DNA of 45,777 bases from Planctomycetaceae bacterium (GTDB lineage: Bacteria > Planctomycetota > Planctomycetia > Planctomycetales > Planctomycetaceae). How positions within the stretch are numbered: the stretch's first letter is position 1; the number at the start of each line of letters is the position of its first letter. The stretch is taken from the NCBI GenBank assembly GCA_024742875.1, contig JANSXP010000056.1:1-45777 (forward strand), given 5' to 3'. The notes beneath the pieces were generated by a model. It searched no databases. It worked only from the letters and a program-made list of their open reading frames with translations, and was not told the origin of the DNA. A program made the position numbers and the translations under genes. Below, in pieces: positions 1 to 45,777 of the stretch.

Positions 1-253
1 TGTCTTTCGCCTCCACTTTGCCGCACGCCTTTTGCACGGCCTCTCGCAGTGCTTCGTCAGCAAACCCGGCAAACGGATCGACATCGGCCGCATCATCCGT
101 CACATCCTGCGCGAATCCGGCAGGTGCCCAGGAACTCAGCCACATCATCAGCATCAGCCAGACACATACGGCTGTACGCCTTGTCGCTCGGGCACCAGTG
201 GGGCGTGAGTCTGTCGCACGCTCCAGAAACCGTCCTTTGTCCATTGGAATCAT
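1..253 (-). CDS. Exported protein, N-terminal part only (possibly leucine-rich repeat)
   Basis: The reading frame starts at the ATG at 253 (a second in-frame ATG lies at 244) and runs off the left edge, so only about 84 residues are visible. Residues 1-30 are basic and are followed by a hydrophobic stretch (VCVWLMLMMWLSSW) and an APAGFAQD-type cleavage region, which reads as a signal peptide with a long n-region. After it come acidic residues and FADEALREAVQKACGK, which resembles the N-terminal cap of leucine-rich repeat proteins (pattern DxxLExAVRxALGK). The leucine-rich assignment is an inference from this short stretch. It is transcribed divergently from the gene at 352. Confidence 0.55.
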   Translation of the reverse strand, partial: MIPMDKGRFLERATDSRPTGARATRRTAVCVWLMLMMWLSSWAPAGFAQDVTDDAADVDPFAGFADEALREAVQKACGKVEAKD

Positions 254-351
254 GGATCTTCCTCGTTGCCGGATCATCCTTCTTTCGCCGCAGGCCAGAC
301 CGTAGACTAACACATCCGCCCCTCGCAGCGTCACCAAAGCCGCAGGCTCCC

Positions 352-813
352 ATGGAAATCCCGCTCGATCCTCAACCCCGCGCCCGCTATCTGCCGGACT
401 GGAGCGAACACGTGTTCGTGCTGCTGGACGCCACCCATCGCTGGGCGGGCGCCATTTCCGCAGAACTGACCGCCTCGCGGGACGGTACTTCTGCAGAGTG
501 CGGGCAGGTCGTCTTCGAAACGTGCACCACGGTCCGCCAGGTCAGCGATTTGTGTGATGCGCCCAACGTCGCGGGACTGATCCTGTTTTTCGCCGGATTC
601 GAACGGGAGGTACTGGGACTGCTGCGGACCATCTGGAATCGCCGTCCCGGTATCCCCATTCTCATGATCTGCGAACGGAAACATCACGACCTGATCCCCG
701 TCATTCTGGAGTCGGGCGTCTCCTGCGTTCTTACGGATATCACCAGTGATCTGGCGATCGCTCGCTGGTGCCTCAACATCAGTGGGGCCAGTCGCAAGGC
801 GTCCGGCGACTAG
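352..813 (+). CDS. Receiver-like (CheY-fold) protein lacking the phosphoacceptor Asp
   Basis: 153 residues from the ATG at 352; the frame is open further upstream, but that part overlaps the divergent exported-protein gene and reads like non-coding sequence. The pattern of alternating strands and helices (GLILFFAGF, GIPILMICERKHHDLIP, GVSCVLTDIT) is that of a response-regulator receiver domain. At the end of the third strand, where the phosphorylated Asp normally sits, there is FFAGFE, so it looks like a degenerate, non-phosphorylated pseudo-receiver. No output domain is present. Its TAG stop overlaps the stop codon of the convergent permease gene by four bases (CTAG). Function is not known. 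Confidence 0.6.
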   Translation: MEIPLDPQPRARYLPDWSEHVFVLLDATHRWAGAISAELTASRDGTSAECGQVVFETCTTVRQVSDLCDAPNVAGLILFFAGFEREVLGLLRTIWNRRPGIPILMICERKHHDLIPVILESGVSCVLTDITSDLAIARWCLNISGASRKASGD

Positions 814-2444
814 TCACGCTGGGCAATCAGTTGCAGGGAGCGTACGGTGCTGAAATAGCTCCACAGGCACAGAGGAACTTCAACCATAAACAGCAGCCAA
901 GGCAGAACGTCGTCCATAAAGTCGTTCATCGCCCCCCAGCCAATGGCCCGCCCCAGAACCTCGGCGGTAAAGGCCACGGCAATCGGCCCGACAATCCAGC
1001 AGGTGAGCACAGACAGCAACATGCCGCCGTAGGTCATCCGGATCGACAGTCGCACGCCAATCATGACCGACGTGATGCCCAGCATAATCAGCTGATAGAA
1101 CCAGACATCTTCGTGGAATGTCGGCGATGACCAGCCACGACGATTGCTTTCAAACAGCACCACGACAAAGCCAATCAGCAGCGGTGACAAAGAAGCGAGT
1201 ACTGCGGGCACCATGCCCAACAGCGAATCACCCACCACGCGGTGGGGGCTGACCGGCAGCAACAGCAGGCTGCTGACTGTCTTTTCTTTGACTTCGGTGT
1301 TGAACAGACGCCCAAAAAGAATGGCCACATGCGCAATCACAAAAATCACGCCGCAGATCATCAGCGAGATGCCAATGGGGTACAGATACTCGCGTTCGTC
1401 GGTGGCCCACACCACCACACCGGCAATGATGGCGATCAGCGCGGGCACCAGCAGCAGACGGATCAGATTCCACAGCCAGCCACCGCCCTGATGCTGCCAG
1501 GATTTCCAGATGAGCGCGCGGGACCAGGGTCGGGAACGGGAAATCGTCTTTTTGGACGTCGCCGAGGGCCCTTCCGCGATGACTCGGGAAGTGAAGAACT
1601 CAAAGCTCATCCAGCTCAGCACAAAACAGATGGCCGCAATCGTCAGATGAAACGTCATCTGCGGTGTCCACAACTGGTACGTGGTGAACCCTCCCAGCAT
1701 GGTTGAGAGGTTGCCGCCCAGAATGCGGTCCTGCCCAAACAGGGACATATCATTGAACCACAGCGCCAGCGACGCCATCCCGCTCGTCAACCAGCCGGAA
1801 TCGGGACTGTTGACCGCCAGCTCGGCGGCTTCCAGGGAAGGAACGTCAATCCAGGCCAGGCACGCCTGATAGCCGAGATAGCCCCAGGTGGGGATGAACT
1901 CCAGCAGCCCCCAAATCACCAGCGTCTTGGAGAAGGCACGCTGGGCATCACGACTGACCACGCTGCACAGCACGCCGATCTGCGAAATCATTACCGCATA
2001 AACGACAATTGCCAGCAGCGTGACCAGCACCCCTTTGGTGTAAACTCCTCCCAGTGTCACGGCGAGAAAAATAAACGGCGCGATCACCAGCAGCATCAGC
2101 AGCACGCTCGTGAGCCGGGGGACGGACTTGCCGAGCAGAATGGCGGCCGCGGAGGCCCCCGTCATTTTCAAAAGAGGAAGTGTCTGCTCTTCTTTTTCTT
2201 CCACAATCGACGAACTGAAATAGATGCCGCCCATCAGGGTGACAAACCAGTAGCAGCTGTAGAGCACCCTCCACACGATATTGCCCCCCACACCACCACG
2301 CGTGGAGTAGGTGTAGATTCCCAGGCAAAGCAGCAGGAAGATCGTGGCGGCCAGTGCTCCCCGAAAAAAGTGGTGAGAGGCCAGTCGGGCTTCCTGCCGC
2401 AGGGACCGGACAAGAAAGGCGTTGGCCTGAGAGTGGGCCCGCAT
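810..2444 (-). CDS. ABC-2-type transporter permease
   Basis: 544 residues with about twelve hydrophobic segments in two similar halves. The first half has a cytosolic N-terminus, a TM segment at about 30-48, then the EEKEEQTLPLLKMT coupling-helix region typical of ABC-2 permeases. The second half repeats this order (TEVKEKTVSSLLLLPVSP at about 380-400). This duplicated ABC-2 arrangement is seen in export or gliding-type permeases in planctomycetes. No ATPase gene is adjacent, so the energising partner must be elsewhere. The gene is convergent with the receiver-like gene and the two share a four-base CTAG overlap at their stops, leaving no room for a separate terminator. Substrate cannot be inferred. 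Confidence 0.8.
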   Translation of the reverse strand: MRAHSQANAFLVRSLRQEARLASHHFFRGALAATIFLLLCLGIYTYSTRGGVGGNIVWRVLYSCYWFVTLMGGIYFSSSIVEEKEEQTLPLLKMTGASAAAILLGKSVPRLTSVLLMLLVIAPFIFLAVTLGGVYTKGVLVTLLAIVVYAVMISQIGVLCSVVSRDAQRAFSKTLVIWGLLEFIPTWGYLGYQACLAWIDVPSLEAAELAVNSPDSGWLTSGMASLALWFNDMSLFGQDRILGGNLSTMLGGFTTYQLWTPQMTFHLTIAAICFVLSWMSFEFFTSRVIAEGPSATSKKTISRSRPWSRALIWKSWQHQGGGWLWNLIRLLLVPALIAIIAGVVVWATDEREYLYPIGISLMICGVIFVIAHVAILFGRLFNTEVKEKTVSSLLLLPVSPHRVVGDSLLGMVPAVLASLSPLLIGFVVVLFESNRRGWSSPTFHEDVWFYQLIMLGITSVMIGVRLSIRMTYGGMLLSVLTCWIVGPIAVAFTAEVLGRAIGWGAMNDFMDDVLPWLLFMVEVPLCLWSYFSTVRSLQLIAQRD

Positions 2445-3200
2445 GAGATCTCCAGAACGCGCGATCAGAACTTGTAGAGGACAGAATTGAACAACAGAAC
2501 GTGTGGGGCGACAGAATTGTCTGGTCGATCGGACACGGCTGGCGAATTGGATGCCGCGCTGACGCGTCTCAACACAATCCCTACGAAGGTCAGCACAGCG
2601 GGGTTTCAGGCGACTTGGGTACGGTTTGCACCGATTTGACTAGGGAAAAGGCTGAAATCGTGGCGACGGCAGGTATTGAATCTGGGAATCTGCCCCACGA
2701 TGTATCATTTTGCACTAGTGCATTCTGCAGCTGCAGCGAAACAGGCCTCCCCCTTACGGGAGTGGAACTAAGACAGGCAACTTTGGCAAGAACGCAAAGT
2801 GTTTGACTGTTTGAGTTTATGAATACTTGCCTGTTTACTGTGGTTTAGTACAGACTTTTTATCGGATGTGCTACAGTATTTGCGTTACAGGAGTACCCAG
2901 CGGCGGTCAACACGGCCGACTGGGAGACAACGACAGGCGAATTTGCTGGTCCTGAAGCGATTGAGGCAATGTCCAGTCACTTCATCCCGTCCCATTCATC
3001 AGTCACATCACCGAAGTCTTCGCTCGAAGGCACAGTGATTGCCAGTGGATCGCCGTTGTACAGGGAGGAGATTGTGGGCACGGAGTAGCCTGACCAAGTC
3101 AGATCAACCTCATCATCACCGATGCTGATCTGACAAATCGAACACCGAATCTTCGATAAACTGACCTGTCAGTTGAGTCCTATCTAACTTGGAGAGTTCT
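2445..3200. other. 756-base intergenic region before the DUF1559 gene
   Basis: Divergent region between the permease and the DUF1559 gene. It is visibly more AT-rich than its surroundings around 2800-2890. No convincing full-length gene was found. The only protein-like stretch is the minus-strand fragment at 2977-3168, listed separately. Promoters for both neighbours should lie here but no confident -35/-10 pair could be picked. Confidence 0.6.
2977..3168 (-). pseudogene. Possible C-terminal gene remnant or tiny gene without a clear start
   Basis: A minus-strand frame open for 63 codons ends at a TGA at 2977-2979. The last 45 residues look protein-like (GDDEVDLTWSGYSVPTIS, then SLYNGDPLAITVPSSEDFGD, ending DEWDGMK). 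No ATG precedes them in frame; the only possible starts are internal GTG codons without a good ribosome site. It may be the 3' end of a gene whose 5' part was lost next to the DUF1559 gene, or a chance open frame. No family recognised. Confidence 0.25.
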
Positions 3201-4313
3201 ATGCAGTCATCTCGTACAAAACCGTCAACAAAGCGACGCGGGTTTACCCTGATCGAGTTGTTGGTGGTGATTTCCATCATTGCCACTTTGATGTCCCTGA
3301 TCCTGCCGGCCATCCAAAACGCCCGCGAAGCCGGCCGACGAACGCAGTGTTTGAACAACATTCGCAACGTCACCCTGGCAACCCTCAACTTTGCCTCTGC
3401 CAACAAGAGCCGCCTGCCAGCTCTGGGATACTTCCCAAGCGAAGCCACCTACGTGGCTGCCGGCGGAACAGCGTCCGCTTCCGGCCGCATCATGGGTCGC
3501 AGCTGGGCCGTCGAATTGCTGCCTTATCTGGACCAGCAGGGTACGTTCGATCGCTGGAACAAGGACATTCCTTTCAACGACGGTACGAATGCGGCACTGC
3601 CTGACATCTACATCGAAGCGTTCGCCTGCCCGAACGATGACTCGGCGTTCCAGCAGCCTGGCGGACTTTCCTATGTCGCCAACGCTGGTTTTGGAACAGC
3701 AGACGTCGACATCACCAACGATGCTGGTGCCGTTCAGCACTCACCTGTTGCCGAGCCATTCGACTGGAACGGCAACGGTACAGTGAACGTCTTCGGTTCC
3801 ACTTCGGACGACGACGATCGCCGCATCACTCAGGCCACCGGCGTTTTCTGGGCCGAGTTTGATGGTGTGGCAACAACTCGCAATGCCAGTGCGTCAGTCG
3901 GCAAGATCTACGACGGCAGCGGAAACACACTCATGTTCGGCGAAAACATCAACGCCGGTGGAACCAACTGGGCCGACCCTCGTACTCGTGCCTGTGGCTT
4001 CATGTTCCCACTGGACGCCGCCAGCGTTGACGCCACCACCATGGCCAACGCCTCTGGCTTCATCGGTGCCGACACGCTCAGCACACCAGCTCCAGCCTTC
4101 CCCAATGAAGCCAAGACTGGTCCAGAAGGCGTTCGCCCTTACCTGAACTCCAATCACCCCGGTATCGTTGTCGTGTCTTTCTGCGATGGTGCCGCTCGCA
4201 CCATCAGCGAGTCCATCGATCAGAACGTTTACGTTCGCCTGATGACGCCAGATGGCACACGACTGCGAACAACCAGCAGCTCCGAAGATCCTGTGAGTGC
4301 TGACGAGTTCTAA
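3201..4313 (+). CDS. DUF1559 family prepilin-like protein
   Basis: 370 residues. The ATG at 3201 is preceded by GGAG at 3191-3194; the frame also has a TTG at 3189, which is less likely. The N-terminus carries a type IV pilin-like class III signal: [17 protein letters not shown], with the Gly-Phe cleavage site at about residue 15, Glu at +5 and a hydrophobic helix (about 17-35) that runs into [16 protein letters not shown]. This is the hallmark of the planctomycete DUF1559 family (SBP_bac_10-type pseudopilins). The C-terminus shows the family's [14 protein letters not shown] box. Such proteins are expected to be processed by a prepilin peptidase and to reach the cell surface; the exact role is unknown. 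It is a single gene followed by its own terminator. Confidence 0.93.
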
Positions 4314-4340
4314 GTCGTCTGACTCACTGAATTCTCCAGA

Positions 4341-4373
4341 CCACCGATCGCAATTGCGGTCGGTGGTTTTTTC
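4341..4373 (+). terminator. Rho-independent terminator of the DUF1559 gene
   Basis: CCACCGA at 4341-4347 pairs with TCGGTGG at 4360-4366, and the inner part (CGCAATTGCG) is itself palindromic, so the hairpin can extend. A run of six T follows directly. It lies 28 bases after the stop codon. Confidence 0.9.
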
Positions 4374-4467
4374 ATGCGCCCCTCTTCCCCACCCACGTGC
4401 AATCGACACCACTTTCCATCATCATCCGCCCCTTACCGTCCCTCGCCGTTTTTGATCGCAACCAGTC

Positions 4468-4983
4468 ATGGCCTTCACCTTCCGTCCCGCCACCGTCGCC
4501 GAATCTGACATCATCACCGACTTCAACTGCCGACTCGCCGCAGAAACCGAAGACAAAACCCTGCCCACCAATGTCGTCTCCCGCGGTGTCCAGCGCGGCT
4601 TCCAGCAGGGCGCAGAAGTTCAATACTACGTCGCCGAAGACGGCGACACCGTCATCGGACAAATCATGCTCACCCGCGAATGGTCCGACTGGCGCGACGG
4701 CTGGGCCGCCTGGATTCAAAGCGTCTACGTCCACGCCGACTACCGCGGCCAGGGTGTCTTCCGCCAACTGTTCCACCACGTCGCCGAACAACTCAAACAG
4801 GATCCCGACGTCGTCCTCGTCCGCCTCTACGTCGAACAGGACAACGCACCCGCCATCGCCACCTACCAAAAACTCGGCTTCACCGACCCCGGCTACCGCG
4901 TCATGGAACTCGCCCTCGGCGGCCGGGACGCCCCGGCGGGCGATGGCGGCCGCGATGCCGCGGCGGGCGAGGGCGTTGGGTAG
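4468..4983 (+). CDS. GNAT family N-acetyltransferase with repeat-derived C-terminal tail
   Basis: 171 residues. The acetyl-CoA-binding motif A is clear: WIQSVYVHADYRGQGVFRQL (about residues 91-110, R/QxxGxG/A-type loop RGQGVF), and motif B follows (VRLYVEQDNAPAIATYQKLGF, about 120-141; Tyr in ATYQKLGF). Residues 1-150 make a complete GNAT domain; the acceptor substrate is unknown. The last 20 or so residues (GGRDAPAGDGGRDAAAGEGV) are not part of the fold: they are the translation of two hairpin ends of the intergenic repeat that starts at 4921. The native stop therefore seems to have been displaced by the repeat. No strong ribosome site is seen before the ATG. Confidence 0.88.
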   Translation: MAFTFRPATVAESDIITDFNCRLAAETEDKTLPTNVVSRGVQRGFQQGAEVQYYVAEDGDTVIGQIMLTREWSDWRDGWAAWIQSVYVHADYRGQGVFRQLFHHVAEQLKQDPDVVLVRLYVEQDNAPAIATYQKLGFTDPGYRVMELALGGRDAPAGDGGRDAAAGEGVG

Positions 4984-5369
4984 ACGATGCTGCGTGGAAC
5001 GTCGCTGCGCCTGCTCGCTCCGCGTTGCTTCGCTATCGACAGACCAGGTGGCACCGCGCTTGGCCGCGACGGCCGAGACGCCGCGGCGTGCGATGGCGTG
5101 GGGCCGCGTTGCACGCGGCTGACAATGCTGCGTGCAACGTCGCTACGCCGGCTCGCGTCGCTGCGTTTACCCGTTGCCTCGCTATCGACAAGCGAGGTGG
5201 CACCGCGTTTGGCCGCGACGGCCGGGGTGCCGCGGCGTGCGGTGGCGTGGGGCCGCGTTGCACGCGGCTGATAATGCTGCGTGCAACGTCGCTACGCCCG
5301 CTCGCGTCGCTGCGTTTACCCGTTGCGTCGCGATCGACAAGCGAGGTGGCACCGCGTTTGGCCGCGATG
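4921..5369 (+). repeat. Intergenic repeat block 1: tandem array with 149-base period
   Basis: Three successive copies of one unit: 4948-5070 (short by about 26 bases), 5071-5219 and 5220-5368 (149 bases each, nearly identical). An additional hairpin end lies at 4922-4937. Each unit starts with a GC hairpin of type GCCGCG-ACGC-CGCGGC followed by GGGCGATGGCGTGG. Units 2 and 3 carry a second hairpin (GCCGCG-TTGCA-CGCGGC, 5103-5119 in unit 2), and all units contain a CGCTATCGACA-type box and end with GGTGGCACCGCG. The block starts inside the acetyltransferase gene. Confidence 0.9.
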
Positions 5370-5467
5370 GCAAAGCGAGCGTTACTCGCGGCTGACGAAG
5401 CTGAGTGGACAGTTCTCCGACTTCGTGAGATTCTGCCGTCCCGCTACGGCGTCCTGACCGCCTCCCA
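5370..5467. repeat. Decayed end of repeat block 1
   Basis: After the third unit the sequence keeps fragments of the repeat (CTCGCGGCTGACGAAGCTG at about 5386-5404) and then, read on the minus strand, GGACGCCGTAGCGGGAC, a weak match to an inverted hairpin end. It reaches the stop codon of the next gene at 5468. The right terminus is inferred from this weak match. Confidence 0.4.
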
Positions 5468-6535
5468 TCACACCAGCCCATCGTCCCACGGATCGTGGCC
5501 CTCATACATTTCGTCCAGTCGTCGGGCCTCTTCGTGGTCATCATGAAAATCCGGATCCACATTCGGACTGCGCTCTTCCTCATCAAAGCGTGTGCGATCC
5601 TCTGCCGTCAGGGCAGTTTCCGATTCAAATCCTCCGTAAGCCTCCGGTCGCTCCCAGGGCAATTCCTCGAATTCCGTCTGCCCGTTGAAACGATCGACAC
5701 TGGATTCTTCATCTTCCCGTTCGCGACGACCGTTGTCGTAAAGCGAGGCGTCGTCGTAGGACTCGCCCAAATGCCCGCTGTCCAATGGACCGTCCTCCGA
5801 AAGATGCATCCACATCGGCTGACCTTCCTTGTTCTGGACAACGTCTCCGAACTGCTCATGCAGCGCAGCCAACCGCGAGTCTTCGATATAGTTCCCCGTC
5901 AAAATCAGTTGGGTGATCTGCGGCAATGAGCACGCTTCCAGAAACTCGACCGCGGATATGCTCACTTCATTGTCGGCAAGGTCAAGGATCAGCAGTCGCT
6001 CCAGATCAAGACCTCTCAGGAAGGGCACAACATCGCTATCCCGCAGGCTGCAGCCTCTCATCCGAAATCCATTGAGATTCGCGAATCGTGGGTCTGTCGC
6101 GATCCGCTGCAACTGCTCCCCAGTCACCCGGATTAGTTCCAACACGCGAATCGGCCCCAGCTCACTCAGCACATCCCAGTGATCGAGAAGAAACTCGGCG
6201 TCGAGCTTCAGTTCTTCAATAAAGCCGCCACGGTACGTCCAGCTTCGCAGAGGCCCTTCCTCGGGGTCCAACTCAGAGAGCTGCAGACGCCCGCGAAGCA
6301 GCTCCAAAACCGGCGCGTCCCACTGGTCTCTGTTTTCCTCCAGCAGCATTGACTGCTGCATCTCAAAATCACCTCGCCAGTCGTGTTGCTCGGGCAGGCT
6401 CTTCAACGCCAGCTGGACACGAATGAAGTCCGCCCGAGCAGATCCCTGCTCCTCATACCAGTCCGCCGCAATCAACCGCAAATCCAGATTGTCAGGGTCG
6501 TCACGAATCGCCTTCTCAAATTCATCCGCCTTCAT
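5468..6535 (-). CDS. TIGR02996-domain protein with leucine-rich-type segment
   Basis: 355 residues from the ATG at 6535, which has a GGAGG-like site about 12 bases upstream. The frame is open for 69 more codons upstream, but most of that is repeat DNA (VAAPARVAALTRR), so it is excluded. Residues 1-45 (FEKAIRDDPDNLDLRLIAAD, then WYEEQGSARADFIRVQL) are the planctomycete repeat-companion domain TIGR02996. Residues about 120-260 show leucine-rich spacing (LERLLILDLADNEVS, ITQLILTGNYIEDSRLAALH). The last 100 residues are very acidic and probably disordered. It has no signal peptide and probably acts in the cytoplasm through protein contacts; the role is unknown. It lies downstream of the kinase and protease genes on the same strand. 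Confidence 0.8.
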   Translation of the reverse strand: MKADEFEKAIRDDPDNLDLRLIAADWYEEQGSARADFIRVQLALKSLPEQHDWRGDFEMQQSMLLEENRDQWDAPVLELLRGRLQLSELDPEEGPLRSWTYRGGFIEELKLDAEFLLDHWDVLSELGPIRVLELIRVTGEQLQRIATDPRFANLNGFRMRGCSLRDSDVVPFLRGLDLERLLILDLADNEVSISAVEFLEACSLPQITQLILTGNYIEDSRLAALHEQFGDVVQNKEGQPMWMHLSEDGPLDSGHLGESYDDASLYDNGRREREDEESSVDRFNGQTEFEELPWERPEAYGGFESETALTAEDRTRFDEEERSPNVDPDFHDDHEEARRLDEMYEGHDPWDDGLV

Positions 6536-6592
6536 CAGCACGCCTCCGACCCTCCAACCTATCCTCATCAGCTCCACCTGCCTACCCCGAAC

Positions 6593-6777
6593 GGCCGCGC
6601 TGCCGCTGCGGGCGATGGCGCAGGGCCGCGCTGCACACAGCTGACGATGCTGCGTGGGAGGTCGCTTGTCAATAGCGCAGCGACGTGTAAGCGCAGCGAC
6701 GCGAGCCGGCGCAGCGACATCCCATTTCAATCGACGATCCACGCCACCGCCCGCCGCGGCGTCGCGGCCGACCCGGC
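6593..6777. repeat. Intergenic repeat block 2: head-to-head inverted copies
   Basis: A forward partial copy (from 6593: GGCCGCGCTGCCGCTGCGGG, then the GCTGACGATGCTGCGTGG segment) meets a reversed copy (about 6667-6768) whose terminal hairpin GCCGCGGCGTCGCGGC is at 6753-6768. Only nine bases separate that hairpin from the stop codon of the protease gene (6778-6780). The left end is 58 bases upstream of the start of the TIGR02996 gene. The block thus fills the whole gap. Confidence 0.85.
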
Positions 6778-7764
6778 TTAGGTGAGCGTGATGGGGAGGA
6801 GTTTTTCCTGGCGGATGATGGAGAGGTTGAGCTGGATGCCTTCGGGGGCGACGGCGAGGAGTCGGTGCACGTCGTCGACGGAGGTGACCAGTCGATCGTT
6901 GACGGAGACAATGATGTCGCCAATCTGCAGCCCCGCTTGTTCGGCCGCGCTGCGACGGGTGACATCGCTCAACTGGACGCCCTGACTGTTGAGCAGGTCC
7001 AGAGAACGGACCAGCGGGGCGGGAATGCGGACCGACATGGCACGAACGCCCATCTGACGTCGACGGATGCGCCCGTGCTGGAGGAACTCTTCCACGATCC
7101 AGCGGACGGTGTTGCCAGGAACAGCGAAGCCAAGCCCCTGCGCCATGGCGATGATAGCCGTGTTGACGCCAACAACGCGACCGCGGGAATCCACCAGTGG
7201 CCCCCCGCTGTTGCCCGGATTGATGGGGGCCGCGTGCTGGACAATGTTGGAAATCAGCCGGCCATCCTGCGCTCGCATGCTGCGTCCCAGTGCGCTCACC
7301 ACTCCTGTGGACACGGTGGCATGCAGTCCCATCGGAGAGCCCATCGCAATGACCAGCTGCCCGACTCGAAGGCCGCCGGAGTCGCCGAGCTCAGCGACCG
7401 GCAGGTCGGAAGCACGCAGCTGCAGCACGGCCAGGTCTGTGGCAGGATCGTCGCCGATGACTGTGGCGTCGATCCTGTCCCCTTCGGGAAGTTCGGCCGT
7501 CATGGTGGAGCGACCATCAACAACGTGGCTGTTGGTGACAGCAACGCCGTCCGGGGTCAGCAGAAAGCCGGAACCGGAACCGCGGCCGCGGCCCGTCAAA
7601 CTCATCACCGCAGGCGACACGGTGTCAACCACATGAACGACGGCCTGAGAGTAGGCGTCCAGCAGGTCGGCATCTCCGGAACCGTCTCCGCGTGACAACG
7701 GCGGCTGATCAGGTTGTGATCCACTCAGATACTGAAGTGCACGGTTGTTGATTTCGTGGCCCAT
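6778..7764 (-). CDS. Trypsin-like serine protease with PDZ domain (HtrA/Deg type)
   Basis: 328 residues. The chymotrypsin-fold protease domain (about 40-225) has the full triad: His80 (VTNSHVVDG), Asp110 (DPATDLAVLQL) and Ser186 (INPGNSGGPL). A PDZ domain follows (about 245-328; SAAEQAGLQIGDIIVSVND). Deg-family enzymes degrade or chaperone damaged proteins and usually work outside the cytoplasm, but this one begins MGHEINNRALQYLSG and has no signal peptide or membrane anchor, so a cytoplasmic place is likely unless the true start is different. It is preceded by the kinase gene with a 108-base gap, which fits an operon. Confidence 0.9.
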   Translation of the reverse strand: MGHEINNRALQYLSGSQPDQPPLSRGDGSGDADLLDAYSQAVVHVVDTVSPAVMSLTGRGRGSGSGFLLTPDGVAVTNSHVVDGRSTMTAELPEGDRIDATVIGDDPATDLAVLQLRASDLPVAELGDSGGLRVGQLVIAMGSPMGLHATVSTGVVSALGRSMRAQDGRLISNIVQHAAPINPGNSGGPLVDSRGRVVGVNTAIIAMAQGLGFAVPGNTVRWIVEEFLQHGRIRRRQMGVRAMSVRIPAPLVRSLDLLNSQGVQLSDVTRRSAAEQAGLQIGDIIVSVNDRLVTSVDDVHRLLAVAPEGIQLNLSIIRQEKLLPITLT

Positions 7765-7872
7765 CGCATGGTCTCCGCGGCAAACAGGAATCAGCTTCCA
7801 TTCTTCGCCAACGACGGCCTGCCGTCGATGGATTTCTGCAATCCGTAAAAAAGCTCACCAACTCTCACCGTG

Positions 7873-9831
7873 TCATTCACCGGCCCTTAACTTTGCCAGC
7901 TCGATTTGCCACGTTTTGGCAGCTGTCTGGTCACCCAGCTCCTGACACGTGCTCGACAGTTGTTCCAGCACGTGAGCCAGCCGCCGCTGCCGCACCACTT
8001 CCGGGATCTGATCACGAAACTGCGACAGCCCGTTCCAGGCAATCGTCAGGTCCGTGCGGGCAGACTCCCGATCTTCCAAACCAAGACTGGCATCTGCACG
8101 CTGGGCGTACGCGAAAAATAATCGCCAGTCGTCAGAATCGATGTTTTTCCGGATGTCGATTTCCCGACGAGCGTAGTCCTGAGCCTGTTCAAAATTCTGC
8201 CGCACCAGCGCCACCGTCGTGAGCACCGACAACGTGACCGCATTAGTGCCCTGTTTCAGCGATTCGTCAAAATCCAGAACGCCCCCCGCTCCGGTGAGCA
8301 TCGCTTCTGATTCCGGACTGAGAAAAAGCTGCAGGTTGTCTTCCACCTGATCCAGCATCGACAGATTGCCCGCCACATCGGCGACCGCGCTGGACGCCGC
8401 CAGCGTGGTGCTCATGGGTTTCACCAGCTTGATCGTATCCGCCAATCCCCGTGAAAGCCGCGGAGAACTGTCGATGGTCTGCCGCAGTGCCTGCCATGTT
8501 GACTCTTCCTGCACCACCTCCGCTTTGGCCTGCTTGCGGTCTTCCGCCTGCAGCAGACCAATCAACACTTCGCGGAAGACCTCGATGGCCACCGACCCTT
8601 CCATACTTTCCAGCCGGGCCTTCCGGGCAGACGCCTGCGCCAGCTTCTCCAGTTCCTGCGCCTGCCTGAGCGCCTCTTCCATTTCCGAACGCGCCGCAAT
8701 CGCGTCCCGTTCAGAATTGGCCGCGTTGATCGCCTGACTGATACTGATCGCTGTCGTGGCAACCAGCACGCACAAAAACGCGGCCGCCACTCCCACGGCC
8801 ATCACATGCTTGCGCAAAAACTTCTGCATGCGATACGAGGCCGAAGGCGGCCGTGCTTCAATCGGCTCCTTTGCCAGAAACCGCTGCATGTCGTCCGCCA
8901 GATCACTGCAAGTGCCGTATCGCCGCGAGCGATCTTTCTCCAGGGCCTTCATGGCAATCCAGTCCAGGTCCCCCTTGAGTGTCTGGCTCAGCCGCCGCGG
9001 ATCCAGCCGGCGATGTTTCGAAATCCCCGGCAGCCGATCCCCCGATTCACTCAATCGAGAACTGGGTCTCGGCGGATCATCTTCGCGAATAATCCGCAGC
9101 ACCTGATCAAATGCCCGCTCCCTGACCGTTTGCCGTTGCAGTGGTGTGGAGCCCGTCAGCAGTTCATACATCAGCACGCCCAGCGAATACACGTCCGTTC
9201 GCGTGTCCACATCCAGCGCGTTCATCTCCGCCTGTTCGGGAGACATATACTCCAGCGTGCCCACCACTTGACCAAACTGAGTGAACATCGTTCGCTCAGT
9301 CAATCGCTGCTGCAGCGCCTTAGCCAGCCCGAAGTCAATCACCTTGGGCACCGGCACGCCATCATACAGCGTCACCAGAATATTCGACGGCTTGATGTCC
9401 CGATGAATAATCCCCTTCTGATGCGCATGCTGTATCGCATGGCACACGGGGATCAAAAGCTGCAGACGATCCTGCAGTGTCAGCTGATTGCGATCACAGT
9501 AATCCGTGATCGGAATGCCCTGCACGAGCTCCATTACAAAATACGGACGCTCATCCTCAGTCGTGCCAGCGTCCAGCACCCGGGCGATATTCTGATGATC
9601 CATCATCGCCAGTGCCTGCCGCTCCGCCTCAAACCGAGCGATCACCTGACGCGAATCCATCCCCGCCTTGATCAGCTTCAACGCCACCCGACGACGGACC
9701 GGCTCCTGCTGCTCCGCCATGTAAACCGATCCCATACCGCCTTCACCCAATGGCTGCAGCAGCTTGTACGGCCCCACGGTCTCCTGACCAAAGTCCGCCT
9801 CCGGATCAATAAACGTATCAGCATCACTCAT
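7873..9831 (-). CDS. Membrane-anchored Ser/Thr protein kinase (PknB/Hanks type)
   Basis: 652 residues from the ATG at 9831; a TTG at 9861 is in frame and closer to a GGGAGG site, so the start is uncertain by ten codons. Kinase domain about 22-320: glycine loop [10 protein letters not shown] (28-37), ATP lysine in VALKLIK (Lys52), catalytic loop HRDIKPSN (Asp145), DFG (166-168) and SPEQ. One transmembrane helix lies at about 343-366, followed by a coiled-coil-like stretch (370-410) and a helical C-terminal half with TPR-like spacing that may be the sensor or partner-binding part. It probably phosphorylates cytosolic targets in response to an envelope signal. It lies upstream of the Deg-type protease on the same strand. 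Confidence 0.93.
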
Positions 9832-9867
9832 CCCGTAAGTATGACACCCACCTCCCACCAATTCCAG

Positions 9868-10431
9868 CCGGCCGCGATGCCGCGGCGGGCGGTGGCGTGG
9901 GATGGTCGATACTGCGTGGATCGTCCCGGCGCCGAGTCGCTCCGCGTTGCTGCGCTATCGACAATCGGGGTAGCACCGCGCCTGAACCGGGACCCAGCGG
10001 GTAGGGGGCGCGATACCGCGGCGGGCGCTGGCGTGGGGTGGTGGATGCTGCGTGGATCCGAGCGTGGGCCATTCGCAGACGAGCGTGAATGCGCAGGCGG
10101 AAGTGAGCACAGCGAACCTCGGCAAGTCCGGGATGACACGCCAGGCGGTCTCGCGAGTCTGCAGTCCAGCCGACACAGAAGCATGCCCCGCGGGCTGACC
10201 AAGCGCGGTGCCACGCCTCATGTCGATAACACAGCAACGCGTTTCGGTGCAGCGACGTCACATTTCCATCGAACATCCACGCCCTTGCCCGCCCCGGTCC
10301 AGACGCGGTGCTACCCCGATTGTCGATAGCGCAGCAACGCGGAGCGACTCGGCGCAGAGATTCGCCACAAAGAGTGGACACCAGCTGCGCAGCAGCGGCC
10401 CACGTCATCGCCTGCCGCGGCGTCGCGGCCG
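9868..10431. repeat. Intergenic repeat block 3: large inverted arrangement
   Basis: Two forward copies (about 9871-9980 and 10008-10070) and two reversed copies (about 10203-10290 and 10304-10429) surround about 130 bases of other sequence. Terminal hairpins are at 9871-9886 (GCCGCGATGCCGCGGC) and 10414-10429 (GCCGCGGCGTCGCGGC). The segments 9929-9980 and 10304-10355 are perfect inverted repeats of 52 bases. The left end is 40 bases from the kinase start; the right end is five bases from the SulP stop codon. The inner 10071-10200 holds nothing recognisable. Confidence 0.9.
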
Positions 10432-10433
10432 GG

Positions 10434-12077
10434 TTAGGCGAGTCGGTCGGTGGCGACGTGGTAGTGGGGGTCTTCGGAGACGTTGATTTCGACGAGGTCC
10501 CCGGCTTTATCCAGGAGTCGTCGGCATTCGGGGCTGAGGTGGGTGAGGTGCAGACGTTTGCCGCAGCCTTCGTATTTTTCGGCCAGCCAGTTGATGGCTT
10601 CGAGGCCGGACTGGTCGTAGACGCGGCTGTAGTAGAAGTCGATGACGACGTCGTCAGGGTCTTCGTTGACGTTGAACATCTCTTTGAAGGAGGAGACGGA
10701 GGCAAAGAAGAGGGGACCGTGGAGCTGGTAGATGCGGCTGCCGAATTCGTTGTATTTGGAGTCCGCACCGATGTGCGTGGCGTGCTGCCATGCGAAGACG
10801 AGGGCGGAGACGATGACACCGAGGATGACGGCTGAGGCCAGGTCGTGCATGAAGACGGTGTAGCCGGCGACCAGGACCATGACGAACATGTCGCTGCGGG
10901 GCATGCGTTTGAACATTCGCAAAGACGCCCATTCGAAGGTTCCGATGACCACCATGAACATCACACCGACCAGGGCCGCCATGGGAATCTGGACGATCCA
11001 TGGGCCCAGGAACAGAACGAACATCAGCAGGCAGACAGCGGCCGTGATGCCGGAGAGACGTCCGCGACCGCCGGAGTTGACGTTAATGAGGGACTGTCCA
11101 ATCATGGCACAGCCTCCCATCCCGCCAAACAAGCCGCAGATGACGTTGGCGGTTCCCTGGCCAATGCACTCACGGTTGCCCTGACCACGGGTTTCTGTGA
11201 TTTCGTCAATGAGGGTCAGGGTCATGAGAGACTCGATCAGCCCGACGCCGCACAGGACGATGGCGTAAGGAAAGATGATGGCGAGCGTGTCCCAGTTGAA
11301 GGGGGCCGGCGTGTAGGCGAGGAAGAACGGGACGGGCAGTCCGCCGTCGATGCGTCCGGCCTGCTCGATGGCTTCGGCGGACAGCGGCGTTCCGGCGGCG
11401 GAGGCGACAGCCTGAGCTTTGGTTTTGAGCATGTCGCCAACGGTTGCCAGTGCGTGGTCACTGCTGTCGGAATTGGCGCTGTGATTGACGGCGAGTGACA
11501 GGAACGTGACAACGAGGATCGCGGCCAGGGAGGCGGGCACGGCTTTGGTAAATTTGGGCAGCAGCCAGATGATGCTCATGGTCAGCAGCACCATGAACAG
11601 CATGAGGACCAGTGGCCAGCCCTGCAGGAAGGCGAGCGATCCGTCGGTAGCCAGTCGCGTTTTGAAGCTGTCGATCTGTGCCAGTCCGATGACGATGGCC
11701 AGGCCGTTGACAAAGCCCAGCATCACGGGATGGGGCACCATGCGGATGAGCTTGCCCAGACGCAGCAGACCGATGCCAATCTGCAGCAGTCCGCAGAGGA
11801 TGACGGTGGGAAACAGATAGGTGACGCCGTGCTGAGCGACGAGCGCGACCACGACGACGGCCATGGCGCCGGTGGCACCGGAAATCATGCCGGGGCGACC
11901 ACCCACGACGGCGGAAATCAGTCCGATGAAGAACGCGGAGTACAGTCCGATCAGGGGCGAGACGCCGGCGACGAAGGCAAACGCGATCGCTTCGGGCACC
12001 AGGGCGAGTGCCACGGTCAGACCAGACAGAACGTCATCTTTGACGGACGCTGTCCGACGACGAAAAAAATCGAGCAT
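10434..12077 (-). CDS. SulP family inorganic anion transporter with STAS domain
   Basis: 547 residues. The N-terminal domain has the SulP signature: [20 protein letters not shown] at about 14-33, then many membrane segments to about residue 415, including [20 protein letters not shown] (about 312-331). The C-terminal STAS domain (about 440-530) contains [11 protein letters not shown], which keeps the Ser of the DxSGL motif. Members carry sulfate, bicarbonate or other anions; the substrate cannot be fixed from sequence. It is a single gene; a repeat element begins five bases after its TAA stop. Confidence 0.92.
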
Positions 12078-12337
12078 GTCAGTTCCGAAGTATGGCTCCG
12101 CAGTGGAGCAGGGTGGTCAGATCAAGACCGAAAGACCGGCCGGACCACGGGAGGGAGGGTCGGGGACCAGTGGCGTCCTGCGGATGAGAGACCGCGGCGC
12201 TCACTTACGCGCCGGAACTATAGTGCACGTTTTGCCTGCCGCAACGAGTCTTTTTCGGCTTCACCAATCCTTGACCAGAAATCCGCCGTCGGTTCGTCGT
12301 CGTGAGACCGAATTCGTTGATTTGAGAATCGATCACG

Positions 12338-12365
12338 CCAAATCCCCATTTTTCTTGGGATTTGG
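12338..12365. other. Perfect 9-bp hairpin
   Basis: CCAAATCCC at 12338-12346 pairs with GGGATTTGG at 12357-12365 across a ten-base loop. There is no T run after it on either strand, so it is not a classical terminator. Role unknown; could be a transcript 3' structure of the gene at 12457-13887. Confidence 0.5.
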
Positions 12366-12409
12366 TTCGGAAAACCGGCACGATCAGCGCCCCTGTGGAG
12401 AACCGAAAG

Positions 12410-12445
12410 TGGGGCCACTTTGTGGGGCCACAAATGCGGGGCCAC
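12410..12445. repeat. Three iterated GTGGGGCCAC boxes
   Basis: GTGGGGCCAC occurs at 12410-12419 and 12422-12431, and GCGGGGCCAC at 12436-12445. Spacing between starts is 12 and 14 bases. They lie 12 bases beyond the stop codon of the minus-strand gene at 12457. Confidence 0.6.
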
Positions 12446-12456
12446 GTCGGCAGGCC

Positions 12457-13887
12457 TCAGGGCAACGCGGGCGGTACGGGAACCGGATCGATCGGAGCGG
12501 GTTCCGGGTCAGCGAGGGTCTCGACAGCGACCGCGGGAGCGGGCTGCGAGTTGTCGGCATCCTGTCGAGGCCGGGGATCGGCTGGCCCGATGCGTTCTGT
12601 CGGTTCGACGGGGGGCAGGGCGATCAGTCCGGACACTTCGGCCCGTGGCTGATGCATGGGTTCCGCGGGGGGAACCAGTGGCTCGGCGATCTCCTGCTGC
12701 GAGGTCGCTGACTGTGTGCTGGTCCGGTCGTCCGCTGCGGCCAGCAACGGGGTGGCCACTTCCGTGGTCGCCGTTGAATCCTGTGTCACACGAAACTGAG
12801 AGACAGCGGTGGCTCGCAGGCCATCGGCGGCAGGCGTGGTCGACGACACCGCACGGTCCTCCGCGTTGAGTTCGCTGGCGGCTGTGGCAATCTGATCCAT
12901 CACGGCCTGGGGAGTCACCACAACCGGCACAATGGGCACATGCTGTTTCACATGCTGCATGGAGGAAGCAAAGTTCCGGAACTGCTGAGACATGTGAAGT
13001 ACGGCCGCCGTTTCGCTCGGTGGCTGACGCAGGGCCGTGTTGACGCCGTACGGTCGCAAACCTCGAGAGACACGGACAAGTTCGGTGCGACGGTTGGCCG
13101 GCACACCGTCCAGTCGGGCGGCCACTTCAGAAATCCACTGAGGATCCTTTTGCCCCGCCTGAGACATCATGCGAGCGTACAAAGACACTTCAAAGACGTT
13201 GCGATCCAGAATGGAATTGGTAATGCGAGAGGCCAGCCGGGCGATGGTTTCAATGGCGGCCGAGTGAAAGTGCACGAAGGTTTCGACCTGCTGATTGACG
13301 AGGATCTCGCCTTTGGTGTTGCGAACAAAACGATACCGCAGCCAAACCAGTGCGGAGGCGTTTATACTGCTGGGCAGCACCGGGCTGTTGTAGCGTCCTT
13401 CCACAATGAACAGGCACTGATTGGCGTCTCTCCACAGTACATCGGCGATGCCGTCGGAGCCGTCTGCTGCGCTGGCTTCGTACTCGAAGCGGCTCTTCTG
13501 TGACATCTGCAGCTTTGAGATCCCCATGGCGCGCCACGTACTGACCGCCACATCCGGGTGGTTGATCAGATACTGGTACATGTTGGGATCGACGGGATAC
13601 TGCAACGACGGCATCCGCCGGTACTGCGAAGTGTTCGCCAGGATGCGGGAAGCTCGGTCACGAGCGCCTGGCGACATCTGGGGGTAGGGGAGTCGCTGAC
13701 GTGACCACGCCATGACGTCTTTGTCTGACGTGGCTTCGGCCAGCACACGCACGCCCACTTTCTGAGCGAGCACGGCCAGATCCTGAGCCGTGGCGGTCGA
13801 TGCCGCGTGTGTGCAGACCAGGCTCAGTGCGAGCGCAGTCATTCTGCGAAACAATAGACGCATAGAACGTCCCTGTTTTTTCCCCAT
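12457..13887 (-). CDS. Exported protein of unknown function
   Basis: 476 residues from the ATG at 13887, which has AAGGAG about 12 bases upstream; the frame stays open 49 codons further but that part lacks coding character. The N-terminus (KKQGRSMRLLFRR, then MTALALSLVCTHAAS and TATAQ) is a signal peptide. Residues about 30-320 form a mixed domain with no motif I recognise (WSRQRLPYPQMS, NQCLFIVEGRYNSP, VWLRYRFVRNTKGEILVN). The last 130 residues are rich in Pro, Ala, Glu and Thr and end in a proline-repeat tail, probably disordered. A periplasmic or surface location is likely. No partner gene is evident. Confidence 0.7.
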   Translation of the reverse strand: MGKKQGRSMRLLFRRMTALALSLVCTHAASTATAQDLAVLAQKVGVRVLAEATSDKDVMAWSRQRLPYPQMSPGARDRASRILANTSQYRRMPSLQYPVDPNMYQYLINHPDVAVSTWRAMGISKLQMSQKSRFEYEASAADGSDGIADVLWRDANQCLFIVEGRYNSPVLPSSINASALVWLRYRFVRNTKGEILVNQQVETFVHFHSAAIETIARLASRITNSILDRNVFEVSLYARMMSQAGQKDPQWISEVAARLDGVPANRRTELVRVSRGLRPYGVNTALRQPPSETAAVLHMSQQFRNFASSMQHVKQHVPIVPVVVTPQAVMDQIATAASELNAEDRAVSSTTPAADGLRATAVSQFRVTQDSTATTEVATPLLAAADDRTSTQSATSQQEIAEPLVPPAEPMHQPRAEVSGLIALPPVEPTERIGPADPRPRQDADNSQPAPAVAVETLADPEPAPIDPVPVPPALP

Positions 13888-14463
13888 GACGACTTCCACT
13901 CCTTCTGTCGTCTGCCAATCGCCCCCGTCAACCTGCACAACTGCCAGTGGCCCGCAGATGCCAATCGTCTGCGATGTCCCGGACGCCCATCCGTGGAAAT
14001 TCGCAACAGGTTGAATAAATGCCCGTTCTGCCAACGCACAACAGGCAAGTAGAGTTTCGGAATAAGTAAACCTGAACGGTCAGCGGAAAGGTGTCGGTCG
14101 GGCAAAAACTCCACCGTGCCGCGACGATCAGGGACGCCAGTCGGCAGAAAGTGCAGACATGCGGGTGTTGTCGAGGGACTCTGCAAAAGGGAGCCGGACA
14201 AAGGCGGAAACTGGGATTGCACAGTGTCGCACTCGAAAAATGACTCATGCGGCTGCGAATCCGCAGCGGGATGAGTCCCGGCCGTCATCCGCATCACGAT
14301 CGATGCCCCGTGCAAGCCGGTCAAACGAACCGGCCCTGCGCTCGGCGGACGCGTCAAAAAATGGAAGCCGCTGACGACGGGGAACGCACGCGCTTCGTGG
14401 TTTCTTCCGACACGTCCGGGCGGTTACACTAAGCGCCCCGCCTGCAAAAAGAGAAAGACGCTC
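13888..14463. other. 576-base divergent intergenic region
   Basis: Between the exported protein (minus) and the DUF1501 gene (plus). I see no convincing gene. A small inverted repeat (GCCGGT at 14316-14321, ACCGGC at 14329-14334) is the only structure noted. Frames on the minus strand here have no family-like sequence. Confidence 0.55.
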
Positions 14464-15948
14464 ATGGATCCCCTCCAGCAACACCGCCTCGCCGAAACCC
14501 GTCGCCATTTTTTTACCCAGGGCAGTCTGGGACTCGGCACCGCCGCACTGGCCAGCCTGACCGGCGGCCGTTCACTGGCCGGCCCATCAGACACCCCGGC
14601 CGCCAGCGGCGGATCTCTGGCCACCGGAGAAGTGCCCGCCTATCTGAACAAGTATGCGCCCAAAGCCAAACGGGCCATCTGGCTGTTTATGGCGGGCGCT
14701 CCGTGTCAGCAGGACATGTTCGACTACAAGCCGAAGATGGAGGGCATGTTCGACAAAGACCTGCCAGAGTCCATTCGCAATGGTCAGCGACTGACCACAA
14801 TGACCTCCGGGCAGAAACGTTTTCCCATCGCTCCGTCAAAGTTCAAGTTTGAACAGTACGGCAAATCGGGCGCATGGATCAGTGAACTGCTGCCGCACAC
14901 GGCAAAGATGGCAGACGATTTGTGCATTGTGCGTTCGATGCATACGGAAGCCATTAACCATGACCCGGCCATCACCTACATCACCACCGGTTCGCAGTTA
15001 CCCGGCCGTCCCAGTCTGGGGGCGTGGCTCAGTTATGGTTTGGGCACACTCAACAAAGATCTGCCCTCGTTTATGGTGATGACGCCCACGTGGAGCGGCA
15101 AGCAGGGCGCGCAAGCGCTGTACAACCGTCTGTGGGGCGCCGGTTTTCTGCCCAGTCGGCTGTCGGGGGTGGCGCTGCGGCGCACGGGCGATCCGGTTCT
15201 GTATCTGTCCAATCCGGACGGCGTGAGTCCGGCGGCCAGACGCCGCATGCTGGATCGCCTGGCCGAAATGAATCAGCAAACGCTCGACCGTCTGGGAGAT
15301 CCGGAAACGCAGACCCGCATCGCGCAGTATGAAATGGCGTTCAAGATGCAGACTTCGATGCCGGATTTGATGAACATCACGGGCGAGCCCAAACACGTGC
15401 TTGAGATGTACGGTCCGGAAGCCACCAAACAGGGGACGTTTGCGGCCAGTTGCCTGTTGGCGCGACGGATGCTGGAACGCGATGTCCGTTTTGTGCAGAT
15501 CTTCCACCGTGGCTGGGATCAGCACGGCAATGTGGCGGGCGCTTTGCCAGGTCAGTGCCGTGATATTGATCAGCCGTCGTGGGCGCTGGTGCAGGATTTG
15601 AAGGAACGCGGACTGCTGGAAGACACACTGGTGATCTGGGGTGGCGAGTTTGGCCGCACGGTTTACTGTCAGGGCAAGTTGAGTCGGGAGAATTACGGCC
15701 GCGATCATCATCCCCGCTGCTTCACGATCTGGATGGCAGGCGCCGGCATCAAGCCGGGCATGGTGTACGGAGCGACGGATGATTTCAGCTACAACATCAC
15801 CGAAAACCCGGTTCACATTCACGACCTGAATGCGACAATTTTGCAGCAGCTGGGCATCGATCACGAACGGCTGACGGCACGATTCCAGGGACGCGACTTC
15901 CGACTCACCGATGTCCACGGTGAGATCATCGAAGACATCCTGGCGTAA
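14464..15948 (+). CDS. DUF1501 family protein (sulfatase-like fold, Tat-exported)
   Basis: 494 residues. The N-terminus has a twin-arginine signal ([20 protein letters not shown], Arg13-Arg14). The mature part follows the DUF1501 pattern: [20 protein letters not shown] (about 67-86), [45 protein letters not shown] and [19 protein letters not shown]. The fold is related to alkaline phosphatase/sulfatase, and these proteins are abundant in planctomycetes with unknown substrate. The usual partner, a DUF1549/DUF1553 cytochrome-type gene directly upstream, is absent: the upstream neighbour is unrelated and on the other strand. The small acyl-carrier-like gene follows after 23 bases and may be co-transcribed. 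Confidence 0.92.
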
Positions 15949-15971
15949 GCCGATTCCGACAGGAGAGGAAA

Positions 15972-16214
15972 ATGGAACTCGCGATTCTGGTGGCCGCTGG
16001 ATTTTGGGCGGCCCTGTTGTGGAATGTGGTCAGGATTCCGACAGGCTCGGGGCGATTTTCCCATGTCACCGAAGAACAGTTTTTGTCTGCTATCCCCGAA
16101 GCCAACCCGGAGATTGCGTTGAAAGTGCGGTCGATCGTCTCCGAGCAGCTGGACGTGCCGCTGGACGAGATCCATCCGGACTCGCACTTTATCGATGACC
16201 TGAAGTGCGACTGA
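15972..16214 (+). CDS. Membrane-anchored acyl-carrier-like protein, truncated before the active Ser
   Basis: 80 residues, with GGAGAGGAA just before the ATG. Residues 1-20 form a hydrophobic helix. Residues about 48-80 (ALKVRSIVSEQLDVPLDEIH, then PDSHFIDDLKCD) match helix I and loop I of acyl carrier proteins. In that family DLGxDSL follows, whose Ser carries the phosphopantetheine arm; here the protein stops (TGA) right after KCD, so Ser and helices II-IV are missing. No continuation with carrier-protein character was found in the other two frames. It may be a relic, a nonsense or frameshift product, or a natural short variant. It follows the DUF1501 gene by 23 bases. Confidence 0.6.
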   Translation: MELAILVAAGFWAALLWNVVRIPTGSGRFSHVTEEQFLSAIPEANPEIALKVRSIVSEQLDVPLDEIHPDSHFIDDLKCD

Positions 16215-16390
16215 ACGGCCGCGAGAAACCCTGGCTGTAGAATGCTGGCGGCTGCTGTTCATTGAGGGCCGGTCGAGTGCAGGCGACAATCACACGGGGA
16301 ACGTTCGCATGCTGGGCATCCTGATTGCTGAGTTTCGATTAACGCGGTTTCGAACAACGGGGTTTTCAAAAGACCTGATACACTGAGTTG

Positions 16391-17803
16391 ATGGAATCTG
16401 CCGCCCCCCTATCGTCTCGCCAAACCTCAGACACAGAATCGCCCCCGGGAGAGTCGTTTCATCTTTCTTCACTGACGTTTCTGGTGGTGGCCAGCATGAT
16501 CGGCACGGGCGTGTTCACCACGTCCGGTTTCACGCTGGGAGCCGTCGGCAGCGTGAGCAACGTGATGCTGTGCTGGGTGCTCGGCGGTGTGATTGCCATC
16601 TGCGGGGCCGTGGGATACGGCCAGTTGGCATCCGTCATGCCCCAGTCCGGCGGCGAGTATTTGTTTCTCAGCCGTCACGTTCACCCTCTGGCCGGATTTC
16701 TGGGCGGCTGGATTTCGCTGGTGGCTGGCTTCAGCGGTGCAGTGGCCCTGTCGGCCGTCGCCTTTGAGCAGTATGCCGTCCCGGATTCCCTGCGGCCCGC
16801 CTGGTTGCCCGCTGACAGCGTGGCGATTGCTCTCATCATCTTTTTTGGCGCTGTTCACGCACTGCATGTTCGCCGGGGCACCTGGCTGCAGGACGTGGTG
16901 GTCGTGGTGAAGCTGTTGGCGCTGATGGCTTTTCTGGTGATTGTGGCGGTCGTCGCCCCCACTCACGATTGGCACATCGCTCCCGCGCAGCCTCCTGCCG
17001 CCGGTGCAGATCTGGTGTATGCCGTGGCCACGTCGCTGGTGTGGATCTCGCTGAGCTTTGCTGGATTCAATGCGGCCGTGTACGTGGCGGGAGAATCGCG
17101 GCAGGCGGCCCGCAATGTGCCACGAGCCCTGCTGTGGGGCACCGGCCTGGTCACCGTGTTCTATCTGGTGCTGAACTTTGTGTTTGTGGCCGCGACACCG
17201 GCCGACGACATCCGCTGGCAGGAGCCGGTGGCCGCCATCGCCGCGCGGGCGATCGCCGGAGAGCGTCTGGAACTGATGATTCGCGTGGTGGTTTCTCTGG
17301 GGCTGGCCACGTCGATTTCCGGGATGGTGATGTCGGGGCCCCGTGTTTACGCCCGCATGGCAGATGACGGCGTGTTCCCGCGGCGTTTTTGTCCTCAGGA
17401 CGGTCGCTTCTCCCACAGCGTCATGCTGCAGTGTGCCATTTCCATCGGGCTGATTCTCATCCAGCGGGCATTGATCACCGCCGGATACAGCTCCAGTTCG
17501 CTGCTGGGACTGCTCAAGTATCTGGGAACGACCCTGTCTCTGTCATCAGCCTGCTGTGTGCTGACGCTGTTTCTGCCGTCGGTGTATCAGAAACTGCCGT
17601 CCCGCAACCTGCTGCGAACGAGCATGAGTTTGCTTTATGCAGTGGCCACGATCGCCAGCGTGGTGCTGATGACGATTTCCCATCAGGAGAATGGCCAGTC
17701 ACGGGGCATCTGGCATCTGACCGGAGTATCGCTTACCGTCATCAGCGGGTTGATCGCCTGGAAACTGATCCGGCCCCAGGTGTCGGACGCAAAAAGACGG
17801 TGA
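16391..17803 (+). CDS. APC family amino acid permease
   Basis: 470 residues from the ATG at 16391 (a TTG directly before it is less likely). About 12 hydrophobic segments. The first carries the APC signature VVASMIGTGVFTTSGF (about 33-48), where the broken helix binds the substrate's backbone; YGQLASVMPQSGGEYLFLSR (about 77-96) is the conserved loop after TM2. Related proteins import amino acids with a cation or exchange them; the substrate cannot be named. It stands alone between two gaps; the inner membrane is its site. Confidence 0.9.
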   Translation: MESAAPLSSRQTSDTESPPGESFHLSSLTFLVVASMIGTGVFTTSGFTLGAVGSVSNVMLCWVLGGVIAICGAVGYGQLASVMPQSGGEYLFLSRHVHPLAGFLGGWISLVAGFSGAVALSAVAFEQYAVPDSLRPAWLPADSVAIALIIFFGAVHALHVRRGTWLQDVVVVVKLLALMAFLVIVAVVAPTHDWHIAPAQPPAAGADLVYAVATSLVWISLSFAGFNAAVYVAGESRQAARNVPRALLWGTGLVTVFYLVLNFVFVAATPADDIRWQEPVAAIAARAIAGERLELMIRVVVSLGLATSISGMVMSGPRVYARMADDGVFPRRFCPQDGRFSHSVMLQCAISIGLILIQRALITAGYSSSSLLGLLKYLGTTLSLSSACCVLTLFLPSVYQKLPSRNLLRTSMSLLYAVATIASVVLMTISHQENGQSRGIWHLTGVSLTVISGLIAWKLIRPQVSDAKRR

Positions 17804-18162
17804 GACGACTCACAACAAAACGGTCGGCTCACCATAACCTCCCAGACAAGCCGCAGCGGCCCACACAGGCGGCCGCGCTGACAGCGGTCGGGAAACCGCC
17901 TGTGACAGCTGTGATGATTGGGAAAACTGCAGCACGCATACGGGTGTTTGGACGGTGGCAGCTTTGATTCAACCTGAATCTTCCGGGCTATTGCCAATCG
18001 GTCGTTCAGCGGACGTATCTTGCGTCTAGAATTGAGCAACATTCCACACTTTCGGGCCGATACCACACCACATGGCGTGCTGGCGCACGATGTCGCACAC
18101 GCCACCTGCAACCTGAATGCTCGTTCCATGGAGGGAACCGTATCCTGCTGAACGGGCCCACC
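17804..18162. other. 359-base intergenic region
   Basis: Between the APC permease and the exported hydrolase, both on the plus strand. No gene, strong terminator or clear promoter could be supported. Confidence 0.55.
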
Positions 18163-19437
18163 ATGATGCTTCCGTCCTACCGGTTTTCCTGCTTATTGGT
18201 CCCTGCTATGCGATGGCTCGCTGTTCTGATGCTCGCCAGCATCACCACGGCATCGGGTCAGTTGCGTTTGCCGGAACCCGCCACAGCACCGGCCGCCCCC
18301 AGAGCGGGCGATGAATTCACTGAACTGCCCGCGCCTGGCGATACCGCCAGTGCCGACGCTGACCTCTCACTCACGCCCGCACAGCGTCCCGTCGGGGGCG
18401 AACCACCTGGCATCGTACGTCTCGCATCGCCTGCGCCTATCGCGCTGGCTGATGAGCCCGCCGGCATGGTTCGGATGTCGTCACCGCCGGCGATGCTGCA
18501 TGACGGGTTCTTCTTTCTGTCCACCCACCGCTCGCCGCAGACCGCTCGCGACGGGCTCCGCTTCTGCCCGGTCGTCACTCGCTACGACAACTGCGGTCCG
18601 TTTTGCGGCTCCTCGTTTGACGAACTGCGATCACAGATTGTTCCGGGCATTCCCGTGTGCATTTACGTTCATGGCAGCTTTGTGGACATGGCCAGTGCGT
18701 GCAAAGAATCTGTGGAAACCTGGCGGTGGCTGAAGAACGCCGGCTGCGGCCAGCAGATGCAGATGATCTACGTTTACTGGCCCAGCTACAAACCGCTGCG
18801 ACTGACCGTTCAGTGCGATGTGAATCAACTGGGGCGTCAGGCCGCTCGCAATGGATTTTATCTGGCCGACCTGATCAACTGCCTGCCGGTCGACTGTCCG
18901 ATTTGCCTGATGGGCCACAGTCACGGAACTCGCGTCATTGCCTCCGGTTTGCACCTGCTGTCTGGTGGCAGCGTGCAGGGCATGCAGCATCTGTCCGCTC
19001 GCAGCAACGGCCGTCGCATCCGAGCCGTGTTTGTGGCGTCCGCACTGGATCACGACTGGCTGAATCCCGGTCACAAGTACGACCGAGCCCTGTGCGGCGT
19101 CGAGTGCCTGCTCAATATGAAGAACTCACGCGACAAGGCGCTGAAGGTGTATCCGCTGCGACTGCCGTTGATTGCTCGTCGGGCTGCCGGCCAGTACGGA
19201 TTCAGCAACAAAGATCGCTACCGCATGGGCTACAACGGCTGCAAAATCTACGAGTACGACGCCACCGACATCGTCGGCCGCGAGCACCTGTGGCCCTATT
19301 ACTTCAGTAGCCCGCAGCTGGGGATGGTCGTTCGTAACTACGTCTACTTTTCCGACGCCTCAGCCGGGCACACGGCCACCACCAGCACACAGCCGCTGAT
19401 GATTTCCGAGCAGTCGGACCTGGTCACCCACCAGTAA
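18163..19437 (+). CDS. Exported alpha/beta hydrolase (DUF900-like)
   Basis: 424 residues. A signal peptide lies at about 16-33 (MRWLAVLMLASITTASG); the ATG at 18208 is an alternative start just before it. Residues 34-110 are a Pro/Ala-rich spacer with a short internal duplication (GIVRLASPA and GMVRMSSPP). The hydrolase domain (about 115-400) has an HG oxyanion pair in IPVCIYVHGSF (His170-Gly171) and the nucleophile elbow GHSHG (Ser253), followed by AVFVASALDHDWLNPGH, which may hold the acid. This layout resembles the DUF900 family of alpha/beta hydrolases. Many cysteines suggest disulfides outside the cytoplasm. Substrate unknown. Confidence 0.75.
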   Translation: MMLPSYRFSCLLVPAMRWLAVLMLASITTASGQLRLPEPATAPAAPRAGDEFTELPAPGDTASADADLSLTPAQRPVGGEPPGIVRLASPAPIALADEPAGMVRMSSPPAMLHDGFFFLSTHRSPQTARDGLRFCPVVTRYDNCGPFCGSSFDELRSQIVPGIPVCIYVHGSFVDMASACKESVETWRWLKNAGCGQQMQMIYVYWPSYKPLRLTVQCDVNQLGRQAARNGFYLADLINCLPVDCPICLMGHSHGTRVIASGLHLLSGGSVQGMQHLSARSNGRRIRAVFVASALDHDWLNPGHKYDRALCGVECLLNMKNSRDKALKVYPLRLPLIARRAAGQYGFSNKDRYRMGYNGCKIYEYDATDIVGREHLWPYYFSSPQLGMVVRNYVYFSDASAGHTATTSTQPLMISEQSDLVTHQ

Positions 19438-19508
19438 CCGTAAAGAAAGCTGGCGCAGCAGAACCCGGGCCGGCCACGACCGCTTAGCCCGCTTAGCCTG
19501 ACCATCAC

Positions 19509-20525
19509 CTAGCGGGACGTGACTTTCGCATCGTCTTCCAGCAGAGTCTCCACTGTTTGACCAGTGGCACTGAGCATGGTGCGGGCGCCAAACGCGTTGA
19601 TGACCGTACTGTTAAATTTCAGGACTCGCTTGAGCACCAGACCGCGCTGCAGGTCAAACGTGATGGTTCCCTGTGGTGTCGACTGAATCAACTGCCCTTT
19701 GATGGCCGCATTCTTCACGCTGCGGTCAATTGACGTGGCAAAGGTAATGGTGGCCACGCCGTTCTCCACGGCCTTCAGCCGGAATGTCCGCAACAGGTGG
19801 ACGGTCCGCATTACGTTTTCCGCCACACGTACCCGCACGGGAATCTGGACTCGCCACGTGTCTCCCACTGCGACTTTCTCCTGAGGCAGCGGAAAGACAA
19901 AGCTGGCCTGCCCGGCCGGATTTGTCACCAGTTTGCCTTCGTGATCCACCGGAGCGCCAGATGTCTTCACGTGGTACTTTGGCGCCGCCCCTCGCAGCTT
20001 GTCCGCTGTGCTGCGAAAAATCGAAGGCACGCGACTGGGCGACATCCTGTTGTCAAACTTCACGGGCGCCGCGTCGTTGGGCTGAATCTCCATCTTTACG
20101 CTGGCAAACTGCATCTGCAGATCTGCACTGCCATCTTTGTCCACCTTCTTCACGGTGAACACGCGGACCTGGTCCACTTTGGAGACGTCTGTCTTCACGC
20201 CCTTGGGCGTGTTGGCCACCTGCCGGACGGCCTGGCGACTGTCGTATTTCAGGGCGGTACCAGGTTCAAAGTGGAAACGAATCAGATGCTCTAGAGCCGC
20301 CGCTGTCTCTGCGTCCTCCTGTGCCGGACTGGCTTCGGCGGGGCTGACTGCGGCCGGACCGGCCGCCCCATCAGTGGTCGCGCTGTTGCTCGCAGCGTCG
20401 GTCGCTTTCACCACTTTGTCCGCTTCGTCTGCGAACAGCACAGGGCGGACAGTCAACAGAAGCGCGAAGCCACAAAGCCAGGGGAAGACACAGCGGCGGA
20501 CAGAAGCACGGGCAGGGGCGATCAT
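19509..20525 (-). CDS. Exported protein, DUF6263-like
   Basis: 338 residues from the ATG at 20525, with AAGGAG seven bases upstream. N-terminal signal peptide (VRRCVFPWLCGFALLLTVRP, then VLFA). Residues 25-75 are an Ala/Thr-rich linker. The mature domain (about 80-338) is beta-rich: FHFEPGTALKYDSRQAVRQV, VFTVKKVDKDGSADLQMQFA, VAVGDTWRVQIPV, GTITFDLQRGLVLKR. This order recalls the DUF6263 family of secreted planctomycete proteins; the match is from memory and uncertain. It follows waaA on the same strand after 150 bases. Confidence 0.65.
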   Translation of the reverse strand: MIAPARASVRRCVFPWLCGFALLLTVRPVLFADEADKVVKATDAASNSATTDGAAGPAAVSPAEASPAQEDAETAAALEHLIRFHFEPGTALKYDSRQAVRQVANTPKGVKTDVSKVDQVRVFTVKKVDKDGSADLQMQFASVKMEIQPNDAAPVKFDNRMSPSRVPSIFRSTADKLRGAAPKYHVKTSGAPVDHEGKLVTNPAGQASFVFPLPQEKVAVGDTWRVQIPVRVRVAENVMRTVHLLRTFRLKAVENGVATITFATSIDRSVKNAAIKGQLIQSTPQGTITFDLQRGLVLKRVLKFNSTVINAFGARTMLSATGQTVETLLEDDAKVTSR

Positions 20526-20675
20526 CGGGAGAACTCCTTGATTGGTGGGGCCGGGAAAATAGCACATACCGGCAGATCACATCGAGAGCGTTTTCCAACA
20601 CGCGGACGACCGCTTCCACCCAGCGGCAGATTTTGCCGATCATCCTCGTCAGAGCCGGCGGTCCGTCAATCCCAC

Positions 20676-22046
20676 TCAGGCTGCCCGATCGCCACGCAAC
20701 CTGGCAGCAGCCCTCGTGTGCGATCGCGCTTCGTCCGTGGTGTCCAGCGCCTCGTCGAGGCAGTCCAGCGTACGTTCCACAGCACCCTGCTGTTTGATGA
20801 TGACCTGGCTGGCCCTGCGTCCCATGGCGGATCGAGCCGGCTGGTCACAGAGAAGTTCACGAAGAACTGACACCAGATCGTCCGGCTGCTGCAGCTGCAA
20901 AATGCCGTCGACGGCTTTCAGCTGACTGACGATCTCGCGAAAGTTCGATGTGTTGGGCCCCACCATGACGGCCGCTCCATAGGCGGCCGGTTCCAGCATG
21001 TTCTGGCCGCCCCGAGAACCAAAACTGCCGCCGACAAACGCCACGTCCGCCAGTCCCCAGCAGGCACTCAGTTCCCCAATGGTATCCAGCAGCAGCACGT
21101 CGTCTGCGGTCACGCGATCGCCTGGCGACAGTGACGATCGCCTGACGCAGGACTCGCCGCTCGCTGTGATGACATCCGCCACCTCATCAAAACGCTCCCG
21201 ATGCCGCGGCACCAGAACCAGCCGCAGCCCGGGAAACTCATGCCGCAACGCCTGCCAGGCGGCGAGTGCCAATCGCTCCTCGGGGGCCTGCGTGCTGCCA
21301 GCGATGAATACGGTCTGACCATCGGTGACCTGAAACATCTCTCGGAAACGGGCCGTGGATGCATTGGTGCGATCGCAGCAGATCTGATCAAACTTGACCG
21401 AACCGGAAACCGTCACAGCCGTCGAAGTGGCGCCCAGTCCCAGCAGCCGCTCAGCATAAACCTCATTTTGTGCGGCGATGGCAGTGACGGGCTGCAGCAG
21501 CGAGGCCAGCAGGCGACGAATTCGCGAATAGCCGCGGAAGCTCTTTTCACTCATGCGCGCATTCACAATCGCCGTGGCAACACTCCGGCTGTGACACGCT
21601 CGCAGAAAGTTGGGCCACAGTTCCAGTTCCACGAGCACCACCAGCGATGGCTGCAGCGTATTCAGCGCGCGGCGGACCGCCCAGGAAAAATCCAGAGGAA
21701 ACCAGTGAACATGACAGTCGGCGGAAAAACGCTCCACCGCCAGATCGTAGCCGGTGTCAGTGGACGTGGTGACCACAATGGAATATCTCCCCAGGTGGCG
21801 CTGACGAAAACCAGCGATCAATCGGGGCAACTGCAGCACCTCGCCCACGCTCACGGCGTGAAACCAGACAACCGGGCGATCCGACAGAAATCCCGGCATT
21901 CGCCCGAGCAGTTTGGTGGCCAGCCCGCGTCGATAACGACCGTGTCGCACGCTGCGATAAACGGCCACGGGCAGGACCACCGCCAGCAGACCGCAATAGA
22001 CGGCATTCAATGCCCATGACAAGACAACCGCGCGAAGTCGACGCAT
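20676..22046 (-). CDS. waaA: 3-deoxy-D-manno-octulosonic acid (Kdo) transferase
   Basis: 456 residues. It transfers Kdo from CMP-Kdo to lipid A precursor at the inner face of the cytoplasmic membrane. The N-terminus holds a membrane anchor (about 8-30). The conserved base is in WFHAVSVGEVLQL (Glu69), and VVLVELELWPNFLRAC (about 134-149) is the family's second signature. The C-terminal GT-B half has FIAGSTQAPEERLALAAW, LVLVPRHRERFDEV and AFVGGSFGSRGGQNMLEPAA, which bind the nucleotide sugar. Length is close to that of other WaaA enzymes. Its presence supports a lipopolysaccharide-bearing outer membrane. It follows secA on the same strand with a 255-base gap. Confidence 0.93.
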   Translation of the reverse strand: MRRLRAVVLSWALNAVYCGLLAVVLPVAVYRSVRHGRYRRGLATKLLGRMPGFLSDRPVVWFHAVSVGEVLQLPRLIAGFRQRHLGRYSIVVTTSTDTGYDLAVERFSADCHVHWFPLDFSWAVRRALNTLQPSLVVLVELELWPNFLRACHSRSVATAIVNARMSEKSFRGYSRIRRLLASLLQPVTAIAAQNEVYAERLLGLGATSTAVTVSGSVKFDQICCDRTNASTARFREMFQVTDGQTVFIAGSTQAPEERLALAAWQALRHEFPGLRLVLVPRHRERFDEVADVITASGESCVRRSSLSPGDRVTADDVLLLDTIGELSACWGLADVAFVGGSFGSRGGQNMLEPAAYGAAVMVGPNTSNFREIVSQLKAVDGILQLQQPDDLVSVLRELLCDQPARSAMGRRASQVIIKQQGAVERTLDCLDEALDTTDEARSHTRAAARLRGDRAA

Positions 22047-22282
22047 CAGTGCCGCCCCCCAGCTGCCATCATACTCTCCGTGGGCCCCAAACGACGAGTT
22101 AGGAAACGAAAAGTCAGCAAACGATCGGTTGGCAAACCTCTGACTGGCGCAGACCAGCCCGACCAGCCCGACCAGCAGGGCGACAGCTCCTCGGATGTGA
22201 TCTGGTCAGTCATCAGGAATCCGTTCCTGTCAGGTCGTGTCAGGTCGTGTTATCGGTCGGCATTCACCACAGACTGGCTGGC

Positions 22283-22301
22283 GCTGACTGGCGCAGTCAG
22301 C
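22283..22301 (-). terminator. Hairpin directly after the secA stop (possible terminator)
   Basis: GCTGACT (22283-22289) and AGTCAGC (22295-22301) pair perfectly with a five-base loop, one base beyond the secA stop. No T run follows, so it may be a transcript end stabiliser and not an intrinsic terminator. Two short direct duplications nearby (GACCAGCCC at 22151 onward, CAGGTCGTGT twice at 22231-22250) have no clear role. Confidence 0.35.
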
Positions 22302-25300
22302 CTACTTGCCGCAGCACTTTTTGTACTTCTTCCCGCTGCCACACGGACACGGATCGTTCCGCCCCACTTTGGGTGCGGTGTTGACAATGGGATCAATGGC
22401 TTTGTTGTCCTGGCCGGGCTCGTTGGTCTGCATCTGCTCGGCCGCCGTGTCTTCCACAGCCGGCGCGACGTCCTGCTCTGTGGCGGTGATCTTCCACAGC
22501 GACCCCACAAATGCGGGGCTCTCCTGCTCCATCCGGAAAATGGCCGACGTCACCTGCTCGGCAATTCTCTGCCACATGCCGGTAAACGCCTTGCGGCCTT
22601 CCCGCTTGTATTCTGTCTTCGGATCCTTCTGAGCATAGCCCATCAGGCCGATGCCCTGCCGCAGGTGGCCCATATAATACAGGTGGTCTTTCCAGGCGGT
22701 GTCCACGATTTCCAGCAGCACGGACCGCTCGGTCTGCCGCAGTTCCGGACGGTACACGTGCTCCACGCCCTGGATGAAGTTGCCGCGGGCCTCCACCGGC
22801 TTCATGGACATCAGACGATCGGTATCCACATTCCAGTTGATGGACTGCCCCGCCCAGTCGGCCACAGATTTTGCCTGAGCCTCAGTGACGGTCGCCGCTT
22901 CATTCTCCGAATCCGGCAGCAGCTCGGCCAGCTTCTCCCGGATCATGGTCAGATCGGGTTTGGTTCGCAGGAAGTCTTCGCTGGTCTGATTCAGCAGCGC
23001 TCGAATGTCGCCCGCCGACATCTGCGCAAACTGCTCGGGCGCGAAATCCCGCTTGAAACGCGTGTTGGCCCAGCGGCAAAGTTTTTCCCGGTTGTACTTC
23101 TCACCGTGAGAACCATCGCCCTCAAGAAAGCTGGCCATGCCCACATTGACAGGGAAGGTCACTTCCTTCTGATCGTAAAGCCTGCGGACACTGTCCTTCA
23201 GGTACGATTCCACTTCGGCAATCTCTTTGCCGTCGAGGTCGGACACCTGGACGGGCAGCGTAAAGTGATGCTGAGCCCAGCCACACAAAGATTTGAGTTC
23301 AAACTGATCGTCCAGAATCTCACCCAGAATCGACAGATCCCAGCGTTCGATGGAACCTTTGGCCAGTTCCAGCAGGTGACCTTCGATCTGGTCACGATCA
23401 AACTTCCGCAAATCACGGTCGTTGGTGTTCAGACCAAAGTGACGATTGGCCCAGCGAGACAGAGCAATCCAGTTCCAGTCCCGTTTCAGTTCTTCGGCCG
23501 TTTCCGCATCACCAATCGGCAGGTCAACGGCGGCCTGCTCGTAAATGACCGCTTCAAACTGACGCGCGGCTTCTTCGCGGAGGTATTCTTCCAGCTGCTC
23601 ACGGTCACGACCACGCACCTGATGAGCATCCAGATCCAGATGAAGCTTCTGCGTGGCCCATTCCGCCAGCGTCACCTCACGAAAATCACTGCCCAAAAAA
23701 TGGGTCACCCAGTGATCGATCTGCTCATCCATCATGCCGATCAGCAGCTCACGACAGTCGGCACCATCCAGAATCTGCTGACGGTACGAATAGGTTCGCT
23801 TGCGCTGCTCGTCCATGACCTCGTCATATTCGAGCAGGTTCTTGCGCTGATCGAAGTGTTTCTCCTCGATCTTCTTTTGAGCGCCTTCCACGCGACGCGT
23901 CACCATCGGCGAGGTAATGGGTTCACCATCCTGCAGACCGGCCCACTGCATCACACGTTTAACCGTGTCACCGGCAAACAGACGCATCAACTTGTCATCC
24001 AGTGAGATAAAGAAGCGACTGGAACCGGGGTCGCCCTGTCGACCCGCGCGACCACGCAGCTGCAGGTCAATGCGACGGGAGTCGTGACGTTCGGTGCCAA
24101 TCACGTGCAGTCCGCCCAGGTCCTGAATCTCCAGAGCTTCTTTATCCATGCCGTCACGCACGGCGATCTGTTTGGTCAGGTCGTCCCACTCCGACTTGGG
24201 GACCTCCAGACGCGATACATACTTCTCCTTGAGCTCTTCCCACGCCGAGTGTTCCGGATTGCCACCCAGCACAATATCCGTACCACGGCCCGCCATATTG
24301 GTGGCGATGGTGACCGCATTACGGCGACCGGCCTGGGCCACAATCTCCGCCTCCCGTTCGTGCTGTTTGGCGTTCAGAACGTCGTGCTTGATGCCGCGTT
24401 TGACCAGTTTGCGGCTGACCAGTTCCGATGTCTCGATGGATGTGGTGCCCACAAGAATCGGCCGCCCCGACTTGTGCACATCCTGAATCTCGTCAACGAC
24501 CGCGTTCCATTTTTCTTTGTCAGTGCCGTAGATGTTGTCGGGGTGGTTGATCCGCTGCATATAGCGGTTGGTGGGCACCGCCATCACGTCCAGCTTGTAA
24601 ATCTTCCAGAACTCTTCCGCCTCAGTCATGGCGGTACCCGTCATGCCGGACAGCTTGTCGTACAGCTTGAAGTAGTTCTGCAGCGTAATCGTCGCCAGCG
24701 TCTGCGACTCTTCCTTGATCTTCACCCCCTCTTTGGCTTCCACCGCCTGGTGCAGACCGTCGCTCCACTGACGGCCTTCCATCTTGCGGCCCGTGTTCTC
24801 ATCCACGATCACAATCTCGCCGCGGTCCACGACGTAGTTGATGTCTTTCTTGTACAGGTGATGCGCTTTGAGGGCATTATCGATCAGGTGCGGCCACTCC
24901 ATATTGCCGGCCGTGTAAAAACTGTCCACGCCCGCCAGTTCTTCGGCGCGGCGTGTGCCTTCTTCCGTCAGATGGCAGGTGTGCTCTTTTTCCTTCACCT
25001 CAAAGTCGGTGTCTGCACGCAGCTGTCTGGCGATGGTGTTGGCTTTGGGGTACTTGTCCAGATTGTCATGCGCAGGGCCGGAGATAATCAGCGGTGTCCG
25101 CGCTTCATCAATCAGGATATTGTCAATCTCGTCCACCACGGCGTAGTGCAGCGGCCCCTGCACCTGCAGTTCCCGTGTGGGCTTCATGTTGTCGCGCAGA
25201 TAATCAAACCCGAACTGGTTGCTCGTGCCGTAAGTCACATCGCACGCATAGTGCTTTTGTCGCTCAGACGGTCCCATGTTGGACTGAATCGCGCCAATGG

Positions 25301-25844
25301 TCAGCCCCAGGTTGATATGAATGGGGCCCATCCATTCCATATCGCGCAGTGCCAGATAGTCGTTCACGGTGATCACGTGCACTTTGCCGGCGATGGCATT
25401 CAAAAACGTGGGCAGCGTGGCCACCAGCGTCTTGCCTTCCCCGGTCACCATCTCGGCGATCATGCCGTTGTGCAGAATCCAGCCCCCCACCATCTGCACG
25501 TCATAGTGCCGCATCTGCAGAAACCGTCGACCGGATTCCCGCACGGCTGCAAACGCATCGGGTAGCAGATCGTCCAGCGTCTCGCCGGCTTTTAATCGCG
25601 CCCGCAGAATGTCGGCCGTTTGTTTCAGTTCCGCGTCCGACTTGACCTTCCACGTTTCTTCCAAACCGTTGATGTGGTCCAGCAGTGAACCGGGCGTGAT
25701 GACTGTGTCGCCCTGCTTGTTGCGGACAAAGCCAATCTTCTTGATGCGGTTCTCATTGGACGACCCGAAAATCGACGTGATGCCACGCTCAATTTTGCTG
25801 GTCGCCGAAGTGAAGAAGTCGCCAACTTTTTCGATGAACTCCAT
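22302..25844 (-). CDS. secA: Preprotein translocase ATPase SecA, enlarged
   Basis: 1180 residues, against about 900 in E. coli. It drives secretory proteins through SecYEG. Walker A is MVTGEGKTL (132-140), the DEAD-type box is [15 protein letters not shown] (236-250), and the second motor domain has [10 protein letters not shown] (515-524) and [14 protein letters not shown] (598-611). The preprotein-binding and scaffold parts are normal up to about 700. Between about 724 and 1035 there are five similar segments, each with W-A (729, 798, 856, 925, 997) followed about 34 residues later, in most, by an aromatic residue; they look like multiplied helical-wing segments. The C-terminus has the SEC-C zinc motif [17 protein letters not shown] (Cys1166, 1168, 1177, 1178). 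Confidence 0.97.
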
Positions 25845-26267
25845 GGTTCAGTTACGCCTTTTGCCGCGGAAACCAGGGGGGAGAAGAAAACTGTTCGCCG
25901 TCGTTGATCGGCGATTGGAAGTTTTCCGCTATGCCTGCCGCAATCCGTTTGATTTCTGTCAGTCCGCCGTTCCACACCTGCCGTTTTGACGCTTGAGACG
26001 ACTTTGACAGGTTGAAAAAATCGACCTAAGTCCAAGCCTCAAAGTATATTTCAACGAGAGAAACCCGGTCAATGGAGACTGATTCGGGCTCACGCAGGAG
26101 GAACGACGCAATTCGCATACCGGAACGCGGTGGCGACCGCGAATCCGCTGCGGTCAGGCTGATCCCCGCCAGCCAGCATCCGGCGGCTTTCCGGCAGAAC
26201 GTGCGGCAATGTGCGGCGAACGGTGGCCACCGCCCTGATGATCAGCCGAAAAAAACAGGCCCGTCCG
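25845..26267. other. 423-base gap upstream of secA
   Basis: Between the SDR gene stop and the secA start, same strand. A run of seven T on the minus strand near 26250 lies shortly after the SDR stop but I see no strong stem before it. Probably holds the secA promoter and leader; no RNA element could be identified. Confidence 0.5.
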
Positions 26268-27059
26268 TCAGGCGGCTTCGCGTTTTTTTTGCTCTCGGGT
26301 CAGCTTTTGCCGCAGTCGCTGCATCCCGCGAATCCAGCGATCGTGATCGTCGGTTTTCATGCTGAAGTATTCCGCCACTTCCGGATGCGGCAGAATCAGA
26401 AACTGCTCCTCCTGCATGCCGGTGATGACACTGTCCGCCACCTCGTCCGGCGTAATCACGTGCAGATGCAGGTAGCGATGAATCGGGTCGTCGTTATCCA
26501 GAAATCCGGTCTGCACGCCCAGCGGACAAACGCACGACACGCGAATTCCCTGACGGCCGTAACACACCGACAGCCATTCGGCCATGGCCACATCAGCGTG
26601 CTTGGTGACCGAATAGGAGGCCGAGCCGATTTCAGTCAGCACGCCGGCGGCCGAGGCGGTGTGTACCAGATAACCTTCGCCGCGCTCCAGCATATGGGGG
26701 ACGACGGCACGGGCCGCGTACAGCCGGGACATCACATTGACGTCCCACATACGCTGCCAGTCTTCGTTGGCACACTCCAGGCCACCCTTGCAGGTGATGC
26801 CGGCGTTGGAAAAGAACACGTCAATGTGCCCACAGACAGACAGACTGTCCTGGACCAGCTGCTGTACGCTGGATTCCTCAGACACATCGCAGGCGATGGC
26901 CGTGCCGCCGATTTCTTCCGCGATCTGAGAAGCCGCGTCCCCGTCCCGATCAGACACCACCACATGGGCGGCTCCCGCTTTGGCGAAGGCGCGACACAGT
27001 GCTGCTCCGATGCCATTGCCGCCGCCCGTGACGACGATATTCCTGCCGGCCACATCCAT
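26268..27059 (-). CDS. SDR family NAD(P)-dependent oxidoreductase
   Basis: 263 residues; AGGAG lies nine bases before the ATG. Classical short-chain dehydrogenase: cofactor loop TGGGNGIG (11-18), acidic SDRDG after the second strand (Asp37, suggests NAD), CDVS (57-60), NAG (85-87), Asn108, catalytic Ser136, Tyr149 and Lys153 (YSVTK). The C-terminal part (VITPDEVADSVITGMQEEQF, LILPHPEVAEYF) occurs in SDRs annotated as short-chain alcohol/acyl dehydrogenases. Substrate unknown. It lies upstream of secA, on the same strand but with a 423-base gap. Confidence 0.92.
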   Translation of the reverse strand: MDVAGRNIVVTGGGNGIGAALCRAFAKAGAAHVVVSDRDGDAASQIAEEIGGTAIACDVSEESSVQQLVQDSLSVCGHIDVFFSNAGITCKGGLECANEDWQRMWDVNVMSRLYAARAVVPHMLERGEGYLVHTASAAGVLTEIGSASYSVTKHADVAMAEWLSVCYGRQGIRVSCVCPLGVQTGFLDNDDPIHRYLHLHVITPDEVADSVITGMQEEQFLILPHPEVAEYFSMKTDDHDRWIRGMQRLRQKLTREQKKREAA

Positions 27060-27205
27060 GTTGTTGCTCCTGTGTAGGAATTCCGTTTCCTGCCCGCGAT
27101 TGTCTTTCGCGCTTTGATTGTCTTCCGCGCTTTTTCTCCGGCTGCGTGTCGGCCAACCAGGTGTCCACAGTCTGACTGGTGTCTGCGATGACGACTTGTT
27201 GGCCC

Positions 27206-27250
27206 GCCGATTGAGGGCGGCCGATTGAGGGCGGCCGATTGAGGGCGGCC
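27206..27250. repeat. 14-base tandem repeat, three copies
   Basis: GCCGATTGAGGGCG occurs three times head to tail (27206-27219, 27220-27233, 27234-27247), and GCC begins a fourth. Related words (GGCCCGCCGA) recur at 27201 and about 27268-27290. The cluster lies in the 265-base gap upstream of the SDR gene. Confidence 0.85.
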
Positions 27251-27324
27251 AAGCGCCGGAGATGTTGGCCCGCCGAGATCGGCCCGCCGATTGAGGTCGA
27301 CCTGTTGAGGATCGGTCGACTGGA

Positions 27325-27570
27325 CTAGCCGCCCGTGCGACGATGCACGACGGTCGGTTTGCCGCCGCCCTGCTGCATCTGAGCCTTCTGTTGCACGCCA
27401 GCCGTCAGCACCTTCTTTGCCCGCGGCACACCGCCGGGTGAGGCGTCGGCTTCTTTGGCCTGCTCACGCCGCCGCGCGGCTTCTGCCAGCTTCTTTTGAG
27501 CGACACGTTTTTCACGCTCTTTGCGTTTTTTGTCTTTGTTCTTCGCCACTTCAGCTTCCCTGGAGGCCAT
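27325..27570 (-). CDS. Small basic, coiled-coil-like protein
   Basis: 81 residues from the ATG at 27570; a GTG seven codons later (VAKNKDKK) is an alternative start. The sequence is mainly Lys, Arg, Glu and Ala (KNKDKKRKEREKRVAQKKLA, then EAARRREQAKE), which suggests one long charged helix, then a flexible tail ending HRRTGG. It has no signal peptide. Such proteins may bind nucleic acid, but nothing here proves it. Short highly charged frames can be chance products, yet the codon pattern is coherent. It lies between the PEP-CTERM and SDR genes on the same strand. Confidence 0.55.
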   Translation of the reverse strand: MASREAEVAKNKDKKRKEREKRVAQKKLAEAARRREQAKEADASPGGVPRAKKVLTAGVQQKAQMQQGGGKPTVVHRRTGG

Positions 27571-27661
27571 TAAAAAGCGTCTGGAGACAGCCTTATAGTG
27601 GATACGGCACCGTTTGCGAAGTCGGGCCAGCGAGAGCCAGCGGATCGACGTGCAGTGTGGC

Positions 27662-28315
27662 CTAGGCATCCTGCTGAAAACGACGCCGGCGACAGATCAC
27701 GCCCCCGCCTGCGATTGCGACCAAAATCGCAGCGATTTGGCTCGGCTCCGGAACAGCCGCCACATTGCCACCGAACGCGACTTCGCCAAGACGCAATTGT
27801 CGCTGATCTGAAACATAACTGTCTATCCGAAGTCGGACAAACTGGGTTTCCGTCTGCGTCAAACTGTGGAACTGCACGAGACCGTCCCCGGACACTGATT
27901 GCGTGCCACTGCCGATCTGGGTCAGGGAGCTAAACGTTTCATCTGTGGCAGCGAAGACAACAAACTGTTCAAGGCGTGAACTACCATTGGCGTTCCAAAG
28001 CGCCAAACTGGTAATTTCGCGAACGGACTGCAGGTCAAAGTCGATCAGGCCGTTAACCGTCGCGTTGTTATTCACAAAGTAAGAATCAGAACTGCCGTTG
28101 CCGTGTTCAATCGCCATGGCTTCCGCAGTTGTCGTGACTCCGGAAACGTAGCTACCGGACAACCCACTTTGGTTAGTCATCGCAGCCTGATCATTGACAT
28201 CTCCTCCGACGGTGTCGCCAATAACACTGCCCGGAGCGAACAGGACGTCTGCAGCAGCACTGGAATCCAAAATGGCGATCGTGACTGTCGCGGAGATCAA
28301 AAGAAATTTCATCAT
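27662..28315 (-). CDS. PEP-CTERM sorted exported protein, discoidin-like domain
   Basis: 217 residues from the ATG at 28315 (a second ATG follows at once). Signal peptide KFLLISATVTIAILDSSAAA. The middle (about 25-180) resembles a galactose-binding/F5-8 type C domain: YFVNNNATVNGLIDFDLQSV, EITSLALWNANG, FVRLRIDSYV, GEVAFGGN. The C-terminus is a PEP-CTERM sorting signal: VPEPSQIAAILV, a hydrophobic helix, then RRRR. An exosortase elsewhere in the genome should cleave it and pass the protein to the envelope or matrix. The start is poorly supported by a ribosome site. Confidence 0.82.
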   Translation of the reverse strand: MMKFLLISATVTIAILDSSAAADVLFAPGSVIGDTVGGDVNDQAAMTNQSGLSGSYVSGVTTTAEAMAIEHGNGSSDSYFVNNNATVNGLIDFDLQSVREITSLALWNANGSSRLEQFVVFAATDETFSSLTQIGSGTQSVSGDGLVQFHSLTQTETQFVRLRIDSYVSDQRQLRLGEVAFGGNVAAVPEPSQIAAILVAIAGGGVICRRRRFQQDA

Positions 28316-28669
28316 AAGTTCCAGTCTGCCAAGAGGCAGAACGAGGCAAGACGAATGACTTGCCAAGAACAAGGGAGGAGGGGCAGCGTGGGGCAGGCGG
28401 CAGAAGAATAGGCACGTCCACCACCGAAAGATACGCACTATCCCGTAAAGACGCCCATTTCCCCGATCATTAACGCAAAACCTGCAATCCTACTTTTAGG
28501 GATAATACTAGGTCTCAAATGAGGGACTGAACTACCAGCGTCGACCAGCATCCCGACATGAACAAACGACCAGTCAAGAGTGCTGTGCCTCGCGTCACTC
28601 GCGTCCTACCTGCGTGTCTACCGGACTGAGGCACATCCGGTTGTGGTCAGCCTGCGCCGGGCAGTGACG
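28316..28669. other. 354-base intergenic region
   Basis: Between the M48 protease stop and the PEP-CTERM start, both minus strand. The part around 28480-28530 is AT-rich and may hold the promoter of the PEP-CTERM gene, but no -35/-10 pair with good spacing was found. No gene seen. Confidence 0.5.
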
Positions 28670-30994
28670 CTAGCTGCGGCGTTTTCGCCGTTGTTTTGTG
28701 GGCGCCTGATCAAGGTCGATGACATCCGCCGTGTCATTTTCCGGAGGCAACTCCAGTGGTTTCAGGCCGATCCGTTTCTCGATGGTTTCAGCGATCACAG
28801 CCAGCCGGGCAAACAACCGCATCTGCACGACCGCCAGTCGCTCAAAAGCAACGCGGCAGGCGACAATCATGCCCCCCAGGTCCCGTTCATCGGGCAGTTC
28901 GGGCATGGCGTATTCCTGGAGGCTCTTGTCTCCCTCGCCATGGTCGAACGGATACTCATGGCTGCCCATTTTCCAGTGCAGATCCTTCACACTCTGTTCC
29001 AGCGTGTGCAGCAGCGTCACCAGCGAGTCGAACACGTCATACGTCATTTCGCCGGGCAGATTGGCAAACATCACCACAATTCGGTGACACACCAAACGCA
29101 GGTTGCGAACCTCGCTCATCATATCCCGGGCCACAAACGTGTGCTCCACCAGCTCAGCCGCACGGTCTTTCAGTTCGTCGCCCTGCTCAAATTTGGCGGC
29201 CGCTTTGGGATTGGCCAGCAGCCGCATCGCGCTGGAAATGCGTTTGCCGGCCGCGTGTTCATATTCCAGCATCTCAATGGCCATCTCACTGACGGCGTCC
29301 TGCACGACCGAATTCAGCTTGCCAGCCGACATCTTCTGCTCGCGTTTGAGGACCAGCACGGGCGGCGATTCCACGCCGATCCCTTCCAGTGAGGCGGCGG
29401 CCGCCGTATCCATCAGCAGATTGTCGGCGGCCTCAAAGCGGGCCAGCATCCGCCGATATTTCCCGGCGGCCGCGATCATCTGTTCCCGCGCGGTCATCAA
29501 TTCCTCGACCGTTGCTTTGGCGCTGTCGCACGGTTCGGTCGCGTCATCAGCCAGCGGAATGGGATAAAACACGGGCATCCGGACCTGAAAATAGCGCCGC
29601 AGCGTTTCGTCGGCTTCCAGTTCGGCCTTTTTGCGTTCCATCAGGTCGTTGGCCGGATACAGAATCTCTTTACGAAATCGAGAGCCCAGACAATCTCGGT
29701 ACAGCCTCCGCGTCAGGCCCCGCGAGATACGCTGCACGTTGTCAAACAGCACGGCCGCCGATTCGGATCGCAGCGTCGCGGGCCCGGCAAACACTCCATC
29801 GCCTTTGAACTGGCCAACATTGGCAAAACGGTCCGTCTGACTGGGGTGCGTATCAAACCAGCTGGTTTGTTCTTTGCGATGATAATCATCAATGGCCCGC
29901 TTCAGTTTGGGCGGCATTTCGTCCACACTCATCGCCACCAGGCGGGGGAAGTCGTTGGCCAGACGGCCTTCCGTATAGAACTCGTTGATGTCGTCAAAGG
30001 CGATTTTCTCGGCCACGCTCAGCGCCACAATGCGGCGGTGCGTGGTGCGAAACGTCTTTGCTCCCACAAGTGCCGCTTCCACACGATCTGCGTCAAATTC
30101 CATTTCCCGAATCAGCAGGCAACTGATCACATTGGACAGCTGCCACGGCACCCACAACACGCATCGGGCCGAATACACGATGATCAGAAACAGCACCTTC
30201 AGCAGCCAGAACAGCACTCCCGGGCGATCCAGATAACGCTCGAACCAGTCGTGCGTCGCATCACGCGATGCCAGTGCGCGCAGAAACCAGATGTTGACTG
30301 CCCGAATGACAAAGCTGACCCGCATCCCGGAACGCTGTGCAAAATGCCCCAGTTCATGGGCCAGCACGCCTGACAACTGATCCAGATTCAGGCCATAGAT
30401 CAGCGGGATTCCAATGGTCAGGGTCACCCGACTGGAGAACGGGTTGTTGTGCGACAGGCCGGCCGTTGCGTTGACTTCGTTGTTGATGTTGATTTGTGCG
30501 GGCACCGGCGCGCCGACCTGCTCACACAGCGTCTTGACGTATTCAAACAGAACCCCCTGCTCCTGGGGATCGAGCGTCGCCGGACGCGCGGCGCTTCCCC
30601 CACCGACAAAAAACGGCTTGAACAAAAAGAAGAGCAGAAACGGACCGGTGATCGCCGGCACCAGATAGCACAGGCATTCCACCACTCCTTCGTTAATCAG
30701 CCACGCGTGCACGAAGTAGTGTCGTGCCAGCCAGATGGCGGCGGCAACCGCTGTCACCAGATAGCCCACCGGAAGCAGCACCATCGCAAAGGCCACCGCC
30801 ACCAGCGCCAATCGGTAGCCAGTCGACGTTTCGATTTTTGGCAGTGGCTGATCGACACACGCCAGCAGTTCTTCCCGGTGGCGGTAGCAGAACGCTTTTC
30901 TGCTGACTTTCGGCCTGCCACTGCGCAACGTTTTTTTGCGACGCGGCCCGGGAGTCGAGGCGCCGGCCGGACGCGAGTTGCGGTGCTGATTCAT
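28670..30994 (-). CDS. M48 family integral-membrane metalloprotease
   Basis: 774 residues. Zinc motif HELGH at 213-217 (His213, Glu214, His217) with the third ligand probably Glu299 in REMEFDADR; both are typical for M48 (HtpX/Ste24-like) peptidases. Hydrophobic segments lie at about 61-90, 100-128 and 262-285, so the active site faces the membrane or cytosol. The C-terminal 400 residues form a helical, charged extension with no family I can name, much longer than HtpX. The N-terminus is Arg/Lys-rich. Its ATG overlaps the TGA of the upstream zinc-ribbon protein (ATGA, 30991-30994), so the two are translationally coupled. Confidence 0.9.
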   Translation of the reverse strand: MNQHRNSRPAGASTPGPRRKKTLRSGRPKVSRKAFCYRHREELLACVDQPLPKIETSTGYRLALVAVAFAMVLLPVGYLVTAVAAAIWLARHYFVHAWLINEGVVECLCYLVPAITGPFLLFFLFKPFFVGGGSAARPATLDPQEQGVLFEYVKTLCEQVGAPVPAQININNEVNATAGLSHNNPFSSRVTLTIGIPLIYGLNLDQLSGVLAHELGHFAQRSGMRVSFVIRAVNIWFLRALASRDATHDWFERYLDRPGVLFWLLKVLFLIIVYSARCVLWVPWQLSNVISCLLIREMEFDADRVEAALVGAKTFRTTHRRIVALSVAEKIAFDDINEFYTEGRLANDFPRLVAMSVDEMPPKLKRAIDDYHRKEQTSWFDTHPSQTDRFANVGQFKGDGVFAGPATLRSESAAVLFDNVQRISRGLTRRLYRDCLGSRFRKEILYPANDLMERKKAELEADETLRRYFQVRMPVFYPIPLADDATEPCDSAKATVEELMTAREQMIAAAGKYRRMLARFEAADNLLMDTAAAASLEGIGVESPPVLVLKREQKMSAGKLNSVVQDAVSEMAIEMLEYEHAAGKRISSAMRLLANPKAAAKFEQGDELKDRAAELVEHTFVARDMMSEVRNLRLVCHRIVVMFANLPGEMTYDVFDSLVTLLHTLEQSVKDLHWKMGSHEYPFDHGEGDKSLQEYAMPELPDERDLGGMIVACRVAFERLAVVQMRLFARLAVIAETIEKRIGLKPLELPPENDTADVIDLDQAPTKQRRKRRS

Positions 30995-32460
30995 GGTGTT
31001 CGCGGCTCCTGCCGGAGATTTGCACCAGCCGCTGCCGCGCTGTCCAAAGTCAGCGTCTCAAAGCGATCTTCGGACGTCTCTACGATCAGACCGTTGTTTG
31101 CTGAAAAGGCGAGGCTGCCAGCAACTGCCGCCAGCCGCCACTGCTGCAGCAACTGATCCGTCTCCAGCGAATACAGCAGAACGTCCTGCCGGGAACCGGC
31201 GACTGCCAGCAGCCGCTGATCGTCGGAAATCGCCACCGCGACAATTTTCATCCCGGGAATCTGCCAGTGTTTTTGCTTTTCCAGTCCCAGCCGTCCGCGA
31301 ATTTCCACAAGGTCTTCGCCGCCGATGGCAATCATCCCCCAGGAAGTCGCCAGCGAATAAACGGGCGTGGAAAATCGAATCCCCCGAGCCTCGCGACCGG
31401 GCACGCCATCCAGCAGCAATACGGAGCCATCCGCCCGTCCAATCAGTGGCGCGCCGGCCGCCGTGCAGACAATGCGTTCCCGCCGAGGGAACTGCACCTG
31501 CTGCGGAACCTGCTCGGGGTCACTGTGCACCAACACCTGTCCGCGGAAAGACACCGACAGCACGTCCGCCGACCGATACCAGACACCCATGACGGCCGAA
31601 TCGTGCTGGCCCGTAACGGATGTGCGACGACCGCGATCCCACTGATAAACGCGACCGTCCGCAGTGCCAGCCAAAGTGGTGCAGCGAAACTTGCCAGGGG
31701 CCACCCGTGCGTCTTCGATCGACCGATGCGCGAAGGCCGACAGGGTCAGATCCGTCGCGTCAACAATCGTTTGACGGCTCGCCTGGGGGAACCGGGTGAG
31801 TGTAATTTTGTGTGAGGTCGCCTGCAGCCCAGCCACACGTCCACCGACCATCACGAACTGTGCTGGCAGATCGCCTTCGCCAAACAGCATCGCACGCAAA
31901 ACGGCCGGATTGGTACGCTTCGGCGCACCGGGAGGCAACGTGTCCAGCCAGCGGATGCTCACATCGACCGCCCCCTGCCGCTGTTGCTCCTGCAGCTTTT
32001 GAGACGCCGCATCGGTCGGGGTGTCGCCGAGAACCGACGCCATGGTCGGTGGCATCGCTGGTATCGAGGAAGGATCACTTTGGGTCGGCCGCGGCCGCTC
32101 ATCGGGCTGCGACTGCGGTGGTCCTGATCGGACGGGTGTCTGGCCGAAACCAGCAGTTGGGAAGCCTCGACCCTCGGGAGCCGGGACAGATGCCTCGGCC
32201 AGCTCTGCTTCGCGAGCGACGCGCCGTCCGTGGAGCACGGTGGCTTTGAGGCCCGTGGCGAAAATGCCGATCAGTACGAGCAGTGGCACAACAGTGAAGA
32301 CCACCTGCGCGACATCACTCGACTGTTGCCCGTCTGATTCTTCGCTGGGCGGGGCGGCCACGTCAAAAGGCGTGCGACAGATGGCACAGCGCATCGCGGC
32401 ACCCAACTGCAGTCTTCTTCCCGAATACGCCTGCTGACACACAGGACAGACCGTTTTCAT
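30991..32460 (-). CDS. Zinc-ribbon, single-TM protein with propeller-like C-terminus
   Basis: 489 residues. A four-Cys zinc ribbon opens the protein (Cys5, Cys8, Cys25, Cys28; CPVCQQAY and CAICRTPF). A transmembrane helix follows at about 50-73 (VVFTVVPLLVLIGIFATGL). Residues 85-150 are Pro/Ser-rich. The C-terminal 320 residues show repeated beta strands with WD40-like phrases (LAGTADGRVYQWDRGRR, AVAISDDQRLLAVAGSRQD, SLAFSANNGLIVE), consistent with a beta-propeller. The cytosolic ribbon and external propeller suggest an adaptor, perhaps for the M48 protease whose start codon overlaps this stop. The function is inferred from the coupling only. Confidence 0.75.
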   Translation of the reverse strand: MKTVCPVCQQAYSGRRLQLGAAMRCAICRTPFDVAAPPSEESDGQQSSDVAQVVFTVVPLLVLIGIFATGLKATVLHGRRVAREAELAEASVPAPEGRGFPTAGFGQTPVRSGPPQSQPDERPRPTQSDPSSIPAMPPTMASVLGDTPTDAASQKLQEQQRQGAVDVSIRWLDTLPPGAPKRTNPAVLRAMLFGEGDLPAQFVMVGGRVAGLQATSHKITLTRFPQASRQTIVDATDLTLSAFAHRSIEDARVAPGKFRCTTLAGTADGRVYQWDRGRRTSVTGQHDSAVMGVWYRSADVLSVSFRGQVLVHSDPEQVPQQVQFPRRERIVCTAAGAPLIGRADGSVLLLDGVPGREARGIRFSTPVYSLATSWGMIAIGGEDLVEIRGRLGLEKQKHWQIPGMKIVAVAISDDQRLLAVAGSRQDVLLYSLETDQLLQQWRLAAVAGSLAFSANNGLIVETSEDRFETLTLDSAAAAGANLRQEPRTP

Positions 32461-32574
32461 GCGTCCTCAGCCACCTGGCACAAGAAGCTCGACTACCCTG
32501 GGGCAACCGTACCAGACACCGAACACGTGTCAATCAAGGGGCCGTTCGGTGACGCAGGCCTGAGGACGCGTCGC

Positions 32575-33516
32575 CTAAGCAGCAGTGTTTCGATCTGTGG
32601 GCACGGTCTGCTTAGACCGGCGATCATGTCGTCGACGCAGTCGCACAACTCCCAGCCCCAACGCTCCCAGCCCCATCAGGGCCACGGCCGAAGGTTCCGG
32701 CACCGACGTAGACGAAAACTGCACGCCACTGTCAAAAAAGATGTCGTTGTAGCTTTCGGAACCGTCGCCGCTGGACACGTCCACCAGAGAAATCGTGTTC
32801 CCAAAATCCGACGAAGCTTTTCCATCGTTGCCCAGCCCGGCAACGGAGCGAAAGCGAATCGTAAACAGCTCGTCACGTCGCACTCTCACGCTTGCTGTGG
32901 TTTTGAATTGTCCGGTCGTGGCATCAAACATCGTCGTCCCCGTCCAGTTTGTAGCGTCAAGCTCCAGATTGCCGCCATCCGCATTGGTGACCTGCACGAA
33001 GCTGTTTTCCACCAGCCCGGGGATGCTCTCACTCTGCAACTCAAACGCGGAGAACACGGTGGGCGCCGGTGTCAGCACACTCTGAGTGGCCGTCAGGATT
33101 CCCGTGATGTCAAACTTCAGCAGCAACTCCTGCTGCAGCAGCGCTCCGCTGTTGGCTCCGGCAGAGATCGTGTCTCGCCAGAGCAAATCGGCATATCCTT
33201 CAAACGCTTCCGGTTCACCGTTCATGCCCGGGGGATTTTCAACGCCTACGCCCGTCTTGAACTGCAGCGAACTGAACTCACGGTTGTTGGCAAAAAACGT
33301 CGTGACCTCGCCGCTGGACAGGGCATCAAAACGCGAACCGCCGTAATTGCGAATGACGTTCACAGAAGCAAACGTGGCCCCTGTGTTAGAAAATTCGCTG
33401 CCCGGCAAAGGCAGCCCGGTGGTGCCATCAAGCGTTGTCACAGACGCCATAATGTCAGCCCTGGCGGCAGAGCAAAACAACAGCAGCACAGCTGGCACGC
33501 ACACAAGTCGTCGCAT
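32575..33516 (-). CDS. PEP-CTERM sorted exported protein
   Basis: 313 residues. Signal peptide RRLVCVPAVLLLFCSAARA; C-terminal sorting signal VPEPSAVALMGLGALGLGVV followed by RLRRRHDRR. The mature part (about 21-285) is beta-rich with many Ser, Thr, Asn and Gly (EVTTFFANNREFSSLQFKTG, LLLKFDITGILTAT, SYNDIFFDSGVQFSSTS) and has no domain I recognise. It should be processed by an exosortase like the protein at 27662-28315. The two PEP-CTERM genes flank the M48/zinc-ribbon pair, all on the minus strand. Confidence 0.88.
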   Translation of the reverse strand: MRRLVCVPAVLLLFCSAARADIMASVTTLDGTTGLPLPGSEFSNTGATFASVNVIRNYGGSRFDALSSGEVTTFFANNREFSSLQFKTGVGVENPPGMNGEPEAFEGYADLLWRDTISAGANSGALLQQELLLKFDITGILTATQSVLTPAPTVFSAFELQSESIPGLVENSFVQVTNADGGNLELDATNWTGTTMFDATTGQFKTTASVRVRRDELFTIRFRSVAGLGNDGKASSDFGNTISLVDVSSGDGSESYNDIFFDSGVQFSSTSVPEPSAVALMGLGALGLGVVRLRRRHDRRSKQTVPTDRNTAA

Positions 33517-33788
33517 TCGATCATCTCACAGCAAAGTTCCGGTTGGTTTCTCTGGAACATGTACTGCGGGCAATTTCTCAGGCAGACAGCCGATTCTGAA
33601 AATTCTGCCGCAATTTGCAAGAACGCTGCATTCGCCTGCTGCTCGCGTGAGTGAAGGCAGAACAGGCAGTCCAACAGCCACGACTCACCAGGACGACGAT
33701 CGTCGCCGATCCAGGACGGATTTTCCCCCTGCCACCCCGCGGGCAGGTAACACGGCTCACGCGTTTTGCTCGCAATACGGACTTCCGC

Positions 33789-35078
33789 TCAACCGGGGCC
33801 TGGACGATTGGACTCGTGAAATCGCTGACAGTATTCCCGAGCCGAGGCGGAATCTGTGACCAGATGAGTGACAGGCGGAGCCGATTGCGCGTGGAGGATC
33901 GACTCCAGAACTTCGCCCTTGGTTGTCTTTTTGCATTCTGAGCCATAGCACGGAGCAACGAGCAGTAACAACTTCCCCGGCGCGTGCTCACTCCGTTTTA
34001 CAGGATGGACAAACGCTGCGATCTGCTCGAAGTCCAGCGCCGTGAACATACGCAGCGGCAGTGACTCCCGGGGAATCGGGCCATCCGCGTTGACAGGCGC
34101 CCAGCAGAAGTCGCCAATAATCTTCTGCTCCTGCAACTGCTCTACCGTTTCCTCCCACAACGTCTCCAGTCGCTGGCCGCACGCACTTTGCACATAATCA
34201 TACGTGGAGTGGTGACCTGGTCCCCAATGGCCGCAAGAGCCCACGATCACGTCCAGTTCACGTCGTTGCTCCATCGCTTCGCTTACAACGTGGAATTCCG
34301 AGATGGCCTGGTACTCCGCCGGCGTGAGCAGCCCAGTCGCGGGAAGAGAAACAAATCGGAATTCGAAGTAACCGTGTTCTTCCGGCAGGCATTTCAAAAA
34401 CAACGTGAAATAAGCGTTCGGATCGACGTCAATCCTTGACGTCGGAAAGCTGCCGACCAGCGACACAAACGTGATGTGCCGGGGATAGCACTTCATCTCT
34501 CTGGAGCTTCGCAGACTCGCGAATTCCTCTGCCAGAAACTGCATCATGTCGGATGGCGTGCGGCCACCGAAAAATCCCACGCGAATCCGATCGGCCTGTT
34601 CGCCCGACCGCCCTTTGTGCTGCCGCATGATGCGCAGTAACTCGATGGCCCCTTTACGCGCGATGGACTTCCCCAAAGCCGTTTGCACAACGTGAACGTT
34701 CTCCAGTCGAATCGAGGGGTTGAAGCTGGAGATTCTACGTTCCAGTTCTTCTTCCTCCGCTGGAAAGTACCGCAGCCGACCTGACCTGAGCGCTTGATTC
34801 GTGATACTCGAGACGGTCCGGGCTTCGATGGGCGTCTGGTTGCCGCTGCTGTTTTCGTATTCGCAGATTCCCCGTTGACGCAGGTACTCCACGATGGCAT
34901 CAGGCGTGTGTTTGTCAGCGCGCAACTGAAGAATCAGATCTTCGATCTCGCGCAGGTGCCAGACACGCTGCAAATTCTCGCCCGAGGACGGTGATGTCGC
35001 CGCATTTTCTGCCGTCTGTTCGCGTTTGCGCGTGGATGCTGCGGCCCGGGTTTTGGCTCCCGCCTTCTTTTTGCCCAT
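33789..35078 (-). CDS. SorC-like sugar-binding-domain regulator
   Basis: 429 residues. A basic N-terminus (1-30) precedes a helix-turn-helix-like region (about 42-105: IEDLILQLRADKHTPDAIVE, then RTVSSITNQALRSGRLRY). The rest follows the SorC sugar-binding domain: IRVGFFGGRTPSDMMQFLAE (about 163-182), LVGSF, QKIIGDFCWAPVNADGPIP (about 317-335) and HLVTDSASAREYCQRF near the end, equivalent to the ITDExxAxxLL motif. SorC proteins are effector-responsive transcription regulators of sugar operons. It diverges from the helical protein gene at 35397, with a palindrome between them, which fits a local regulator. The 272 bases downstream hold no gene. Ligand unknown. Confidence 0.7.
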   Translation of the reverse strand: MGKKKAGAKTRAAASTRKREQTAENAATSPSSGENLQRVWHLREIEDLILQLRADKHTPDAIVEYLRQRGICEYENSSGNQTPIEARTVSSITNQALRSGRLRYFPAEEEELERRISSFNPSIRLENVHVVQTALGKSIARKGAIELLRIMRQHKGRSGEQADRIRVGFFGGRTPSDMMQFLAEEFASLRSSREMKCYPRHITFVSLVGSFPTSRIDVDPNAYFTLFLKCLPEEHGYFEFRFVSLPATGLLTPAEYQAISEFHVVSEAMEQRRELDVIVGSCGHWGPGHHSTYDYVQSACGQRLETLWEETVEQLQEQKIIGDFCWAPVNADGPIPRESLPLRMFTALDFEQIAAFVHPVKRSEHAPGKLLLLVAPCYGSECKKTTKGEVLESILHAQSAPPVTHLVTDSASAREYCQRFHESNRPGPG

Positions 35079-35225
35079 GTGTGGTGTGACCTGAAATCGA
35101 AAGAAACCCGGAATTCCCCCAGTACTTTTCCGGGGAGTTCTCCATCCAGAATAGCAATGTGGTGGCCAGTTTCACCTTCACCCCAGGATTACCTGCCGAT
35201 CGACTCCCAGGCCCGGTGGGCATTC

Positions 35226-35243
35226 CCAGGCACATCTGCCTGG
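35226..35243. promoter_or_regulatory. Inverted repeat in divergent region
   Basis: CCAGGCA (35226-35232) and TGCCTGG (35237-35243) with a four-base centre. It lies in the divergent gap between the SorC-like gene and the helical protein gene, and could be an operator or a small hairpin. Confidence 0.4.
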
Positions 35244-35345
35244 CAGATGACAAAAACCGCAGTTCCACTCGATATCCGTGGGGGCCACCGCTGCGGAAGA
35301 ACGTCGACGGTAAGAATGTCTCTGCGAACAATTCTGCCACCTCAA

Positions 35346-35362
35346 TCGACACTGAGTGTCGA
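35346..35362. promoter_or_regulatory. Operator-like palindrome TCGACAC-TGA-GTGTCGA
   Basis: Perfect seven-base arms around a three-base centre, 35 bases upstream of the ATG at 35397. Its position before one gene and beside a divergent helix-turn-helix gene makes it a candidate operator for the SorC-like regulator; no binding evidence exists. The rest of the 318-base gap holds no gene. Confidence 0.45.
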
Positions 35363-35396
35363 CTCCCTCCCCACCCACCTTCCGGAATGCGCAGCT

Positions 35397-36371
35397 ATGA
35401 ATTTTTCAGACCTTCCGCTCCCCGATCCTGGTGACTTTGAATTCGTGATTGATAAGCTCATCGCGAAGGTTGTCGACCTGAAAGTCTGGGATGACGTCCG
35501 GGATCGACATGCCCAGACGCGATACGCTTTTCACTTTATCGCCACCGCGTCGAAAGACTTTGGCGACATTTTCTCCGACGAACAGGCCAACCTCTGCCTG
35601 GCATTCGCATATCGACACTATGTGGAACGCGCCAAACAGGGGGTTGCCGATATTAAGATCATGCGATCCAGAAAGCCGTCGCGTTTTCAGCAACTGGGCG
35701 CCATGATGCGACGATTCCGAGAAAGCCAGCGAACAAGGGTCGTTCAGCAGTTGTTTGCAATCGGCGATGAGGTGCTGTTCGGATCCCGAACGAACGCCTG
35801 CCTCATCGTGCAGAATCATCTGTTTGACTTCGCCTCGATGCTGCGATCGTCCCAGAGCCAGCCACAGATGCGAAAGAATCCCACCCACGAGTTGTGGAGT
35901 CCGGGCCGATTGGATGCCGCGATTGAGCAGCGACTTCAGGATGTGGAGAAGAACTCCATCCAGTTAATCGCAGGCCTGGAAAAGTCACCGCTGGCACGGC
36001 TCAAACTGCTGCGACAACTGACGTCACGTCTGTGGGTTCTGCGAAATACCTATCTCTGGCTGATGAGCGTCGGCGACGAAGCTCCGGAATTTACCGCGGC
36101 CCTGAAGAATCTGTGGTTGACGGCGGACATTGCCTTTCATGAGTGCATGTACCGAATGCACGCTTCACTGCTGCGGATTCCGTATACCCGTTCACAGTTC
36201 AACCCCGGCTCGATCTGGTATTTGGGACACAACGCAACGCTGGCCCAGATTATGGACTCCATCAACGAACTGGAGTCGGTGATCTCAGCGATCCACGAAG
36301 GCAGCGCCATTGGGCTGGTTGAATATTCCACGCGTCACATTGTCAACAGCCTGGAACGACATTACCGCTGA
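35397..36371 (+). CDS. Helical protein of unknown function, divergent from SorC-like gene
   Basis: 324 residues from the ATG at 35397; the frame is open upstream across the whole divergent gap but that part is not coding-like. The protein is predicted by eye to be almost all helix, rich in Phe, Leu, Arg and Gln (FEFVIDKLIAKVVDLKVW, RYAFHFIATASKDFGDIF, RMHASLLRIPYTRSQFNPGS, LAQIMDSINELESVISAIHE). No signal peptide or long membrane segment. I do not recognise the family. It shares a divergent region and a palindrome with the SorC-like gene and ends at a strong hairpin terminator. Confidence 0.75.
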   Translation: MNFSDLPLPDPGDFEFVIDKLIAKVVDLKVWDDVRDRHAQTRYAFHFIATASKDFGDIFSDEQANLCLAFAYRHYVERAKQGVADIKIMRSRKPSRFQQLGAMMRRFRESQRTRVVQQLFAIGDEVLFGSRTNACLIVQNHLFDFASMLRSSQSQPQMRKNPTHELWSPGRLDAAIEQRLQDVEKNSIQLIAGLEKSPLARLKLLRQLTSRLWVLRNTYLWLMSVGDEAPEFTAALKNLWLTADIAFHECMYRMHASLLRIPYTRSQFNPGSIWYLGHNATLAQIMDSINELESVISAIHEGSAIGLVEYSTRHIVNSLERHYR

Positions 36372-36423
36372 GCCTGGATCGCCGTCGGGCTGGGCAAATG
36401 ATGGACAACAGTCGGCCTATGCA

Positions 36424-36457
36424 AAAACCCCGAGAAACGGATGCTTCTCGGGGTTTT
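36424..36457. terminator. Bidirectional hairpin terminator
   Basis: Perfect 13-base stem: AAAACCCCGAGAA (36424-36436) pairs with TTCTCGGGGTTTT (36445-36457) around an eight-base loop. T runs follow the GC core on both strands, so it can end the helical-protein transcript (plus) and the tRNA-Val transcript (minus). Confidence 0.92.
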
Positions 36458-36463
36458 GGGTTT

Positions 36464-36540
<77 letters not shown>

Positions 36541-36772
36541 GGCTCTTGCGAGACGCGAAGTATGCCAATCTGGTTCGGCGGTTTCAAGACAACTGCTGCA
36601 GGTTCAGCAACAATATTTGGCCCATGACCGGTTTTGGCGGCCACATGGTCCGATTGTCCGACCTCATGGTCCTCGGTTCTGAACGCCGCCGCCGACATTC
36701 CGATGCGTGCGGCTCGGCCCACCCGGACAGAGTCCCTCCCCTGCTGCGGATGTATCAACGCTCCTGCAGCGT

Positions 36773-37816
36773 CTAAGGGCCCGTGAGTTCGTTGATCATC
36801 CCGATGTACCGCATAAAGAAGCTGATCACGATGTAGCCGATAAAACACGCCACCAGAAACCAGACCACACGGGCGATAATCGCCGTGATCCACGTCAGCG
36901 CCCGGTGGGCGTCTTCGTCAAATCGCTGGCTCATCCGATCCAGTGACTCGGGAATCGTGCCCGATGTCTCCGCCGTATCCACAATCTGCAGAAATTCTGC
37001 CGGAAACAACCGGGAACGCGTCAGGGCGTCCGTGAACGACTCGCCCTCGTGAATGTCATTCCAGATGTGTGGTGTGGCCGCGATAAACGCGCCGTTGGCC
37101 GTGGCCCGCAGGCTGGATTCCAGTGATGGCCGAATCCCCATGCCGGCCTTCTGCGTTAGCGCAAAGCACCACGAAAACCGGGCAATTCCGAACGACCTCA
37201 TCACATACCCCAGGCCGGGAACTGTCATCAGAAACGGATGCAGTGCCTCTTTGCCGGATGTCGATCGCGTGAGCACAATGAAGCCAATCACCGATATCCC
37301 AATGGTGCCAAACGTCATCAAAAACCACTTAATGGCGCCCGATGTGCCCACCAGACCCAGTCCCAGAATATCCTGCGGTTGACCGCCCGCCGTCGACTGG
37401 ACGATGCCCAGAATGTAAATCAGCAGGCCAATGATCAGAATCGCGGCGAACAGCTGAAACAAAGGCCAGGCAATCTGAGAACGAAACTGCCGCATGCGAT
37501 TAACGTTGGCTTCGTAGTAATCGGCCAGAGAGAAAAACACCTCCGGCAGCGAGCCCGTTTCTTCGCCCACGTTCACCAGATCCAAAAACAGCGGGGGAAA
37601 GCGACCTTCCTGCATGGCAAACGCACTCGCCATTGTGTCGCCTTTGCGGACGTGCTTTGACACATTTTCCACCGCCGTCGTCAACCGGCCATCGGCCGCA
37701 TTGCGGGAAGACGACTTCAGCGCCTTGCGCACTTCCACGCCCGCTTCCAGCATGCGGCCCATCGACCGGCAGAACGGGTGCAGCGTTTTGCCGCCCAGTT
37801 GTGGATTCCTCAACAT
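36773..37816 (-). CDS. Type II secretion/type IV pilus inner-membrane protein, GspF/PilC-like
   Basis: 347 residues, somewhat shorter than the usual 400. Two T2SSF domains: about 14-133 (FCRSMGRMLEAGVEVRKALK, FLDLVNVGEETGSLPEVFF) and about 212-335 (FSWCFALTQKAGMGIRPSLE, FLQIVDTAETSGTIPESLDR), each followed by membrane segments (about 115-138, 165-185 and 312-338). In this family the protein forms the inner-membrane platform that couples the assembly ATPase to pseudopilin extension. No other secretion or pilus gene is adjacent, but the DUF1559 pseudopilin elsewhere in the window may be a client. The region 36541-36772 holds no gene. Confidence 0.9.
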   Translation of the reverse strand: MLRNPQLGGKTLHPFCRSMGRMLEAGVEVRKALKSSSRNAADGRLTTAVENVSKHVRKGDTMASAFAMQEGRFPPLFLDLVNVGEETGSLPEVFFSLADYYEANVNRMRQFRSQIAWPLFQLFAAILIIGLLIYILGIVQSTAGGQPQDILGLGLVGTSGAIKWFLMTFGTIGISVIGFIVLTRSTSGKEALHPFLMTVPGLGYVMRSFGIARFSWCFALTQKAGMGIRPSLESSLRATANGAFIAATPHIWNDIHEGESFTDALTRSRLFPAEFLQIVDTAETSGTIPESLDRMSQRFDEDAHRALTWITAIIARVVWFLVACFIGYIVISFFMRYIGMINELTGP

Positions 37817-38440
37817 GTTGCTTCAGTCGGTGAGACCCGCCGTGCGGGCAGTGATCGTTCTGTCATCTCAAAGTTGTTGTCAGATTCGGTCCGTCCCCAT
37901 GGTCACAGCGACCATCTTTTCGTCACAGTTGCTGTTACCAAAGCGGCACGCCCGTCAGACCTGACAAACACAGCGAATTGTCTCCTCATTGTCGGATCGA
38001 CGGCTCAGTGAACGCAATTCCGTCAGACTGGGGGATCTACAAAACCTGCAGCCAACACCGCAAAATGCGGAGTTTTCCGACAAATCACGTGGTTTCCGCC
38101 GGAATCGGGCGCCATATTCAGGGGCCGAAGATCAGCTTTTCCTGTGAATTAGGCCGCGCATCTTGACAGAACGAGTCCGCATGCGTGTAATTCTGCGTTA
38201 GACCCTGCTGAAGCCACGGTTTCCAGGGTTTAAAGTGGAGCTGAATTTGTGCAGCCCGCCACGCTGGGGAGCGAGGCATCTGCACGGAACGGAATTCAGA
38301 ACCATTTTTCAAGTGTCGATAAGTGCAAAGGGAAGCATTGTCGACTCGCCGAGATGGACATTGGCAACCTTCTCATGATGGGTAGGTTCAGAAGCCCGCA
38401 TCGAAGCAGCTTCTGAGCAAAAAATAATCGAGGCTTGACC
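37817..38440. other. 624-base divergent intergenic region
   Basis: Between the GspF-like gene (minus) and the ketosynthase-like gene (plus). More AT-rich than its flanks. No gene, tRNA or clear terminator; a weak inverted pair ACCCTG/CAGGGT near 38200-38230 is the only structure seen. Confidence 0.5.
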
Positions 38441-39730
38441 ATGGCTGGGTGCGATGGGAGTCGAGTCGTTGTCACCGGTGTTGGGGTCGTGTCCCCCATC
38501 GGCATTGGCAAAGATGACTTCTGGGCTAGCTTGACGAACAACACTTCCGGCATTGGCTATCTGGAGTCAATGGACGCGGAGGATCTGCCGTCACCGTTTG
38601 GCGCTGAAGTCCGCAACTTCAATCCGGCCGCCTACGTGCGTGACCGCAAATTCCTCAAAGTCATGTCCCGCGACATGCAGCTCGGCGTTGCCTCCGCCAA
38701 CCTCGCCATGCAGGACACCAACCTGTCCGTCGGCGATATCGATCCCTACCGTCTGGGTGTCGTCTACGGCGCCGGTCGCATGACCACCCATCCGTCCGAA
38801 CTGGCCGCCGCTGTAGAAGCGAGCCGTGATGAAAATTCCGAGTTCTCCATGACCCGCTGGGGCGAAGGCGGCATGGGGCGTGTGGCACCGCTATGGCTGC
38901 TCAAGCAGCTGCCCAATATGCCGGCCTGCCACATCTCCATCGATCACAACGCCTGCGGTCCCAACAACACCATCACCTGCCGGGATGCCTCGGCGCTGCT
39001 GGCTCTGGCGGAAGCCGTTCGCGTCATCGAAGCGGGGCGGGCCGATGCCATGATTGTCGGTGCCTGCAGTTCCAACATCCACCCGGTCGACATCGCCAAG
39101 TTCCACCGCTTTGAAGGGCTGTCCAAACGAGACGACGATCCTTCCCGCGCCTGCCGACCGTTCGACTTTGAACGTGACGGAGCCGTTGTGGGCGAAGGCG
39201 CGGCGACCTTCGTTGTGGAAAGCTACGAACACGCCAAACGTCGTGGAGCGGAAATCTACGCAGAAGTCCTTGGTATCGGCGCTGGTAGTGACGGCAAAGG
39301 TTACGCCAACGAGTCCGGCGGTCTGGGCCTGGTCCGAGCCATCGAATCCAGCGTCAAACGAGCCGGCATTCGTCCGGAAGAACTGGGCCACATCAACGCT
39401 CAGGGCAAGAGCACGCAAACCGACGACATCGTCGAAAGCCGTGCCTACCATCGCGCTCTGGGCGACTGTGTCCTCAAAGTGCCGGTCACCGCCATGAAGA
39501 GTTTCGTGGGCCACTTCGACGCCGGCGCTGGAGCCGTGGAACTGGCGGGAACCCTGCTGTCACTTCGCAACGGCGAGGTGCCGGCCACTCTCAACTACGA
39601 AATCCCGGACCCCCGCTGTCGACTCAATGTGGTTGAAGGTGGTCCGCGATCTGTCCGCAGTCGCACGGCTCTTACCGTCAATCGCACGGCCATTGGCCAA
39701 AGCGCGGCGGCCATCCTTCGCGCCATCTAA
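38441..39730 (+). CDS. Beta-ketoacyl-ACP synthase-like protein with altered active site
   Basis: 429 residues from the ATG at 38441 (a TTG six bases earlier is in frame). The thiolase fold of KAS II is present throughout: VVVTGVGVVSPIGIGKDDFW (9-28), DRDGAVVGEGAATFVVE, VPVTAMKSFVGHFDAGAGAVE. Catalytic Cys172 is in HNACGPNNT, Lys353 in AMKS and the second His358 in VGHFDAG. At the first His (normally VNAHGTST) it reads INAQGKST, so Gln321 replaces the catalytic His needed for malonyl decarboxylation. It may be a non-elongating or chain-starting relative, or have another role. No fatty-acid genes are adjacent. Confidence 0.88.
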   Translation: MAGCDGSRVVVTGVGVVSPIGIGKDDFWASLTNNTSGIGYLESMDAEDLPSPFGAEVRNFNPAAYVRDRKFLKVMSRDMQLGVASANLAMQDTNLSVGDIDPYRLGVVYGAGRMTTHPSELAAAVEASRDENSEFSMTRWGEGGMGRVAPLWLLKQLPNMPACHISIDHNACGPNNTITCRDASALLALAEAVRVIEAGRADAMIVGACSSNIHPVDIAKFHRFEGLSKRDDDPSRACRPFDFERDGAVVGEGAATFVVESYEHAKRRGAEIYAEVLGIGAGSDGKGYANESGGLGLVRAIESSVKRAGIRPEELGHINAQGKSTQTDDIVESRAYHRALGDCVLKVPVTAMKSFVGHFDAGAGAVELAGTLLSLRNGEVPATLNYEIPDPRCRLNVVEGGPRSVRSRTALTVNRTAIGQSAAAILRAI

Positions 39731-39738
39731 TCGGCTCA

Positions 39739-39755
39739 GACCAGGATCCCTGGTC
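39739..39755 (+). terminator. Hairpin after the ketosynthase-like gene (possible terminator)
   Basis: GACCAGG (39739-39745) and CCTGGTC (39749-39755) pair perfectly with a three-base loop, eight bases past the stop codon. No T run follows. It sits between convergent genes. Confidence 0.4.
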
Positions 39756-39911
39756 GAGGCAGTCGTTGCTCAACGTTCGCCGTCGAAGCATTCGTTGCTA
39801 TGCACTCGCCCATCGTGCGTGCCGCCAGGTGTGCCCGACGCGGTCGACACGATGACCTGCCTGGCAACCAGCGTTCGCACGCGCAACGCGGCATCACCCT
39901 CTCCAGGACGG

Positions 39912-40943
39912 CTACGGCTGAGAATCCCTGTCCGCCTGATCATCTGACTGTGCTGCGGTCGGTCCCTCCACTCGCCGATCCCCATGATCGCTGGACGTCA
40001 CCTCCACTCGTGGCGTACCAAAATGCCGGGCCACCTGTTCCGGAAAGTCAACGATCAGCCCGTGGACGCCGCACTTCACGCAGTGCTCAAGATCACGCAG
40101 ATCATTGGTGCCATAAACCCACAGCGGAAGGTCGCGGGCCGCGCATTCTGCAGCAAGCCGGGGTGTCACCAGCACAGCGGGCACCACCAGATAATCGTAG
40201 GCTTCGTCCTCACACCGCTGCAGCACCGTGGCGTGAGAATAGAGCATGTGCCGATGGTTGTGCCACAGCGTTGTGTAGCCACGCCGCAACCCCGTGTCGC
40301 CATACCTGCGAAGAATGTCATGGTCGCCGAACAGGATGACCCGGTCGGCTGCAATCTCGTGCCGCTTCAGCGCACTGACCACGCGATCCACAATCCCCGA
40401 CGACTTGATATCCAGAATCCAGCGTTGCTTCTCATCGTCAAATTCGCCCAGCACCTGGTCGAGTGTGAGGATTTTCTCCGGCCGCCCTTCAAACAAGGGC
40501 ACGTTGACGGTCAGAGCCTGCACACGGTCCGCGGTCATCTCCTCCAGTTTCGAATCACCCACGTCAATCGCCGGGTCGCTAACCCTCTCGTCGTGGAATA
40601 CGAACAACTCTCCACCACGGGCCCTGCGCACATCAATTTCGATTCAGTCGGCAAACTCAATCGCTGCAGAAATCGCGCCGCGGGTATTACCAATCAACAG
40701 CCCTGTGTGTGCATAATCCAGCGATCTGATTCCCGACCCGCGATGCCCGATGACCACAGGCGGGTCGAATTCAGTCCGCGCAGTGAAGCCCGGATTTCTC
40801 TGCAGGCCGGCCAGCATGCCAAAGTGCTCATGTGTCAGATGGACGAAGCGATGGCTCACAAACACGACCAACAACAGCAGCACGCCACAGATCACTGCCG
40901 CAATGCGCCGCGTCTTCTTCCAGTTGATCCGTTGCCACTTCAT
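39912..40943 (-). pseudogene. Glycerophosphodiester phosphodiesterase family gene broken by in-frame TGA
   Basis: One frame runs from the ATG at 40943 to 39912 except for a TGA at 40644-40646 (codon 100). Before it: a membrane anchor (about 12-32) and PPVVIGHRGSGIRS, the HRG box of GDPD enzymes, and ISAAIEFAD. After it in the same frame: IEIDVRRARGGELFVFHDER, the conserved metal-binding Glu/Asp and HD motif, then the rest of the barrel to the end. In intact relatives a Gly or Trp codon (GGA or TGG) stands where the TGA is, so one base change explains it. Also odd: the usual PENT is IGNT. GDPDs hydrolyse glycerophosphodiesters. It could be a pseudogene, a sequencing error or rare readthrough. 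Confidence 0.8.
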
Positions 40944-41069
40944 GCTCTGCTTTCACAGCTGTTTGACAACAAAGGATCGACGCGCAGCGTGGGCACCGCG
41001 GACACCGCGATTGATGTCTGGCGATTCTCCCGCGCTTCCCCGTCATCGCGGTAGCAGGCTGCGGCCAAC

Positions 41070-42962
41070 CTACGGGACAGTCGTCGACGTATTGAGCAGA
41101 TCGTTGAGCGCTTTGTTGAGCACCCGAACGGTGTACTTGCCGTTGGCCACAAAACCATCGCGGTAGGCTTTGTTGCGCTTCATCGCGTCCAGCGCCGGGC
41201 GGGCCTGTTCTTCCATTTCGTCCAGCACAATGGCTGCATGCACGCGTGCCCACTGAGAACCGTTGTCCAGCACTTCAGACAGCGTCGCAAGGGCCGTGGG
41301 CACATCGCCGATGCCCGCATACGCCCTGGCGGCCGCTACGCGGACACTCTCTGACTCATCATCGAGCAGCGTTTCCAGCCGGTCGCTGGTGGAAGTCAGC
41401 CCCGGCAGGGCAGTGTCACGATTGCCAAGGCCAGTGGCCGCCCAGTAACGAACCGTGGCATTCTCGTGAGTCAGCCAGGCCGCCAGCTGTGGGATGCTGT
41501 CAGCATCCGTCTGTCCAGCCGCCACGGCCGCATCACGAATGGTGGCGACGAGCGTGTCAGCGTTGCCCGCCTCGCTCAGAATCGCCCACTCGCTGCCGGC
41601 ATCGCTGCGAAGCCGATGCAGTTCCGCCTCAGGAATCAGACCCAGATCACGCGTTCGCAGCACCCAGTCCAGATGCTGCTGACGCAGTTCGGCCACTTTG
41701 TCAGCATACTTCGGGTCGTCGGCCAGGTTGTGCATTTCGTGCGGATCGGCCGCCACATCGTAGAGTTCTTCCAGCGGTTTGCGGGCCCCCAAAAACTGAG
41801 CGACACCTTCCGCAGGAGCGTTCCCTTCCGCGGCGCGAATTTCCTTCATCGTGGCCCCCTTTTCCGGCGTGTTCATGTACTGATACCACGTCTTGTAGGG
41901 CTCGTAGTTGCGTACATACCGAAACTGACCGTCACGGACCATGCGAATAATGTCGTACCGCTCGTCCATGCGGTCCCGGGCACCAAAAATGTAATCCCGC
42001 GGCTCGGCAGCATGCGGCCCAAAGATGGCCCGCCCCGACATATGCTCGGGAGTGGCTACGCCCGCCAGACTCAGCATCGACGGTCCCATGTCAATCATAC
42101 TGACCAGTCGCTCGCTGCGGGTTCCGGGACGAAACGCGTCCCCCGCCAGATGCTGCCATTTGGCCGGGAAATGAATGATCAGCGGCACGTGCGTTCCGCT
42201 TTCGTACAGCCAGCGTTTCGCCCGGGGCAAACCAACACCATGATCCGACCAGTAGCAAACGATCGTGTTGTCCGCCTCACCCGCCTGATCCAGCTCCTGC
42301 AGATGCTCACCCACCCACGCATCCATTGCCGTGATCACGTCGTAATAGCGTCCCCAGTCTTCGCGGGTCACAGCCGTATTGGGGTAGTAGGGCGGCAGGC
42401 TGGCCGCCACCACGTTTCGATCATGCTTTTTAGTGTTCTTCGTGACGTCCTCGTATTTGGACTTGCTGGCGATGCCCGACTCATGACAGCCGCCGTAGTT
42501 GAACACGGCAAAAAAGGGCGTGTCGTCCGGCGCGTTCTTCCAGTGAGCTTTGCGACCGGAAACATCCCACGAACCTTTGGGCGTTTTGAACTGGTAGTCT
42601 TCCTTGCTGTTGTTCGTGCAATAGTAACCCGCGTCCCGCAGCCAGTGAGTGAACGGCTTGACATGTTCAGGCAGCAGAGCGCTGCATCGCATATGCTGCG
42701 TACCAATGGACGTCTGATACATCCCCGTAATAATGGCCGACCGACACGGCGCACACACGCCGGCCGTCGTGTAGGCCCGCTCAAACAGAACCGACCGCTG
42801 GGCAAATTCGTCCAGCACGGGTGTCGTGGCATTCGCGTAGCCGTAACAGCCCAAATGCGGACTGATGTCTTCACAACTGAGCCACAGGATATTCGGACGG
42901 TCGGCAGCGATGGCTCTGGAAGTCAGCAACACACACACCAGCAGGCGAGAGAGAACGTTCAT
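41070..42962 (-). CDS. Sulfatase (formylglycine type) with C-terminal HEAT-like repeats
   Basis: 630 residues from the ATG at 42962, which begins a signal peptide (NVLSRLLVCVLLTSRAIA). Sulfatase domain about 20-440: PNILWLSCEDISPHLGCYG (metal site), CAPCR (70-74; Cys70 is converted to formylglycine), ITGMYQTSIGTQHMR, and WSDHGVGLPRAKRWLYESG. The C-terminal 150 residues have HEAT-like helices (IPQLAAWLTHENATVRYWAA, VRVAAARAYAGIGDVPTAL). Such enzymes desulfate algal or animal polysaccharides outside the cell; the exact substrate is unknown. It is upstream of the broken GDPD gene on the same strand and diverges from the esterase-BNR gene. Confidence 0.94.
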   Translation of the reverse strand: MNVLSRLLVCVLLTSRAIAADRPNILWLSCEDISPHLGCYGYANATTPVLDEFAQRSVLFERAYTTAGVCAPCRSAIITGMYQTSIGTQHMRCSALLPEHVKPFTHWLRDAGYYCTNNSKEDYQFKTPKGSWDVSGRKAHWKNAPDDTPFFAVFNYGGCHESGIASKSKYEDVTKNTKKHDRNVVAASLPPYYPNTAVTREDWGRYYDVITAMDAWVGEHLQELDQAGEADNTIVCYWSDHGVGLPRAKRWLYESGTHVPLIIHFPAKWQHLAGDAFRPGTRSERLVSMIDMGPSMLSLAGVATPEHMSGRAIFGPHAAEPRDYIFGARDRMDERYDIIRMVRDGQFRYVRNYEPYKTWYQYMNTPEKGATMKEIRAAEGNAPAEGVAQFLGARKPLEELYDVAADPHEMHNLADDPKYADKVAELRQQHLDWVLRTRDLGLIPEAELHRLRSDAGSEWAILSEAGNADTLVATIRDAAVAAGQTDADSIPQLAAWLTHENATVRYWAATGLGNRDTALPGLTSTSDRLETLLDDESESVRVAAARAYAGIGDVPTALATLSEVLDNGSQWARVHAAIVLDEMEEQARPALDAMKRNKAYRDGFVANGKYTVRVLNKALNDLLNTSTTVP

Positions 42963-43190
42963 GAACAGCTTTCTGTGAAGGCGGGAACCATCAGGATACG
43001 GCAGCGCCCGTCCGGGCAAAAGTGTGCGCGCAGATTCGCCCATCACAGAACCGCATCGATCGGTAACAAATCCCCTCGAGCCGCCCTTCCCACCGGCCGG
43101 TGACTTTGTTCAAACCGTTGACTCGCGTAGCCTACCGGCTGGCGGGATAACGTTTGCCGTCCGCAAAACTGCTCGAGGGAGTCTGAAATC

Positions 43191-45008
43191 GTGCTCGCGA
43201 CCATCATGTTGCTGTCCCTTACCGCCTATGCGGACGAAACAGCTGCCGCACAACCCGCATGGGAGCTCACAGAAGGTGTCACCTACGACCAGGTGGGAGA
43301 TCGAAAACTGCTGTGCGACATCTACACTCCCACCGCCAAAGGCCCCCATCCGGGGATGCTCGTTGTCCACGGCGGCGCCTGGCGATCAGGCAATCGCCGG
43401 CAGCTGCGGGGCTACTGCACGGCCCTGGCGGAGCGAGGGTTTGTCTGCTACGCCATCGACTACCGTCTGGCCCCCAAACATAAGTTCCCCGCCCAGATTG
43501 ACGACTGCCGGTCGGCCCTGAAATGGATTCGCAAAACGGCAGACACCCACAAACTCGATCCCGCCCGCATTGGCGCCATCGGATACTCGGCCGGCGGGCA
43601 CCTCGTGTCACTGCTGGCCACCACCGGCGAGCCGCCGTCAGCAGACAACGGCAACATCGACACGCGTCTTTCCGCCGTCGTGGCCGGTGGAGCGCCCACC
43701 GACTTTCGCTGGTTTCCTGACAACGGACGCTGGGCCGAATACTGGATGGGCGGTGATCTTTCCAAAGTACCCCAAAAATTTCAGCAGGCATCCGCTGTGC
43801 CATTCGTCGACAAAGACGACTGCCCCATCTTCTTCTTCAACGGCACCAAAGACCAGCTCGTGCCCATGCTGTGGACACGCCCCCTGCACGATGCCCTCAA
43901 ACAGAACGGCATCGACACGCAGATGCACCTGGTCAAAGATGCCGGACACATGCAGGCAGCCGCCGATAAAGAAGCGCTCACCAAAGGCTACGAATTTCTG
44001 GCCGCCCGACTCAAACCAACAACCGCGAACCCGGACACGCCCCCCAACTCACCGGAGGCCAGTTTAAAAATCAACGACACCGAACCGGAAGCCTCCTACC
44101 GAGCCATCGGAGTAGGCAAAGATGGCACGGTCCTCGTCGGCGGCTCCGGCAGTCGCGTCTTTCGCTCCACCGACAACGGCGACACCTGGCAAAAGCTCAA
44201 AGTCACAAATAAAGAGCTGGACTTTCGCGATGTGGAACAGGCTCCCGACGGCTCCTGGCTGCTCATGAGTGCCGGCAACGGTCCCGCGTCCCAGCTGTTT
44301 CGCAGCACCGACAACGGCGATACCTGGCAAAATGTCTACGCCAACACGCTGCCCAAAGCCTTCTTCAACGGCGTCGATTTCTGGGCCGACGGTCGCGGGC
44401 TGCTCATCGGCGATCCGCTCGACGGCCGTCTGTTCCTGCTCTCCACAAAAGATCACGGCGCCACCTGGACACGCATCGAAGGCCCCGCCATGCGTGACGG
44501 CGAATACGGCTTTGCCGCCAGCGGCACCGGCATTGTCACCGCAGCAAACGGCACCGCATGGGTGGCCACCGGCGCCGCCGCCAGTCGCGTCCTCACCACC
44601 ACCGACCATGGCGTCACCTGGCAGGCCGCAGACACCGGCCTGCGTCACGGCAGCGAAGGCGCCGGCATCTTCTCCCTGGCTGCCTCCGGCCAAACAGCCA
44701 TCGTCGTTGGCGGCAACTATCTGGATCCCGCCCAGTCCGCAAACAACTGCGCCCTCTCCCGCGACGGCGGCACGTCCTGGCAACTCATCGACTGCACAAT
44801 GCCCCACAAAGCGTGCGTACGGTTCCTCAACGAACAGTCTGTTCTCGCCATCGGCCGCACGGGCATCATGCACTCTCCCAACGCCGGACAAACCTGGACC
44901 ACACTGTCCAAAGAATCCTTCTACACGTTCGACGTCACCCCCGATGGCCAAACCGCATTCCTCGCCGGAGCCGACGGCCGGGTGGCGACCCTCACACTGA
45001 GCCAATAA
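43191..45008 (+). CDS. Exported esterase fused to BNR/Asp-box beta-propeller
   Basis: 605 residues from a GTG at 43191 with GAGGGAG ten bases upstream; an ATG five codons later is an alternative. Short signal peptide (MLLSLTAYA). The alpha/beta hydrolase part (about 25-275) is of the BD-FAE/acetylesterase kind: oxyanion HGGAWRSG (60-67), nucleophile GYSAGGH (Ser133), Asp221 in NGTKDQLVP and His253 in DAGHMQA. After a Pro/Thr linker, about 300-605 carries six Asp-box motifs (STDNGDTW twice, TKDHGATW, TTDHGVTW, SRDGGTSW, SPNAGQTW) typical of a sialidase-type or YCF48-like propeller. It may remove ester groups from polysaccharides while the propeller binds the polymer; substrate unproven. Confidence 0.88.
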   Translation: MLATIMLLSLTAYADETAAAQPAWELTEGVTYDQVGDRKLLCDIYTPTAKGPHPGMLVVHGGAWRSGNRRQLRGYCTALAERGFVCYAIDYRLAPKHKFPAQIDDCRSALKWIRKTADTHKLDPARIGAIGYSAGGHLVSLLATTGEPPSADNGNIDTRLSAVVAGGAPTDFRWFPDNGRWAEYWMGGDLSKVPQKFQQASAVPFVDKDDCPIFFFNGTKDQLVPMLWTRPLHDALKQNGIDTQMHLVKDAGHMQAAADKEALTKGYEFLAARLKPTTANPDTPPNSPEASLKINDTEPEASYRAIGVGKDGTVLVGGSGSRVFRSTDNGDTWQKLKVTNKELDFRDVEQAPDGSWLLMSAGNGPASQLFRSTDNGDTWQNVYANTLPKAFFNGVDFWADGRGLLIGDPLDGRLFLLSTKDHGATWTRIEGPAMRDGEYGFAASGTGIVTAANGTAWVATGAAASRVLTTTDHGVTWQAADTGLRHGSEGAGIFSLAASGQTAIVVGGNYLDPAQSANNCALSRDGGTSWQLIDCTMPHKACVRFLNEQSVLAIGRTGIMHSPNAGQTWTTLSKESFYTFDVTPDGQTAFLAGADGRVATLTLSQ

Positions 45009-45055
45009 AGCACACAACCTGTCCTGCAAGCGGGCCGCTTCAACAAGGACCTCTG

Positions 45056-45736
45056 ATGAATCCCATTGATATTCTGGGCGGACTGCTCAAAAAACGCGGC
45101 CGCTCCGGTGGCGGTGGCCTGGGCGGAGCTCTGCTCGAAGGCATCCTCAAAGGCGGCCGCAGAAAATCCTCCCCCCGCGCCCAGGTGGACATGCAGCGCC
45201 CCGCCGGCAGCCCCACCATCATCAAAGACCCCCACCACCAGGAATTCGACAGCCTCGAAGATCTCCTGCACTACTCCAAAAACAAACACCGCACCCGCCG
45301 CGGCCAACTAGCCGAGCGCGAAGAACCCACGCCCGAAATTCCCGGGCTCTCGCAGCGTCAATCCCGCCTGCAGGCAGACTACGAAGCCAACCCCCAGCCC
45401 TTCAACGACCGCGCCAAAATCCTCGTCGTCGCCATGATCAACGCGGCCAAAGCCGACGGCCACATCAGCGACGACGAACAACAGCAGGTCCTCAAACAAC
45501 TCGGCGATCTCTCTCAGGACGAAATCGACTTTCTCCGCACAGAGTTCGCCCGCCCCGTCAACGTCCGCGACTTCGCATGGTCCGTTCCCCTCGGCATGGA
45601 AGAACAAGTCTACGGCGTCTCCCTTCTCGCCATCGACGCCGACAACCTCGCCGAAATGGACTACCTCAAAGAACTCGCCCACGGCCTCCGACTCACCCCC
45701 GCCCGCACCCAACAAATCCACGCCGAGTTCTCCTAG
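45056..45736 (+). CDS. DUF533/TerB-like protein
   Basis: 226 residues; AAGGA lies seven bases before the ATG at 45056, 47 bases after the preceding stop. The Gly-rich N-terminus (ILGGLLKKRGRSGGGGLGGA) and the TerB-like helical C-terminus (about 100-226; ILVVAMINAAKADGHISDDE, YGVSLLAIDADNLAEMDYLK, ELAHGLRLTPARTQQI) match the DUF533 (YebE) family. The acidic DGHISDDE loop may bind a metal, as in TerB. The middle is charged and probably disordered. Function of the family is unknown; tellurite resistance should not be assumed. The last base of its TAG stop is the first base of a repeat hairpin. Confidence 0.85.
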   Translation: MNPIDILGGLLKKRGRSGGGGLGGALLEGILKGGRRKSSPRAQVDMQRPAGSPTIIKDPHHQEFDSLEDLLHYSKNKHRTRRGQLAEREEPTPEIPGLSQRQSRLQADYEANPQPFNDRAKILVVAMINAAKADGHISDDEQQQVLKQLGDLSQDEIDFLRTEFARPVNVRDFAWSVPLGMEEQVYGVSLLAIDADNLAEMDYLKELAHGLRLTPARTQQIHAEFS

Positions 45737-45777
45737 CCGGGACGCCCCGGCGGGCGATGGCGTGGTTGGTCGATCAA
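45736..45777 (+). repeat. Intergenic repeat block 4 (cut by window end)
   Basis: Hairpin GCCGGG-ACGC-CCCGGC at 45736-45751, followed by GGGCGATGGCGTGG and GGTCGATCAA at the window edge. The first 27 bases equal those of the hairpin end at 4922 in sequence. It starts on the third base of the TAG stop of the DUF533 gene. Confidence 0.85.

Follow-up and report, generated by a model that had tools for sequence, protein, structure and literature searches.

Hairpin arrays of Fuerstiella genomes often start at stop codons and likely spread as a non-autonomous mobile element

REP and BIME elements of the GTAG class are short GC hairpins present in many copies near the 3' ends of genes, mostly less than 20 bp away in the genomes described, where they form dimers and clusters and often supply TAG stops, according to the accessible part of PMC3733652. 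The hairpin repeat of Fuerstiella reported here shares these traits of hairpin, copy number, place and clustering, but it carries no tag of its own, has no RAYT found in its draft genome (G000) or linked to it in relatives, is built of 65-150-nt units with a conserved tail and a second stem, and starts within a base of the gene's own TAG, TAA or TGA. CGTC-tagged REPs are, like the Fuerstiella repeat, hairpins without a known dedicated transposase, whereas placement at stop codons is a feature of the Fuerstiella repeat that the accessible part of the same paper does not describe for them (PMC3733652). E. coli REPs lying no more than 15 nt from a stop likewise set a hairpin close behind it (PMC12306157, accessible part). 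The Fuerstiella heads differ from these in lying flush to within a base and in their unrelated sequence. Rickettsia palindromic elements are palindromic repeats translated within host proteins; unlike them, the Fuerstiella peptide forms a tail at the C terminus, close to where the native protein ends. The Rickettsia elements are mentioned in the accessible parts of PMC3733652 and PMC2229807. We found no prior description of the Fuerstiella repeat in the accessible literature.

Our analysis leads us to propose, with a probability of about 0.6, that these hairpin arrays, which often start at stop codons, have spread as a non-autonomous mobile element with the help of an enzyme. The window, that is, the whole stretch of DNA analysed, is contig C119 (bases 1-45777) of the 8.18-Mb draft G000 (168 contigs, 98.1% complete), and the genus set comprises eight Fuerstiella genomes (G000 to G007), of which G004 is complete (closed) and seven are drafts. 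Each repeat unit opens with a head, which consists of a 16-nt GC hairpin, its six base pairs enclosing a loop of four bases (often ACGC or ATGC), and then GGGCGRTGGCGTGG. Blocks in the window are arrays of head-opened units up to about 112-150 nt long, with CGCCGAG near position 65; the array period is about 69-78 nt at several loci of relatives, and units stand either in tandem arrays or in inverted arrays facing inward. A pattern search found ten heads in the window against a shuffle mean of 0.24, in agreement with the sequence-only reading that its blocks share hairpin-opened units; an extra match at 38965, within a gene, looks like chance. The features are as follows.

4468..4983, plus strand: GNAT acetyltransferase gene with repeat-derived tail GRDAPAGDGGRDAAAGEGVG
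4921..5400, plus strand: array block downstream of the acetyltransferase; right edge without head, edge approximate
4922..4948, plus strand: first head module, 27 nt, in-frame C-terminal tail of the acetyltransferase, whose homologues end at residue 150-151
4949..4978, plus strand: head, second 27-nt module, opens a full unit
5072..5101, plus strand: head of the second array unit
5221..5250, plus strand: head of the third array unit
6594..6623, plus strand: degenerate head facing the start of gene 5468-6577
6739..6768, minus strand: head 9 nt past the TAA of a trypsin-like protease gene
9871..9900, plus strand: head facing the start of a protein kinase gene
10007..10036, plus strand: second head, in an array shared with the 9871 head
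10400..10429, minus strand: head 4 nt past the TAA of a sulfate permease gene
45736..45765, plus strand: head that starts on the G of the TAG stop in a DUF533 gene; the contig ends within the unit

Block termini had been placed near seven gene ends; the figure is corrected to four heads at gene 3' ends, since the heads at 6594+ and 9871+ face gene starts and the edge at 5467 is headless. The edges at 6768-, 10429- and 45736+ lie 9, 4 and -1 nt from gene stops, and 4922+ lies inside the acetyltransferase frame, where the homologous proteins stop. Some units carry an optional second hairpin, in GCCGCGTTGCACGCGGC or GCTGCTGCGCAGC form, at a fixed point (window 5105-5122; L036:10345-10365). The GGTGGCACCGCG stretch of the unit (window 5042-5056 and other units) has what we take to be a resemblance to the T-box riboswitch consensus; Rfam returned no T-box match, and this identity was set aside. 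No Rfam family reached its gathering score on the blocks (the strongest match below it had E 0.38), so that a known family of that kind does not account for them; the sole window match lies elsewhere, at a tRNA gene (36467-36540, minus strand).

Far from the few copies that would have spoken against such a family, G000 holds 97 by pattern (reversed-pattern control, 0) and at least 142 by a covariance model built from 58 units. The model gave at least 107 copies in G004, 31 in G003, 19 in G005, 14 each in G001 and G007, 4 in G002 and none in G006, so that seven of the eight genus genomes carry heads; 150 candidates were scored per genome, which makes the G000 and G004 counts lower bounds. Contigs break inside arrays in the window (45736-45777), at the ends of C40, C41, C104 and C141 of G000, in C99 and C199 of G001 and at the ends of C54 and C208 of G003, and draft copy numbers are therefore likely underestimates. 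With stricter filters the model matched seven of 81 family genomes, namely G000, G004, G002 and four others with one match each (E 2e-4 to 8e-4), matches outside the genus thus being single and weak. A pattern search of 58 relatives matched ten, the four beyond close kin having one match each or none clear (one each in G008, G014 and G050), and exact matching against a single genome from each species returned 19 stretches, every record being Fuerstiella or uncultured Planctomycetaceae. Carriage by phages was considered and dropped, as no viral contig carried the exact pattern. Within the genomes searched, the repeat is limited to the genus.

Both stem types from which the sequence-only reading had argued for compensation are present in the window, together with two mixed stems (pair 5: A with G at 5072, G with G at 5221), and compensatory changes occur at pairs 2, 5 and 6, that is, at three of six. 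With the tail as the sole query, 403 kb of selected G000 loci gave 117 matches, of which 84 were preceded by stems with at least five of six pairs, wobbles counted, while shuffled controls gave 1-8 tail matches. Among the 58 units of the model, pair 5 is G-C in 41, C-G in 11, A-U in 4 (in relatives) and otherwise in 2, and 17 cells have both partners changed, where shuffling gives 2.7 on average; the second stem, GGC against GCC, shows pairing in 97% of cells and, since it hardly varies, is little tested by compensation. At 32 new loci of G004, a diverged relative, at least five pairs formed in 65 of 71 tail hits, and across all 71 the paired cells numbered 396/426 against a shuffle maximum of 353. 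In the 66 of these hits with at least four pairs, pair 6 is T-A 36 / G-C 27, a change seen only outside the model's alignment, pair 2 is C-G 59 / T-A 4 / G-C 2 / T-G 1, and pair 5 is G-C 59 / A-T 3 / T-A 1 plus three others. RNAalifold returned weak structure for the G000 alignment (89 of 97 units).

A stem maintained in this way would also suit a functional 3'-end hairpin, kept by stops for mRNA-end protection, transcription end or ribosome stalling and spread by its benefit, an explanation that we consider possible if rather unlikely. Stalling has been reported for those E. coli REPs whose distance to a stop is 15 nt or less (PMC12306157, accessible part). Against such a role, however, the head is not followed by a run of U in the sequence, and wobble pairs in 221 stems (G.T 6, A.C 10) show no strand bias; this balance does not point to selection on a single RNA strand and weakly favours folded DNA.

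The placement of the heads carries the argument further. With gene ends taken from a custom codon-usage gene caller, and with an offset of -1 meaning that the last stop base doubles as the first stem base, the offset of outermost stop-side heads from the stop is between -1 and +1 nt for 13 of 26 in G000, 20 of 23 in relatives and 15 of 24 at the new G004 loci (48/73 in total), against 0.96, 1.25 and 0.42 expected under uniform placement in the available room. The relatives' 23 include three asnS orthologues and come with 40 further loci added to the first 40. Room behind stops is ample (medians of 453, 265 and 313 nt in the same order, arrays included), yet few heads lie 10-100 nt past a stop. 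Other observations weigh against landing at stops: the remaining 13 of the 26 G000 heads lie 3 to 31 nt away, and array units are preceded by other sequences. At loosely placed heads the gap often resembles a partial head (TAGCCG, TAGCCGGGACG).

Of 134 heads typed at G000 loci, 67 are array-internal, 26 follow a stop, 16 face a start, 11 are same-strand and 3 opposite-strand within genes, and 11 lack an upstream gene; each of the 11 same-strand in-gene heads lies 34-62 nt before the gene end. Relatives (40 loci) gave 11 internal, 12 after a stop, 9 facing a start, 8 same-strand in-gene (6 of them within 107 nt of the gene end), 5 opposite and 1 with none. In a score-chosen set of 40 loci (32 from G004, overlapping the new loci, and 8 from G000, G001, G003 and G005; 76 of 78 model hits typed, the two weakest dropped), 32 heads follow a stop, 18 of them at -1 to +1, with 7 same-strand in-gene (9-42 nt before the gene end in 6/7), 7 start-side and 30 internal. 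Start-side heads, 26 plus 7 in the score-chosen set, follow no stop-codon rule, so the flush rule is not absolute, and their existence also counts against a 3'-end function. Conversely, such a function would fit the gene arrangement, in which convergent and tandem ends are favoured: 33 blocks flanked by genes on both sides comprise 15 convergent, 16 tandem and 2 divergent cases, against 47, 151 and 57 among 255 neighbouring gene pairs in block loci. Blocks thus avoid divergent pairs (2/33 vs 57/255).

The stop at flush heads belongs to the gene and not to the repeat. Flush stops are TAG 12 and TAA 1 in G000 (n=13) and TAG 13, TAA 4 and TGA 3 in relatives (n=20), with TAG at 85/225 and 180/532 of the other gene ends, and TAG stands within 8 bases of 0/26 start-side heads. 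Comparison between species points the same way: asnS, purH and ilvC (names assigned by NCBIfam) encode proteins with the same end residue in all eight genomes, and the unit lies flush with the intact native end. It follows asnS in G001, G002 and G007 and is absent from five genomes; among the eight, purH has it only in G000 and ilvC only in G005, while purH of G007 is followed by GCCGGAATC, perhaps a remnant, which was left out of the count. This lineage-specific presence at housekeeping genes speaks against a 3'-end function, whereas the asnS units, of one head each, also fit one, the head being kept in three species (first 30 nt identical in two, one base different in the third) with the next stretch diverged. 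Filled and empty sites have diverged too far for the junction, or any duplicated target, to be read. In the window, the DNA that follows the sulfate permease, the shared gene with the best conservation, fails to align.

Host genes that keep their stop retain an intact reading frame, and in those that have lost it the repeat is translated as a short tail of the protein. The window acetyltransferase has 171 residues against 150-151 in its nearest head-free homologues (P0002-P0010), the extra residues reading GRDAPAGDG GRDAAAGEG VG, and a database protein 95% identical to it (P0001) has a tail of the same kind. Heads in the stop-gone genes lie 0.3, -3.7, -0.7, -6.0 and -0.7 codons from the mapped native end, the first value being that of the acetyltransferase head at 4922, figured by hand because the mapping row used the second head. 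Of 62 head-bearing gene ends, 19 have a comparable head-free homologue, and their heads range from 6.0 codons before to 4.7 after the native end, once two rows distorted by repeated modules are set aside; an L035 gene with three 27-nt modules is ambiguous in this mapping. Heads recur as modules of 27 nt, a length divisible by three, and several lie in reading frames (window 4922/4949, L035:16985, L046:8238/8265, L099:12702/12729, L101:7154/7181). That the hairpin tends to begin at a stop and can become a translated C-terminal tail had been missed by the sequence-only reading.

Because heads stay near the native end even where the stop was destroyed, a need for contact between stop and hairpin is not the whole story; the same observation argues against a 3'-end function and leads us to prefer target choice at gene ends. 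We regard the family as REP-like and likely mobile, as lacking an intrinsic TAG tag and as landing at gene ends. More tentatively, we posit a mobile DNA hairpin whose insertion is aimed at stop codons, with neither its own tag nor a known transposase, and which can end up as a protein tail. The hairpin would be copied in trans and recognised as folded DNA; it would land preferentially at gene ends because it chooses them as targets, and not because selection acts afterwards, insertions in gene bodies would be lost, and arrays would enlarge by local tandem and inverted duplication. Known cues by which mobile elements choose their sites are the sequence of the DNA, its structure and the proteins bound to it. 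Heads set no more than a base from the stop in dozens of unrelated genes would indicate that targeting is coupled to where translation or transcription ends, a question made testable by a genus with one closed genome, seven drafts and separately diverged sub-families. The repeat also shows how ordinary proteins gain new C-terminal tails.

The search for a mover found none, which counts against mobility. The sequence-only reading had noted no transposase nearby; none was found there, and for the RAYT type none was found anywhere in the G000 draft. A true REP family whose RAYT (IS200-type) mover has been lost from G000, or lies in the missing part of the draft, would fit the hairpins, their REP-like placement, the TAG stops often supplied by GTAG REPs and the Y1_Tnp genes in 6/8 genus genomes. 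We nevertheless judge it unlikely: no Y1_Tnp was detected in G000, where most copies were found (control positive in 5/14), or in G007, and the RAYT linkage that the sequence-only reading had suggested checking did not materialise, a clear head lying at 1/29 Y1 loci of relatives (29 of 30 matches), about 1.4 kb from the gene; one more such locus has a head match with 6 mismatches. A RAYT partner was accordingly rejected. GTAG occurs at -8 to +1 of 0/26 start-side, 3/49 stop-side and 2/76 array-internal heads (2/65 array-internal heads in G000), so the family has the palindromic, many-copy, near-gene-end habit of GTAG REPs without their tag or RAYT association. A Y2_Tnp profile had no match in G000, its controls being silent too, and the listing of unpaired heads and tails suggested no parent element with a gene inside a long unit. 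In G004, a 6.4-kb stretch (L106:5363-11781), 99.9% identical to another locus, contains two units of the hairpin family together with two gene pairs, each made up of a tyrosine integrase gene and an IS91-type gene. The IS91-type transposase with its integrase was considered as the mover and set aside, although a unit adjoins it in multi-copy DNA; units within such DNA can ride on other elements.

Least probable is a MITE-like element that struck TAG and TAA stops because they contain a TA or TAG target: flush stops are mostly TAG or TAA against 35% (G000) and 42% (relatives) TGA at other gene ends, and TA directly precedes 8/26 and 11/23 stop-side heads in the same order, but it precedes only 1/33 start-side heads (0/26, and 1/7 in the score-chosen set), flush TGA stops occur, and many units are headed at one end only. 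Of the two kinds first suggested for the family, REP/BIME-like habits are thus borne out, whereas a MITE bounded by inverted termini is not supported, single-headed units being common and both orientations present in 11 of the 33 gene-flanked blocks (19 further blocks at contig or locus ends stand outside this count). As for how the arrays of the likely mobile hairpin grow, the L034 block has the loop ATGC in 5/6 forward units and AAGC in 3/3 reverse units, and this split by orientation suggests growth by local duplication. Elsewhere in the window, 27183-27324 holds a 14-nt tandem repeat (GCCGATTGAGGGCG-like) that bears no relation to the heads.
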